A DNA stretch of 64,000 nucleotides from Chthoniobacteraceae bacterium. Lineage in GTDB: Bacteria > Verrucomicrobiota > Verrucomicrobiia > Chthoniobacterales > Chthoniobacteraceae. Shown one piece after another: positions 1 to 64,000 of this stretch. A program made the position numbers and the translations under genes. The stretch lies in the NCBI GenBank assembly GCA_947476255.1, contig CANJPY010000011.1, positions 1 to 64,000 on the forward strand, read 5' to 3'. The notes below the pieces were generated by a model. That model searched no databases. It was not told the origin of the DNA and was given only the letters and a program-made list of their open reading frames with translations. The stretch's first letter is position 1. Each line of letters begins with the position of its first letter.

Positions 1-1
1 C

Positions 2-535
2 TCGGTCACGACCCCTGCAAAAGTGCATTTCCTCGGGTTCCGGTTTGGCCGGACGGAGGAAGGTAAGTTTGGGGCGCAACTCTCAGCCAAGAGCGAGGAG
101 CGGATCAAAAGTCGGGTAAAGGAAATGACACCCCGCACATGGGGTGGGTTACTGCAGAGCTGTATGGATCAGCTGAACAGCTATTTAAAAGGCTGGGCGG
201 CATATTATCGAATATGCAGTGAAAAGGGCGCCGCGAAAATGCGGGTAATAGACGCACATATCCGAAGACGGCTACGAGCGATTATTATTCGGCAAAAGAA
301 GCGTCCCCGTTTTCTTTACCGTCACCTGCTTACGCGAAAAGTTCCTGAAAAGATGGCGGCCCGGACCGCGTTTGAACGACGCGGAGTATGGAAGCGTAGC
401 AATCGCAGAGGGATGACCCTGGCATACCCTAACGACTGGTTCCACGAGCGAATGGTGTCGCTGTGGATGATGTGGGTGAGGTTCAACCCGCCTCCACTAG
501 TCTCTAGCGAAAGTCAACTGAGCTTCGCATTGTAG
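2..535 (+). CDS. Group II intron-encoded reverse transcriptase/maturase, C-terminal part (truncated by window start)
   Basis: Frame open to window edge (SVTTPAKVHFLGFRFGR...). Maturase-like C-terminus 'LNSYLKGWAAYYRICSEKGAAKMRVIDAHIRRRLRAIIIRQKKRPRFLYRHLL' typical of the GIIM domain. Followed directly by intron domains V/VI. Confidence 0.9.
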   Translation, partial: SVTTPAKVHFLGFRFGRTEEGKFGAQLSAKSEERIKSRVKEMTPRTWGGLLQSCMDQLNSYLKGWAAYYRICSEKGAAKMRVIDAHIRRRLRAIIIRQKKRPRFLYRHLLTRKVPEKMAARTAFERRGVWKRSNRRGMTLAYPNDWFHERMVSLWMMWVRFNPPPLVSSESQLSFAL

Positions 536-550
536 AGACGATCAAACAAA

Positions 551-622
551 GAGCCGGATGCGTGATCCGCAAGTCCGGTTCTGAGAGAGGGGCGGCGGGG
601 TAACCCGCTGCTCCTACTCGAC
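551..622 (+). ncRNA. Group II intron domains V and VI (3' end of intron)
   Basis: DV hairpin GAGCCGGA-TGCG-TGATC-CGCA-AG-TCCGGTTC with the two-nt AG bulge. DVI hairpin GGGGCGGCGGG-GTAA-CCCGCTGCTCC followed by TAC. Lies just downstream of the maturase stop codon. Confidence 0.85.
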
Positions 623-650
623 AGTCGGAGGCCATCGGAGCCGGAGCGTG
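623..650 (+). repeat. 28-bp repeat copy A (agtcggaggccatcggagccggagcgtg)
   Basis: 27/28 identical to 1564-1591; directly abuts the predicted intron 3' end. Confidence 0.85.
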
Positions 651-690
651 AGGAGGGTTTTGCCAGCACCTTGACGTTTCTGGGTTTTGG

Positions 691-708
691 TGATAGAGAT
701 TTCTATCA
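691..708. promoter_or_regulatory. Perfect inverted repeat TGATAGA-GATT-TCTATCA, candidate toxin-antitoxin autoregulatory operator
   Basis: 7-bp perfect arms, 4-nt spacer; overlaps the antitoxin start codon. Confidence 0.55.
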
Positions 709-962
709 TGAAAACCGCAACCGTGGCCGATCTTCGCAATCATTTCCGGCGTGTTTCCGCGTGGATCGAAAACGGTGAAACCGTTGAAATCGTCAAGCGT
801 GGCCGAACTTTTGCTCGGCTCGTTCCGCCGGTTCCCGAAAAGGAGGCTTTGCAGAGGGTGGATTGGGCCGCACAACGCAAGGCAATCTGGGGCAATCGCG
901 TGTTTAGCGCGTTAGAAGTGAAGGAGATGGATGACTATGAACAAGAGAGGGAGGGAAGTTGA
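708..962 (+). CDS. Phd/YefM-type antitoxin
   Basis: MKTATVADLRNHFRRVSAWIENGETVEIVKRGRTFARLVPP matches the Phd/YefM N-terminal pattern; overlaps a downstream PIN toxin. Confidence 0.85.
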   Translation: MKTATVADLRNHFRRVSAWIENGETVEIVKRGRTFARLVPPVPEKEALQRVDWAAQRKAIWGNRVFSALEVKEMDDYEQEREGS

Positions 963-1414
963 ACGCCTTCGCCGACACTTCCCTGTTGTGCGCTCTTTAC
1001 CGGCCACAAGACAATTCACCTGAGGCGGATTGTTTGATGCAGCGAGAATCCCAGCCGGTTCTCATTTCCTCCTTGGTGCTTTTCGAGTTTCGCCAATCGC
1101 TACGACTGCAGGCCTTCCGTTTTTCCAAGGATCGTACACAGGGTTTTTCAAAGATGAAGGCGAACCGAATGCTGGAAGCCTTGCAAGCAAACATCGTGGG
1201 GGGGCTTCTTCTGATCCCGCCCCTCGAAGATTGGGCTAAGGTTCACAGCCTCGCTGAGGGGCTTTCTTTACAATATACCATCCAAGGGGGGTATCGAAGT
1301 TTCGATGTCTTGCACGTCGCGACGGCGATTCATCTGAAGGCTGGGCGTTTCATAACGTTCGACAAGCACCAAGCAGGTCTGGCCAAGGCCGCCAATCTTT
1401 ATGTTCAACCGTGA
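959..1414 (+). CDS. VapC-like PIN-domain ribonuclease toxin
   Basis: PIN acidic motifs: FADTSLLCALY, LFEFRQ, SFDVLHVATAIHL, FITFDKHQ. TTG start overlapping the antitoxin stop. Confidence 0.85.
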   Translation: MNAFADTSLLCALYRPQDNSPEADCLMQRESQPVLISSLVLFEFRQSLRLQAFRFSKDRTQGFSKMKANRMLEALQANIVGGLLLIPPLEDWAKVHSLAEGLSLQYTIQGGYRSFDVLHVATAIHLKAGRFITFDKHQAGLAKAANLYVQP

Positions 1415-1563
1415 AAGCTTATCCGCTTCCTGCTTTTGACACTATGTGCTCAGAGTCCGTTCGTAGGCTATGCTGAGTCTTCACCGCATGCGCCGAGAGA
1501 TGGCCTAAGTGCTGTTTTTCTTGTCTTTGGAGTCTTTAGACTCAGTGATCGGGACGAGCCTGG

Positions 1564-1591
1564 AGTCGGAGGCCATCGGAACCGGAGCGTG
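1564..1591 (+). repeat. 28-bp repeat copy B (agtcggaggccatcggaaccggagcgtg)
   Basis: 27/28 match to 623-650. Confidence 0.85.
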
Positions 1592-1658
1592 GGGGGGCGC
1601 TTACCAACTGATTTCTTGCGCGAGCCAATTTTCTCTTTCGGGTCCTAAAACGGAAGAA

Positions 1659-1895
1659 ATGACCGCGCCCCAATTTCTGGTGGGGCATGGAGTTTTGCCG
1701 GCACTAGCAAAGGGAAATGCTCATTGGGTCGACGAAACATTCCATCTACATCAATGGCTCGAAACTTGCGAATTCAGATCCGAATGGCCCGCCGCTGAAA
1801 TCATCGAAACCCTCGAGCGTATCCTCGAAGACAGAATCATTACTCCCAAAAAAAGAAAAGACCTCCAAACTCTTCTAGAGCGCACTTTCTCCTAA
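1659..1895 (+). CDS. Hypothetical small protein upstream of helicase remnant
   Basis: 78-aa ORF (MTAPQFLVGHGVLPALAKGNAHWVDETFHLHQWLE...) ending 6 bp before the helicase-like ORF. Confidence 0.45.
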   Translation: MTAPQFLVGHGVLPALAKGNAHWVDETFHLHQWLETCEFRSEWPAAEIIETLERILEDRIITPKKRKDLQTLLERTFS

Positions 1896-1901
1896 AAACA
1901 C

Positions 1902-2680
1902 ATGGCCTTTAGCCCAACCGCAGAACAGCACGACATCGCAAGCTTTCTGCCCTGCCCAGGTGAACTCGTCCTGATAAACGCCTCCGCCGGTGGCGGCAAA
2001 ACAGAAACCCTCCGCCTAATCGCCTCCTCCTATCCAGGTACAAAATTCCTCCACCTCTGCTACAACAAAGCCGCCGCCGAAAAAGCCTCACAACGCTTTA
2101 CAGCCAATACCACCTGCAAAACCATTCACAGCCTCGCCTAATCCAGTGTCGGAAAAGCCTACCGACATAAACTTGGCGAACCTAACGCCAGAACTCATGG
2201 CGTACCTGCAATTCGCACAAGCCTATCTTGTCCTCCTCAGCCTTCAAACCGATTGGAATTTTTGTATTTTTTATTTTCAGAAATAACTCCTCAACATCCC
2301 CCGAACGAACGCCTCCTCACAAAGCACCCCTCCCTCCTAAACCTCGCTCAAGCCACCTGGCTGGGGATGACGGATATTACCTCCTCTCTCCCCATCCCCC
2401 ATGATGGTTACCTCAACCTCTGGAGCCTGAAACGGCCCAGAATTTCAGCCTCCATCATTCTACTCGACGAAGCTCAAGACACCAATCCAGTCACTCTCAA
2501 CGTTCTTCTCGACCTTAGAAACACCGCCCGCGCCGGCCTCATCTTTGTCGGGGATACCCACCAAAGTATTTACTCCGGGCGCCACGCCATCGATTCCCTC
2601 GTCAACCTCAGAAACGACGCAGATTTATTATTTACCCTTACCAAAAGCTTCCGCCTCGGTCCCGTAGGTAAAGCTACGAA
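1902..2680 (+). pseudogene. UvrD/Rep-like helicase, decayed (nonsense plus frameshift, truncated)
   Basis: First ORF has Walker A (NASAGGGKTETLRLIA) and TIHSLA then TAA. Readable protein continues past the stop (SSVGKAYRHKLGEP). A second ORF carries Walker B-type IILLDEAQDTNP and FVGDTHQSIYSGRHA, then ends. Confidence 0.75.
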
Positions 2681-2877
2681 TAACGGCCATGCACTCTGCT
2701 GCTACTGCACTTCATGCCATTAGATTTCACTATTGTCCCCCAAGATGTCAACTCCCTGAAGCGAGTTGGAATGACCAAGACCGGAGATTGCCTTGTCCAA
2801 GGATGATTTTGCTTAGCTCTGGAAACGGAACACTTCTGAGTTTGCACCTCAATGAGTTGGAGTGGTAGCTTGAACCC

Positions 2878-3375
2878 ATGAGCATTGGCGACGAAATTCG
2901 GAAACTGGAGACGCTCCGGCAGGAGGGCGCCCTGACGCAGGAAGAGTTTCAACGGGCTAAAGACTCTCTGTTAGCCGACCGCTCGCCTTCGCCGATGGAG
3001 CGGTCGCCTTCGCCGATGGAGATGATTGGGGAACTGGGTAAGCGCGAGAATGTATGGGCGGCCCTTTTGCATCTTTCCCCATTGCTAGCCTACCTCATTC
3101 CAGTCGCGGGAATTGTCGCTCCAATTATTCTGTGGCAGATGAAGAAAGGATCTCCAACCATTGATCGGCATGGTCGCGTTGTGATGAACTGGCTCATCTC
3201 TCAAGTTCTCTGGTTAATCCTTTCCGTATTACTTTGCTTTATGCTCGTCGGAATCCCGATGCTTTGGATTTTCGGGATTCTGGTGATCGTTTTTCCAGTG
3301 ATAGGGGCTGTGAAAGCTTATGAGGGAACGGTCTGGAGTTACCCTCTGACGATCCGTTTTTTTAAGGAGTCGTAA
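2878..3375 (+). CDS. SHOCT domain plus DUF4870-like membrane protein
   Basis: N-term IRKLETLRQEGALTQEEFQRAKDSLL (SHOCT) and C-term AALLHLSPLLAYLIPVAGIVAPIILWQMKK... (DUF4870-like). Confidence 0.75.
   Translation: MSIGDEIRKLETLRQEGALTQEEFQRAKDSLLADRSPSPMERSPSPMEMIGELGKRENVWAALLHLSPLLAYLIPVAGIVAPIILWQMKKGSPTIDRHGRVVMNWLISQVLWLILSVLLCFMLVGIPMLWIFGILVIVFPVIGAVKAYEGTVWSYPLTIRFFKES
2980..3021 (+). repeat. 21-bp tandem duplication encoding RSPSPME x2
   Basis: cgctcgccttcgccgatggag / cggtcgccttcgccgatggag, 20/21 identical. Confidence 0.9.
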
Positions 3376-3980
3376 GTCCGCGCGAAGCTTTTGAGCGTAG
3401 AATCCGCCAACTGACCAAAATCCACGCCCCGTTGGATCCTCCTGCCGAATGCCGAGGCCATCCTGCTGCTAATTCGGCCAGGCACGCCGTAACTGGTGCT
3501 CCGCCTCTTGAATCCTCGCTTGCAAGGCCTTTAGCGTACCCCGCGGCGACACCGCACGCGCGCGCCCCGGAAATGAGACTGAGCTGGGTTCATTTACCGG
3601 GGGACCAAAGGAAGGTCTTGTTTCCAATACTTTAAGAACTCGCGGTTTAACCGTAAGCCGCGACCATTCGGAGGCGCAGTGCCGGATGCAAGACGCGCCA
3701 TCCGCGACCCGCCCTTTTACCGCAAACCATCCTCGTCTCCCTACTCTATTAACGGGCAGTTTTGGGGCCGTCTGCAAATTTTCGGCCGATTTTGCGGGCG
3801 CTTAACTACTATTTCCAGACGCTTGGTTTTGCCCTAGCGCTCCGTTTTATACCCTCCACGAAATGCCTCATTGCTCCATACCCCTCCAACACAAGCGGCC
3901 CCCTTCCTCAGGGGAGCTTTCTGTGATCCTGAGTTATTTCCGGCAAATACCGCCAGCCATGGAGTGTTCTCTTGCCTGCA

Positions 3981-4003
3981 TGCCTAGGCGCGACAACTAG
4001 GCA
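3981..4003. promoter_or_regulatory. Inverted repeat TGCCTAG-N9-CTAGGCA upstream of the DUF58 gene array
   Basis: Perfect 7-bp arms 11 bp before the first possible DUF58 start. Confidence 0.3.
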
Positions 4004-4014
4004 AAGTTCTTGGC

Positions 4015-4974
4015 TTGCCCCCCATTTTAGACACAACATCACCCCTATCCCCCCCGATTTTTTTGAACAAAGCCGCCTCCTCCCCTTTTCTAAGCGCCAC
4101 ACTCCTGCGTTCGATCGCCAGTATTGAACTCAAGGCGCGGCTTCTTGTGGAAGGCATGTACGCCTCGCGGCATCGGTCTCCCGACTACGGGTACAGCGTG
4201 GAATTTGTCGACCACCGCGAATATGCGCCCGGGGACGACCTGCGTACCATTGACTGGAAAATGCTCGGGCGCACTGAGCGGTATTACGTCAAACGCTTCG
4301 AAATGGAGTCGAACATGAACGTCGTGAGCCTGCTGGATGTGAGCGGTAGCATGGGTTACGTGCCCGAGGACTCGACTCGCCTGGGAAAACTCGAGTACGG
4401 CTCTTATCTTGCCGCCGCCATCAGCCATCTTGCAACACACCAGCAGGATTCTCCGGGCTTGGTCACCTTCGACCGCGAGATACGCGACTTTATTCCGCCC
4501 AAACAAGGCAAGCGCCACCTTTTCACACTGCTCACCAAACTGCAGTCTCTTCACGCCAGCGGGCAAAGCGACCTGGGCCCCACGCTCAAAAACCTCATCC
4601 ATCGCTTCAACCGCCGCGGCCTCATCTTCCTCATCACCGACTGTCATAGCGGCCAGGACTCTGTGTTGGATGGAATCCGCCACTTGATGGCCCGCCGGCA
4701 CGAGGTGGTGGTTTTGCACCTCCTCGACGCGGATGAAGTCAACTTTCCCTTCCAATCCCTCACCAGCTTCCGCGATCTGGAAACAGGCGCACAGTTGATG
4801 TCGGATCCGTTGCGCCTCCGCAAAACCTACCTGCAACGCCTCTCCAAATTTCAAGAGGAGATCAAGCAAGGCTGCGCAGCCTGCGGGGCGGACTACCGTT
4901 TCATCGACACCTCTGAACCCCTCGAAGTGGTCCTCCGTGACTATCTTCTTTTCCGGAGGCAGCGCGGACGCTGA
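4015..4974 (+). CDS. DUF58 domain protein (vWA-like)
   Basis: HRSPDYGYSVEFVDHREYAPGDDLRTIDWKMLGRTERYYVKRFE is the DUF58 signature; MIDAS-like LLDVSGSMG. Start codon uncertain (TTG in ORF track). Confidence 0.9.
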   Translation: MPPILDTTSPLSPPIFLNKAASSPFLSATLLRSIASIELKARLLVEGMYASRHRSPDYGYSVEFVDHREYAPGDDLRTIDWKMLGRTERYYVKRFEMESNMNVVSLLDVSGSMGYVPEDSTRLGKLEYGSYLAAAISHLATHQQDSPGLVTFDREIRDFIPPKQGKRHLFTLLTKLQSLHASGQSDLGPTLKNLIHRFNRRGLIFLITDCHSGQDSVLDGIRHLMARRHEVVVLHLLDADEVNFPFQSLTSFRDLETGAQLMSDPLRLRKTYLQRLSKFQEEIKQGCAACGADYRFIDTSEPLEVVLRDYLLFRRQRGR

Positions 4975-4979
4975 AACCC

Positions 4980-7265
4980 ATGGCTTTTCTTTTTCCAACG
5001 ATGCTCGCCGGTTTGTTCGGTTTGGGAGTTCCCATCGCCCTCCACCTCATTGCCCGGCACAAGTTCCCAGTCAAGGACTTCCCCACGCTCCGGTTGCTGC
5101 TGCGTGATGAACGCACCAACACCTTCGCGGCCCGTCTGATTGATCCGATTCAACTCCTTCTGCGCCTCCTTGTCCTGGCGCTGCTGGTACTCGCAATGTC
5201 GCGCCTTTCCGTGCCGGCTTCCTCCCTGTTCCGCTCCCCGCAAAACCTAGTCCTTGTGGTCGATGGCTCCGCGAGCATGGGGCTCACAGCCAAGGATCCT
5301 GCAGGAGAACGCCAGAATACGCTTTTCGAACTCGCCCGCAAAAAGGCAGTCGCACTGCTTGGCGACATCAACGCCCCCAGCCAGAGTGCCTTGATTCTTT
5401 CCGGCGACCGGACCCGCGTCCTTTCGGGGATCCACCCAGGGGCGCAAGAGGCGCTCGACCTCCTCCACTCCAAGGATCCGCGCTCCCAGTTTGCCCTCAC
5501 CGACGGCTCCGGAGAGGGTCTCGTCAGCGCCATCGCCACCGCCGCCGATTTGGTGCGCGACCGCCGTGAACCCCGCTCACGCATCGTCGTTCTCACAGAC
5601 CTCCGCACCGGTGCCTTTAATGCACGCAACCAAAAGGATCTGGAACGTCTGGCACAAGTCAGGCAGCGCTTGAACGACCGGCTCGAAATCGAATTCATCG
5701 ACCTCGCAACTGGCGTTTCCGAAAATCTCGCGATTGTGGAAGCCCGGGTTCGCGGCAGCCGCGTCAAAGTGGGGGACGACGCCCACCTGATCAGCCGTAT
5801 TCACAATTACGGCTCCAAGGACAAAACGGCCAAACTTCAAATCGCCGTCGGCAACCAGCCAGATCCGAGCGTCAAAGAGGTGCCTCTGGCGCCTGGCGAG
5901 GAAGCGATTGTGGACCTGACCACGCCGGTCAACCGTTCCGTACGCACGACAGCACAGGTCCGCTTTAAAGAGGGCGACGCCATGGCTGCTGACGACACTT
6001 TCAGTGTGCCCCTGAATGTTGCCGAAACGCGACGCGTGCTGATCGTCAATGGAAACGGCCAAAGCCCGGTCGTTGAGAGCAAGCTTGCCGGTCTCGGGCA
6101 AGGAGCCCAGGCACCGAAGGCGAACGAAGCTGAAGAACGCGTCGATGGTGCCACTATCTTGCGTTTTGTGCTTAACCCGGGACGCGAATTGGGACGTGCC
6201 AACGGTACAGGCATCGACAGCACGCTCATCACCACCGAAGCGCTTGTGGGCCAGACTTTGAGCAAATATGAGCTGATCGTTTTCTACGATGTCACGAGCA
6301 TTCCCGCGCAAGCGCTCGAGGACGTAAACACCTTTGTGCGCCAGGGGCGTTCCCTCCTTTTCGTGAACTCGGGCGGCGTCAACGCGCCTCAATTCAACCG
6401 CCTCTTTTTCAGCGCCGACCCTCTCAAACCCGGCCTCTCGCCAGCTCAACTGGGAAACGACAAAGACTTTGCTCCCGCACTCGCACTCGCGGAAAGTGTC
6501 TCCCCGCATGTATGGCTGGCCCCCTACCGCGACAAACTGCAGGGAGACATTTCCAGTGTCCGTTTGACCGTCGCCCGCGAACTTTCTTCGCTGGCAGAGG
6601 CCGCGACCCCCATGCTGACAGCTGCCGATGGACGGGTGCTTGCCGTCGAAATGCCGCTCGAAAAGGGTCGGGTTGCCCTTCTTGCCTTCGGCCTCGAACT
6701 GGACCGCAGCAACCTTGCGCGCACCCGTGTTTTCCCGCCGCTGATGTGGCGTTTGGTGGACTATTTGACAGGCCAGTTGCGCGTGCGTCCCCCGGACGTT
6801 CTCGTGGCGCAACAGTCCGCGGTGCTGGATGTTTCAGAACCCGCCTTCGCCTTCACCCCCGAGCTGGAATTAACCTCCACCAGCGAAGAGGCCGGCCGCG
6901 CTCCCATTCGTTTAACGGTAAACGCCGACAACACCGTGCTCCTCCCTCCCCTTCCCGCAGGATCTTTCCAACTGCACAAGCCTCGCGCCGCAGGAACCGT
7001 TGGCGGGCACACACGCAATATCACGGTCCACCCGGACAGCAGTGAGAGCGACATGTCCAAAATAGGCCAACCCCAGCTTGCCGGTTTGTTGGGACCCGTC
7101 TTCGTGAGCGAGGCCGCTGCGCCCGCCAGACCCGCTACTGCCAGCAGTGAAATCTGGAGCCTCATAGTGTGGCTATTGCTTGTGGCCTACATCGCAGAAG
7201 CCATCACCGGCTTCTTTCTCAACGCCAGGCGCGAAAAAAAGAGGGCTGCTGAAAGTAACGCCTGA
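4980..7265 (+). CDS. BatA/vWA-domain membrane protein
   Basis: N-term MLAGLFGLGVPIALHLIARHKFPVKDFPTLRLL (BatA N-terminal), MIDAS VVDGSASMG, C-terminal TM helix. Confidence 0.85.
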   Translation: MAFLFPTMLAGLFGLGVPIALHLIARHKFPVKDFPTLRLLLRDERTNTFAARLIDPIQLLLRLLVLALLVLAMSRLSVPASSLFRSPQNLVLVVDGSASMGLTAKDPAGERQNTLFELARKKAVALLGDINAPSQSALILSGDRTRVLSGIHPGAQEALDLLHSKDPRSQFALTDGSGEGLVSAIATAADLVRDRREPRSRIVVLTDLRTGAFNARNQKDLERLAQVRQRLNDRLEIEFIDLATGVSENLAIVEARVRGSRVKVGDDAHLISRIHNYGSKDKTAKLQIAVGNQPDPSVKEVPLAPGEEAIVDLTTPVNRSVRTTAQVRFKEGDAMAADDTFSVPLNVAETRRVLIVNGNGQSPVVESKLAGLGQGAQAPKANEAEERVDGATILRFVLNPGRELGRANGTGIDSTLITTEALVGQTLSKYELIVFYDVTSIPAQALEDVNTFVRQGRSLLFVNSGGVNAPQFNRLFFSADPLKPGLSPAQLGNDKDFAPALALAESVSPHVWLAPYRDKLQGDISSVRLTVARELSSLAEAATPMLTAADGRVLAVEMPLEKGRVALLAFGLELDRSNLARTRVFPPLMWRLVDYLTGQLRVRPPDVLVAQQSAVLDVSEPAFAFTPELELTSTSEEAGRAPIRLTVNADNTVLLPPLPAGSFQLHKPRAAGTVGGHTRNITVHPDSSESDMSKIGQPQLAGLLGPVFVSEAAAPARPATASSEIWSLIVWLLLVAYIAEAITGFFLNARREKKRAAESNA

Positions 7266-7294
7266 GCCCTTTTCTCTCCTTCATTTTCCACGGC

Positions 7295-9577
7295 ATGTTG
7301 TCTTCCCTTCTACGTCTCCTCGGCCTCGATTCCACCGCTTCCATAGAGCGCGTGACGGACTGGATCTGGCGTGCCACTTCCCCCCTGCCCTCCTGGTTGC
7401 TCTGGCTGCTGATCCTCGCAGGACTCACCGCCGCCTGCCTCAATTTTCTGCGCCAGAACGTCATGACACTCGGCACGCGCGTGCTTCTGGCCGTCACCCG
7501 CGTGGCGGGAGTCGCCCTGCTGCTCCTCATGCTTTCTCAAATGGAGCTCGGACTCACCTTTGAGCGCACCCTCAAACCAACCGTCGCAATCCTCACCGAC
7601 ACCTCCGCCAGCATGGGCGTCGAAGACGCCGAGGGACCGGACGGCGCCCAAGGGACCACACGCCTCGCCGCCGCCCGTACCTTTGCAAATGTCCAACTCA
7701 AAGCGCTCGAGGAGAAAGCCGACGTCGTCCGGTACAACTTCGACTGGCGTCTGGAAGCTTTCCAACCCGATGCCAAAGCGCAACGCCCTACTCGCATCGT
7801 AGAGGCTGTCGCAGAAACCGCCCGCCGCGAAAACGATTTGCGCGCGATCGTGCTGCTTACCGATGGGAACGACACCGCTGGGGACAAGGGTGAACTGCTT
7901 GCCCCGCTCCTCAAGGCGCGCCAGTTGCCCGTTTTTCCCGTGGTCTTTGGCTCCGCTCAAGCCCCCAAACTTGCCCGGGTCAAAATCAACAGTGCGGCCG
8001 GATACGTGCGCCTGGGCGACGAACTGCGGGTGGCCGCAACCGTCTCGGCCAGTGAACTCGGCGAGCAGACAGTGCGTGTGCGCTTAATGGAAGACGGCCG
8101 CCCGGAGCCCCTTGCGACGCGTGAAAACGTGCGCCTGGGCAGCGAACCCGTGGACGTTGCCTTCGTCATCAAGCCGGAACGCGCGGGCGAAAAGAAATAC
8201 AGCGTGGTTTTGGACGGGGTCAAAAACAGTGTGAGCCAAAGCCTGCAGGTGGCGGAACATACGGTTAGCGTGCTCGACTCCAAAATCCGCGTCCTCTATC
8301 TCGATATTCCAAGGGATGAGCGCAAACTCATCGGACAGTGGTTGGCGCGCGATCCGGTGGTGGATCTGGCCACGCTGACGATGCTCCCCAAGGGCGGTTG
8401 GTACGCGCAAGGCGCTTTGCACCATAAAAATGCGGGCGAAGGACTCCCGGGCGCTGAAGCAGACCTGTACAAATACGACATCATCCTTTTAGGGGACATC
8501 CCGCGCTCCTACTTCCGCGAAGGCGGGGACGTTTCGGAAACAAAAATGCAATGGCTCGCGGAGTTTGTAAGCAGACGCGGAGGCGGGTTGGTGACGCTCG
8601 GCGGCCGCAATGTCTACGCGGCAGGGCAGTATCAGGACTCTGCACTCGCCCGGCTTTCTCCCTTTGTTATTGAAGCAACCAACGACCCCCAAGTCCCGAA
8701 ACCGTTCAAGCTTACGCCGACAGTGGCAGGCCTGAGTCATCCTTTGTTTTTGCTCGAAGCAGATCCCGCCGCAAATCGGGAAGCGTGGTTTGACCTCCCC
8801 ACGCTGGATGGCTGCAACCGCGTGGGCAAAGTAAAGCCCGGAGCCAGCCTGCTTGCGGTGCGTGACACGCCGGAAGGCCCGCTGCCTCTCATCGCAGTGC
8901 AGAGCGTGGGCAAAGGGCAGGTACTCGCCTTGGCGGCCGACACCACCTGGCGCTGGGAAATGATGCGTCCCGCTGTGGGCGAAGACTACTTCCGTAAATT
9001 CTGGGGCAATGCCATGCGCCAACTCGCTCCTGATCCACGCGTCGAACCGGATCGTCCGCAAATTCTTCGCCAACAATCCTCCGCCACAGTTGGACGCAGC
9101 ATCACCTTGTCCACCCGCCTCGTCGACTCCGTCTACCAGCCTGTGCGCGGCGCGGAGATTGTGGTGAAGGTCACCAGTCCAACCGGGCGTATCACCCGTT
9201 ACCTGCCCCGCGACGGACGGGATTCTCCGGGGCTTTACGAATATGAAATTGCCATCGACGAGGCCGGAGACTGGCAGGTGGATGTCACACACAAAGACAA
9301 AACCGTCACAGAAAAGATCACGGCAGGCACGGGGCTGGAGGAACTTGAAGACACACGCGCGAACCTCCCAGCGATGAGGGACTTCGCGCAAGCCACTGGC
9401 GGGCGTGTTTTCGCTTCGGCAGAGGCCTCGACGCTGTTGGAAGCCCTGGACCTTACCCCACGCAGAGTTTCTGAGTCCGCGGTAGTCGCCGTGTGGAACC
9501 TTCCGCTAACCATGGCGCTGATGATTGCAGTCGTTTGCCTGGACTGCTGGCTGCGCAAACGCAGGGGGATGGTTTAA
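7295..9577 (+). CDS. vWA-domain / glutamine amidotransferase-like membrane protein
   Basis: N-terminal TMs, MIDAS ILTDTSASMG, GATase-like SRRGGGLVTLGGRNVYAAGQY, C-terminal TM. Confidence 0.8.
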   Translation: MLSSLLRLLGLDSTASIERVTDWIWRATSPLPSWLLWLLILAGLTAACLNFLRQNVMTLGTRVLLAVTRVAGVALLLLMLSQMELGLTFERTLKPTVAILTDTSASMGVEDAEGPDGAQGTTRLAAARTFANVQLKALEEKADVVRYNFDWRLEAFQPDAKAQRPTRIVEAVAETARRENDLRAIVLLTDGNDTAGDKGELLAPLLKARQLPVFPVVFGSAQAPKLARVKINSAAGYVRLGDELRVAATVSASELGEQTVRVRLMEDGRPEPLATRENVRLGSEPVDVAFVIKPERAGEKKYSVVLDGVKNSVSQSLQVAEHTVSVLDSKIRVLYLDIPRDERKLIGQWLARDPVVDLATLTMLPKGGWYAQGALHHKNAGEGLPGAEADLYKYDIILLGDIPRSYFREGGDVSETKMQWLAEFVSRRGGGLVTLGGRNVYAAGQYQDSALARLSPFVIEATNDPQVPKPFKLTPTVAGLSHPLFLLEADPAANREAWFDLPTLDGCNRVGKVKPGASLLAVRDTPEGPLPLIAVQSVGKGQVLALAADTTWRWEMMRPAVGEDYFRKFWGNAMRQLAPDPRVEPDRPQILRQQSSATVGRSITLSTRLVDSVYQPVRGAEIVVKVTSPTGRITRYLPRDGRDSPGLYEYEIAIDEAGDWQVDVTHKDKTVTEKITAGTGLEELEDTRANLPAMRDFAQATGGRVFASAEASTLLEALDLTPRRVSESAVVAVWNLPLTMALMIAVVCLDCWLRKRRGMV

Positions 9578-9595
9578 ACGCCAAATGCACCGGCC

Positions 9596-11419
9596 ATGAG
9601 CACCGATACTTTTTCCACCCATCTCCAAAGTCTCAGCGACGCGATCGCACGCTTCGGGCATTTCCGCAAGCGTTGGAGCGTTCTGAACGGCATCGCAAGC
9701 GCCATCGTCATAGGCCCCGGCGCGCTGCTGCTGTGGGCGGTTCTGGATTGGGCATTCAAGCTGCCTGCATGGCCTCTTTTTATCCTTTTCGTGGTCGCTT
9801 TTCTTTATGGATGCGTCGCAGGCGTGACCCGCCTCGCACCTCCCCTGCTGCGAAAGGTCCGCCTCGAACAGGAAGCCGGCGTAATTGAGGCCCTTCATGG
9901 CCAGCTGGATAACCAAATCATTGGCTCCCTCCAACTAGGCCGGGAAGTCCTCGCCTCCCGCTCCACGGACAAACACCTTGGCTACTCTCCGGCTTTTGTC
10001 GCCGCGCTGTTGTCCCAAGCGGAACAAAAAATCACCGCTCTTCGTCCAGAAACACTGGTGGACCTCTCGCGCGCCAAACGGGCGCTCTGGGGAGCGCTCG
10101 TCATTGGCGGCGCAATCGCTGCAAGCGTTGTCTTCGCCCCGGAGCTGCTTCAGGACCGCGCGCAGCGTCTTGCCGTCGCATATGCCACCGTCCTTGACGC
10201 CCTTTTCCCCGTGGACATGCAGGTGACTCCGGGGAATGTCGCCGTCGTCAGGGGGCGCCCCGTTTCACTGAGCGTTGATGCCCGCGGCGCGCGCCGTCCT
10301 GAAATCCTTCTGCACCGGATGGATCTGAAGACCCAAAAAACATCGGTCGACACGCTGGCTCTTGAACAACGCCAAGCCGTCATGGCCATTGCCAGTGCCA
10401 CGGAATCCTTCCAGTACAGTTTTGAATACGCAGGACGCCGCACTGCCACCTATCAAGTTCTCGTCGATGACCTGCCTGAAATCAGTGCGATCAACTACGA
10501 ACTGTCTCCTCCCGCCTACACAGGACAACCCGCGCGCACCCTCACGGGGCGCCTTCCTCGCATCGGTGGTCTGGCGGGCACCACGGCTCTGGTGAGTTTC
10601 GCTGCCACAACGGAACTCCACCCTGAACTCTGTTATGTCGAGTGGGCGGATGGTTCCAAACAAACGCTTTCCATTAGCGGCCGTTTCGCGCATTTCAGCT
10701 TCACGCTCGACAAACCCGACCGCGCAACCCTTCACATTTCAGGAGTGCTGGGCAAAGGGTTTGAGATGGAAAAGCCTCTCAGCTTTGAGCTCGCCGTACA
10801 ACGCGACGAACCGCCTTCCATTCAAGTCCAACTTAAAAACCGCCAGCTCACCATGCTGGCGGAAGAAGCCGCAAACTTCGCTCTCGACTGGACTGCGGAG
10901 GATGACTTCGGCGTTTCCGAGATCGTCTTGGAGTACCGGATAGACACCATCGACGCACTTCTGGGCCGCCCCAATCGCGACGGCAGCGTCCCACGCCGCA
11001 TCGAACCCGCACGCGACCGCGTCAAAGGCCGCTTTGCGGAAATGTTCAAGACACTGAATCCCCCGCTACTCCCGGGAGACAGAATCACACTCACGCTTAC
11101 CGCCAAGGATAACAACACCGAAACAGGTCCGGGCGTCGGCAAATCCCTGCCCGTGGAAATCGTTGTGGTCCGCCCGGATCTGTCCGGATTCACCGAACAA
11201 CAATTCTCCTTCGGCGCCCAATCTCTTCTAGGCGGACTCAAAAAGCTCAACCGCGCCACCGATCTCCTCGTGGATCCCGACAAAACCGTACGCACCGAAA
11301 AAGCGCAGGCGATCGACAAACAGGCCCTCAAGGTTCGCTCAGGTCAGGAGTCTTGGCCGACCTCAAACGGCGATGCTGTCGCCGATTACTTCAACCTACT
11401 CAGTGGAGGCAACCGATGA
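9596..11419 (+). CDS. DUF4175-like membrane protein
   Basis: Two N-terminal TMs, long extracytoplasmic Ig-like region (PPAYTGQPARTLTGRLPRIGGLAGT, EDDFGVSEIVLEYRI); position next to DUF4159. Confidence 0.6.
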   Translation: MSTDTFSTHLQSLSDAIARFGHFRKRWSVLNGIASAIVIGPGALLLWAVLDWAFKLPAWPLFILFVVAFLYGCVAGVTRLAPPLLRKVRLEQEAGVIEALHGQLDNQIIGSLQLGREVLASRSTDKHLGYSPAFVAALLSQAEQKITALRPETLVDLSRAKRALWGALVIGGAIAASVVFAPELLQDRAQRLAVAYATVLDALFPVDMQVTPGNVAVVRGRPVSLSVDARGARRPEILLHRMDLKTQKTSVDTLALEQRQAVMAIASATESFQYSFEYAGRRTATYQVLVDDLPEISAINYELSPPAYTGQPARTLTGRLPRIGGLAGTTALVSFAATTELHPELCYVEWADGSKQTLSISGRFAHFSFTLDKPDRATLHISGVLGKGFEMEKPLSFELAVQRDEPPSIQVQLKNRQLTMLAEEAANFALDWTAEDDFGVSEIVLEYRIDTIDALLGRPNRDGSVPRRIEPARDRVKGRFAEMFKTLNPPLLPGDRITLTLTAKDNNTETGPGVGKSLPVEIVVVRPDLSGFTEQQFSFGAQSLLGGLKKLNRATDLLVDPDKTVRTEKAQAIDKQALKVRSGQESWPTSNGDAVADYFNLLSGGNR

Positions 11420-12270
11420 AACATCCCGTTATTTCCGGAATTCCCGCCCTTCAAAATCTCACCACAAACAGCATGCGCGTTCTAGTATTCGCTGTTGGAA
11501 CAATTTGCGTTTGCTCTTTGGACTCCCATGCCGGGTCTTGGGCCGAGCGCACTGGGAAACTCAATCGCACCGAAGTTTCCGCAGAGGATGCCAAGAACCG
11601 TGGCGCCGATGACGACAAGGACGCTAGAAACAAGGTGTGTGTGCGTAGCATTAAACCCGCAATGCCCGGGGTGGATTGGAACACTGACCCTTCCGCCATT
11701 CCCTACATGATTTACCAGATCGGAAAACGCACCGACCTGCCCACCTACACGCGCACGGATGGTCTGGATATCGGCTCGGATGAACTCTTTGAGAGCACAC
11801 TCATCTACCTCACCTCGCACGGCCGCTGGAGCTTTAATGAAAAAGAAACAGAGAACGTGTCCCGCTGGCTCGAACGGGGCGGCACCCTCCTGCTAGACGA
11901 TTGTTACCTGCGCGGCAGCGCCTTCGCAGACAGTGTCCGGCCCGAGGTCTCCAAAATGATCCTGGGCTGCGAACCACGCATGCTCCTCAAAGACGACCCC
12001 ATCGTCTCCGACAGCTTCCGCATGGTTTACCCAACTCCCTGGCCGGGTGAAGCCAATTTCGAAAACCGCACCTGGCAGTACTTCCTGTGCCAGAATCGCC
12101 CCGCCGTGTTTTTCAGCCCCAACGACGACGGTTGCGGTTGGGAAATCAGCTCCCCTCCCAGCGCCTCCAACCCCATCGGCGAAGGAATCGGCCACGGCGG
12201 CGACAACCGCCAGCGCGAAATCATGTACCAGTGGATGACCAACTGGTTGCTGTTTGCCTACACGCATTAA
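11416..12270 (+). CDS. DUF4159 domain secreted protein
   Basis: Signal peptide; IYLTSHGRWSFNEKETENVSRWLERGGTLLLDDC typical of DUF4159. ATGA overlap with upstream gene. Confidence 0.8.
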   Translation: MKHPVISGIPALQNLTTNSMRVLVFAVGTICVCSLDSHAGSWAERTGKLNRTEVSAEDAKNRGADDDKDARNKVCVRSIKPAMPGVDWNTDPSAIPYMIYQIGKRTDLPTYTRTDGLDIGSDELFESTLIYLTSHGRWSFNEKETENVSRWLERGGTLLLDDCYLRGSAFADSVRPEVSKMILGCEPRMLLKDDPIVSDSFRMVYPTPWPGEANFENRTWQYFLCQNRPAVFFSPNDDGCGWEISSPPSASNPIGEGIGHGGDNRQREIMYQWMTNWLLFAYTH

Positions 12271-12271
12271 A

Positions 12272-15200
12272 ATGACCAAGGATTCTCCACGCATCTCTTC
12301 GCACCCCCGCGTGCGCCAGGGACTCCACCTGACTCTGGCCGCAGCCTTCGCATGGCTCTTACTGCCCATGTGTGCAAGCTCGGGCAAAGAGGTGGAACTG
12401 CGCCTGGTCCGGCACGACCAACCCGAGGTCACCGTCGACAAACTCGAGAAGCAAACCCCCATCACCAATCCCGTCTCCACAGCCCGCGGCGTGGAAATGA
12501 TGAAAATTGGCGTCGACTACACCGGCTGGGGCAGAAACATCCTTTTGGACGGACAGCCCGTCTTTGAACGCTACTTCCAAGGCAAATACATCGACCGTCT
12601 CCCCGTCGCCAAACCCGACTTGAAACCGGGCGATCACACCATTTGGCCCGGCAACCATGTGTTCACGGTCGCCGCCGATGGTTCAATCACGACCAAGAGC
12701 ACTGAGCTGCTTCTCGAAAACGGCGTCGTTAAAATCAAATGCTACCCGGTGACCCTGCGGGCCTTTGTCGCCAATCCGGATGAAGCGGATCTGCCCATGA
12801 CCATGCGGATTACGCCGCTGCCCAACCTCACACTGCGCGACGCCGGTAACGCTGAAAAAAACGCACCCAAGACGCCGTCTGCCAAAAGCAATGCCCTCGA
12901 TTTACTTCCAGAGTTCGACAAATTCGCGCCCCTCACCTTGTGGCTTCCCGCCAATATCGAAGGCAGCGGCTACTTGGTGCACCCCATCGGGTTAACCTTT
13001 CATCTGAGCGCCACCGGAGTCACTGCCGGGGCCGCAGGAGGACAGAGCGTCAAGGGCCTGCGCGTGGAAAACGGACTCATTGAAATTCCCCTGAATCACT
13101 TTCCTGTCATTGGCGACCAGGGGTCCAAGGTGGTGCTCACTGGCGTGGAGCAACTCACTTGGAACAGGGGCGAAGCTGGGCAGCGCAAACAGGTCACCCT
13201 TTATCCCAGAAAGGAGTCCTTTGAGTTCCTCATTACCAAACCGGGGCCCGCTCTTTCTCTTTCAACGGACACGCTTCCCTTCAAATCCTTCCGCGTCGAC
13301 ATTCCGGATGCGGCCAATGGTTCCCAACGAGCCCTTGTGGCGGAACTCGCCGAGCGTCATTTCACCCCCGGAGCCATCTTCTCCGCCCGCGTACGCGCCC
13401 TCGACGCCACCCCGGCGCACACCGCTTTGACGCTTCAAAACAAAACCCGTGCAGCAGCAGCGCTGGCGACAAAGAATCTCCAAACCCTGCAGGCTGCGAG
13501 CGCTCAAGCCGAACAGGCTGCGAAAGCCGCCGCCGCAAAAGAAGAAGCCGCGAAACGCGCCGTGGAACCCGTCAAGTTCAAGGCCGCGGACACGGCGGCG
13601 GCTCTTGGGGCTGCGAACGCAAAACTGGCAGAAGCCAACGCGGCTGCGGAGAAGGCAAAACAAGCTTTCGAGAACGCAAACCAGACCGCTGAACAACTCA
13701 AAAAGGAAGTCGCCGAAGCCACTGCTCTGGCTGAAACCGCCAAGAAAAACGCGCCTCTCGCTGTCAAAGCAGCACAGGCCGCGCCCACCGATGAAGTTCT
13801 CAAAAAGGCGGCCGCGGACGCTGCCAAACTTGCAACCGATACGGCCAAAGCTCTGGACGACATCAGGAAGAAATTCGACGAGGCATCCAAAACGGCCAAA
13901 GCCGCCCAGTCGATCCTTCCGACCCTCGCAAAACCAGTCGCAGATGCGACGGCAAATCTCGCGAAGGTGGAGAAAACCTTGGCGGCTCTCCCAGTGGTTA
14001 CCGATCCGGTTGGTGGCGATTTGGAGGATGCAAAACGCGAGTTGGCCGCAGCACAGAAGGCGAGCGAGGATGCCCTTAAAGCGGCCGAAGCAAGCAAGGC
14101 GCCGTTGCTGGATGCCACTGAAACCGTGCGAGTGGCCAAAGAAGCCTTCGACGCAGCCACTCAAAAACTTGAGGCCGACGCGCCTCTCAACCCTTTGGAC
14201 AAAGCCGCGGGCTATGCGCAGTTACAAGCTTATGGCAGCACCGAGTGGCAGACGCTCAAGAGCGAAACGGGAGCTGATGGCGAACTCAAGGTCAGCCTTC
14301 CAAACGCGGAAAACGGCGTCTATCGCCTGCGCCTTGGCGTGCACGTCACTGGCGGCTCCCCTCTCTTTGCCGAACAATGGATTTCCATCGCAACGCCCCA
14401 ACCCTTCGGGATCGGCGTCTTCACCCAGCGTGGCCGGAGCACCTTTTACAGAGGGGAATCGTTTTGGCTCGGAGTTGCTGCGCTTGGCAAGGAAAGCCTG
14501 CCCACAGGGACCATGGAGCTGGACTTGGTCGACTCCAATGGAAAGCGCATCCCCGTCTTGCGCGAGCAGACTGCCGCTGCGCGCAAACAACAGACGTTTA
14601 TTGCCCGGCTCGACGGGACTCAAAGCCTCGGTTTGGCCGCCGGTCGCTATCGGGTTGAGGCAAGGTTTGGGGGCAAAACCGCCTCAGCGCAGGTTCTCGA
14701 TATCATCGAACCCGAACCCAAAACCCATTTCACCAACCTTCTCAACGGAAAGTACAATGTCTTGGGCACTGGTCCCGGACCAGTGGGCTATTCGCACACG
14801 ATAAAATCTGGAAAGGGAGCCGAGGACCTTGTCTCCGAAATCACTGCCATGGGCTACAACGCCTTTATGGGGATGGATTACTCCATGAGTCGGGTACACC
14901 GCCATGGGCTCGATCTGGAACAACTGGTACGTGAACGTCCCGAGCTGGGACCATGGGAGAGTTATTACCAACCCAGCGGCCGGGACCGTTTTTTAAACGC
15001 CGCGCTGGGCAAAAATCTTCGCTTTTACGAAGACCTTTTCACCCAACACGACGCAATGCTGCCGCGGGATCCCCAGATTCTCGATGCGTGCGACCGTTTC
15101 GCGAGTTTGGAAACAGCGGCGCTGCGCCACAGTCCCGCGTTTCATGGATTGTGTTTGTATGACGAACTTTACAACTCCGGCGATACCGACGCACCGCCGG

Positions 15201-18200
15201 CGGTCGTGGCCATGTTCTTTAAGGCCCAGGAAATGGCCTACCGCGCCAAACACCCCGGACTCACCAGTGCCGACGCCGCCAAAGCTCTGGACCGCTTCAC
15301 CAGCAGACCCCTCGGCCAACGCCGGTTCGAGGATCTCGCCAAGTTCCGAACCTGGGCAGACCATGAGGACAGCGACTGGCGCACCTTTTCCGACCGGTTA
15401 TCCCTTTCCATTAAGTCCGTGGAACCGCGCACAAAGCTTTGGACACAGTACCGGGCCTTTGGCGGCAACGGCGACAATATCGCCCCCAACGGCCTTGCTT
15501 CAGACGTCTTTGGCTCACTCGATATCGCTGCAACGGTCATGTACAAAGATGGGGGCACCGGTGACCGCCCCGTCTTTGCTCCCATGATGGCGGACGTCCT
15601 CCGCACCCGTGAGGACATGCCTGTTTGGACGCAAATCCACAATTTTCACGGGGGCGGACTTTACGGCGCCCATTTATTCCGCCAGGCAATGTTCGGTCTC
15701 TCCCAGAAAATCGACGGTCTCAGTTATTTTACCCTGGATCACAATCCGATTGCCCCCTCTCCAACTGACAATCGCGACACTGTCCGCGACATTGCCGCGA
15801 CCCTTTTAACGCCCTACGGCGACTTCTTCTCCTCCCTCCAAAAGGGCTACAAAAAAGTGGCCATCTTGTACTCGCGCGAGTCCGCCCATCTGGTGCAACG
15901 CAAACAAAACAAGCTCAACCATACGGTCGAAGGCCTTTGGGTGGCCTGCATGCGCGCGGGATTTCCCGCCGATTTTATTTATGACAGTACTTTGCGAAAT
16001 CCAAAGGCCGTCGACTACGATGTCATTTTCGCTCCGGGTTACGCCTTTGAAGATGAGGCTTCCCCGGACATTCTCGAAGGCCTCAAACAGCTGGTATCCG
16101 CCGGAAAAACCGTCGTGGTCGAACGTTCCAGCAAACTACCCTTGGAGGGGATCTCGCGCCTGGACTCTGAGCTCGACGAATACGACGACAAAGTTGGCGG
16201 CGCGTTCCCACGCTATGTCGATTTCGAAAGCGAGATGGTTTGGAACCAAAGCGAACAAACCACCAAACTCGTCCGCGATTTTCTAAGCAAGAAAATAAAA
16301 CCGGCCGCAGAACACAGTCTTCTTGTCGGTCCCGACTGGCTGCGTCGGGGAAAAGGCGAATTCCTGGTCCTCTCAAACTTCGCCCCGACCAAGTTCACGG
16401 ACCTCCACAAAACCCTTTATCAGGCTCCCGATAAACCCCTGCTCCGGTTCCCAATCCGGCCAGCGCATTGCTACGACGTTCTCGAAATGCGCCCGGTTCC
16501 GCTCAAAACCGAAGGCGAGTGGATGCGTATGGAGGCCGACATGACGCATCTAGCCGGCAAGGTGTTCGCCTTCCTGCCCGCCCCGATTGACAAGGTTTCC
16601 TTGCAGGCAAACGCAAATCTTGCCGCCGGAGCGGACCTTAGTTTCCAGGCTTTTGTTTCCGACGGTGCGGGCGCTCCGATCGATGCGGCCTTCCCTCTGG
16701 AAATCACTTTGCGCGATCCCGAAGGGAACGTTCAGTTGCACATCTTCCGGGCTGCCACGCCTGCTTTTGAATCAGCGTGGCGCATCCCTGTCAATGCGCT
16801 CGGAGGGGCCTGGAAATTGACGGTGCGCGAACTCATCAGCGGCGCTTCCAATGAGGCCCAAGTGACGGTGAGCGCCAATCCGGCTCCCGCCATCGCAGCA
16901 ACCGTGGACAAACGCCCCGTATGGCTGCATGACGCAGATAAGCTGCAAGCCTTCCTCGCGGTTCCTGCCGCCCCCGGAACCTCTCCCGCTCCGGAGATTT
17001 TGATCGCGGTGGACAATGAACAGCCCTGGTGCAAAGCGCAGGCAGAGGCGTTGGCGAGCGGACTCGCTCAACGCGGGCGTGCGGCTAAAGTCGTCAAGCT
17101 CTCAGACGTCCTGCGCATTCCCAACGCTTGGGACAAAATACCGGTGCTCGACGGTGGCCGCTTGTGGCGGGGCGAGTTGGTTGATCCAGGACTCTTTGTC
17201 GATGCGCCACTCATTTTGTTGGGCAAACGTTACGAAAACCGCCTCATCGAGGCTCTCGTCCGGCGCGACGTCCTCGCCGAGGTGCCTTCGACCCACATGC
17301 CAGCTCCGGGCCGGGCGATTGTGGGTTGGACCCGCCGCGCCTTCTCCAACTTCCACGACACTGTCTCCATATTCGCCAATGACGAAGAAGGGCTCAAGGA
17401 GGGCATTCGCGCTTTCCTCGCTTCCTCTCCAGAGAGTTCCGAACCTGCCTTCAAAAAACTCGCGACGGCGTCCTTTTCCAAAAATGCGTTGAGCGCAGCC
17501 GTCACTACGGCGAAGGCTCCCACCACGTTGCGCGACATGTTGAGCTCCGAAGACCGGATCCGTGCCGTCGATCTGGATCCAAAAACCGGCAGGGTTCTCG
17601 CAAGCACGTTTGGATTCGGTCACAACCTCTTCTGTTTCGGACCCGACGGCGCGCTGCTCTGGAGGCAGTTTCTGCCTGACCACAACGTGTACTTCGCGAA
17701 GTGGTGCGACCAAGGCAAGCGCGTGGTTGCCGCCACGGGACAGGGCCATTTTCTTTTCCTGCTCAACGCCGCTGACGGCACGGTTTACAAAAAAATCAGC
17801 TCCACGGAATGGCCCAAATTCCACTGGGTTAATCTAGAGGGAGCCGAGAACACCGAACTGCAGATTGTCGTGAATGAACCGCTCAGGCAAGTTCTTGTGG
17901 GAGGCCGTACCGGCCTCATGGCGCTGGATTTTGAGGGTAAAAAAATGTGGTTCCACGATCGGGCCGCGGCCATCGCGGCTTATCCCAAGGAGGCCGAACA
18001 AACCAAAGCGGCAGCCTTCGGCAGAAGCCTGCATGTCGGTAATTTTGCCCTCCACAAAGACGGCACTCGGCTCGTTCTTAGTGAGGAGCTTATTATCGGG
18101 GCAACCCCGGGCGATGCAGCGGGAGAAATCTTCGACTTGTGGGCGCACATCCCCAAGATTTTGGACGCACGCTCTGGCAAAGTTCTTCTGGAAAACACCG

Positions 18201-20947
18201 AAGATCCGGGCAACGAGCGCGCCCCCGGAAATTGGAGGGTGCAATGGCCGCCAGCCTCAGCAACCCCCTTTGTGGAAAGGGCATCACTGAGTGCACCGTT
18301 GACAGAATCGGGCAAACTCGGGCCCTTTATTCACAAGGTGGGAACCCGCTTCTCCGATGGCAGCCAACTCGAGGCAGCACGGACTCACCTCGCAAGGGTT
18401 GCCTCTAACGGCCCCATTGTGTGGCGCACTGACGGGGACATTATCTGGATCCCCCAGCTTGATGCCATCAACGAGGCGCAGACCCGTTTTTATCGATGCG
18501 ACCGTGACGGATTGGTGCGGTGTTTTGACCTTGGCACCGGTAAAATCCTGTGGGACTTCAAACTTCCCTTTAATGCTGTTTTACAAGCCTCAGGCGATGA
18601 ACTTCTCGCCGGCGCCAACAACGGCGCTTTGGTACACTTGGGCCCCGATGGCCAACCACGCTGGAAAACCCGCCTGCGCGAGCACCACGAGTTGTCAGGA
18701 AGTGATTACGGCGCCTACCTTGCCGAAGCTCGGACTCGGGATGTGGATTCCTCGCCTGAATTCTACCCCGGCGGTCCCGAGGCTCCCGAAGACTTTAAAG
18801 GTGTCCTGCGCATGGGCGTGGAACAGTTGGTGAACGGCGACTTCGAGTCCCCCTCCAACTGGCAGTTCGAGAACGCTCCGGTGCGCACGGGCGCACCCGC
18901 AAAAGCAGGTTCTTCCGCCCTCCAACTCGATCCCGGTCAACTCGCGACTCAACGCGTAAGCGCCCGCGTGATTCCTTCGGCCACCTACCTCCTAGAGTTC
19001 TGGTACCGACCCGAAAACTCGAAAGCCCGATTGATTGCTGGCGCCCTGCTTGAAGGAGAGAAACAAACACTCACTTCTTCACGTTTTGAAGGGCGGGCGG
19101 GCCAATGGACCTTTGGGCGGGTCGCCCTCAAAAGCTATGCGGACACATTGTCCGTCGACATCGGTTTCGAAGCCGAGGGCGGGAAAGTCAGCGTCGACGC
19201 GGCCAGTCTCCGCGCGGTGCGTTTCCCTTCCTCCAATTTGCTGGCCAACGCGGAACTGCATGCTTTGGATCCGGTCTTCGTGAAGGACATCCGGGTCCAG
19301 TTCGAGCGCATTCCCTCCCGGCTCCGGGAGAAGATGATGACCAAAAACCGAGTCTCTGCTTTTAAGCAGGGCGAAACCAATTCGGCGACGATTTACACCC
19401 AGGAGGCGGCCTTTCTGCAAAACGGGCGACTGGATGACGTGGGCAGCACCTGGGTTTATCAGCCCGATCCCATGGCCTTTGCGCTTACCCTGAACAAGCC
19501 CGCCTACATTTCCCACCTCGTCCTCTACCTCAACAACGCAACGCCGGAGGACGCCTACCGCACCATCAGTATCCTGGCCAACAACATGCAAACCAAGATC
19601 CCGGAGGCTGTTTCTCTGGTACGCATGAACCAGCGGCGCTTTATTGTCGTTCATTTCCCGACCCCGCTCTTTACCGACTCCCTCAAAGTCATTCCTTCCT
19701 ACTATCGCGCCCACACGGATTCGATCACAGAAATCGAACTTTATGGCCCGATCGATGGCGGCAAGATGGCTGCTACCGCGCAAAGCGACCCCGATGCGGT
19801 TCCCATGCTCTTGGGTTCGGCTTCGCGGGTGTTCCCAAAACTCCCCACGGATCTTGTGGGACCCTGGCGTGACTTCGGCCCGAACAGGCTCGAGAAGTAT
19901 CCTCCTTTCACTTCAGGAGCGACTGTGCTCGAAGGAATGTTCTCCATCTCAGATCCCAGCGGTTCCATCCGCACCATGGGCCTTCCCAAGCCCGATCCCA
20001 AAGACCCCAAAGAGCCGAAAAACACGCGCGCCATCGCTGGACCGATTTGGAACCTTGCGACCCTTCCCCCCACAACCACGCCCACGCGCTACAAGGGCCG
20101 GCTTTTGGTCGGTTCCTCCGATTACAAACTCCATGCGGTTGCCGACAACGGCACCTACCTGTGGTCCTTCGCCACGGGCGGGCGCGTCTATTCCTCGCCA
20201 GCAGCCCAAGGCGACGACGTGTTCTTCGGGTCTGACGACTTCCGCCTCTACAAAGTGGATGTCGATAGCGGCATCCTCATTTGGGAGTTCGCCACCGGCG
20301 ACAAGATCCGCGGAGGACCCGCACTCGCCGACAACAGGGTTGTCGCAGCCTCATGGGACGGCTTCATCTACGCACTCGACGCCGAGACAGGCCGTTTGCT
20401 CTGGAAGGTGCCTATAGCCAAATACACGCGCTCAACGCCTGCCATTTCCAACGGTAAAGTGTTTCTCGGTGACGAGGCCGGTGTTGCGCACTGTTTTGAG
20501 GCAAGCACTGGCAAGGAGCTCTGGAAACACACGCTCGACGGCTTTATTTCCTCCGGCGCTGTGGTCACTCCCGAGGGTGTGTTTTTCGCAAGCGAACAAG
20601 GCAGCCTGGCGTTTCTCTCCCATGATGGCGCCCCGATTTGGAAGCGCGACGCCCAAGCCGGCGTGTCCGCTCAAACCGTGGCCACGCAAACCCAGTTGCT
20701 GGTCCCCACTGAAAAAGGTCTCCTCGTATTGCGCCGCTCCGATGGCACGGTTGATGACCGTTTCAGCGGCCCGGCCATTCCCACTAAAATCCTCTCCGTT
20801 CTGAAGTGGCGCGAACAACTCTTCCTCCACACCGGAAACGCATGGACCGATTTCAGGTGGCCTCCCCGAACCTATGCGGAGTTTGAGAACAAAGCGGTGT
20901 TTCTTGTCCCGGACACCGCGCGAGCAAAGGAGGCTGGCGCTAAATGA
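12272..20947 (+). CDS. Giant secreted multidomain protein (~2892 aa): Ala-rich coiled coil, GH-A-like/beta-galactosidase-type middle, CBM-like, PQQ-type beta-propeller repeats
   Basis: Signal peptide; Ala/Lys/Glu-rich segment; LLNGKYNVLGTGPGPVGY...FHGLCLYDELYN; PQQ-like LYKVDVDSGILIWEFATGDKIRGGPALADNRVVAASWDGFIYALDAETGRLLWKVP repeats. Confidence 0.8.
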   Translation: MTKDSPRISSHPRVRQGLHLTLAAAFAWLLLPMCASSGKEVELRLVRHDQPEVTVDKLEKQTPITNPVSTARGVEMMKIGVDYTGWGRNILLDGQPVFERYFQGKYIDRLPVAKPDLKPGDHTIWPGNHVFTVAADGSITTKSTELLLENGVVKIKCYPVTLRAFVANPDEADLPMTMRITPLPNLTLRDAGNAEKNAPKTPSAKSNALDLLPEFDKFAPLTLWLPANIEGSGYLVHPIGLTFHLSATGVTAGAAGGQSVKGLRVENGLIEIPLNHFPVIGDQGSKVVLTGVEQLTWNRGEAGQRKQVTLYPRKESFEFLITKPGPALSLSTDTLPFKSFRVDIPDAANGSQRALVAELAERHFTPGAIFSARVRALDATPAHTALTLQNKTRAAAALATKNLQTLQAASAQAEQAAKAAAAKEEAAKRAVEPVKFKAADTAAALGAANAKLAEANAAAEKAKQAFENANQTAEQLKKEVAEATALAETAKKNAPLAVKAAQAAPTDEVLKKAAADAAKLATDTAKALDDIRKKFDEASKTAKAAQSILPTLAKPVADATANLAKVEKTLAALPVVTDPVGGDLEDAKRELAAAQKASEDALKAAEASKAPLLDATETVRVAKEAFDAATQKLEADAPLNPLDKAAGYAQLQAYGSTEWQTLKSETGADGELKVSLPNAENGVYRLRLGVHVTGGSPLFAEQWISIATPQPFGIGVFTQRGRSTFYRGESFWLGVAALGKESLPTGTMELDLVDSNGKRIPVLREQTAAARKQQTFIARLDGTQSLGLAAGRYRVEARFGGKTASAQVLDIIEPEPKTHFTNLLNGKYNVLGTGPGPVGYSHTIKSGKGAEDLVSEITAMGYNAFMGMDYSMSRVHRHGLDLEQLVRERPELGPWESYYQPSGRDRFLNAALGKNLRFYEDLFTQHDAMLPRDPQILDACDRFASLETAALRHSPAFHGLCLYDELYNSGDTDAPPAVVAMFFKAQEMAYRAKHPGLTSADAAKALDRFTSRPLGQRRFEDLAKFRTWADHEDSDWRTFSDRLSLSIKSVEPRTKLWTQYRAFGGNGDNIAPNGLASDVFGSLDIAATVMYKDGGTGDRPVFAPMMADVLRTREDMPVWTQIHNFHGGGLYGAHLFRQAMFGLSQKIDGLSYFTLDHNPIAPSPTDNRDTVRDIAATLLTPYGDFFSSLQKGYKKVAILYSRESAHLVQRKQNKLNHTVEGLWVACMRAGFPADFIYDSTLRNPKAVDYDVIFAPGYAFEDEASPDILEGLKQLVSAGKTVVVERSSKLPLEGISRLDSELDEYDDKVGGAFPRYVDFESEMVWNQSEQTTKLVRDFLSKKIKPAAEHSLLVGPDWLRRGKGEFLVLSNFAPTKFTDLHKTLYQAPDKPLLRFPIRPAHCYDVLEMRPVPLKTEGEWMRMEADMTHLAGKVFAFLPAPIDKVSLQANANLAAGADLSFQAFVSDGAGAPIDAAFPLEITLRDPEGNVQLHIFRAATPAFESAWRIPVNALGGAWKLTVRELISGASNEAQVTVSANPAPAIAATVDKRPVWLHDADKLQAFLAVPAAPGTSPAPEILIAVDNEQPWCKAQAEALASGLAQRGRAAKVVKLSDVLRIPNAWDKIPVLDGGRLWRGELVDPGLFVDAPLILLGKRYENRLIEALVRRDVLAEVPSTHMPAPGRAIVGWTRRAFSNFHDTVSIFANDEEGLKEGIRAFLASSPESSEPAFKKLATASFSKNALSAAVTTAKAPTTLRDMLSSEDRIRAVDLDPKTGRVLASTFGFGHNLFCFGPDGALLWRQFLPDHNVYFAKWCDQGKRVVAATGQGHFLFLLNAADGTVYKKISSTEWPKFHWVNLEGAENTELQIVVNEPLRQVLVGGRTGLMALDFEGKKMWFHDRAAAIAAYPKEAEQTKAAAFGRSLHVGNFALHKDGTRLVLSEELIIGATPGDAAGEIFDLWAHIPKILDARSGKVLLENTEDPGNERAPGNWRVQWPPASATPFVERASLSAPLTESGKLGPFIHKVGTRFSDGSQLEAARTHLARVASNGPIVWRTDGDIIWIPQLDAINEAQTRFYRCDRDGLVRCFDLGTGKILWDFKLPFNAVLQASGDELLAGANNGALVHLGPDGQPRWKTRLREHHELSGSDYGAYLAEARTRDVDSSPEFYPGGPEAPEDFKGVLRMGVEQLVNGDFESPSNWQFENAPVRTGAPAKAGSSALQLDPGQLATQRVSARVIPSATYLLEFWYRPENSKARLIAGALLEGEKQTLTSSRFEGRAGQWTFGRVALKSYADTLSVDIGFEAEGGKVSVDAASLRAVRFPSSNLLANAELHALDPVFVKDIRVQFERIPSRLREKMMTKNRVSAFKQGETNSATIYTQEAAFLQNGRLDDVGSTWVYQPDPMAFALTLNKPAYISHLVLYLNNATPEDAYRTISILANNMQTKIPEAVSLVRMNQRRFIVVHFPTPLFTDSLKVIPSYYRAHTDSITEIELYGPIDGGKMAATAQSDPDAVPMLLGSASRVFPKLPTDLVGPWRDFGPNRLEKYPPFTSGATVLEGMFSISDPSGSIRTMGLPKPDPKDPKEPKNTRAIAGPIWNLATLPPTTTPTRYKGRLLVGSSDYKLHAVADNGTYLWSFATGGRVYSSPAAQGDDVFFGSDDFRLYKVDVDSGILIWEFATGDKIRGGPALADNRVVAASWDGFIYALDAETGRLLWKVPIAKYTRSTPAISNGKVFLGDEAGVAHCFEASTGKELWKHTLDGFISSGAVVTPEGVFFASEQGSLAFLSHDGAPIWKRDAQAGVSAQTVATQTQLLVPTEKGLLVLRRSDGTVDDRFSGPAIPTKILSVLKWREQLFLHTGNAWTDFRWPPRTYAEFENKAVFLVPDTARAKEAGAK
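13443..14190 (+). other. Low-complexity Ala-rich coiled-coil-encoding segment inside the giant CDS
   Basis: ~250 residues dominated by A/K/E/L, e.g. AEQAAKAAAAKEEAAKRAVEP...AANAKLAEANAAAEKAKQAFENAN. Confidence 0.8.
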
Positions 20948-23900
20948 ACACTTTTCCCATACGCTCAACCGTGAACCGGCTTTTACTCCCGGCAATGGGT
21001 GCACTCGCCTCCATACTGCTATCGGCCTCAGGATTTTCTCAAGCACACCAGTTGATTGAGAACTTCACCGCCCCCCTGCCTTCCAGCCCCCAGTTTGATT
21101 GCACCCTCGAAAGCAATGACATCAAAGTCGGGCTCGGTGCGGCCGCCCTTTCCTACCGCATCAATCCCAAGAACCGCAGCGCCACGCTGGAACTCGGGGA
21201 TGAACGCCGTGTTTTGGGCAGCAATGGGGTGCTCAAGCTCTGGGTGAAGGGCAACAACTCCGGCCACGATCTGGAGCTGATTCTGCGCCATGGAAAACCG
21301 CAGACGGGCTCGGATGGAAAACGCACTCTGGCGGCCGCGGCAGACATGCCCCTGCCCCGCGTCAAGTTAGACTTTGAAGGGTGGCGCGAAGTGACTTTCG
21401 ACGTGCGCGCTTTGCCCGAAGGCAATACCGCCTGGTGGAGCAAACTCAACCTGCATGCCCCTCCCAAAATCGAGACATTGGACGGAGTCATCGCGCTCGA
21501 CGACCTGCGTTTCTTCCCGGAAGCCAACGTCCCCAATGCGACCTGTGTGGCAGGCCTCATCGGGCAACCGGTCCGCGAATTCACTCAAAAACTCGCGCTG
21601 TTCCTAGACCTGCGCAACTTCACCGACAAACCCGCAAAGCTCCGCTCCCGGGTCACGATGACCGACCGCAATGAAAACCTCATTCTAGACCGGGAATTTC
21701 AGACGGAACTCGGCCCCAAGGAACTGAAGGAAATTGCATTGGAGCTGGACCCGCAAAACCTGGGCGCCTTTTTACCTCCCTTCAAAATTACGGGGGACGT
21801 GCTCTCGAGCGATTTGCAGGAGCTTTCTACCAAGATCGACACCACCTTGGTCATGGGGAATGCCCGCTATATTTTTGACGATCAGGGCGATGCTCTTTCA
21901 CGCTGGTTTGCTGTCGGAACTCCCTCCCAGCCCCGCGCCAACGTGCGCAACTGGATCGTATGGACCCACGGCGAAGCCCAGCGCGCGACCCCGCTCGTGC
22001 AGACCAGTCTGCGTTTTAGCAGGGTAGAGTTAGGGGCGGATTCCAAGAACCCTCCCGCCAAATACGCACTGCAACTCGACTACGAGGGTGATGCCGTCGT
22101 TTATACGGGCGCCCAACGCTATCTCCCCGGGAACCCCTATCGTGCGGGCTTCTGGATTAAGGGCGATGGCAGCGGTTCAAAACTCTTCGCCTTGTTCCTG
22201 GACTACACCCACGGCGCCGACTTTTACGAAGGCGGCTGGAAACGCATTTACGATGGCGAACGCGAACTTGCGACCCTTGATTTTTCGGACTGGCGCTACA
22301 TTGAAGTACCTCTGCCCGGCAACGGTTTGGGTTCTAATACCGCCAATGGATCGACTCCAAACATCGACTTCCCTCTGGAGCTCACCGCCCTGCGCATTCA
22401 GACGCCACCACCCGTCCCCGCCCCGCCAGCAGCCACTGCCTCCCCAGTTCAGCCGCAGGTTCAGGGTGGCAAAATCCTGATAGGCCCCATCCAGATTTTC
22501 ACCCAAGTCCAACCCTCCAACGCTCTTTCAGTTCAGCTCGCATACGATGATGCGCAACACCGCTGGCAGCCAAAACTCGGGGTTTCTGTGGCGGTGCAAA
22601 ACTCCAGCTTAACCGGCGGCCGCAAAACAAAGGAGAATTGGTCCATCTTGGATGCCACTGGACAAGCCGTGGCGAGCGGACAAACGGAGCTCTCCCTTGC
22701 CGAAGGCCAACCGGGGAGCTTCCGCATTGAGCTTGAAAAGTTCGCGGGCGAACTGGCAGCAAAGCCCGCGCCCTTCCGCGTGCAGGTGACCGCGTACGAT
22801 GTCGCCGACGGCTCGGTCTCTACAACTACCGAACTCATTCTCACCCGGCCAGAATGCACCGCGAACGTCGCGGACTTCGAAACGGAGCGGGGATATCTTG
22901 GTCTGAAGGGACGTGAAATCAAGACGGCTCCAGGCGAGGGAGAGGCGGCCGCATACACCAGCACAGAACAGGCTCACGGCGGCAAACGCTCCCTGCAAAT
23001 GGACTGGGATCGTGACAAGTCTCCGCAAACATTTGTTTCGATCGACCCTGCCCTGCCCGGGATTCCAACCGAACTGACCCTCTGGCTGCATGGCGATGCA
23101 TCCGGGGTGCTCTTCTACCCCCTTATCGGCGACACCCGGGGCATCAACCACGGCCTTACAAACGGCCAATGGAACCTCTTCCTGCCCAAGACCGAAGGCT
23201 CCCTTCAAAACGCGGTGCGCGTAGACTGGACGGGGTGGAAAAAGGTGACGTTTCAACTGCCGCCCACAGCCCCAAACTGGGCCGTGGCGACACCCAAACA
23301 ACGCTTTCTGCCAAACTACCCTCTGGGCGTGCATCTGGCCGTGGATGCCACCGGCGTGAGCGGTGAGCGCGGCAAACTATTCGTGGATGACCTCAGCGTG
23401 GCAACCCACCTGCCTGTGGAATCCAGAGTGGACATGATTTTTATCCGGCCCACGGAGTCCAACTTCTACCAACCGGGGACCAGCCTCCAAGCCGCCGTTT
23501 CCAATTACGACAACACCGCGCCACGCCGCGTCGTGCTTTCAGGAGGAATCTTCGACTGGCGCGGTAATCGTGTCACCGGGGTCGATTTAGAACTCCAGCT
23601 TCAGCCTGCCTCTACACAAATCGTGGATCTGGCCAAAAACCTTCCCCCCGGTTTTCATCTGCTCAAAGCGTTTTTAAAAGAACCTGCAGCCGGCGCGAAA
23701 CCGGAACGGATTTTCGCGGAACTTGAAGAAGACATCCTGGTCACTGACCCGGCCCAAGTGCTCGGAGCACAATGGAAGGAAGCACTCCCAGACGAATGGG
23801 AGTTGCGTAAGCCTGTACGCGAAAAGTTCTTCTTCATCGACGAAGACTGGGACTGGGTGGAGCACCATCCGGGGAACCTGCAGCTGGACACCATCCGCCA

Positions 23901-25887
23901 GCGGGCGCGTCGTGTGAGTGATGTTGGGGGAGATCCTTACATGCTCCTGGGCTACTCGTCTTTTTGGGCAGCCGGTCCCGGCTTTGAGCAACTCACCTCA
24001 GCCTCTTTTCAACGCATCCTCCGGGACCGCGGTCATGCCGTAAACACCTTCCTCCTGCCTAAACGTCTGGCGGACTGGGACAACTATGTCTGCGAAGTCA
24101 TGCGCGGGGCCGGGAAAGATGTGAGCGGTTGGGTGCTTTGGGACAGTCCAGACAGCACCGGTCCCATGGGTTTCCCTGCGGAAAAATTCGTCCCGTTTTT
24201 GCTCTCGACCGATAAATGGCGCCGCATCTACTGCCCGCAAAGGCCCCTTCTCCTGGGCGGCATGGCTAGGGAAACGGCAGTGCCCTATCTGCAGGAACTC
24301 CAAAAAGCCGGAGGTTTGGAGTCCATCGGCGGCGTCAATCTGCGTTTGGATGTGGGAAGACTCTCGCCGGAAGATGCAGGCGTTGGAGATTACCTCCGGG
24401 AACTCCACCAAGCTTTGCATCCCGCGCCAAGTGCCCAGAAAAAAAGCGTTCTCCTCACCAACCTGGACTGGGCCGTGGAGAAAGGAAAAGACGGCCTCTC
24501 CGCCTTCGATCAAGCCGCCTACCTCTCACGCTCAGCACTGCTGCTAGGGAAAACAGATATCCGCTCTGCCCTTGCAATTCGCAACGAAGACTTCGTCCGT
24601 CAGGGCTTGGGCGTGGCGTATCGGCGCGAACTCTCCTGTCCGCCTCTCGTTGAAAAAAGGGTGACCTACCAGCTTAAACCAGCCTGGTGGGCGATGACAC
24701 GTGCGCGGTTGTGGATGGATCAAGCTCAAACACAGACAGAAATCGAGGTCGCCGATGTCGTGCGGGGACGCACCCGCTGCCTGCTTCAAGTTGCAGCGGA
24801 CGGCAAATCTTCTGCAGTCGTCTGGCGTAATGACGACGAGGGGGCCCTCAGTTTTGCCCATTCTGGAAGCACTGTTGTTGCGGCTGAGGACATTTTCGGC
24901 GCTCCTCTCCAACCTGCCGACGGATGGTATCCTGTAGGAAAAATTCCCTGCCGCTTCACCTTTGCCGTGGGCACGCAAACGGAATCTCTTGCCCAGTCGC
25001 TCGCTAAACTGAGGGTCCGCGACGGCAAAGAAGCACTCTGGTCGCAGAGCATCCTCGCCACGTTTACACCCAGTCTCTCCCCCACGAAAGGGTACGCACA
25101 GTCGGGTGGGCAAACTTTGAAAACCTCGGGCCGTACAAGCACCGGAGAAGTCCTAGAGCGCTCTGGGCTGAACTTTCCGAGCGGCGGCAAAGAACAACTC
25201 GATTTGCCCGCTCCAGCCGGTGCCGGTTTGGTGCTCCACCATTTTTTCTCTCTGGGCGATACCGGACAGGAGTCGGAAGTTTTTGTGAATGGCAAAAGCG
25301 CCGGCAACTGGAACCTGAAACGGTCCGATAAGGAACTCTCGGGAGGCCTTCGCGAGGCGGTGTTCTTGCTTGATCCCTCTCTCTTCGCGGGACAGGCCAA
25401 CGCTTCCATCGAAATCCGCTACAAAACCCCCGCCAACAGCACAGGATGGCAGGTGCTCGAATGGCGCGGCGGCGACTTCCCGCTCTCCGCCATGGGGGCG
25501 ATCCACGCAGATCAAAACGTTTCAAGCGTAAGGTTCGGGCGCAATGTGGTCGGAGGGCGTCTCAAGGTGGACAACGCTTCGTATGCGAATGGCATCGGCA
25601 CCTTCGCCCGCAGCCTTTTGGAGTTTCCTCTCAACGGCCAGTTTAAGCGTTTCAAAGCCAAAGCGGGCATTGACGCTGTTACCGAAGGCAAGGGCTCCGT
25701 GGTATTTGAGATTTTTGGGGACGGTAAAAAACTGTGGTCGTCCCCCACGGTATCAGGCCTGGACGCCGCCAAAGAGATAGACATCGATGTCTCTGGGGTT
25801 GACCGACTGCGCCTCGTCGTAGGCGACGCCGGAGACGGCAACAAATTTGACGTGGCTGACTGGTGCGAACCCGTCCTCCAGCGCTGA
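20944..25887 (+). CDS. Large secreted protein with repeated beta-sandwich (CBM-like) modules and C-terminal NPCBM-like domain
   Basis: Signal peptide; three internal 'LWVKGxxSG...GWxxVxFxLP' modules. C-term VSSVRFGRNVVGGRLKVDNASYANGIGTFARSLLEFPL...FKAKAGIDAVTEGKGSVVFEIFGDGKKLWSS resembles NPCBM. ATGA overlap with upstream gene. Confidence 0.8.
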   Translation: MNTFPIRSTVNRLLLPAMGALASILLSASGFSQAHQLIENFTAPLPSSPQFDCTLESNDIKVGLGAAALSYRINPKNRSATLELGDERRVLGSNGVLKLWVKGNNSGHDLELILRHGKPQTGSDGKRTLAAAADMPLPRVKLDFEGWREVTFDVRALPEGNTAWWSKLNLHAPPKIETLDGVIALDDLRFFPEANVPNATCVAGLIGQPVREFTQKLALFLDLRNFTDKPAKLRSRVTMTDRNENLILDREFQTELGPKELKEIALELDPQNLGAFLPPFKITGDVLSSDLQELSTKIDTTLVMGNARYIFDDQGDALSRWFAVGTPSQPRANVRNWIVWTHGEAQRATPLVQTSLRFSRVELGADSKNPPAKYALQLDYEGDAVVYTGAQRYLPGNPYRAGFWIKGDGSGSKLFALFLDYTHGADFYEGGWKRIYDGERELATLDFSDWRYIEVPLPGNGLGSNTANGSTPNIDFPLELTALRIQTPPPVPAPPAATASPVQPQVQGGKILIGPIQIFTQVQPSNALSVQLAYDDAQHRWQPKLGVSVAVQNSSLTGGRKTKENWSILDATGQAVASGQTELSLAEGQPGSFRIELEKFAGELAAKPAPFRVQVTAYDVADGSVSTTTELILTRPECTANVADFETERGYLGLKGREIKTAPGEGEAAAYTSTEQAHGGKRSLQMDWDRDKSPQTFVSIDPALPGIPTELTLWLHGDASGVLFYPLIGDTRGINHGLTNGQWNLFLPKTEGSLQNAVRVDWTGWKKVTFQLPPTAPNWAVATPKQRFLPNYPLGVHLAVDATGVSGERGKLFVDDLSVATHLPVESRVDMIFIRPTESNFYQPGTSLQAAVSNYDNTAPRRVVLSGGIFDWRGNRVTGVDLELQLQPASTQIVDLAKNLPPGFHLLKAFLKEPAAGAKPERIFAELEEDILVTDPAQVLGAQWKEALPDEWELRKPVREKFFFIDEDWDWVEHHPGNLQLDTIRQRARRVSDVGGDPYMLLGYSSFWAAGPGFEQLTSASFQRILRDRGHAVNTFLLPKRLADWDNYVCEVMRGAGKDVSGWVLWDSPDSTGPMGFPAEKFVPFLLSTDKWRRIYCPQRPLLLGGMARETAVPYLQELQKAGGLESIGGVNLRLDVGRLSPEDAGVGDYLRELHQALHPAPSAQKKSVLLTNLDWAVEKGKDGLSAFDQAAYLSRSALLLGKTDIRSALAIRNEDFVRQGLGVAYRRELSCPPLVEKRVTYQLKPAWWAMTRARLWMDQAQTQTEIEVADVVRGRTRCLLQVAADGKSSAVVWRNDDEGALSFAHSGSTVVAAEDIFGAPLQPADGWYPVGKIPCRFTFAVGTQTESLAQSLAKLRVRDGKEALWSQSILATFTPSLSPTKGYAQSGGQTLKTSGRTSTGEVLERSGLNFPSGGKEQLDLPAPAGAGLVLHHFFSLGDTGQESEVFVNGKSAGNWNLKRSDKELSGGLREAVFLLDPSLFAGQANASIEIRYKTPANSTGWQVLEWRGGDFPLSAMGAIHADQNVSSVRFGRNVVGGRLKVDNASYANGIGTFARSLLEFPLNGQFKRFKAKAGIDAVTEGKGSVVFEIFGDGKKLWSSPTVSGLDAAKEIDIDVSGVDRLRLVVGDAGDGNKFDVADWCEPVLQR

Positions 25888-25928
25888 GCTTCCCCTTCAT
25901 CCACCTCAAAATTCGAATCACACTCCCC

Positions 25929-26828
25929 ATGAAATACCATTCCCTCGCTCTACCCGTTTTACTGGCTGCCTCGGCTGCCTTTGGCGCTGAGACTGCCCCC
26001 AAGCCCGAAAGCGTAACAAAGTCCGCAGCACCTGTCGTGATCGACGGGAACCTGAACAAAGACTGCTGGAAGAACGTCCCCGCAATTTCCGTGGACTTTA
26101 TCGGAACCAAAACCGGCACGAAAAGCGAGACCCCGCACATGAGCGTGAAATACCTCTGGGACGACCATTATCTCTACATTGGTTATGAGACCTTTGACGC
26201 CAACCTTGTGGCGGTGCCCAAGGACGAATTCCAGGGTCCCCCGAACAACCGCAGACAAGGATGCGAGATCTACGACGCGAAAAAGGACGGTGCCAAGGTG
26301 GATGTCGCCGAATTTTTCATCTCCTTCGGCGACGAACATTTTTGTTGGGAACTCCATCACAATGCGCTCAATCAATTTAACGATGTGCTTTGCGTGGTTC
26401 CAGACCCTTCGTGGCCTGTTTCCAAAACCGCCATGGTGACCTACGGCATCATTTTAGCCCCCAACGAATGGCTGCAAGACGAGGGCGAATACACCGTCGC
26501 TACCGCGGTGAAACTCAAACCAAAGGCGGATGGAAAACCTTCGACCGTCAATGACTCCAGTGATGAGGACACGGGATATACCGGAGAAATCCGTCTGCCC
26601 TGGCGCTCCATTGGTGCTCCGAACGCCGCCCAAACCTGGATCGAAAACAAACCCGCCCCGCGCCAACCTGGGCCCTGGAAAATGGAAGGTCAGACAGTCA
26701 GCCTCCTGGCTGTGATGCAGGACGGTGACCTCAAGGAACGCTACCACCATTCGAGTCCCACGCGGAAACCCGACTGGTTCCACAAAACCCAGCCAGCCTG
26801 GCCGCTCTATATCTTCAGCAATCCGTGA
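25929..26828 (+). CDS. CBM9/DOMON-like secreted protein
   Basis: Signal peptide then VIDGNLNKDCWKNVPAISVDF...VKYLWDDHYLYIGYETFD, DVAEFFISFGDEHFCWELHHNALNQFND (carbohydrate-binding family 9-like). Confidence 0.8.
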   Translation: MKYHSLALPVLLAASAAFGAETAPKPESVTKSAAPVVIDGNLNKDCWKNVPAISVDFIGTKTGTKSETPHMSVKYLWDDHYLYIGYETFDANLVAVPKDEFQGPPNNRRQGCEIYDAKKDGAKVDVAEFFISFGDEHFCWELHHNALNQFNDVLCVVPDPSWPVSKTAMVTYGIILAPNEWLQDEGEYTVATAVKLKPKADGKPSTVNDSSDEDTGYTGEIRLPWRSIGAPNAAQTWIENKPAPRQPGPWKMEGQTVSLLAVMQDGDLKERYHHSSPTRKPDWFHKTQPAWPLYIFSNP

Positions 26829-28762
26829 GGTCAGGTTCTCCAGCCATTTCTGCGCGCAACCGCCGTTTGAGGGTTCTCTTCGGCTGGTTTTCTGCTGCCC
26901 TCATACAGACGGCAGCAGCCATTTTTGCACAGGACGTGCCCGACAAAGAAATTATCAAGAGACTGCTCGAAGAGGCCGACGCAAAGGATTCCAAACCGGG
27001 CATGCTGGCCCTTGCCGTGGGCGAAAGAGGCATGGCCACAGCCCTGTCTTGTGCGGAGCTTTTAGACGAAAAGGCTCCAGCCCGTGCCCAGGCGCTCCTC
27101 ACCGCCATCACCTCAGCCGCAACCTGCAGACGCTCGCACCCCGAAGTGCTTCGCCTGGTTCACCCTGCAGCTTTTGAAATCTTCTACAACTCAGACCAGC
27201 GGGCCTTCGGCAAGTGCCTGCCATGGAAACAGTGGCCGCCCAATCTGCCCGATGCTCTCATCCGGTCCGCGCCGCTTCCAACCTTGGAATGGTTGCAGGC
27301 CCAAGCAAAGCAGACCAAACCGCAATTGGAAAAACTGCGTCTGCTCTGGCCGGCGTTGGGTTGGTGGTTGCGCGCCCATCACGAACGCCAGTTTAACATC
27401 GAATGGCATGAGGCCATTGCCGCGCTGACGCTCAATAAAAACCTCACCGCAGACAGCCTCACCCGCAACGCCCTCCTGCAGCTCATCGCCGATGCCGGCT
27501 CCCCTGGCTCGCTATCCTTTGTGCTGGAGAACCTTCCGTCTCCCGACGAAAAGACGCGTGAGTGCGCGGTTAACGCCCTCGGCAGAATTCTCAGTCCACA
27601 CGCACGTTGCTGCACGCCACTCCAAACACTGGAGACGCTCAAAGCCCGCGCCCTTCCGGCGTTCTTGGAACGCACTGTCCAAGAGTCCACCCCTTCCGTC
27701 CTCGGCAGCATCGCCGTCACTGCTGAATCCTGGCCCGATAATCCCCAAGTGGGTGAGTCCATGCATCGTTTATTCGAGCGGGCCGCACTTGGTGAGACTC
27801 GCCGTGCCGTTTTATATGCGGTGGCAAAGACACACTGGCCGCAGCGGTCTGCAATCCTTCAAGCCTCCTTTGATGCCCCCCAGGACGGTGTTCTGGCAGT
27901 CGCTCTCCAAGCCGTGGTCGCGCACCCTCTCCCGGAATTCCGCCCCCACATTTTAGTCCTCTTAAAGGCGGCCACTGAACCTTCACCCTACCTCATTGAT
28001 GCCGCAGGCGCACTCGCCGACCCCGCCGCTTCTCCAAAGCTTTTGGAGTGGCTCAAGAAAGAACGCAATCTCGCGCTGCGGCTGAAACTCGCTCTGGCGC
28101 TTGAAAAAATCCCGGGCGCGGAAAGTGAGGCTGCATTAGGTGAACTTATTGCCAACGAGACGGATCCGTTACTGGTTGAACACCTCTGCCGCATTGCGAG
28201 TCGGCGCCCCCTCTCCTCTGCCCTTCCAACGCTCATTTCTCTCGCCGAAGATCCAACCGCACCAGAAGCCATTCGCGGGCAGGCCATCTGGGCTCTGGGC
28301 CGCTACATCGCGCCCTCCGCACAAGCCTGCCTCTCGCGGCTTAAACTGTCAGCGAGCTCGCTGGTCAACACAGACCCGCTGTCCACCAATCTTTCCCTCG
28401 CCTTTTTCCGCTCCAACACAGCGGGCGCAGACCGTGACCTTTCCCTCCATTTTGACAAGGGCACTCCTGCGCAAAAGCTCACCTGTCTCTTGGCGTTGAC
28501 CGAACTCAAACGGGATCATCCGGTGATTTCAGAAAGTTTGGAGAGCCCGGATTTCGCCGTCCTGCTGGGGGGCGTCAGAGCCGCAGCGGCTGCAGACCCA
28601 CGCAAATACTACCCGAAACTTGCCGCTCTTCGTTCGGCGCCTTTTGTGAGTTCACTTTTAAATTCCGGTCTCGACTCTTGGGGACTGCCTGCAGCGCTGG
28701 ACGCCGCGTTGGAAAACGGCGCTGCACAACCGAACCCCAAAACCACTCTTCTGACCCCATGA
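26825..28762 (+). CDS. HEAT-repeat secreted protein
   Basis: Repeated helical units (EKTRECAVNALGRIL, ALGELIANETDPLLVEHLCRIASRRP, EAIRGQAIWALGRY); GTG start overlapping previous stop. Confidence 0.7.
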   Translation: MRSGSPAISARNRRLRVLFGWFSAALIQTAAAIFAQDVPDKEIIKRLLEEADAKDSKPGMLALAVGERGMATALSCAELLDEKAPARAQALLTAITSAATCRRSHPEVLRLVHPAAFEIFYNSDQRAFGKCLPWKQWPPNLPDALIRSAPLPTLEWLQAQAKQTKPQLEKLRLLWPALGWWLRAHHERQFNIEWHEAIAALTLNKNLTADSLTRNALLQLIADAGSPGSLSFVLENLPSPDEKTRECAVNALGRILSPHARCCTPLQTLETLKARALPAFLERTVQESTPSVLGSIAVTAESWPDNPQVGESMHRLFERAALGETRRAVLYAVAKTHWPQRSAILQASFDAPQDGVLAVALQAVVAHPLPEFRPHILVLLKAATEPSPYLIDAAGALADPAASPKLLEWLKKERNLALRLKLALALEKIPGAESEAALGELIANETDPLLVEHLCRIASRRPLSSALPTLISLAEDPTAPEAIRGQAIWALGRYIAPSAQACLSRLKLSASSLVNTDPLSTNLSLAFFRSNTAGADRDLSLHFDKGTPAQKLTCLLALTELKRDHPVISESLESPDFAVLLGGVRAAAAADPRKYYPKLAALRSAPFVSSLLNSGLDSWGLPAALDAALENGAAQPNPKTTLLTP

Positions 28763-29352
28763 AGGGTATCGACCAAAAAGCCGGGGATTTGACGAAATTC
28801 GGGGCGTCGCTGCTGACGCTATGCCTGTCAACGGGTTCCTTGTGGGCTCACGAATCACCCGTGGATCATGTCGAGCGCGAGTTTACCCTGCGCGTCGAAA
28901 ACGAGGTTTTGCACGTGGGTTACCGCGTGCAATATTCCGAACGCTCCGTCCTTCTCCAGTTCCATTCCATGGATACCGACCACGATGGAAAAATCTCGGA
29001 GGCCGAACGTTCCAAATTTTTCGAAAGCCAGGTTCAAACGCTCGCTGGACTGTTCAAGCTCGAACTCGAGGGCCGAACCCTTCTGCTCCAGCCTTCTGCT
29101 CCGGTGAAATGCGATGCGCGCCTAGGACAGACCTACTCATTCACGGCGCCCCTAGGTGCCTTGGGTTCGGGGAAACACGCAGGTGTTCTGACCGACGGTT
29201 ACTCTCGTGTTTATCCCGGCCCTTACAAATGGCAACCGAGCGAACCCGCCGGACCGGGCAAAGCCTTTATAAGACCGCTCCCGCAAACTCCCGGACACGA
29301 AAAGGCGCATGCCAGCACGCTTGCCCTCAACTTTGAAGTGCATGCCCCCTAA
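28759..29352 (+). CDS. EF-hand domain secreted protein
   Basis: Canonical loop DTDHDGKISEAE (28972-29007); signal peptide; ATGA overlap with previous gene. Confidence 0.75.
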   Translation: MKGIDQKAGDLTKFGASLLTLCLSTGSLWAHESPVDHVEREFTLRVENEVLHVGYRVQYSERSVLLQFHSMDTDHDGKISEAERSKFFESQVQTLAGLFKLELEGRTLLLQPSAPVKCDARLGQTYSFTAPLGALGSGKHAGVLTDGYSRVYPGPYKWQPSEPAGPGKAFIRPLPQTPGHEKAHASTLALNFEVHAP

Positions 29353-29394
29353 ACCCACAACTTTTCCCAAACCAAATCCTCAATCCACAAACAT

Positions 29395-30402
29395 ATGAGC
29401 ACCAAAAACAAAACAGAGCTTCCACCGGCCCTTGAGATCGCCCGCGCGGCGCGTGAAAAAGTCTTTGCGGAACTCCGCAAAGTGATCGTCGGCCAGGAAT
29501 CGCTCATTGAACAAGTGCTCGTGGCGATGTTCGCCGGCGGCCATGTTTTGTTGGTGGGTGTGCCGGGGCTCGCGAAGACGCTTTTGGTGAGCACGCTGGC
29601 GAAGACGCTCTCCATGAACTTCAAGCGCATCCAGTTCACTCCGGACATGATGCCGAGCGACATCACCGGCACTGAAATCCTGGAGGAAGATCAGGCCACA
29701 GGCCACAAACAGTTTGTTTTCGTCCAAGGGCCCGTCTTTACAAACCTGCTGCTGGCGGACGAAATCAACCGTACCCCTCCCAAAACCCAGGCCGCCTTGC
29801 TGGAAGCGATGCAGGAAAAGAGCGTCACCGTTGGAAAGCGTACCTACAAGCTGGAGGAACCCTTTATGGTCATGGCGACGCAAAACCCTATTGAGCAGGA
29901 AGGGACCTATCCCTTGCCCGAGGCGCAGTTGGACCGGTTTATGTTCAACCTTTACGTTGATTACCCGACGGATTCCGAACTCAAGACCATCATCAAGAAC
30001 ACCACTGCAGGAGGTCTCCCGACACCCTCAGCGGTTCTCAACGGAGAAGACGTCCTCGCCATGCGCGCGGCGGTGCGCCAGATGCCGATCAGCGACCATG
30101 TTCTCGAATACATCGTCCGCCTCATCAGCGCCACGCATCCCAACAAGGACGCCTCCCCCGAAATCACCAAGAAGTTTCTCGCGTGGGGCGCAGGACCGCG
30201 CGCCGGACAGTATTTGGCGCTGGGTGCGAAAAGCCGTGCGCTGCTGCGTGGCAACCTGCAGGCCACAGCAGAAGACGTCCGCGCCGTGGCACGGGCGGTT
30301 TTGCGCCACCGTATTTACACAAACTTCACGGCTCAAGCCGAAGGTGTCGATGCAGACGCCATGATCGAACGTCTGATCAAACACGTTCCTGAGAACGTTT
30401 AG
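29395..30402 (+). CDS. MoxR-family AAA+ ATPase
   Basis: LRKVIVGQESLIEQVLVAMFAGGHVLLVGVPGLAKTLLV, DEINRTPPKTQAALLEAMQEKSVTVG, MVMATQNPIEQEGTYPLPEAQLDRF. Confidence 0.97.
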   Translation: MSTKNKTELPPALEIARAAREKVFAELRKVIVGQESLIEQVLVAMFAGGHVLLVGVPGLAKTLLVSTLAKTLSMNFKRIQFTPDMMPSDITGTEILEEDQATGHKQFVFVQGPVFTNLLLADEINRTPPKTQAALLEAMQEKSVTVGKRTYKLEEPFMVMATQNPIEQEGTYPLPEAQLDRFMFNLYVDYPTDSELKTIIKNTTAGGLPTPSAVLNGEDVLAMRAAVRQMPISDHVLEYIVRLISATHPNKDASPEITKKFLAWGAGPRAGQYLALGAKSRALLRGNLQATAEDVRAVARAVLRHRIYTNFTAQAEGVDADAMIERLIKHVPENV

Positions 30403-30461
30403 GCGCGTGTCTTGTGGACGTTCGGCCGGTTCATCGCGCTGGACGGAGCCGCAAATTTGCA

Positions 30462-30495
30462 GACCTGCGGTCCCCTGAAGGGGTTTCAGCAGGTC
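30462..30495 (+). other. Nested hairpin in 5' region of the 30536 gene
   Basis: GACCTGC...GCAGGTC outer stem (7 bp) enclosing CCCC-TGAA-GGGG. Confidence 0.35.
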
Positions 30496-30535
30496 CTCTC
30501 TTCACTCCTGACTGCGGTGTTTTGTTTCCCCTCTG

Positions 30536-33500
30536 ATGAAAGCCTTTGCAACAAGACGACATCTCCTTGTTTTCTGCAGTCTTCTGGCGGGTGCCTCTCT
30601 TTCTGCGGAGGCCATTCCGCTGGCACAGCCTGTATCTACACAGGATCTGGATATCGAGTTCTGCGAGACGTTGAGTGTCTCGGGGAGCCGCAAAGCCACG
30701 GTTGAAGAAGTGAAGGGCGCCATCGGACTGCAGGTGCCGAAGTATCCCGGCTGGGTGGCTGGAACCCCTGCGAAGTCCGGCGAATCCGAGCCCTTCCGAT
30801 ACAGGGTGGCCTTTCGTAGGGCCATCCCATTGGGGGCAGTTTATGTCCCGCAGGAGTATGAGCTGCACCTCTTAAAGGAATCCGTTGCGTATCCGGGAGA
30901 CAGCGCCAATGAGGATCATTGGCGTCCCATTTCTGCGACACGCCAACCGGGTGGCACCCTTTATACGCTGCCTCCACAAACTTTGTGCAGAGCGCTTCGC
31001 TTCACGCATGCCGCCCGTGGACGCGCGCATTTACAAGGCGTTCGGCTCTATGGAGAACGGTTGTACAATGTCACCCCTCTCGCACTGGCCAGCGCTCCCG
31101 AAGAGTATACGCCCCCCAATACAGACCACCCCACCCATCCCGCTTCGGGGCTAACTACCGGAAGCAATCACTGGCTGAACACGGGCAAAGACAATACCGG
31201 GCGCATTCCTCGCGGCCCCATCAGCGAACTCTTTCCCACGTGGCTTCTTTTGGATTGGGAGGAGGCGCAAACCCTGAGCGGCCTCGTGCTCAATTCGAAC
31301 CTGGAAAAGTTCACCCTCGAGACTTTTGAAGGGCCCGAAGGGGTGCATCCGAAAGCTGCGACTCCTTCCGAGTGGAAAAAAGTAGAGGTGTCTGTTGGCC
31401 CGCTGATTCCGAGCACCACCAATGCAGGCTGGCGTTACATCAGCTTTAATCCAGTCAAGACCAGAGGCCTGCGTCTGCTAGTCACCAAGACTACGGAGGG
31501 ACCTGTCGCATCGGTGCAGGCAGCTCAAGCTCTTGTAGACTTGGGAGACAAAGAACCTCCCGCCACCCGTTCTGCTTTAAAAGCGGCGCCCAGTTTTCTG
31601 AATCTCAGCCTGTCCAAAAATCTGAATGTCACTGCCGGAGTGAACACCCCCGATGGACGCCGGCTTCAGAATCTCTTGGTACGCAAACCCCTTGACGCTG
31701 GCACACATTCCATTGGATGGGATCTCAAGGATGGCGAAGGCCGGTTTGTGCCGCCGGGCAAGTACCCGTGGACGGCTGTCGCATATCCCGACATCCAAAT
31801 GCGTTACGAAATGACCGCGTACCCGAATGTCTCAAAATATGCTCCCGAGAATTCGCCCTGGCTCAATGCCATCAATGGGAGCGGTGGCTGGATGGCCGAC
31901 CATACCCCTCCGGTGAGCGGATGCGCCGCCGGCGACCATGTCTATCTGGGGTCCTATGTCGCGGAGAGCGGAGTCTCTTTGATCGAATGCGATCTCGCGG
32001 GCCGCAAGACTTGGGGGCACCACTCGTTTGCGGCCTGGACCGGCCCGCAGTTTCTCGCGGCGGATGCGAACGAAGTGTTTGTCGGGGCGAATATTCTCAA
32101 CACCAGTAACGAATCCGTCTGGGCGGTAGATCTGCAAACCAAGAAGGTGCGAAACGCCTTGTCCCTCCTTCCCTCCTCCACCCGCCCCCGCGGCATGAAG
32201 GGGTTGGCTGCAGCCAACTCGAAAATCTACATCGCATGCAAGGGCGTCGAAAACTATCTTACCCCAGCGGCTTCTGCCGATGACGTAGAGGTTGAAAAAT
32301 GCCTGCCGTTTTATCCGCCAGCGCGGGCGCCCCGAGTGGCCTATGAGGTTGTGCCCGACCCGCGTAATGATTTCCTGAGGCTGTTCCGGCTCAAAGGGAC
32401 GCCACCGGGCGGAGCAACCGCCTTCACCATGGACTGGTTGAAGGCACAGGCTGGGCGCTCCTCCCAGCAGCATATTCTGCTGACGTTCAAAACCCCCGTT
32501 GCGCTTGGAAGCATCGCCTTCCCCAAACCTGAGGCGAAGGGAATCAACGCTGTACTTAGCGTGCTGAAACCCGGAGTCCCCATTCCAGCGGACCCAGACG
32601 ATCAAAATTTGTGGACGGTTCTGCCTTCTCAAGCAACGCAAGCCTGGGATGTTGTCGCACTACCCCCTCACACACAGACCCGCGCGCTGCGTGTTACTTT
32701 TGCCAAAGGTGGCGCCAAAGTAGGCGATACCCTGTCCGACATTCTCGACACACCCAAGGGGAAAGAAGCGGATATAGACATTCTGGACAAAAAGGCCGCT
32801 CCAAAAAACGCCTCCATTGGCTTCGGTGCCGACGCGACGTGGACCGGCCAGATCGAGGGAATGAAACTCCTGAGGCGCCGTTTGGTGAATGTCAGTGCTC
32901 AAGCCAAGGTGCAAGTCAGCTCCGGCAAGGTGAATGAAAACGGTGTTTGGGATGCACAACGTTCCACACCTCTCACTGAGGGAGATCCCGGCGTTTATAT
33001 GCTCCAGTGGACGGACGCCCAAAACCTGCGCGGTCTTGCGATCAAGGAAATCGACGGAGAGTTGACCAAAATTGACGTTTATAACGGCCCCGATACAGGA
33101 GTTCCCGAACTACGCAGCGACGCGGGTTGGGAAACCGTCAGTGAATACCGCCAGGAGCGCCGCGATCATCACAGTAACTTCCCAAGCTGCAACGGAACGG
33201 CGCGCTTCATGGACGGCTATGTCGATTTCGGTCGCGAAATTAAAACCCGTGCAGTGCGCCTTCGAGTGGTCAAACAATGGACCGACAACCTTCCCGACTC
33301 GCGCGGAATACGCTTGGACCTCGGCGGCACAAGGCTCGATCCCACACGTTGCCGCATTTTTGGGGTTGCCGCGCTGCAGTACCTCGGAGGCGAGGTGCCC
33401 ATTGATGCCGCGGCATTCGAGCGCGTCGAAGTCTACGATTCCAAAAGCGGCAAAGCCTTGGGGGAAACCCCACTCAAGGATCCCGGGCAGCTTGCGACTT

Positions 33501-35821
33501 CTCCAAATGGAGATGTTCTGGCTCTTTCCGGAACAACGGTGGTGTCTCTCGACTTCGCTCAGGGACAGCACAAAACACGCGTTTCTGACCTTCTCAAACC
33601 GACCGCGCTGGGCGTCGATCAAAAGGGCAATATCGTCGTTTTTGACGCCGCGGCAGAACGCCGGCAGATCCGCGTTTATTCGCCCGAGGGCACGCTGGTG
33701 CGCACGCTTGGAAAACCAGGCGGAATGATTGTCGGTCCGTGGGATCCGGAACGCCTTGGCACCGTGAGCGCCCTGGCAGTCGACCAGACTGGGCAGACTT
33801 GGGCGGTGGAAAATCAGTACCACCCCAAACGTATCACCGTCTGGAATGCCAACGGGGAACTGGTTCGCGAACACCTTGGAAACACTCCATATGGCGGCGG
33901 CGGCGTGCTGGATCGACTCCACAAAAACAGGCTTTTTTACGGCCCGCTGGAGTTTGAATTGGATTGGAAAACGGGGCTCTCCAAAATCAAATACCTCCAC
34001 TGGACTGGTAAAACGCCGCCCGGAGAAATCCCGGTGGAGGTGGAAGGCCGCACCTACTTGGTGACGCGCCCCGAATTTGCCGAGCAGACGATCGGGGTGG
34101 TTTATCGTTATGAAAATGGCGTCTCAAAGCTGGTCGCCGCCATGGGCCAGGCGGACAAATTTGAGCCGCTACAAACTCCCTCCATGTTGGAGGAACTTCG
34201 CAATCCCGTTCTTGCGCAGTCTTCGTTTTTGTGGACCGACCTTAACGGGGATGGCCAGGTGCAAGCTGCGGAAGTGAAACTTTCACGCAGTCCACGCCCG
34301 CAGGGGTTGACGTTGTTCAACCGCGATCTGGGCATCCAAGCCGGCTCAGTGCGTTATCAAGTGCGAGGATTTCAGCCCAATGGGGTGCCTTTGTATGAAA
34401 CTGTCCAGAACCCAAAACTCGAGGGCATTCTCTATCAACTCCAGAACGGGAACTTCCATCGCATGGGAGACAAGCAACGGGAGACGGGTGTGAGGCAGGA
34501 CGGAGCACTGATCTGGGATTATCGGGTCGAGGGCATGGGGGTCCAGGTGATGCAGAACGCCAAGCCCTGGTCCCGCGAGCAAGTGGTCTCGGCTTTTGGC
34601 TTTGTCGGCCATGAAAGCACTGGAGACAAAGGATTGGGCGAGTTTGTGGTGATTCACGGGAACACAGGCGCCTGGAATATATGGACGCACGATGGTCTCC
34701 TTTTGGGGCCCCTATTCCGAGACCTGCGCGACCCCCAAGCCAAACCATGGAGCATGACGGCCCATGAGCGGGGTTCTATTTTAAAAGACATCACCAGCGG
34801 TCAGGAACATTTCCACGGTTACTTCTGCCAGACGCAGGAGGATGGCAAATATTATGCCGTGGCGGGGCACAACCACATTTCCATTCTCGAAGTCCTCGGG
34901 CTTGAAGAAGCTCAGAGACTCCATGGCGAAATTGAAGTCACCGCTCAAGACCTCGAACGAGCAAGGGCAATGGACATCCAAAGGGAACAAACCTCCGTCT
35001 ATCAAAGGGCGCCGGTTGTGGATGCCTACCGGTTGGTGACTGTGCCAAAAATAGACGGCTATCTCACCGGTTGGGGGCCTCCGGACGCCAATATCTCGGG
35101 GTTGGTCGATGATTATCGTTCGAGAACTGGCGTTGACTTTCGCATGGGCTACCACGAGCAAACTCTCTATCTCGCTTGGACGGTTCGCGGCTTGGGACCG
35201 CTCAAAAATACGGGTGTGGAACTCGAACGTCTTTTCAAGACGGGCGCCTCGGTGGACCTGCAATTGGGTGTGAATAAAGACGCCAGCAAAGACCGGAAGG
35301 CTCCGGAGGCCGGAGACCTGCGCCTGCTGCTTACCTTCGCGGGTGAGACACCTAAAGCAGTGCTGCATCGCGCCGTCGTCGCAGGCACCAAGCCCGCAGA
35401 CCGTATTCGCATCGTGTCTCCTACCGGAGAAGTGAGTTTCGATGAAATCAAACTGCTCAAGAACGTGCGCATGGCCAGATCTGGGGACGAACAACAGTAC
35501 ATTCTGGAAGCCGCCATTCCCTTCTCCGCCCTCGGGCTCAATGTAGAGCCCGGTCTTCGACTCAAAATGGACTGGGGTGTCCTGGTCTCGGGGCCCGATG
35601 GGAACGAGGTCATGCGAAGGATTTACTGGTCCAACAAGGCGACCTATGCCGTTGCTGACGCCCCTTCCGAAGCGCGGTTGGAACCCCATCTCTGGGGGCA
35701 TGTCCGCTTCCATGAAGAACGGGTTTCAGCGGAATCCCAGCTCAATGCCGAAGAACGAGAAAAAGCACAAACCAAACGTGCGATCGAGGATCTCCTAGAC
35801 GGCAAACCGAAAGGCAAATAG
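30536..35821 (+). CDS. Large secreted protein with FlgD-Ig-like, NHL-like and C-terminal CBM9/DOMON-like regions
   Basis: Signal peptide; DAGTHSIGWDLKDGEGRFVPPGKYPWTAVAYP (FlgD-Ig-like); VDQTGQTWAVENQYHPKRITVWNANGELVREHLG (NHL-like); C-term IDGYLTGWGPPDAN...MGYHEQTLYLAWTVRG. Confidence 0.7.
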   Translation: MKAFATRRHLLVFCSLLAGASLSAEAIPLAQPVSTQDLDIEFCETLSVSGSRKATVEEVKGAIGLQVPKYPGWVAGTPAKSGESEPFRYRVAFRRAIPLGAVYVPQEYELHLLKESVAYPGDSANEDHWRPISATRQPGGTLYTLPPQTLCRALRFTHAARGRAHLQGVRLYGERLYNVTPLALASAPEEYTPPNTDHPTHPASGLTTGSNHWLNTGKDNTGRIPRGPISELFPTWLLLDWEEAQTLSGLVLNSNLEKFTLETFEGPEGVHPKAATPSEWKKVEVSVGPLIPSTTNAGWRYISFNPVKTRGLRLLVTKTTEGPVASVQAAQALVDLGDKEPPATRSALKAAPSFLNLSLSKNLNVTAGVNTPDGRRLQNLLVRKPLDAGTHSIGWDLKDGEGRFVPPGKYPWTAVAYPDIQMRYEMTAYPNVSKYAPENSPWLNAINGSGGWMADHTPPVSGCAAGDHVYLGSYVAESGVSLIECDLAGRKTWGHHSFAAWTGPQFLAADANEVFVGANILNTSNESVWAVDLQTKKVRNALSLLPSSTRPRGMKGLAAANSKIYIACKGVENYLTPAASADDVEVEKCLPFYPPARAPRVAYEVVPDPRNDFLRLFRLKGTPPGGATAFTMDWLKAQAGRSSQQHILLTFKTPVALGSIAFPKPEAKGINAVLSVLKPGVPIPADPDDQNLWTVLPSQATQAWDVVALPPHTQTRALRVTFAKGGAKVGDTLSDILDTPKGKEADIDILDKKAAPKNASIGFGADATWTGQIEGMKLLRRRLVNVSAQAKVQVSSGKVNENGVWDAQRSTPLTEGDPGVYMLQWTDAQNLRGLAIKEIDGELTKIDVYNGPDTGVPELRSDAGWETVSEYRQERRDHHSNFPSCNGTARFMDGYVDFGREIKTRAVRLRVVKQWTDNLPDSRGIRLDLGGTRLDPTRCRIFGVAALQYLGGEVPIDAAAFERVEVYDSKSGKALGETPLKDPGQLATSPNGDVLALSGTTVVSLDFAQGQHKTRVSDLLKPTALGVDQKGNIVVFDAAAERRQIRVYSPEGTLVRTLGKPGGMIVGPWDPERLGTVSALAVDQTGQTWAVENQYHPKRITVWNANGELVREHLGNTPYGGGGVLDRLHKNRLFYGPLEFELDWKTGLSKIKYLHWTGKTPPGEIPVEVEGRTYLVTRPEFAEQTIGVVYRYENGVSKLVAAMGQADKFEPLQTPSMLEELRNPVLAQSSFLWTDLNGDGQVQAAEVKLSRSPRPQGLTLFNRDLGIQAGSVRYQVRGFQPNGVPLYETVQNPKLEGILYQLQNGNFHRMGDKQRETGVRQDGALIWDYRVEGMGVQVMQNAKPWSREQVVSAFGFVGHESTGDKGLGEFVVIHGNTGAWNIWTHDGLLLGPLFRDLRDPQAKPWSMTAHERGSILKDITSGQEHFHGYFCQTQEDGKYYAVAGHNHISILEVLGLEEAQRLHGEIEVTAQDLERARAMDIQREQTSVYQRAPVVDAYRLVTVPKIDGYLTGWGPPDANISGLVDDYRSRTGVDFRMGYHEQTLYLAWTVRGLGPLKNTGVELERLFKTGASVDLQLGVNKDASKDRKAPEAGDLRLLLTFAGETPKAVLHRAVVAGTKPADRIRIVSPTGEVSFDEIKLLKNVRMARSGDEQQYILEAAIPFSALGLNVEPGLRLKMDWGVLVSGPDGNEVMRRIYWSNKATYAVADAPSEARLEPHLWGHVRFHEERVSAESQLNAEEREKAQTKRAIEDLLDGKPKGK

Positions 35822-35889
35822 CACTCGAGTCCTGTCTAGGACCCAACGTCCTCCCAACAATTTATCAGGGAACCAACCCACTCCAGCCC

Positions 35890-37104
35890 ATGACCACATC
35901 CAGACGCTCCTTTTTTCACTCCGCAACAATTGCCGCCGCCGCCGCTATTTCCGGCAATTCGTCAAAGGCCGCCGATATCGTCCGAGACCTTCCCAACCCC
36001 TCCAAGGCCAGCGAAGACAGGGCTTCCGAAATCAAGATCAGCGCCCTCTACGCGACCCGGGTGGGCACAAAGGCCTACGTGCGCATTGACACGTCCCACA
36101 AGATTAGTGGTTGGGGCGAGATCACAGGTTTGGATCCTGAAGTGGCATGCAGTTTGGCACGCTCGATGTTTGAACTCATCGATGGCGAGAACCCAACGCG
36201 CATCGAATACCTGTGGCAAAAAATCTACCGCTCCCACCGTGACATGCGCGGAGGACCGTTCATGGTTCACGTTCTGTCAGCGATCGACATGGCTCTGTGG
36301 GATATCACGGGCAAACTTCATGGCGTGCCGGTTTATCGACTTTTAGGAGGACCAACCCGGGATAAAATCCGCATGTATCCCCACGCCAAGGCCTACAAAG
36401 TTCCCGCAGGCGGCCCTCGCCCATGGTCTGCGAACCCCAAGGAACTAGAAAACCTGGCCCGCAGTATCGCCGAGGCCCGCACGCGTGTTGGTCCCGATGG
36501 CACCCTGATGTTTGACGCGCACTGCTGCCTACCTCCTCCCATGCTCATTCAGTTCGCCTCCATGGTGAAAGCATACGATTTGATATGGATAGAGGAACCT
36601 GCAGTACCGGGAAACATCGAGGTGTTCAAGCGCTTGAAAGCCGCTATCCCAATCCCTTTGGCCACAGGGGAACGCGACCGCACCATCTGGGAAATGATTC
36701 CCTATCTGCAGGAACGCTGCATCGACATCCTGCAACCCGATGTCGGTCATACAGGCGGCATCAGCCAGATCAAAAAAATCGCAACCCTTGCCGAGGCTTA
36801 TCACGTCCCCTTGGCGCCTCATTGCACCCAATCCGAACTCGGGCTCACCGCCAGCCTTCACGCTGTCGCCGGCATCCCCAATTTCCTCATCCAGGAAGGC
36901 TACATCGACGGCCATATCATGCCCCCCGGCGTTGCCCTCAAAAATTGGACGCAAGACAAGGACGGCTACGCCAGTCTTCCCCAGGGCCCCGGACTCGGCG
37001 TGGAAATCGACGAAACTGCAATCCTCGCAGTCAATCAGGACCCAAAACGGCAGTACAAATGGCCACGCCCAAAATCACCGGACGGCTCCATCGTCGATTA
37101 TTAA
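35890..37104 (+). CDS. Enolase-superfamily (mandelate racemase/galactonate dehydratase-like) protein with Tat-like signal
   Basis: TSRRSFFHSATIAAAAA Tat-like start; metal/catalytic motifs MFDAHC, WIEEP, LATGER, APHC. Confidence 0.9.
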   Translation: MTTSRRSFFHSATIAAAAAISGNSSKAADIVRDLPNPSKASEDRASEIKISALYATRVGTKAYVRIDTSHKISGWGEITGLDPEVACSLARSMFELIDGENPTRIEYLWQKIYRSHRDMRGGPFMVHVLSAIDMALWDITGKLHGVPVYRLLGGPTRDKIRMYPHAKAYKVPAGGPRPWSANPKELENLARSIAEARTRVGPDGTLMFDAHCCLPPPMLIQFASMVKAYDLIWIEEPAVPGNIEVFKRLKAAIPIPLATGERDRTIWEMIPYLQERCIDILQPDVGHTGGISQIKKIATLAEAYHVPLAPHCTQSELGLTASLHAVAGIPNFLIQEGYIDGHIMPPGVALKNWTQDKDGYASLPQGPGLGVEIDETAILAVNQDPKRQYKWPRPKSPDGSIVDY

Positions 37105-37207
37105 AACCGATTGTTTTACAGCAGGCAGCGCCCCCTCTTTATCACTCAAAACAAGATACTTGCGAAGAGATTCCAATACACGGACTCCGTTTTCCTCAAC
37201 CTTGCCG

Positions 37208-38419
37208 ATGAATCTCGAAACAGCTCCTCTTTTCCGCCGAGACCTCTTCCAAACAATGGGAGCGGCAGCGGGTGCGCTATTGCTCAATGAGACAGTGTCG
37301 GCCGAGAACACTCCCGGCACACAGGTGGCCGACAAGACGTCCTCCATTCGAGTGACAGCACTCCGCACCTTTTGGGTGGCCTCGATTGTTTACATCAAGT
37401 TGGAAACCAATCACGGGATTTCGGGTTGGGGCGAGATCAAAGGGGTCGATCCCAGAGTCGCGCAGCCGTTGGTAAAATCCCTGTTCGAGCTACTTGAGGG
37501 TGAAAACCCCACGCGCATTGAGTACCTTTGGCAGAAAATATTTCGCGCCGAACGTTATGCACGCGGCGGTGCTTTTATGGTCCACACCTTGGCGGCGATC
37601 GACATGGCGTTATGGGACATTACTGGCAAGCTATGGCAGGTACCCGTTTATCGCCTGCTTGGAGGTCCGACCCGCAACAAGATCCGAGTCTACCACACGC
37701 CAAAAGCAGTCAAAGTTCCGCCTCATGGAATTTATGAAGCGGCAGGGAACCCCGCGGACATCGAACGCATGGTGAAGGCGATCAAGACCGCGCGTGAGAA
37801 AGTCGGCCCCGACGGCGCAGTGATGTTTGACGCACACTGCGCAGTGCCCCCCGCGACACTCATCCAACTGGCCGCCGCGATCTCGGCGTACGATGTCCTG
37901 TTTATCGAAGAACCGGCAGTACCGGGGAACATTGAGGTTTTCAAGCGTCTCAAAGAACAGATCCGGATCCCTTTTGCGACCGGAGAAAGGGACCGTACGA
38001 TCTTCGAAATGATCCAGTACCTGCAAAACGGGTGCATTGATATTCTCCAACCCGACTGCTGCCATACAGGCGGAATCAGCCAGATGCGCAAAATCGCAAC
38101 CCTCGCCGAAGCCTATCACGTGCCCCTTGCGCCGCACTGCACTGCGACCTTTCTAGGGATCGCCGCCAGTCTCCATGCCGCCGCCTCCATTCCTCTTTTT
38201 CTGATCCACGAATTTTATCCGGGCAATGTGGGCAAACATCTACCCGCCTTCACCAGCATGGCCCACGAGTACGACAAAGACGGCTATATTGGGCTGCCAC
38301 CCGGCCCGGGCCTTGGAGTCGAGGTCGACGAACCGGGGTTGCTTGCCGAATCTCAAAAGCCACAAACCTACAAGTGGCCGGGCGCGAAGTTAAAGGACGG
38401 CTCCATCGCTGACTACTGA
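37208..38419 (+). CDS. Enolase-superfamily paralog, Tat-like signal
   Basis: FRRDLFQTMGAAAGALLL signal; MFDAHC, FIEEP, FATGER, APHC; strong similarity to 35890-37104. Confidence 0.9.
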   Translation: MNLETAPLFRRDLFQTMGAAAGALLLNETVSAENTPGTQVADKTSSIRVTALRTFWVASIVYIKLETNHGISGWGEIKGVDPRVAQPLVKSLFELLEGENPTRIEYLWQKIFRAERYARGGAFMVHTLAAIDMALWDITGKLWQVPVYRLLGGPTRNKIRVYHTPKAVKVPPHGIYEAAGNPADIERMVKAIKTAREKVGPDGAVMFDAHCAVPPATLIQLAAAISAYDVLFIEEPAVPGNIEVFKRLKEQIRIPFATGERDRTIFEMIQYLQNGCIDILQPDCCHTGGISQMRKIATLAEAYHVPLAPHCTATFLGIAASLHAAASIPLFLIHEFYPGNVGKHLPAFTSMAHEYDKDGYIGLPPGPGLGVEVDEPGLLAESQKPQTYKWPGAKLKDGSIADY

Positions 38420-38474
38420 AGTGACTCCAAAAACTTCCAGCGAGGAGCAGTGATACATCGTGTGTGTCCGGTGC

Positions 38475-38497
38475 CTGCCTGCCTTCGAGGTAGGCAG
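38475..38497. terminator. Possible bidirectional terminator hairpin between convergent genes
   Basis: CTGCCTGCC-TTCGA-GGTAGGCAG (9-bp stem, one G-T wobble); no strong T-tract. Confidence 0.3.
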
Positions 38498-38513
38498 CTT
38501 CCTTCAAAGCGAC

Positions 38514-38939
38514 TCATTCGGCTTTACCTGCGGCGGGCGGTGGCCCTTTACGCGGTCCCTTTCCTTCTCCAGCCCCCGGGGGCCCCTCCCTGCGATGATT
38601 TTTTTGTTCGGCTTCGAACTTCGCTTTTTGCTCCGAGTTCAACTCTGCCATGATTGCGTCACCGCCAGCCTTTCTGATCGCGTGAGATTTTTCCCTCCTT
38701 TGTTCCTCGGAGAGTGGCTTGTCGTCGCGGAGGGACTTCATCTTGGCCATGTTCTCCTCCAAAATGGGCTTTATCTTCTGAACTTGGGCATCGCTCAGCC
38801 CAAGGTCGGTTTTCATTTTGGCGAGACGCTCTTCGGGTGATGGAGGATGTGGCGGCTGTTGGGCCAAAGCACTGGCGGAACAAAGCAGACTCAAACCCAA
38901 AACCGCAGAACGGAAGTGTTTGGAAGCAATTGAATTCAT
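38514..38939 (-). CDS. Spy/CpxP-like periplasmic protein
   Basis: Signal peptide plus LGLSDAQVQKIKPILEENMAKMKSLRDDKPLSEEQRREK...LNSEQKAKFEAEQ. Confidence 0.6.
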   Translation of the reverse strand: MNSIASKHFRSAVLGLSLLCSASALAQQPPHPPSPEERLAKMKTDLGLSDAQVQKIKPILEENMAKMKSLRDDKPLSEEQRREKSHAIRKAGGDAIMAELNSEQKAKFEAEQKNHRREGPPGAGEGKGPRKGPPPAAGKAE

Positions 38940-39107
38940 AGGGAATATGGAGCAAAATACAACAATCAACCCGCACGAAAGTATTTCCCATCGGTGAACC
39001 AATGATGCAGCGATTGTAAATGTGCAGTAAAGCTCTAGGCCATCCAGGGCCTTGAGCCTCCGCAAGATCCAACAGTCTCCGCTCCGCCAACTACCGGCCC
39101 GAAAACA

Positions 39108-39995
39108 CTACTTGGATTCCGGGGGCTTCGCTTTTGCAGCAGCGTCCGCAGCCGCCTTGGCTGCCCGGGCCGCAGCGGCTGCCTTGGCGGCCTCCTCTGC
39201 TTGAACTTCTAAAGGAGCCCATGAAGCCTCTGCTTTTTTGAGTTCGGCTTCGCTCAGCTGAAACGCCTTTAAAACACCAATGGCCATCAACTTATTCCCC
39301 TCCGTGTTCATGTGAACACCGTCGCTTGTGAGAACCTTTTGGTCAGGCTTGTTTAGCGCCTTGATCTTGTCTTGAAACTGGGAGTTCAGATCCGCCATCG
39401 GCAGCTTCTTATCCACGGCAAGCTTCCTCAGGAACTCATTATAGGGAGCCAGCTTTTGATTTTCAGGAGTGGCCAAATCCTCCTTGATGACAGTCGCCGT
39501 GAGGAGCACGGGCTTCACCCCAACAGCCTGTGCGGCATCCACGATGGCAGAAATATTTTTCACGTAGGTTCCCCTCTCTGGTTCACCAGGTTTGGTCGTG
39601 AAATTACCGGCAGCCGCTTGGGCATCATCCAACGGAACACCATTGGCTCCATGCCAGACATCGTTCACCCCGCAACTGAGCGTCATCCATTGAGGCTTTT
39701 TGCTGAGCACATCCTTCTCCAAACGAGCAAGCATTTGGTTGGACTTGTGGCCGCTAATCCCCGCAGGCACAGCCTCTACCGTCACCCCATTCGCAGCGAG
39801 TCCGGCAACTACAAGACGAACATAACCAGCTGGATTTGACCACCCTCCCGCAGTGATGGAGTCGCCTAAAAAGGCAATTTTCTCACCGGATTTGACAGCT
39901 ATTTCCGCAGAGGCAGAAAACGTGATGGCTCCGAAAGCCACCGCAAAAGCCGATTTGAGAACGAGAGAGGAACGAGACGATAGGGGTCGGAACAT
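39108..39995 (-). CDS. SGNH/GDSL hydrolase family protein, secreted
   Basis: IAFLGDSITAGGWSNPAGYVRLV, LSCGVNDVWHG, LTSDGVHMNTEGNKLMA; Ala/Lys-rich C-terminal tail. Confidence 0.85.
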   Translation of the reverse strand: MFRPLSSRSSLVLKSAFAVAFGAITFSASAEIAVKSGEKIAFLGDSITAGGWSNPAGYVRLVVAGLAANGVTVEAVPAGISGHKSNQMLARLEKDVLSKKPQWMTLSCGVNDVWHGANGVPLDDAQAAAGNFTTKPGEPERGTYVKNISAIVDAAQAVGVKPVLLTATVIKEDLATPENQKLAPYNEFLRKLAVDKKLPMADLNSQFQDKIKALNKPDQKVLTSDGVHMNTEGNKLMAIGVLKAFQLSEAELKKAEASWAPLEVQAEEAAKAAAAARAAKAAADAAAKAKPPESK

Positions 39996-40108
39996 AGGTC
40001 ATTCATTACGCCAACTACAGCGCAAGAGCAAGTTTAAGCGAGACTGAGCCCGAGCCCCTTCCGTAACCGCCTTGAAAACAGAGCAATGGAGGCGCCATGA
40101 GAAGGAAC

Positions 40109-41959
40109 TCAAAGCGCAATCTTTCGAAGTGCTGTGTACCCCTGCCCAGAAGAACTTTCTGAATCTGAATTCGCTTTCTCGAGATACGCCCGCCATCCGC
40201 CGAAATGAGTGATATCTGTTGCCCCCTCCAGAGCGGCAGGTTCGCACAAGAAGCCTTTTACCGTGGAACCATCAAAAAGATTTACGCTCCCAATCACCAT
40301 GGGCGATGGAACCTCAGCGACGAAAGAACCGAATGCTTCCGGGGTCATCGACCAAACCTCCAAATCGATCCCTTTGCCCCGCCCGCCTGCTTCCCGCACG
40401 AGCCCGGGCTTGGGTGGCAGCGTATTTGCGAGGGCGAAAAGATGATAGTTCCTTGCCGTGCGGCTCGCTTTGATGAATTGCGCACCGCGTGAGGTGAGCT
40501 GCCAGTTTAAGGGCTGGCCGGTTAAATGCGCACCCACAACCGCCAATAAAACAGATTCTCGCACCGGAGTTTCCACGTCAGGCTGATCCACGATGAGCGC
40601 CTTGGTTATCCCAAGTGCCCCCCCCGCTGATTTGTGCATTTGATCCGAAAACGCAAGGAGGGCACGGTCGTAACCAGCTGGGGCAATGAGTGTGACACCA
40701 AAGGGAAGACCACGCGGGCGTATTCCAGCGGGGACAGCCACGGCGGCAAGATCGAGCAGATTGACGAAATTCGTGTAGAAGCCGAGGTTTGAATTCAACG
40801 CGACGGGTGCGGCGGCAATTTCTTTGTGTGTGTAAATTGTCCCGGTTGTCGGCAGGAGCAACGCATCCATTTTTGCCCATTCGACACGGGTTCGGGCCTC
40901 TAGAACTTTGAGTTTATAAGCAGCGGCGAAGACATCCACCGCTTTGTATCGTTCGCCGCCAGCAATGATAGAACGCACTGTGGGGTCTATCTGCGCCGCG
41001 TCGCTTTCGATAAAAGAGCCAACAGCATGCAAGCGCTCCGCAACCCAAGGCCCCTGATACAGCAAAGAAGCCGCCTCGCGGAAAGGTGTAAAATCAATTT
41101 CAACCAAGCGTCCTCCTACTTCCAACACTCGCTCCTTCGCCCTTTTGAAAAGGGCTTCGGCAGCGGTATCACCGAAAAACTCGCAAGCCCCGCCCACGGG
41201 AACGCCAATAGTCGGTTTTTGAGGAAATGCACGCTGCGGCATTTCTCGTGAAAACGGTTCTTGTGGATCCAGAGCGGCGGCCGCGGCAAATACAACACCA
41301 GCGTCGTGGCAGCTTCCCGCAAAGATGGAGACGCAATCCAAGGACCGACACGCAGGAAAAACGCCTCGTGTGCTCAGTAAACCAAGCGAAGGTTTGAGCC
41401 CAACAATCTGGTTGAATGCCGCCGGTACACGTCCAGAGCCAGCTGTGTCTGTCCCAAGCGCAAATGCGACCACCCCTGAAGCGACCGCCACGGCTGAACC
41501 TGAACTTGAGCCGCCCGAAATGTACGCCGCATTAAACACTGACGCGCAGGCACCATACGGGGAGCGGGTGCCCACCAGTCCTGTCGCAAATTGATCCATG
41601 TTCGTCTTTCCAATGGGAATGGCTCCGGCAGCAATCAAGCGTTGGACAACCGCCGCAGAACCCTCGGGTTGGAAGGCAAAAGACGGACACGCCGCCGTCG
41701 TAGGCACCCCAGCCAAATCGATGTTATCCTTGATTGCGAACGGGATTCCATACAGAGGAAGCTTCTCGATCTGAGTAGGATCCAAACGCCTTGCGTAGTC
41801 CAAAATAAGCGCCTCGTCTAAAAGTGTGATCCAAACGTTAGGCTGTTTTGCGACAGCGACGCGGCGCAAACTTTCCAAAGCAATCTCCTCCGGCGATGCA
41901 CGGTTTTCACGGTAGATCTGGCGCAGATTGGCGAAGGTAAACACGGCTTTTTCGATCAT
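40109..41959 (-). CDS. atzF: Allophanate hydrolase
   Basis: Amidase signature GGSSSGSAVAVASGVVAFALGTDTAGSGRVPA, IKDNIDLAG; C-terminal AtzF-type domain (GAHLTGQPLNWQLTSRGA...); adjacent to carboxylase. Confidence 0.92.
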   Translation of the reverse strand: MIEKAVFTFANLRQIYRENRASPEEIALESLRRVAVAKQPNVWITLLDEALILDYARRLDPTQIEKLPLYGIPFAIKDNIDLAGVPTTAACPSFAFQPEGSAAVVQRLIAAGAIPIGKTNMDQFATGLVGTRSPYGACASVFNAAYISGGSSSGSAVAVASGVVAFALGTDTAGSGRVPAAFNQIVGLKPSLGLLSTRGVFPACRSLDCVSIFAGSCHDAGVVFAAAAALDPQEPFSREMPQRAFPQKPTIGVPVGGACEFFGDTAAEALFKRAKERVLEVGGRLVEIDFTPFREAASLLYQGPWVAERLHAVGSFIESDAAQIDPTVRSIIAGGERYKAVDVFAAAYKLKVLEARTRVEWAKMDALLLPTTGTIYTHKEIAAAPVALNSNLGFYTNFVNLLDLAAVAVPAGIRPRGLPFGVTLIAPAGYDRALLAFSDQMHKSAGGALGITKALIVDQPDVETPVRESVLLAVVGAHLTGQPLNWQLTSRGAQFIKASRTARNYHLFALANTLPPKPGLVREAGGRGKGIDLEVWSMTPEAFGSFVAEVPSPMVIGSVNLFDGSTVKGFLCEPAALEGATDITHFGGWRAYLEKANSDSESSSGQGYTALRKIAL

Positions 41960-41966
41960 AACTCGG

Positions 41967-44900
41967 TCAGTACTTTGAAAATTGAATCGTCTCCTCAGAG
42001 TTGGTCACAAGAACCAACAACGTCTGCCCCGGTTCAGTCCGAGCCCCCTTGGCGCACAGGATTTGCTGAATCCGACCTGCACAGGGTGCGCAAAGCGTTG
42101 TCTCCATTTTCATGGATTCGAGCACCACCAACTTCTGCCCAATCTCTACCGCCTCCCCCTCGTTCACAAGCACCTCCCAAATACTCCCTGGCAAATGCGC
42201 ACGTACAGGAATTGCGCCCTGTGGCAGTTCGAACTCAACAGGCTTTACCTCTTGCTCGGGAACAAAATCCACCACATTTTGCCCAGCCTCCTCCCAACGC
42301 TGGCGTTCTTCTGAAAACGCCCGCCGCTGCGACTCGCGAAACGCCTCGATACCAGAGGCGTTTTGTTCCAAGAACGATTGATATTCGCTCAGGCGAAAGG
42401 TGCCCTCCTCCACCCTCAGTTGAAAACGTCCGGTGAGGAAATCCTCGCGCTGCTTGAGCAAAGTGTCGGCACTGACGGGGTAAAACCGGATTTGATCGAA
42501 GAAACGCAGCAACCAGGGCTTCCCCGCGCGGAAATCTGGCGTCGTGCGATGCGTGTTCCAGACCTGCACCGTGCGGCCAACGAACTGGTAGCCCCCCGGT
42601 CCTTCCATCCCATAAATGCACATGTACGCGCCGCCTATGCCCACTGCATTCTCGGGCGTCCACGTGCGAGCGGGATTGTATTTTGTCGTCACCAAACGGT
42701 GCCGAGGATCAAGCGGCGTCGCGACTGGCGCACCCAGATAAACGTCGCCCAATCCGAGCACGAGATAGCGCGCGTTCAAAACGATCTCTCGCACCTCCTC
42801 TATACTCGAAAGTCCATTCATACGTCGGATAAACTCCAGGTTGCTCGGACACCACGGAGCATCAGGACGTACGGACTGCATGTACTTCTCAATCGCAAGC
42901 TGTGTGGACGGGTCGTCCCACGAAAGCGGTAAAAAAACCGTTCGGGAAGGGACTTCGATCGCATCCAAACTCGGCAAGCCTGCTTCGGCTGAAAGTAGAG
43001 CTTCCATCAAGACCCCAATAGAGATCACGCGCGAATCGTAGTGGATTTGTAGCGATCGGATACCCGGAGTCAGGTCGATTACGCCCGGTAGAGGATGGCG
43101 CTCGAGCCACTGCATCAGGGCATGGACGCGAAACCGCAGTGCCAAATCCAAGATCAACGGTCCGTATTCGACGAGGAGATATTTATCTCCCGCTCGCCTG
43201 TAGCACACCGAAGGAGTGTTCTTGTCTGGCGCGAGGGTCCACTGAACGGCATCTTCCACCGGTAAAACACAGCGAGGAACTGACTGTGAGGCCACGGCGG
43301 GTTCCAGAATTCCAACTTCTTCATCCTGCTCTCTCTCCGAAGCATTTGCCTGTGCGAGTGTGACCGGGTAAAAACGCACCGTGTCGCCCGGTTTGAGCTG
43401 ACCTATTTTCCAGAGTTCGCTTTGGACGATACAACAGGGACAAACAAATCCCCCCAAACTCGGTCCATCAGGCCCCAAAATAATGGGCATGTCGCCTGTG
43501 AAATCGATGGCACCCACAGCGTACGCGTTGTCGTGAATATTTGAGGGATGCAAGCCCGCTTCTCCGCCATCAGTTCTTGCAAACTGGGGCTTCGGACCGA
43601 TCAACCTGACACCTGTTCGGTTGGAATTGTAGTGGACCTTCCAATCCGTGGTGAAAACCATCTCGATGTCCTCGGGCGTGAAGAAGTCGGGAGCGCCGTG
43701 CGGTCCGTATAAAGCGCCTATCTCCCAGTGATGAGTGTATTTGGGGACGAGTCTTTCATCCAAAACTGGTGCGTCAGTCCGTGCTGTAAGCGATGTGCTC
43801 AAGTGCAGCACGTCTCCGAGACGCAACGCACGTCCTCCGTGACCACCAAACTTACCGAGTGTAAACGTCGCCCGACTGCCGAGATAAAGCGGGGCCTCAA
43901 ATCCTCCCTGTACCGCCAGATATGCCCTCGCACCGGACCCATTCACGGCTCCCATAGTTAAAGTGCCGCCCTTCGGAACGCTCACGACTTTCCAGCGCGG
44001 CACCGCCTCGCCGTTCAATGCCGCGCCCATGTCGGCCCCAGTGAGAACGATGCTGCAGGCGACATTAAATCGCAACGTCGGGCCAGTCATCGTGATTTCC
44101 AAGGCAGCATCCGTGTCGGCATTCCCAAGCAGACGGTTGCCAAAACGAAACGCCAGTCCGTCCATCGGACCCGAGGGCGGAACGCCTACGGCCCAATAAC
44201 CAAGGCGACCGGGATAGTCCTGCAGCGTGGTTTGGGCGCCGCCTTCAAGAACGTCGACGGAGTTCGGTTCGTACGACAAGGACCCCAGAAACGAGGTAGT
44301 CACATCGCCGCGCGCAAAAGTCTCGGAAGCGACGACGACTCTTAAGTATCCCAGATTTGATTCTAGTCCGTCGAACGCGGCATTTCCCAACGCAGCTTCC
44401 ATGCGGGAAATCGCTTCCGCACGGTCCTCCCCGAGCACGATGATTTTTGCGAGCAGCGGATCGTAATACGGCGTCACCTCGGTGCCGCTCTCCACCCAGG
44501 TTTCGCTGCGCACCGCCTCGGGCAGACACACACGGGTCAAAAGTCCGCAGCTCGGCTGGAAGTTCTTGCTGGCGTCCTCCGCGTATACACGAACCTGAAT
44601 GGAGTGCCCCTGCGGGGAATGGATGTAATCATCCAGAAAAGAAGAATCGCCTGCAGCAAGACGCACCATCCACTCTACAAGATCAATGCCCGTGACCGCC
44701 TCCGTGACGCCATGCTCCACCTGCAGGCGTGTGTTCACCTCCAAAAAATAAAACGAGCCTGAATCGGCGTCGCACACAAATTCCACAGTTCCCGCCGAGC
44801 GATAGTTGACCGCCGCCCCCAACCGAATCGCAGCCGCGGAAAGGGCTGAGCGTTGCTCGCTCGAAAGCCCGGGAGCTGGCGTCTCTTCGACCACTTTCTG

Positions 44901-45605
44901 GTGGCGCCTTTGTGCCGAACAATCTCTTTCCCCAAGCGACACCACCCTCCCTTGACCATCGCCAAAAATCTGCACCTCAATGTGTCTCGCTCGTGCCACA
45001 TACTTTTCGAGAAAAAGCCCTGATTCCTTGAAGTTACTCGCACTGAGCCGCTCAACGGCATCAAAGGACTCTTCAAGTTCCCCGTCATTCCGGCACACCC
45101 GCATGCCAATCCCGCCACCACCCGCCGTGCTTTTGAGCATCACAGGGTAGCCGATGAGGGCAGCCTCAACCAGTGCATGGGCTGCGTTCCTCAAAATACC
45201 GGATCCTGAAAGCAACGGAACCCCGTGCTCGGCCGCAATTTCCCGCGCGGTATGTTTAAGTCCGAATGCACGCATCTGTTCCGGCGCCGGTCCGATAAAA
45301 ATTAAACCGGCACCTTCGCAGGCTTTTGCAAAGTCTGGATTCTCGCTCAGAAATCCGTATCCAGGATGCACGGCCTGGGCCCCCGTTTTGGACGCCACCT
45401 CAAGGAGGCGTTCGACGTTGAGATAGCTTTCGGAAACCGCAGAGGGCCCCAGCAAAACGGCCTCATCGGCATCACTAACGTGAAGCGACTGCGCATCGGC
45501 CTCAGAAAAGACGGCTACGCTGGATACCTCCAACTTTCGGAGGGTACGCGTGATGCGTCTGGATATGGCGCCACGATTGGCGATTAGAACCTTGGAAAAC
45601 ATCAC
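41967..45605 (-). CDS. Biotin-dependent urea carboxylase or guanidine carboxylase
   Basis: Biotin carboxylase N-term ([17 protein letters not shown]...), KipI/KipA-like central region, biotinyl motif [10 protein letters not shown] at C-term. Confidence 0.93.
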
Positions 45606-46243
45606 GGCCAGATAAGAATGCGCACAGGCGTCGGGTGATAGGCGTTGCAGGGGTTATTGAGCTGCGGGCAGTTGGAGATGAGACAAAGCACGTCCATTTC
45701 AGCCCGCATTTCTACGTAGCGTCCGCTGCTGGAAACGCCGTCTTCAAACGTGAGCCCGCCGTCCTCGGTAACGGGAACGTTCATGAAAAAATTAATGTTG
45801 TGCGTGATATCACGCTTCGTCCAACCAGGTTGCCACTGGCGGATTCCGCGCAGAAAACTGTCACGGCAAGCGTGCATCGAGCGTTTTTCAAGAGCGTATC
45901 GCACCATATTGCTTTCGCAGGAGCAGGCACCGCCGAGGGTGTCGTGTCTGCCGCAGGTGTCAGCGGTGATGGTCAAAAGAGCATTGCCTCGTGTAGACAT
46001 GAGCTGGGTCCCTGCGCCAAGATAAAGACTTCCCTGCGCACGGATGGTGTCCTGAGCGCTATACCGCTCCGCAGGATCATGAGCATTGTAGAAAAGCGTA
46101 TCAGCGGCCTGATTGCCTTCCAGATCGACAATGCGCAACGTCTGACCTGCCTTGATTCCCTGCATCCAAGGCTCCCCGGCGGGAAGAGTGTATTCATAGA
46201 CTGCGTCAACGGGATGCAACAGACTTTCAACAAGATGGCTCAT
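45602..46243 (-). CDS. Urea carboxylase-associated protein 2 (DUF1989; carboxyguanidine deiminase subunit homolog)
   Basis: [52 protein letters not shown]. Confidence 0.9.
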
Positions 46244-46965
46244 AGGAAATAGCGGCGAGTGATTTCAAAGCCACGTGTATTTTCCGGGCAAGAGACGCGG
46301 CAGACGTCCTGCTCGTTTGGCGGCGGAGAACTCCAGACGGTTAACTGGACCGGCTGCGGAGCGTAATGCGGCGAGGTATCCAGCGGATGAACGCACGTAT
46401 TTAAAATCACAAGCGTGTTCATCTCCGCACGCAGGTCCACATGCATCCCTGCTTTGGAATGGCCCTCGTGAAACTGCAGTCTCCCCTCTCGATCTGCGGT
46501 CACCTTTGCAAAGAAATTCACGTTCATGGCAAGGTCCCGTTCATCCATTCCATACTTGCCAAGCTCCGTGAGAAAATTATCGCGCGCATTGCGCCGCATC
46601 TCGTTCCGGGCCTCCTGGTAAGTCCGATGTCCGTATCTGGAAGCGACACCCGACTCGGTCGACCAGCCCGACAGCGGATCGTGCCACCCACAGGTGTCTT
46701 CGGTAATCGATACGAGAATCCGGCCCATGTCCGAGTAGAGGCAATGTCCAGCGGTCAGGCGCGCGGTGTGCTGGCACTTGAGCGTGTCGGGAAGATTGAG
46801 GCGCTCGTTTAAAAGCTCGAAGTTATAAAAGAGCGCGGAAACATTGCCAGAGTCGCCCAGCGATTCGAGTCGCAGAGTCGTGCCTCGTTTGAGGACATGC
46901 GACCAGTTGGCTCCGGAGGGAACCAATTCGGAAAAACGGATCAGTCGGGGGTCGATTTCAGCCAT
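46240..46965 (-). CDS. Urea carboxylase-associated protein 1 (DUF1989; carboxyguanidine deiminase subunit homolog)
   Basis: [64 protein letters not shown]; 4-bp overlap with UAAP2. Confidence 0.9.
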
Positions 46966-46968
46966 GGT

Positions 46969-47418
46969 TCAATAGATTGGAGGAAGCAGTGTGGTAGTCA
47001 CGTTGAGATGCCCGTGCTTGACGCCTTTACAGGAAATGAGTTCGTCCGCGATGTCTTTCAGTCTCTCTCCTGGAGCCTGTGCAAGAATTACTTCCAAACT
47101 GTGATTGTGTTCCAGATGCACCCGCTGCGAGGTGATGATTTCCTTGAGGTACTGATGCTGGATCTTGATCAGGCGGCTTTGGAGGCCGGGTTTTGCGTGG
47201 TCATAAATGAGTGTAATCGTGGCAGCCATCACCTCCTTGCCGAACTCCTGCGCGTGCTGGACGAGTTGTTCACTAATCATCTTCGAAATGGCATCGGATC
47301 GACTCGCATAGCCCCGCTCCTCCACCATCGCGTCCAGCTTCACAAAAAGTGGTTCTGGCAAGGAAATGCTGATGCGTGCAGCAGGTGTGGCTTTGAGAGG
47401 TTTGCCCTTCATTCTCAA
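46969..47418 (-). CDS. NikR-like ribbon-helix-helix regulator with altered nickel-site residues
   Basis: RHH region ISISLPEPLFVKLDAMVEERGYASRSDAISKMI; NikR-type C-terminal domain ITLIYDHAKPGLQSRLIKIQHQYLKEIITSQRVHLEHNHSLEVILAQAPGERLKDIADELISCKGVKHGHL. Confidence 0.88.
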   Translation of the reverse strand: MRMKGKPLKATPAARISISLPEPLFVKLDAMVEERGYASRSDAISKMISEQLVQHAQEFGKEVMAATITLIYDHAKPGLQSRLIKIQHQYLKEIITSQRVHLEHNHSLEVILAQAPGERLKDIADELISCKGVKHGHLNVTTTLLPPIY

Positions 47419-47460
47419 TTCCCTTTAGCAGGCAGCGTGCTAGGCAGTGGCATCCGACGG

Positions 47461-47488
47461 ATGTGAAGAACAACTTTTTTCTTCACAC
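47461..47488. promoter_or_regulatory. Candidate NikR-like operator 1 (ATGTGA-N16-TCACAC)
   Basis: 28-bp dyad; internal perfect 9-bp arms TGTGAAGAA/TTCTTCACA; 43 bp upstream of the NikR-like start. Confidence 0.55.
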
Positions 47489-47519
47489 TAAACGAGACTC
47501 TTTCCGCTGTCGCTTTTTG

Positions 47520-47535
47520 AGCAACCAGCCTGCCG
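47520..47535 (-). promoter_or_regulatory. Possible sigma54-type -24/-12 promoter for the regulator/carboxylase operon
   Basis: Minus strand CGGCAGG-CTGG-TTGCT; GG-N10-GC spacing kept, two mismatches to TGGCACG-N4-TTGCW. Confidence 0.4.
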
Positions 47536-47548
47536 CGTTTTGCACAGA

Positions 47549-47576
47549 GTGTGAGAATCCGTGTGAATCCTCATAC
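47549..47576. promoter_or_regulatory. Candidate NikR-like operator 2 (GTGTGA-N16-TCATAC)
   Basis: One mismatch to the E. coli NikR operator pattern GTATGA-N16-TCATAC with identical spacing. Confidence 0.6.
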
Positions 47577-47664
47577 GGCCTGAACACTCCTCCCGCGTTT
47601 CACCAGCAGCCAGTGTCAGCCGTTTTCACTGAGCTCCTCGGTTTTTTTCAGACCGTAGCGCAGA

Positions 47665-47679
47665 TGGCACGCAGGTTGC
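47665..47679 (+). promoter_or_regulatory. sigma54-type -24/-12 promoter for the ABC transporter operon
   Basis: TGGCACG-CAGG-TTGC, exact match to core consensus and spacing, 39 bp upstream of the SBP ATG. Confidence 0.75.
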
Positions 47680-47718
47680 GATAGGTCGTCTCGGTTCAGC
47701 GTTATACTCCTTAAAATT

Positions 47719-48687
47719 ATGAAACTAAAAAGCACCCTTGCACTCCTGTTAAGCCTCCTCGCCGCAGGAGGTCTTCAGGCCGAACCGCTAAAAATTGCGT
47801 ACTCCGACTGGCCGGGTTTCACCATCTTTGAACTCGCCAAACAGAAAGGCTGGTTCAAGGACGCTGGGCTCGACGTTGAGCTCGTCTGGTTTGAGTATCT
47901 TCCCTCCATTGACGCCTTTTCCGCGGGCAAGGTGGATGCGGTGACCATTGTGGCAACCGATGCGCTGGTGACCGGCGCCAACGGGGCCAAGAGCAAGTTC
48001 GTTGCACTCCTCGACTACAGCGATGGCAGTGACATGATCATCGGCGCGCCCGGAATCAAGTCCATCAAGGATCTCAAGGGTAAGAAGGTCGCGGTAGAGA
48101 CGACGCTGGTGGAACACCTGCTTCTCCTGAAAGCGCTGGAGGAAAACGGAATGACTCAGTCTGATGTCGAGCTCGTGAATACAGCGACAGATAAGATGCC
48201 CGAAACGCTGGCATCTGGAAAAGTTTCAGCCGTAGGCGCGTGGTATCCAATTTCTGGCAATGCGCTCAAACAGGTGCCGGGATCGAAGGCGTTGTTTACA
48301 AGCGCGAGTGCCAAGGGGCTGATCTACGATGTGCTCGCGGTGAGTCCAAGCAGTTACGGCAAACACAAGGAAGAGTGGTCCAAAGTCGCGGGGATTTACT
48401 ACGAGTGCGTGGATTACCTGAAAGATCCGAAGACCAAGAAAGACGCGATCAAAATCATGGCGGCCAAGGTCGGGGCGGACGCCACTGATTACGCCAAAAA
48501 CATTCCCGGCACACACTTCCTCACTCTGGAGGAGGCGAAGAACGCAGTAAAGAAGGGTCAGGGGCTCGACTCCATCTATGGGTCCTTAACCGTGGGAGAC
48601 AAATTCAACATGGATAACAAAGTCTATAAGAGCTCTCAAAAGCCGGACAGTTATGTGCTTCCAAATTTGATCAACGACTTGAAATAG
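47719..48687 (+). CDS. ABC transporter substrate-binding protein (NMT1/SsuA/TauA-like; urea carboxylase-associated)
   Basis: Signal peptide; LKIAYSDWPGFTIFELAKQKGWFKDAGLDVELVWFEYLPSIDAFSAGKVDAVTIVATD. Confidence 0.9.
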   Translation: MKLKSTLALLLSLLAAGGLQAEPLKIAYSDWPGFTIFELAKQKGWFKDAGLDVELVWFEYLPSIDAFSAGKVDAVTIVATDALVTGANGAKSKFVALLDYSDGSDMIIGAPGIKSIKDLKGKKVAVETTLVEHLLLLKALEENGMTQSDVELVNTATDKMPETLASGKVSAVGAWYPISGNALKQVPGSKALFTSASAKGLIYDVLAVSPSSYGKHKEEWSKVAGIYYECVDYLKDPKTKKDAIKIMAAKVGADATDYAKNIPGTHFLTLEEAKNAVKKGQGLDSIYGSLTVGDKFNMDNKVYKSSQKPDSYVLPNLINDLK

Positions 48688-48693
48688 CCGTCT

Positions 48694-49737
48694 TTGATGA
48701 CCAAGGCGCACCGCGATTGGTTGGGGCTGAAGAAGGAACTGCCACGCAAGCGGCGGGTGCAGCTCACGTTGCTCTCCTTTCTGGTGCCACTTGCATTGTG
48801 GTGCGTCGTGAGTTACGTACCGTGGGTTTGGCACCCGTTGGTCCGGGTGACCACCCCCGGGGAGGTGGATTACTTCACCGAAGACATGGACGTCCCGCGG
48901 GGAGACTTCGCGACTGAAAGCCGCAAGGCCAGAGACAGAGGACAGACGCCTCCCGAGGGATTCCGGGTCAATCCCGTATACCTCCCTGCTCCACACGCGG
49001 TTGCGCGTGCCTTTGTCAGCGCCTTCCAAACGCCGCCCCGTCTTCCAAACGAACCCTGGTTGCACCAAAGTCTCGGACACAGCATACGCACCATCGTTTT
49101 TGGGTTTCTGGTTTCCTCGTTGCTCGGGCTTCCCTTGGGTATCTTCTGTGGCACCTACCGGTTTGCTGCGAGGCTGCAGGAACCGTTCATCGAGTTTTTT
49201 CGATATCTTCCCGCGCCCGCATTTGGGGCATTGTGCGTGGCGGTGCTCGGGATCGACGACGCCCCCAAGATCGCAATCATTTTCGTGGGCACCTTCTTTC
49301 AACAGGTGCTGGTGATTTCAAATACGGTGCGCAAAGTCGATCCTGCGCTCATCGAGGCCTCCCAAACCCTGGGTGCAAAGGGGTGGCGATTGGTGCTCCG
49401 AGTGATCATTCCGGCCTCCATCAGCGACATTTACACAGATATGCGCATTCTTCTCGGATGGGCGTGGACCTACCTTATTGTGGCGGAGGTCGTTGGGACC
49501 ATGTCGGGAATTACTTTCTTTATCAATCAGCAGGCCCGTTACCGCAACTTTGACAACGTTTACGCTGCAATCGCGATGATTGGGATCATTGGGTTCTCAA
49601 GCGACCTTGTGCTTTCATGGCTGGGGAACGTGCTGTTTCCGTGGAAACGGAAAACAAAAGTTGAGAGTCGGGTTTTTGGGCGCTTGTGGCGCAGGGACAG
49701 TTCCACGACTTTGGCGCCAACGGCACACACACCATGA
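48694..49737 (+). CDS. ABC transporter permease (NitT/TauT type)
   Basis: Permease motif [48 protein letters not shown]; multiple TMs. Confidence 0.92.
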
Positions 49738-50639
49738 TTGCCATTGATCTGCCTCCCGAGGAATACCTGCAGCAGCGCCCACACGTCTCCGAGCGCTTTG
49801 CGCGCATACGCAAGAGGCCGTTGATCTTGAGCGTGCGTAATCTCAGAAAAGATTTTGGCGGTGACGACCAACCGCGCACCGTGTTTGAAGGAGTCACGCT
49901 AGATATTCACCGGCGTGAATTTATCTGTGTCATTGGTCCCTCTGGCTGCGGGAAGTCAACACTGGCGCGCATCGTGGCCGGGTTGGACGAGGCCAGCGGC
50001 GGCGAGGTCCTTCTCGATGGCGTACCCATAAACGGACCGGGGCCGGACCGCGGCATGGTTTTCCAAGGTTACACGCTTTTCCCGTGGCTGACGGTAAAAG
50101 CAAACGTCATGTTCGGTCTGGAAATGGGCGGGCAGGCGCGGAGCATCGCGGAACAGGAGGCGCGGCAGTGGCTGGACATGGTGGGTTTGAGCAGCTTTGA
50201 AAATGCTTATCCTCAGGAGCTTTCAGGCGGCATGAAACAGCGGGTGGCAATCGCAAGGGCTCTTGCGAGCGGTCCACGGATCCTCATCATGGACGAACCC
50301 TTCGGTGCATTGGACGCTCAGACACGCGCACAAATGCAGGGCTACCTATTGCAAATATGGCGCAAGGTCGACGTGACGATTTTGTTCATCACCCACGACC
50401 TCGACGAGGCGACGTATCTCTCCGACCGTATCCTTGTGTTGGGCGCAAATCCTGGGCGCGCTGTGGAACTCATTGAAAATCCAGTGCCGCGACCACGGAG
50501 TGTGGACCAGTTTCAGTCTTCGGAATTCCTTGCATTAAAACGGCGTCTGGAGCACCACATCCATCCGCCAGTTGAGACGGACGGGGTGGATCTTCTTCCG
50601 ATGGTAAAGCTAACACATGCCGGTGATGAAGTGGAGTGA
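49734..50639 (+). CDS. ABC transporter ATP-binding protein (NitT/TauT type)
   Basis: Walker [10 protein letters not shown], signature [15 protein letters not shown], Walker [17 protein letters not shown] overlap with permease. Confidence 0.95.
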
Positions 50640-50808
50640 GTCGGAGCCTGTCGATGGCTTCCCCTGAGGCAAGCCGCATGGGCTGGGTGCAGGCCAAGCA
50701 CCCGGGACGCTCGACAACAGCAATGACTCGGTGCGCAATCCCGAACTTTACGCGTGGTTGGTCCAACGCTCTCGGGAGATATCCTTAGTCAACATTACCT
50801 TAAACGTT

Positions 50809-53800
50809 TTAAAAAACAGTGACGTCCTTGATTCGAACCCGGGGTTCGGCGACAGAGGCCATTTCCGTGATCAAGAGCGCCTTGCGGGGCATCGAAACAA
50901 CCAGTCCCGTGACGCGCAGGCCGGGACTCCATTTCTCAGGCAATTCTAGGCGCAGAAAATGCCAGCCGTCAAAGTTCACCGAAAGCTTTCCCGGCCAGTC
51001 CCAATACACCCCGGTGGTGATCCATTTCTCCCCTTTTTCATTCGCCACCTCCCACATCACATCCCCCCAGCTGGAATTTCCCTTCACCCACACTCCCACA
51101 TTGCGATGAACACCCGCGGCGACGACGGGATCCTTGAACTTTACGATGGCGTATTCGTGCAGCAAATCCCATGAAACGGGTTTGTCCGCAACAAGCTCCA
51201 ATTCCATACAAGCGCCCTTCTGCGGATCCTCCACGGGACTCAGCTTGAACTGCCCCAACGTGCGGTGTGGCAGATTCCAACCGGAAACCCGCTCCAGTTT
51301 TGCCTCCGGCTCCGCGGCCAGCGCACACCGCGCCGGATCACTCAAAGCTTCCACCACCTCATATTTTTCGGGCAACGGTTCCTGCGGAAATTTGGAATCA
51401 GAGGCGCTTATTGTCTCCAAACGAGAACCGGATTTAAGGTAAGAGGCGGACTCTCCGAGCTCCAAAGTGAGCTCTTTTCCCTGGACGGCTTTTTCGGCAC
51501 CATACAAGTCAGTAACGACGGAACCCGTTTCCGCGCTAAGGACAAGCTTCGCCACACGAGTGCCGCGGGCCGTCCATAACGCGTACACAAACCCGTCCGG
51601 GCGCCTGAACTCGAGCACATACAAGGAAAGCGACCCACTCGGAACCACGCGAGAAAACTCGGCCTTGTCCAGAACACTGGTGAGTGTGGCCAGCGCGGCA
51701 TATGCTGGCTTCGGATACATGTAGGGATACCGCTCGCAGAGACCGCCGGAACCCCAAATTGTGTGAAAATACCCCTTGCCTGCATCGTGGATGGTGCTCA
51801 AGGCGATACTGGCAAACCCATAAGCGCGGGCCTGCAAAGCGTCGCGCACCAACCAAGCCGCCTGCCCGCCCAGGCCCAGTGGGTTGTCGCGCCGGCCGAC
51901 CCATTCATAACAACCCGTAATCGCTGCGTCTGGAGCATTGAGTACGCGCGCGGTCTGACGCAGCAACCAGGCAGACTGCATCGCACCAGGAAGCGGCCGC
52001 TCCGGAATAAACGTCTGGCCAAGATCTTCCACAGCTATCATGTCAATGTAGTGTCTTGGAAACCCGCGCCTCAAGAGTTCGCCCACCATGGCACAACCGT
52101 CGCCGGAATTGCCCCACTGGGTCTTTAAGTCTGGGAACTTTTCGCGAATCATTTGCAAGAGCGCGCTCAAGATCTCGATCCTGCTGGCCCAGTCAGCTTC
52201 ATCACTTTCCTTGAGTGGCGCAGGTTTTTGGCCCCACAATTCCGAGGGCACCGGCGCACCGTTGGCCGAGGATTCGTGCCAGATCATGATCGTGCGCAAG
52301 CTCGGTTGTAGAGCCAATGTCTCTCGAATGTAAGACTCATAAGCGGCGACTTTTTCCGCCGTCGTGCCCGTCGTGAGAAGCTTACCTTTCCAGTGGATGC
52401 ACCATTCAAACAAGTTGTATTCCTTGGTGCGCGCTTCGGAAAGCGGCGGCAGATTGGCATGCCGCAGACCAGCTCGTTGGTAAAGCTTGCCCACCCGCTC
52501 TAAATCTGGAGCCCCGCCGTGCGCCCAGTGAAACCACCAAGTCCCGTGGGGAGACTCAAACCCTGCCTTCCGAGTGTCGGGCGGCAAGATCACAAACGAG
52601 GAGCGGTTGTCGGACAGTTCCCTCCCAGCCGCATCGAAAAGCCGCACCCGGGCCGCATACCAACCGTTCTGGAGACTGGCCACCGGGAGCTCGCAAATTG
52701 TATCGGGTTTCTGGACACTGAGGGGAATCTCCTTTTTTCCAGACCCGACAATGGAACCGTTTGTGTCCGCAAAATCCCAAGCAATCGTGTAAGCGCCAGA
52801 CGCCCCGTGAATAGACGCCGCCAAGGCCGGAGCGTCTTCACGGTAAAAAGCAGAGACGCCTCCCTTGCTCCGGACGGTTAGAACTGCAGGCGCCACCTCC
52901 AATGTCAGTCCACACACCAGCACCGAACTCTGCGCGCCTCCGGGCACATAAGACCGGCCGACGGGTTTCAGGGAAGGAGGAAACGCCTGACTTTCAACAA
53001 CTCCTTTAACGGGGTCTAAAATTTCGAGATCCAGATAACGCTTCGCGGGAATCGTGCCCGAAAACCCGTATTTCGACTCGTCCTCGTTTAATAAATCCTG
53101 AATCAATCCCGTTTTAAGCGGCACCCGTACCAGCCAAAGCGGCACTTTGCGCTGCGCCGTCCCTTCTCCAAGCGTGAGCGTACCCACTAAACGAGAATCT
53201 TCCGGACCGTTTTTTTGTTGAGTCCCGTCCCGCGCGAGCCCGGGCACGGACACCAGACTGTCCGCCATGGCCCCGCCCCGCCCATTAGCGTAACGTGTCA
53301 GGCGCAGTGTGAAGGCGGGCACCTTGTCTACTCCCGGATCGGCGGCACAAAGCACATGCGCAAAGGCGTAATTTTCCGCGGGAACAGAAATGATTCTAGA
53401 TTCAGGGAGGCCGTCAAAGGCGGAACGCCTCCAGTAAAAACTCACAAGATCGTCCGAGGGGCAGCTCAACCGCCCCAACCCAGCCACAGGGAGCGCATTG
53501 GCACCCGTAACCACCCGCATGGGGATCCCCTCTACAACGGCATCGCCAGCCCCTATGGAAACAACGGCCCCAGTCCGGCCGCCCTCTTGCACCTGCAAGG
53601 CCTCCGATGGAACGGGGCGAAACAGGGATGCGGCGGTCTTACTCCAGTGAATACTCCGGATGGCACCTCCCTTCGGCACACTTAAACTCATGCTCGCAAG
53701 CGCCGCTTCCGTCGGCCACGTCTGCAACAGGCGCCCCTCCGCCCATAACTCAAGGGACGCACCGTTGCGACGCAACTCCATCGACACCAGATGCGTTGAA

Positions 53801-54318
53801 GCCGCGGGGAAGCTTTCCCAACGGCTCAGCACCTGGGCTCGCAGCGGATCCTTGTAAAAAGTCACATTGGGTCGCGAAAAAATTTTAAAGTTCCCGGGCA
53901 ACTGGAAAAAGCCGTCGCCAAGCATATTACCGCCCGCGGGCAAGAGAGTCAGGCGTTCCGTGGTTTTGTTCGCAAAATTCAATTCCAACGTGCATGAAAG
54001 ATCATCGCCCGCGGCCTTAGCCCCTGACGCCTTTCCCGTCACGACCGGTTCCAAAGAAGACAGCTGCGGACGGGTTTCAGTGCTCGCACGAAATTGAAAC
54101 CGCACGGTTGTCACATCTCCAGGAAGCGGCACCTGTACTTTGACACGGGTTGCGGCCACCGACTCTCCGTTTCTCTCCTCAAAAACGTCAAAGAGAACAT
54201 CCTGAACATCGGCAATGACTTTTGCTCCAGACGGAAGCGCTGCCTGAAGCGGTGGGAGAGCGCCGCAAAGCGCGAGTAGAGAAAATCCGAAAAGCACGGA
54301 CAAATGAGAAGTCTTCAT
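50809..54318 (-). CDS. Large secreted protein with GH-like TIM-barrel region and C-terminal beta-sandwich module
   Basis: Signal peptide MKTSHLSVLFGFSLLALCGALPPLQA; SPHGTWWFHWAHGGAPDLERVGKLYQRAGLRHANLPP; C-term VGVWVKGNSSWGDVMWEV...FDGWHFLRLELPEKW. Confidence 0.65.
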   Translation of the reverse strand: MKTSHLSVLFGFSLLALCGALPPLQAALPSGAKVIADVQDVLFDVFEERNGESVAATRVKVQVPLPGDVTTVRFQFRASTETRPQLSSLEPVVTGKASGAKAAGDDLSCTLELNFANKTTERLTLLPAGGNMLGDGFFQLPGNFKIFSRPNVTFYKDPLRAQVLSRWESFPAASTHLVSMELRRNGASLELWAEGRLLQTWPTEAALASMSLSVPKGGAIRSIHWSKTAASLFRPVPSEALQVQEGGRTGAVVSIGAGDAVVEGIPMRVVTGANALPVAGLGRLSCPSDDLVSFYWRRSAFDGLPESRIISVPAENYAFAHVLCAADPGVDKVPAFTLRLTRYANGRGGAMADSLVSVPGLARDGTQQKNGPEDSRLVGTLTLGEGTAQRKVPLWLVRVPLKTGLIQDLLNEDESKYGFSGTIPAKRYLDLEILDPVKGVVESQAFPPSLKPVGRSYVPGGAQSSVLVCGLTLEVAPAVLTVRSKGGVSAFYREDAPALAASIHGASGAYTIAWDFADTNGSIVGSGKKEIPLSVQKPDTICELPVASLQNGWYAARVRLFDAAGRELSDNRSSFVILPPDTRKAGFESPHGTWWFHWAHGGAPDLERVGKLYQRAGLRHANLPPLSEARTKEYNLFEWCIHWKGKLLTTGTTAEKVAAYESYIRETLALQPSLRTIMIWHESSANGAPVPSELWGQKPAPLKESDEADWASRIEILSALLQMIREKFPDLKTQWGNSGDGCAMVGELLRRGFPRHYIDMIAVEDLGQTFIPERPLPGAMQSAWLLRQTARVLNAPDAAITGCYEWVGRRDNPLGLGGQAAWLVRDALQARAYGFASIALSTIHDAGKGYFHTIWGSGGLCERYPYMYPKPAYAALATLTSVLDKAEFSRVVPSGSLSLYVLEFRRPDGFVYALWTARGTRVAKLVLSAETGSVVTDLYGAEKAVQGKELTLELGESASYLKSGSRLETISASDSKFPQEPLPEKYEVVEALSDPARCALAAEPEAKLERVSGWNLPHRTLGQFKLSPVEDPQKGACMELELVADKPVSWDLLHEYAIVKFKDPVVAAGVHRNVGVWVKGNSSWGDVMWEVANEKGEKWITTGVYWDWPGKLSVNFDGWHFLRLELPEKWSPGLRVTGLVVSMPRKALLITEMASVAEPRVRIKDVTVF

Positions 54319-54500
54319 GGGGGAGCACGACAATCTGAGAAAAAACTGTGCTTCAAAAGCTCTAAAAACGGGGTGCCTTGATTCCGTTTGGGGCTGCGAT
54401 CATTGCAGCACGACACGCCGGAAACGAGGCGCCGCCAAAAAAAATCGATTCCGCATCGTGGATTGACCTTTTACAAGGAGTCCTGTAGCCAAAAGCGCGC

Positions 54501-54926
54501 ATGTCTTTAGAAACAACTTTGATATTGTTCAAACCCGACGCAGTCAGCAAACAACTCGTCGGCCAAGTGCTCGAGCGCTTCCAAACCGCCGGTCTCAAAA
54601 TACGAGGCCTGAAAATGCTGCAATTCGGAGATGCACTCCTGCGCGAGCATTACGCGCACATCGCTGAAAAGCCCTTCTTTCCCGATGTGCAAAAGTTCAT
54701 GCAGCAGACGCCCGTAATCGCACTTGCCCTCGAAGGAGAAAACGCGGTGGCTCACGTCCGCGACCTATTGGGCCCGACAGATTCAACGAAGGCAGCCAAG
54801 GGTACCATTCGTGGAGACCTTGGAGTCGATGTGATGGTCAACGTCTGCCATGCATCGGATTCAACGGACGCCGCGGCCGCCGAGCTCAAGCGCTTTTTCG
54901 GGCCAAACGAATTGTTCAAATACTAG
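54501..54926 (+). CDS. ndk: Nucleoside diphosphate kinase
   Basis: TLILFKPDAVSKQLVGQVLERF, GTIRGDLGVDVMVNVCHASDS active-site histidine motif. Confidence 0.96.
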   Translation: MSLETTLILFKPDAVSKQLVGQVLERFQTAGLKIRGLKMLQFGDALLREHYAHIAEKPFFPDVQKFMQQTPVIALALEGENAVAHVRDLLGPTDSTKAAKGTIRGDLGVDVMVNVCHASDSTDAAAAELKRFFGPNELFKY

Positions 54927-54995
54927 TCGGTTCGTATGCTGCTACGGGTTGAATTAACCCGGAAATGCCTGAAGAAGGAACTGATCTCCAAACGA

Positions 54996-55035
54996 TGTCC
55001 GTACCCAATGATTGTCGGGGTACGGGCATTTTTTT
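54996..55035 (+). terminator. Rho-independent terminator downstream of ndk
   Basis: tgtccgtaccc-N11-gggtacgggca stem (11 bp, one wobble) followed by ttttttt. Confidence 0.8.
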
Positions 55036-55214
55036 ATGGTGAATACCCCTCAAAAGGTGACATGACACAGGTGTCTCCCAATTTCTTAAAACAATCCTCC
55101 GCCAAAAGAACTGGTTGAGCTGTTTTCAAAAGCACCCCGCTGTAGTGACTGCGCGCTCAGACCGGCGCCCGCTCGGCGGGAGAACCGACACTCCTTTGAA
55201 CTTCCCTCTCGGAG

Positions 55215-58200
55215 CTACTTTCCCAATTCCGAGAGATAACGAAACAGATCCGCGAGTTGCTGTGGACTAAGCGTTGCAGTCAGCCCGTCTGGCATCACCG
55301 TGCCCCCGGTTTTGACGGATTGCGCCCCCGCACGCGAGAACGTCTTCACCACGCCGGAGGACATGTCACGGATGGCAATGGCCTCGGCGGTCTCGGTCTG
55401 TTTGAAACCAGTGATGACCGTCCCGTCATTCAGTGTAATAGTTGCGGCCTCGTAGCCCTCTTTCACGTTCAGCGCCGGCCATATCGTTTCGGTGACGATC
55501 ATGTCCATGGGAAGGCCGCGTGCGAGATTACTGAGATCGGGGCCGATTTTGCTCTGCGGCGCCCCCGGAGTGTGGCACGCAATGCAGCCTGCTTGCTCGT
55601 ACACCAATTTGCCTCTCGCAGCGTTTCCAATGGTATTCGCACCGTTAACAATCTGGGTGACTGCTTCCTTCGTGTAGGCGGGCAGCGCGCTGTTGATACC
55701 GGCCAGTTCCATGAATTTAGCCGATAATTTCAGGTCGCTTTTTCCAAGGAGGTTTAGGGTGCGTAGCGCAATTTTTGCCACGCTCGGCGGCAGTGCGTCC
55801 GGTTTTTGCAGCGCGCGCTCCATTGCCGCCCGCCCCTCCCTGCGCGACACAATCGCGTTAAGCAGCGGTGCTGCACCATCCGCCGCGTTGAGCTTTGCAA
55901 GGCGGTTCAGGACATGCTGCGCGACCTCGTCAGGACTCAGACTGAGGAGCGCATCAAGAGCCTGTGGCAGACTTTCTTCGAAGGCGAGTTTCCGGATAAG
56001 GCTCGCGAACGCGTCCACCTTCCAAATACCGGCAAGACGAATACCCTCCATCTTCAGTTCGGTGCGGTCCGAATCGAACAACGGCGAAAGTAGTTTCTCG
56101 GGCTCTGCGGGACGCGCTGATTTGATGGCGGCAAGCACGGAGGCATTCCGCCCCCCCAGTTCGAACACCAGTGGCACATCAGCGGCCTGGGCAATGCCGG
56201 CGAACGCTTTGAGCCAGCGTTCACGTCTGGGCGTGTCGCCTGCACTCCTGACGATTTGCTCCCGCATGATTTCAACGGCCTTGGTGCTGGCACTGGGCTT
56301 GTAGTTGACGACGTGGCCAGTCAGGTTGCGGAAGTCATCGATGTTGTTTTCCACCCAGCCGTTTTGCAGGGCAAAAATGAGGTGTTCATCCTTGTCGAAG
56401 TGAAGTTTTCCCTCAACAAGCAAAGAAGACCAAAGGGGGTTGGAGACGTGCAGAGTTTTGGTGAGCGCGTGGAGGTGGTAGCTGTTGAAATCCTTGTCGA
56501 GGGCTCGGGTGGCAATGATCGCAGCGCGGGGGTCGCCAACATAACTGGCGGCCACGATAGCCTCGACGCGCACTAAAGCGTCCTCATCGGCAATCTGAGC
56601 TTCGAGAAGTTGCAATGCGTCCGGCAACCGACCGTCCCGGGCCCAGACGCCTATCACGTGAGTGGCATAGGCGCGGATTCGAGCGTCGGCCGAGCGCAGC
56701 AATTCAGAGAGCAGCGCGGGCCTCGGTGTCTCGTGCGCCTCATAGAGCGAAAGCGCCAGCAGGCGGCGATACGGATTTTGTTGTTGTTTGGGCAGCCACT
56801 CATCGAGCGCCTCAACGACCTCTTTTGAATTCCGTTCGATAAGCAACCGCTTGGACTGGTACCAGACCCAGCGTTCCTTGGAATCAAGTTGCTCCAGCAA
56901 TTGCGGAATGCTCGCGCCCGCGAGGCTGGCCGGGGTGACTTTTTTGCCGCCGTTCCAAGTGACGCGCCAAATACGGCCGTGGGTTTTGTCGCGGTCCGGA
57001 TGCCGGTAGCTCGCCTGATAGTGGCCGATGATCGGGTTGTACCAGTCTGCCACGTAGATCGCACCGTCGGGCCCCATGCGCACCTCCACGGGGCGGAAGT
57101 TGTTACCGGAAGTCTCTATAATGTTCGGCAGTCGGGTCGAGCTGAAGACACCATTTTCACACTTCAGTTCATGCTGTTCCAAGATGTTTGCGTAATACCC
57201 GCCGATGATGGCGCGGCCTTGCATCTCTTGTGGAAAATGGCTGCTGTGAAGAAAATCCATTCCAACCTGCTTACTAGGTGCCGTGAAAATATTCATCGCC
57301 TGCGAATCCACTGCGAGTGTCGAACGCACCAGTCCCGGGGCGCTGAACCACGCGCCGAAATTCGCGCCGCTTTTGTGAAAAGGCTGTCCGTACTCGGTGC
57401 TGTTGACACCCCAATTGTTGACGCCGCCCGAGGAGAATTGAAAAAAGGGATCGAGATGTCCGGTGTGCCGGCGCCAGCGCCACAAGCCCGAGCGGTTGAG
57501 CGTTTCGACACCAAAGGGGGTCTCAACGCGTGAGTAAATATGATGCCCCTGCGTGAACCACAGTTCTCCACCAAAACCCCAGTTGAGAGAGTTGATCATC
57601 TGGTGCGAATCGGCCGTGCCGAAGCCGCCCAGCACAATGCGCTTCGTGTCCGCCTTGCCGTCACCATCGGTATCCTTGAAATGCAGCAGTTCCGTGCCTT
57701 GTGCGACGTAGAGTCCGCCATCCCCGAACTCCAGGCCGCTGGGCATGAAGAGGCCGTCGACGAACTTCGTGAACTTGTCCGCCCGACCATCGCCATCGGT
57801 GTCTTCGCAAACGAGCACGTAGTCGTTCGGCTTTTCACCCGGCTTGATCTGCGGATAACTCACGGCACACGCGACCCAAAGACGGCCGCGCTCGTCCCAG
57901 CGCATCTGTATTGGCTTTACGATGCCATCCTCCTCGGAGGCGAAGAGGTTCACGTCAAAGCCGTCGAGAAGCTTGAACGATGCCCTTTCCACCTCGGGCG
58001 ACTGAGACGGCACGCTGGGTGGTTCGGTCGGAATGGACGAGCGCACGGCGATCGGCGTGAGCGGCTTTTTTGCAAGAGCGTTCCAGATGTTTTCGTCCGC
58101 CTGTTGGAGCAGCGGAAGAAAATCCTCCATCTCTTGAGGGAAGATGCGCGTGCTGCCGTCGCGCCAGTCTTTGGAATACGGCTGGGTGGTGCGGTCGCCG

Positions 58201-59618
58201 CTCAAAAAAGCCCAGTTCATGGGCCTCCAATAGTCGAACCACAGGCGCTCGGTTTCGAGCACCGCGAGACGCACTGCCTCGTTTTCCACCGGGGTAAACC
58301 CCAGCCCTTGCGCGATGCGTTGCGCAACCAAACGGTGTCCTGAGTCATTGAGTTGGTAGCCGTTTTCCGTAAGTGAGGCGGGAGTGAACCCTGGTTTTTC
58401 GATTTCAATGAACTCAAGCTGAAGTTTGGCCGCAAGCTCGCGGATGCCCTTGGTGTAGGCCTCAAGGACCGGATTGCGGGCCGCGAGGTTTCCTTCAAAA
58501 GGAATGGGAGCGACCAGCACGACGCGCCGTCCATCCTCGGAAAATTCGGCGAGCAAGTTTTCATAGGCGGCCATGAAGCGCGGCAGCATCTCGATGCCCT
58601 TGAGCGATTCCATCTGCCCAAACTGTGCCACCACCACGCTCGCGCCTGCGTCGCGGAGTTGCGTGCGCCATTCCCGCTGCTGCCTCCAGCTCTCCGTAAG
58701 CTTCACTACGCCCGCATCGCGCCACTGTTCAAACACGGTGTCGCCTTCCCAGCCAAAATTGCGGACCTTGATCCTGGCATCCGGCTTGCCGGCCACGAGG
58801 TACGTCTGCAAATAGCCATTAAAACGTGTGCGTTCGATGTTTGCCCCTCCTGTGAGCGCAATAACATCATTCGCCTTGAGCTGGAAGGCCCCCCTCGGGG
58901 CGGCCTTCGTCTCCAGTTCTTCAATCGTGATGTTGCGATAACGAATCTCTGTGGCGCCGGAGTGAATCTGAATAGCGATTTTTCCCGATCGCGGAATTCC
59001 CACTTCCCTTTCCGTGTACTCCACCGTGAGCACATCGTTGACCCAAAGCTGAATGCGTTGTCCCTCCGCGCGGACGCGGTAACGGTTCCACTCGCCGATA
59101 CCGAGTTTTTTGGCGTTCTCCGACTGCGCCTCGAGAGCTCGCTTGATCAACGCGCCCGGACGTCCCGCCTCACTTGCCAGATCCACGTCGGCGACGCCGA
59201 ACACAGCCAGAAAACGGTTTCGCCGCGACTCATCGTAGAGGCAACCGTCAATACCCGGCGCAAAATCCGCCTGATAGCCGCTGACTTCATGGTGGTTTGG
59301 CACGCGTTCACTGCGGAACTGGATGCCTCCATTGTTTTCCCCTCGGCGGTATTCAAGCCGTAGATCGAAGTCTGAGTAGTCCCGCGTGGTGCAAAGAAAC
59401 TCATTGCGGGGCTGCTTCACGTCGGGCTTGCCGGCGATGATTTCGCCATTCGCGATGCGCCACGTTTTCGGCGTATCTCCCTCCCAACCGGAGAAGGTCT
59501 TGCCGTCAAAAAGCGACACTTGCGCGGCCAGGCACTGGACACCTGTGAGCACCAAAGCGAGGATGAAAAACTGTCTGCGGCTACCCATAAGAATGCGATG
59601 GAATCCGAAACGGTTCAT
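55215..59618 (-). CDS. PVC-type heme-binding CxxCH protein with DUF1080 and SGNH-like regions
   Basis: DUF1080 N-term (LFDGKTFSGWEGDTPKTWRIANGEI), SGNH-like middle, membrane-bound dehydrogenase-type propeller (VLVCEDTDGDGRADKFTKFVDGLFMPSGLEF), HEAT-like region, C-term QAGCIACHTPG. Confidence 0.88.
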   Translation of the reverse strand: MNRFGFHRILMGSRRQFFILALVLTGVQCLAAQVSLFDGKTFSGWEGDTPKTWRIANGEIIAGKPDVKQPRNEFLCTTRDYSDFDLRLEYRRGENNGGIQFRSERVPNHHEVSGYQADFAPGIDGCLYDESRRNRFLAVFGVADVDLASEAGRPGALIKRALEAQSENAKKLGIGEWNRYRVRAEGQRIQLWVNDVLTVEYTEREVGIPRSGKIAIQIHSGATEIRYRNITIEELETKAAPRGAFQLKANDVIALTGGANIERTRFNGYLQTYLVAGKPDARIKVRNFGWEGDTVFEQWRDAGVVKLTESWRQQREWRTQLRDAGASVVVAQFGQMESLKGIEMLPRFMAAYENLLAEFSEDGRRVVLVAPIPFEGNLAARNPVLEAYTKGIRELAAKLQLEFIEIEKPGFTPASLTENGYQLNDSGHRLVAQRIAQGLGFTPVENEAVRLAVLETERLWFDYWRPMNWAFLSGDRTTQPYSKDWRDGSTRIFPQEMEDFLPLLQQADENIWNALAKKPLTPIAVRSSIPTEPPSVPSQSPEVERASFKLLDGFDVNLFASEEDGIVKPIQMRWDERGRLWVACAVSYPQIKPGEKPNDYVLVCEDTDGDGRADKFTKFVDGLFMPSGLEFGDGGLYVAQGTELLHFKDTDGDGKADTKRIVLGGFGTADSHQMINSLNWGFGGELWFTQGHHIYSRVETPFGVETLNRSGLWRWRRHTGHLDPFFQFSSGGVNNWGVNSTEYGQPFHKSGANFGAWFSAPGLVRSTLAVDSQAMNIFTAPSKQVGMDFLHSSHFPQEMQGRAIIGGYYANILEQHELKCENGVFSSTRLPNIIETSGNNFRPVEVRMGPDGAIYVADWYNPIIGHYQASYRHPDRDKTHGRIWRVTWNGGKKVTPASLAGASIPQLLEQLDSKERWVWYQSKRLLIERNSKEVVEALDEWLPKQQQNPYRRLLALSLYEAHETPRPALLSELLRSADARIRAYATHVIGVWARDGRLPDALQLLEAQIADEDALVRVEAIVAASYVGDPRAAIIATRALDKDFNSYHLHALTKTLHVSNPLWSSLLVEGKLHFDKDEHLIFALQNGWVENNIDDFRNLTGHVVNYKPSASTKAVEIMREQIVRSAGDTPRRERWLKAFAGIAQAADVPLVFELGGRNASVLAAIKSARPAEPEKLLSPLFDSDRTELKMEGIRLAGIWKVDAFASLIRKLAFEESLPQALDALLSLSPDEVAQHVLNRLAKLNAADGAAPLLNAIVSRREGRAAMERALQKPDALPPSVAKIALRTLNLLGKSDLKLSAKFMELAGINSALPAYTKEAVTQIVNGANTIGNAARGKLVYEQAGCIACHTPGAPQSKIGPDLSNLARGLPMDMIVTETIWPALNVKEGYEAATITLNDGTVITGFKQTETAEAIAIRDMSSGVVKTFSRAGAQSVKTGGTVMPDGLTATLSPQQLADLFRYLSELGK

Positions 59619-60607
59619 TTTTTTAACTTTGGCAGAAGCTTCTGCAGCGCGGCGTTCACGGCCTCAAAGAGCCTCACATCGTTTTTCTTGAGTTCCGCAA
59701 GCCTTGCGGGACGATCGGCTTCGGCGAGCTTCAAAAGCTCCGCGACATTGTCACGAACCGCCTCCGCCCTCTCAAACATCACGCGTTTCTCTTCCGGCAT
59801 CGGGGTGTACTTGATGGCAACATTTGGAAGTTCTGCTTTCAAGCGCTCGAGGTCCGCATCGGACAACAATGCATTGCCTAGGTTGAGCTTTTCCAGAGTC
59901 CGTACTTGTTTGAGTTGCTTGAGACCGGCTTCGAAGGTGAAGCGGGAATAGTCGAGGGTCAGATCCTTGAGATTCGGAAGAGTGGCAAGGGAGGGAATTG
60001 CGGCGTCGGTGAGAATCGCGTAAGGGCCGTGGGGCCACAGCACCACCTTTTCGAGCGCCGGATGCCGGGCAAGGATAGCGGCGTTGGCGTCAGAGGCCAG
60101 GCCGTGCTGGAGAGTGATCTGGCGCAGATGTTTAGCGGAAACAATGTGCTCAACCGCGTTAGTGCCAAATCCGTCAGAGGCAAAGGACTCCAGCGCGGGG
60201 TGGTTGGAAAGCGCGGAGGCGGCCTTGGCGGTGGGCGGTCCCGCGTGGGAGGTGATGAGGTGTTTGAGAGACTTCATTTCCTCGAAACGCGCAGCTCCTG
60301 TCTCGGTGAAAGTGCCGCCGAAGAAAGCGATCGACTCGGGATCCATTTTGACGAGGCGCTCCAACGCAGTGTCGTCACCGGCTTTTCCCCCGAACACAAA
60401 CGAGCGAATCTTACCCGCAGCAACCAGTTCCTCCACAGCCCCCCACTGCTCCGGCGTGAGTGGAACCGGCGAGTTCAGATTGAGCTTACCCGCCGAGACG
60501 GAAGCCTGCGCGGATTTGAGCACATCAGGAATTGGCAGAGGCGCTGGAGGAGCGGCGAACCCGAAAATCTGGCTGGCAACAAGCAGGGGGAAGATGCGGT
60601 TTATCAT
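59615..60607 (-). CDS. Leucine-rich-repeat-like secreted protein
   Basis: Repeats such as HPALEKVVLWPHGPY, LPNLKDLTLDYSRFT, VRTLEKLNLGNALLSDADLERLKAELPNV; overlaps downstream gene by 4 bp. Confidence 0.7.
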   Translation of the reverse strand: MINRIFPLLVASQIFGFAAPPAPLPIPDVLKSAQASVSAGKLNLNSPVPLTPEQWGAVEELVAAGKIRSFVFGGKAGDDTALERLVKMDPESIAFFGGTFTETGAARFEEMKSLKHLITSHAGPPTAKAASALSNHPALESFASDGFGTNAVEHIVSAKHLRQITLQHGLASDANAAILARHPALEKVVLWPHGPYAILTDAAIPSLATLPNLKDLTLDYSRFTFEAGLKQLKQVRTLEKLNLGNALLSDADLERLKAELPNVAIKYTPMPEEKRVMFERAEAVRDNVAELLKLAEADRPARLAELKKNDVRLFEAVNAALQKLLPKLKK

Positions 60608-60658
60608 TTTAAAAATAGGAAGTTCACGAAACTAAAGATGTCGGCGAGGGAGGCTCGA

Positions 60659-62614
60659 TCACGGATCAAAGCTGCGGTAAAGGAACGAATCGGAGCTGAG
60701 CAGTGACACCACAAGCGCCTTCATGCTGCCGCCGCCCGCAGTGTACGCAGCATCCGCATCCCGAAGGGTTTTTGCGTCTCGCACCGTTTCGTTGCGTCCG
60801 AGAAAGAAACGGAAGACATAACGCACGAACACCTGCTGGCTGCGCTGGGAGTTCGCCAGGCGGTGGATCAAATCGAGGGGATTTGAAATTGTGCCCTCCA
60901 GTGTTTTTTCATTGATGTCAAAGACAGGCCCTGCCGTCACGAGGACTCCCGTGCTGTCCACCGGCCCGTCGAGTTCGCGAAGCCGGAAGCGGCCGAACTG
61001 GTCATAGTTTTCAAAGGGCAGGCCCAGTTGGTTCATTTGCTGGTGGCATTTCCAACAGTACGCATCATTTCGGATGTGTTCGAAACGCTCGCGCAACGTC
61101 TTTGTTTGGTCACGGCTGACCACCGCGTCCACAGTCACCGGGACATCTGGAACGGTGCCTCCAAGAAGATGTTCCAAAATCCATTTGCCACGACGGACAG
61201 GATCATTGTCAAAATTGGTGGAGTGCGCCACCAGCCAGGAGGGTTGAGTCAGAATGCCCGCCCGCTCCTCGGAAGAAAGGTTCACGGGGCCCTTGGGCGG
61301 CTTGAAATCCGCAGGCAGATTATAAATGCGTTGGGTAGAGTCCACATTGGCGCGGCGCGGCTCTACAAAAGCGCGGTCCGTGGTCAGCAGATTCTTAAGC
61401 ACGTCCTTATCCTCGGCCACAATGCTTGCGATAAGTTTCTCGGTTTCCCTCACCAGCGTACCGGCGGAGAACCCGCCGATGCCCGAAGGCACGTCTTTGA
61501 AGACGCCCACGGCCTTTTTGTAGTCGAAGTATTCGTCGAAAAACACCAGCAAACGTGCGTTCGGGCGCGGGCCTTCGAGGAGTTCGCGCACCATGGCGGC
61601 AACCCCCTCTCTTGTTGACAGGTCGGGACTCCCCTTCACTCGCGCCGTCTGGATGACCTGTGGCGGGCGGCCATCAAAAAGAGTTTGAGTGAGGGCCCCA
61701 AGGATCTCGTTCTTTGAGAGGCGCCGCCGGCCGTGTTCGTCGAGCGGTCCCGCACCCAACTCAAGTCTGAAGACAGCCTCGGGCTTCAGAAGGGGCGCAG
61801 CCAGCGCAATCCGTCCAGCTTGGAGGCGGCCGTATGTGGACGCGACCTTGTCATACAGTTGCCGCAGACTCGCGATCTCCTCCGACTCGGGCGCGCGGTC
61901 AAGCGCCCACGAAAAAACCTGGGCAACCGCCGCCGCAAAATGTTCGGGAGAAGGCTCCCTTTCGGGGTGCAGGATGCGGAGCAGCGCCGGCTGCGCCGGG
62001 GAGCCCGCAAGCGGCTTGAGCTCGCCGTCCCTAAACTCCACCCGCGTCCACGATTCAATCAGCTGCTCGGCATTGCGGAGAATAATCTCGGTGGCCGACT
62101 CATCCACTCCGTAAACAGAGCTGTAGTCGGAGATCTGCTGGCCGGGCACCAAAGAGAAGGGTTGAATGCCCCTTGAGTCGGTGCGGTAGGCAGCGGGGCG
62201 CTGGCGCCAGACACGCATCCGCGTGGCGGGCGCGGGGTGCGGCGTCCCCTCAAAGAGCAGTTCGTGGCGGAGGAAATTTCCGTAGTTGGGCCAGTCGAGC
62301 TTGTGGTTGACGAGGTGTCCCGCAGTACTCAACGCATTTTCAAGCGAGTCGAGCATACCCTGCCGTTCACCGGCCTTGGGCTGGGTGCTTTTTTTGGGCG
62401 GCATCTGGGCGAGCTCGATTTGCTCAAAAATGGCTGCCCAGGCCTCTGGCTTCCCGTCCTTGAAACCCTTGAATGATTCAAACGAGTAACCTCCCTTTTT
62501 TTCATCGTTGTCGTGGCATTTGACGCAATAACGCTCGAGAAATGCTCCCAGATCAGCGGCACGTACCTGTTCGAGGCACGTCAGGAGGACAAGGCAAAAC
62601 AGCGCGGTTCTCAT
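60659..62614 (-). CDS. DUF1592/DUF1588/DUF1585 planctomycete-type cytochrome c-like protein
   Basis: Signal peptide, FLERYCVKCHDNDEKKGGYSFESF; FEHIRNDAYCWKCHQQMNQLGLPFENYDQFGRFR (DUF1588-type); VFVRYVFRFFLGRNE C-term. Confidence 0.88.
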   Translation of the reverse strand: MRTALFCLVLLTCLEQVRAADLGAFLERYCVKCHDNDEKKGGYSFESFKGFKDGKPEAWAAIFEQIELAQMPPKKSTQPKAGERQGMLDSLENALSTAGHLVNHKLDWPNYGNFLRHELLFEGTPHPAPATRMRVWRQRPAAYRTDSRGIQPFSLVPGQQISDYSSVYGVDESATEIILRNAEQLIESWTRVEFRDGELKPLAGSPAQPALLRILHPEREPSPEHFAAAVAQVFSWALDRAPESEEIASLRQLYDKVASTYGRLQAGRIALAAPLLKPEAVFRLELGAGPLDEHGRRRLSKNEILGALTQTLFDGRPPQVIQTARVKGSPDLSTREGVAAMVRELLEGPRPNARLLVFFDEYFDYKKAVGVFKDVPSGIGGFSAGTLVRETEKLIASIVAEDKDVLKNLLTTDRAFVEPRRANVDSTQRIYNLPADFKPPKGPVNLSSEERAGILTQPSWLVAHSTNFDNDPVRRGKWILEHLLGGTVPDVPVTVDAVVSRDQTKTLRERFEHIRNDAYCWKCHQQMNQLGLPFENYDQFGRFRLRELDGPVDSTGVLVTAGPVFDINEKTLEGTISNPLDLIHRLANSQRSQQVFVRYVFRFFLGRNETVRDAKTLRDADAAYTAGGGSMKALVVSLLSSDSFLYRSFDP

Positions 62615-62619
62615 GGCTA

Positions 62620-63999
62620 TTATTTGAGGGAAGGCTTCTTTGCGGCGGGCGCCGCCACTGCGGAAGCCGCCTCTTTTTTTCGCAGGACAAACCTCAGCCC
62701 AACCGCGTTCTCCGCGATGTTGGACCATATCCGCGTTGCAGAGCGGCAGTAAGCCGCAGTGCTTAGCCAGCTCCCGCCCTTCGCGACCCCGCCCAGATTC
62801 GGGTCGTACTTTGCTGGATGCCTTGAGGGGTCGTAGGGCGTGGAAGTCATCTCCGATACATTTCCGTGCACATCGTGCAGTCCCCACGGATTGGGCGGAA
62901 AGCTTCCCACCAGAGCCATCGTCGCATAACCGTCGTTCCAGATCTTGTGCGCGTAGGAGAAAATGCCGCTCTGGCGGTCGCCAAAATAAACCGTGCCCGG
63001 CGCCTTGGCCTTCCAACTCTTGGGCAGCTCGCCAAAGGAATCACTCTCGCGCAAGGTGCGGTCCGCGAAGTTTCCGTACTTTGCCAAATCGGCAGGATCG
63101 TTGCCGAAGAAATAGTCCGTTTGAGTCCCGGCACGCGCCGCGTACTCCCACTCGGCCTCGGTAGGCAAATCGTAGACCCACCCCGCGGGAGCAGTCTCGT
63201 TCAGCTTTTGCAGATAGTCTCCGACCTGATTCCTTTCAACGTGTACCTTATTGAGAGGATGAAGCTTGTGATCGCCCGTGGAAAGGTAAACCCCTCCGAC
63301 CATTCCGAGCATTTCCCGCCGCGTAAACTCGTATTTCCCCATCCAGGAGCCCTGCGAAAACTCAACGTCCGCCTGCACCTCATCCTCCTCGTGTGCGCTG
63401 GAAGATTCGGCACTGCCCATCGTGAACATTCCTGGCGGACACCAGCAGAAGACCATGCCCCGGTCGTTCACCCACTCGTCCCCTGCCCTGCCCCCGGCAG
63501 GCACCTCCGAGGAAGGCGCAACCGCTTTGGACGCCGGAGAGGAAAGGGCGCTGAGATCCTCGAGGGTGGTTTCCCGCGTGGCACTCAACTGGTCTAGAAC
63601 CTCGTGTAGGGGTTGCACGGAATGCAGGGCGTCGCTGAGTTTTTTTGCGAGCGGCGAAAGCCCCTCGGCCACGGGTTCCTGCACCTCGCCCATCGGCGCG
63701 GCGTAGAGCACCAGACTCTCCGGAACGGGCCGGGACGTTCTTACAAGGCCCTTGGCTGCCGTTTTGGCCTGCGCCGGGTGCGCATAGCAACCGTCCACGA
63801 TGAGAACGTTGCGCGCACTTCCGCTGTCTTTGGCAAGTGCGCCCAGCAGACGCGTCACACCGGTTTGAGGCCCTGCGACGGTGCCGGAGCTGGACGCATT
63901 TCCGTCGACGGGGAGCAGCGCATTGTCTGCATTGGGGTCCTCCACCCTGGTCGCTGGGAGTGCATATCCGGAAAAATAGACAAGAGCGGTGCCTTTGGT
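62620..63999 (-). CDS. Caspase-like (C14) N-terminal region fused to FGE/SUMF1-like domain (truncated by window end)
   Basis: TALVYFSGYALPATRVEDPNADNALLPVDG...RNVLIVDGCYAHPAQAK (caspase-fold pattern), then WCPPGMFTMGSAES...YDLPTEAEWEYAARAGTQTDYFFG...WGLHDVHGNVSEM...GGSWLSTAAYCRSATR (FGE-like). Confidence 0.8.
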   Translation of the reverse strand, partial: TKGTALVYFSGYALPATRVEDPNADNALLPVDGNASSSGTVAGPQTGVTRLLGALAKDSGSARNVLIVDGCYAHPAQAKTAAKGLVRTSRPVPESLVLYAAPMGEVQEPVAEGLSPLAKKLSDALHSVQPLHEVLDQLSATRETTLEDLSALSSPASKAVAPSSEVPAGGRAGDEWVNDRGMVFCWCPPGMFTMGSAESSSAHEEDEVQADVEFSQGSWMGKYEFTRREMLGMVGGVYLSTGDHKLHPLNKVHVERNQVGDYLQKLNETAPAGWVYDLPTEAEWEYAARAGTQTDYFFGNDPADLAKYGNFADRTLRESDSFGELPKSWKAKAPGTVYFGDRQSGIFSYAHKIWNDGYATMALVGSFPPNPWGLHDVHGNVSEMTSTPYDPSRHPAKYDPNLGGVAKGGSWLSTAAYCRSATRIWSNIAENAVGLRFVLRKKEAASAVAAPAAKKPSLK

Positions 64000-64000
64000 G

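Follow-up and report, generated by a model that had tools for sequence, protein, structure and literature searches.

Guanidine sensing is, to our knowledge, so far known only for RNA riboswitches. The guanidine-I and guanidine-II riboswitches control operons that encode an importer, the deiminase CgdAB and a carboxylase, and the model loci of the pathway formed by guanidine carboxylase, CgdAB and allophanate hydrolase are controlled by riboswitches (PMC12186494, PMC11410670). In the published pathway (literature cited in PMC11410670), UAAP1 and UAAP2 are the carboxyguanidine deiminase subunits, and guanidine carboxylases are marked by two Asp residues, 1330 and 1584 in K. lactis numbering (PMC11410670). 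NikR, described in E. coli, P. horikoshii and H. pylori, carries an RHH domain fused to a NikR_C domain, acts on nickel uptake and is called the sole metal-regulated RHH protein in a review that gives the E. coli operator as GTATGA-N16-TCATAC (PMC7055735). The stretch of Chthoniobacteraceae DNA analysed here (64,000 nucleotides of contig CANJPY010000011.1, hereafter the window) encodes a regulator that resembles NikR in its architecture, fold, operator half-sites and N16 spacing, but lacks the Ni ligand set and Asp34, has instead E91, Q102 and an LPP tail, and has guanidine metabolism rather than nickel uptake as its predicted target. Judged from sequence, what sets it apart is that the fold and operator of NikR are retained although the nickel site is gone. 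The genes around it belong to the guanidine pathway by family and signature residues, and in place of a riboswitch they have the NikR-like gene as the first of their operon:

46969-47412, minus strand: NikR-fold regulator of 147 amino acids from the ATG, with an RHH DNA-binding half and a NikR_C sensor half (Pfam RHH_1 and NikR_C; PDB NikR by sequence and fold)
46240-46965, minus strand: UAAP1 (DUF1989), a subunit of carboxyguanidine deiminase as judged from its family and the published assignment (TIGR03425, 331.9 bits, cut-off 205.95)
45602-46243, minus strand: UAAP2 (DUF1989), the other carboxyguanidine deiminase subunit (TIGR03424, 338.5 bits, cut-off 284.7)
41967-45605, minus strand: guanidine-type carboxylase, annotated family urea carboxylase (TIGR02712; Asp701 and Asp954 equal K. 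lactis 1330 and 1584)
40109-41959, minus strand: allophanate hydrolase (TIGR02713 and PRK08186, both above cut-off)
47719-48687, plus strand: substrate-binding protein of the divergent ABC importer, a probable guanidine importer (NMT1 family; same gene in relatives)
48694-49737, plus strand: ABC permease (BPD_transp_1)
49686-50639, plus strand: ABC ATPase (ABC_tran), whose true start is probably later than the listed GTG

The leftward operon thus runs from the regulator through UAAP1, UAAP2, the 'urea' carboxylase and the allophanate hydrolase, and the divergent rightward operon is the ABC importer. Both Asp marks (D701, D954) are present in the carboxylase and both deiminase subunits score above their cut-offs, which argues that the locus serves guanidine and not urea; the carboxylases linked to related regulators are likewise of the Asp type wherever the motif is covered. 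The importer binding protein scores 129.9 against the cut-off of 333.9 of TIGR03427, the uca-linked binding-protein family, and is therefore of a divergent type. Neither nickel nor other metal-handling genes were found among the neighbours at the locus with Pfam and NCBIfam and, judged by the guanidine neighbours and the single perfect operator only, nickel import or nickel enzyme genes are not among the predicted targets of the regulator.

The open reading frame at 46969-47418 (minus strand) matches RHH_1 and NikR_C (Pfam; E 2e-26), so that the domain fusion typical of NikR is present. Translation probably starts at the ATG at 47412, with AAGGGA 7 nt upstream; the TTG at 47418 adopted in the preliminary description would add two residues. 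The protein passes the cut-offs of the NCBIfam NikR equivalogs PRK04460.1 and PRK02967.1, and scores 84.8 with the stricter nikR equivalog TIGR02793, whose cut-off is 175.45. An AlphaFold2 model (mean pLDDT 86.8; four plasmid rows were left out of the input) has NikR crystal structures as its top fold matches among all PDB entries, and many chains of solved NikR domains can be superimposed on its C-terminal domain at 0.8-1.6 A. A single scan of the genome contigs gave one relative.

The sensor half keeps the GVKHGHL end and loses the nickel site. Alignment to E. coli NikR (phmmer against 1q5v; window residues are numbered from the ATG at 47412) places the changes in the following stretch:

47098-47157, minus strand: former nickel-site stretch, with H86 (E. 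coli 76), R97 (87), H99 (89), E101 (91, a clade signature), H104 (94) and S105 (95), assigned by phmmer and the clade alignment

His76 and His89 are thus conserved, His87 is replaced by Arg, Asp94 by His and Cys95 by Ser, leaving H, R, H and S at the four ligand positions. These are the residue calls that had been made by eye in the preliminary description, and its proposal that the known square-planar His3Cys nickel site is unable to form can now be extended from this protein, with its incomplete ligand set, to every member of its clade. The acids of the K+ site, Glu30 and Asp34, are Asp and Lys (Lys44) in the regulator, and just 10 of the 57 clade members have Asp at position 34. Chance or misalignment of the ligand positions is ruled out by phmmer together with two MAFFT alignments. 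A pseudogene or an isolated case of decay is ruled out as well, the orthologues being intact, linked and under new constraint. The suggestion that the carboxylase route stands as a nickel-free alternative to nickel enzymes does not fit this organism, since the same genome encodes a urease; an organism without nickel enzymes is ruled out on the same ground. In two relatives, Rfam 5_ureB_sRNA matches (L133, 2412-2704; L089, 860-1191) suggest that urease coding DNA lies a few kb from the guanidine operon.

UAAP1 is found above its cut-off in 45 of 388 Verrucomicrobiota genomes, and a NikR_C gene belongs to the same locus in 38 of these 45. Novosphingobium, Sphingobium and Asticcacaulis share the arrangement; the layout in Acinetobacter is different. 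From the guanidine-carboxylase loci of Verrucomicrobiota, sphingomonads, Asticcacaulis and Acinetobacter we collected 57 linked NikR-like proteins, and ligand loss extends throughout the set: neither Cys95 nor the complete H76/H87/H89/C95 set occurs in any of them (0/57). The patterns at 76, 87, 89 and 95 are -H-- (29 proteins), H-H- (9), ---- (8), HHH- (7) and others (4), His persisting at 87 in 39 and at 89 in 17 members. In contrast, NikR_C proteins unlinked to guanidine genes have all four ligands in 44 of 44 cases and then in 53 of 55 more, the two exceptions being a second copy with HHYC and one protein from a separate degenerate lineage, whose seven remaining proteins had been left out; with that lineage excluded the total is 97/98. 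On these alignments, ligand loss is a mark of the clade tied to guanidine carboxylase loci and not a peculiarity of the window protein. In a quick IQ-TREE analysis (short search, 161 columns) the 57 linked proteins and one further protein, L153, form one clade with an SH-aLRT of 99, which supports a single origin without proving it. L153 (G178) is a clade remnant of about 112 amino acids that has lost the RHH half in a genome devoid of UAAP1, suggesting that the regulator decays once the pathway is lost. Novosphingobium resinovorum (L174) carries the clade regulator twice, at 7986-8519 and at 11537-12034, with about 3 kb between the copies. The separate degenerate lineage (D/N76, R87, Ser95) is made of L146-L152 and L235, found in eight genomes of the phylum, seven of which share a genus code. 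It is unlinked to guanidine genes, and at each of the four loci inspected it is adjoined by, or lies near, a gene that has a prepilin-type N-terminal methylation motif.

Other residues have become conserved in the clade. Gln102 (Arg or Lys in canonical NikR), Leu108 and a C-terminal tail of the LPP or IPQ type, where canonical proteins end otherwise, are found in 57 of 57 members, Glu91 (mostly Asp or Ser in canonical NikR) in 53 and Glu81 in 46. By strand alternation, residue 91 would lie on the same side as the former ligands 87 and 89, and a carboxylate there would suit guanidinium, so that Glu91 may form part of a pocket. A His or Cys conserved in the whole clade is not seen at any position, an argument against a replacement metal site common to its members. 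The subclade of the window protein is His-rich (VHLEHNHS) and metal binding may occur within it.

The DNA-binding half appears to have kept its code. Aligned intergenic regions of close orthologues preserve the half-sites of GTGTGA-N16-TCATAC and leave the spacer free, and two putative operators of the E. coli type separate the divergent operons of the window:

47549-47576, no strand assigned: predicted operator 1, GTGTGA-N16-TCATAC, the only perfect GTRTKA-N16-TMAYAC match of the genome
47461-47488, no strand assigned: predicted operator 2, ATGTGA-N16-TCACAC, with one mismatch, enclosing a perfect 9-bp dyad at 47462-47487

The 5.15 Mb genome contains exactly one perfect site, between these operons, and operator 2 is among its one-mismatch matches. 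Over the 57 linked loci (794 kb, of which 4.8% is promoter), exact matches number 28 in promoters and 0 elsewhere, and 53 promoter sites against 4 elsewhere are obtained, in 40 loci, when one mismatch is allowed. The half-site was widened from GTRTGA to GTRTKA after the first matches, GTRTGA alone giving 10 against 0. In the same loci, spacers of lengths other than 16 showed no comparable enrichment, and no such site is present at the operon promoters of guanidine loci that lack the regulator; these two controls rule out a mere AT-rich dyad. In many loci the operators lie near the regulator's own start codon. Similar sites lie close to some canonical NikR genes of the phylum, so the DNA code has probably been inherited. 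The operator and the target genes are, as sequence predictions go, well supported. No sigma-70 consensus promoter, by which repression might be judged, was found in the intergenic region.

The regulator is found mostly where guanidine riboswitches are not. No known guanidine riboswitch was detected at 36-55 kb of the window, so the usual riboswitch control is lacking at this locus, and no guanidine-I riboswitch in its genome or in 49 others of the phylum. The Verrucomicrobiota guanidine loci likewise yielded none of the known guanidine riboswitches. Proteobacterial loci that lack the regulator (Azospirillum, Caballeronia, Serratia, Pantoea, Rhizobium, Thioclava) have guanidine-I in 6/6 cases, most of them guanidine-II as well, and the sphingomonad and Asticcacaulis loci that have the regulator carry a guanidine riboswitch in 0/6. 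Strict mutual exclusion is ruled out on both sides: two A. baumannii loci have both the regulator and a guanidine-I riboswitch, with the operator 34 bp upstream of the aptamer, before UAAP1, and seven Verrucomicrobiota guanidine loci have neither the regulator nor a known riboswitch. The complementarity seen in most of the sampled proteobacterial loci, which are few and related, is therefore suggestive. Most of the regulator-less Verrucomicrobiota loci, namely L112, L114, L118, L120, L121 and L129, combine two UAAP2-like genes with the lack of a known riboswitch; three open reading frames upstream of such loci were compared with Pfam and none is a regulator.

We propose, with a probability of about 0.6, that the product of this gene acts as a local regulator on the operons for uptake and degradation of guanidine, and that guanidine or a close pathway compound relieves its repression. 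The RHH half would read the ancestral NikR operator at the two sites between the divergent operons, and the metal-free regulator would bind both and repress both operons, its own gene included; the rebuilt NikR_C domain would bind guanidine or a close pathway compound instead of nickel, and the bound guanidine would release the regulator, so that cells supplied with guanidine would produce the importer, the carboxylase, the deiminase and the allophanate hydrolase. This scheme builds on the architecture, the ligand loss, the conservation and specificity of the operator and the linkage established above; from these we infer DNA binding, repression rather than activation, and guanidine as the ligand, release by an inducer being the simplest logic. 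The effector is probably guanidine or a related compound, guanidine itself being the most likely one because nickel would be unable to trigger the protein through the known site and because the regulator stands where other lineages use riboswitches. The broader idea that a nickel sensor gave rise, apparently on a single occasion, to a guanidine-sensing protein now found in Verrucomicrobiota and some Proteobacteria, a counterpart of the guanidine riboswitches, has in our estimate an even chance of being right. It would provide the first transcription factor that binds guanidine, and a regulator of the NikR fold whose ligand is organic. The clade is a concrete candidate for this missing factor, its operator and target operons being defined and hosts being in culture. 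It also makes a clear case of a metalloregulator in which the DNA code is retained and the metal lost, and the names 'nickel-responsive regulator' or 'CopG family' given to such genes beside uca genes are probably wrong. CdbA, an RHH protein that binds c-di-GMP (PMC7156744), sets a precedent in that an RHH DNA-binding protein can serve as receptor for a small molecule; its ligand and biology are different. The open-access literature yielded no paper that ties loci for guanidine or urea carboxylase to NikR or CopG proteins; a description may exist elsewhere.

The same operons and operators could answer to another nitrogen signal, such as urea, carboxyguanidine, allophanate, another guanidino compound or a metabolite of general nitrogen status. 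In A. baumannii, a regulator and a riboswitch that both respond to guanidine at one step would duplicate each other, so the protein might bring in a separate signal there, and an operator before a 2OG-Fe(II) oxygenase/SMR operon in Acinetobacter sp. NCu2D-2 hints at methylated guanidines. However, the regulator takes the place of guanidine riboswitches in Sphingomonadales, Asticcacaulis and Verrucomicrobiota, and the linked carboxylases are of the guanidine and not of the urea type, so we consider this reading unlikely, if far from negligible. The preliminary description had placed another metal on a par with a nitrogen metabolite; the nitrogen metabolite is the part that we prefer, and the metal loses its equal standing because no ligand set is common to the clade while the operator, the neighbourhood and the signatures are conserved. 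A regulator that binds a different metal through H86, H99, H102 and H104 would agree with the His-rich window subclade, with the three ligand His kept in seven clade members and with a copper-bound NikR domain among the solved structures, but all four ligands are missing from eight members and the locus has no metal-handling gene, which makes this improbable.

A ligand-independent, autoregulated repressor, or a sensor half that is only an oligomerization scaffold, seems slightly less probable still: operators do lie near the regulator's own start codon in many loci and sensor positions vary widely across the clade, but the near-invariance of the new sensor residues (Q102, E91 and the tail) speaks for a retained specific function. 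Finally, the view that the protein continues to regulate in response to nickel, through a rearranged site, is very hard to sustain. The two PRK equivalogs, the urease of the organism and the NikR fold would be in its favour, but Cys95 is absent from all members, the TIGR02793 score falls far below its cut-off, no nickel gene is present at the locus, and the single perfect operator of the genome sits at the guanidine operons.

The NCu2D-2 site (L177, 11329-15502) is an N16 operator with one mismatch that precedes genes for an ABC permease and ATPase, the 2OG-Fe(II) oxygenase, an unnamed 293-amino-acid protein and the SMR transporter, an operon which, by annotation only, recalls methylguanidine demethylation genes (PMC12508155) and guanidine export.
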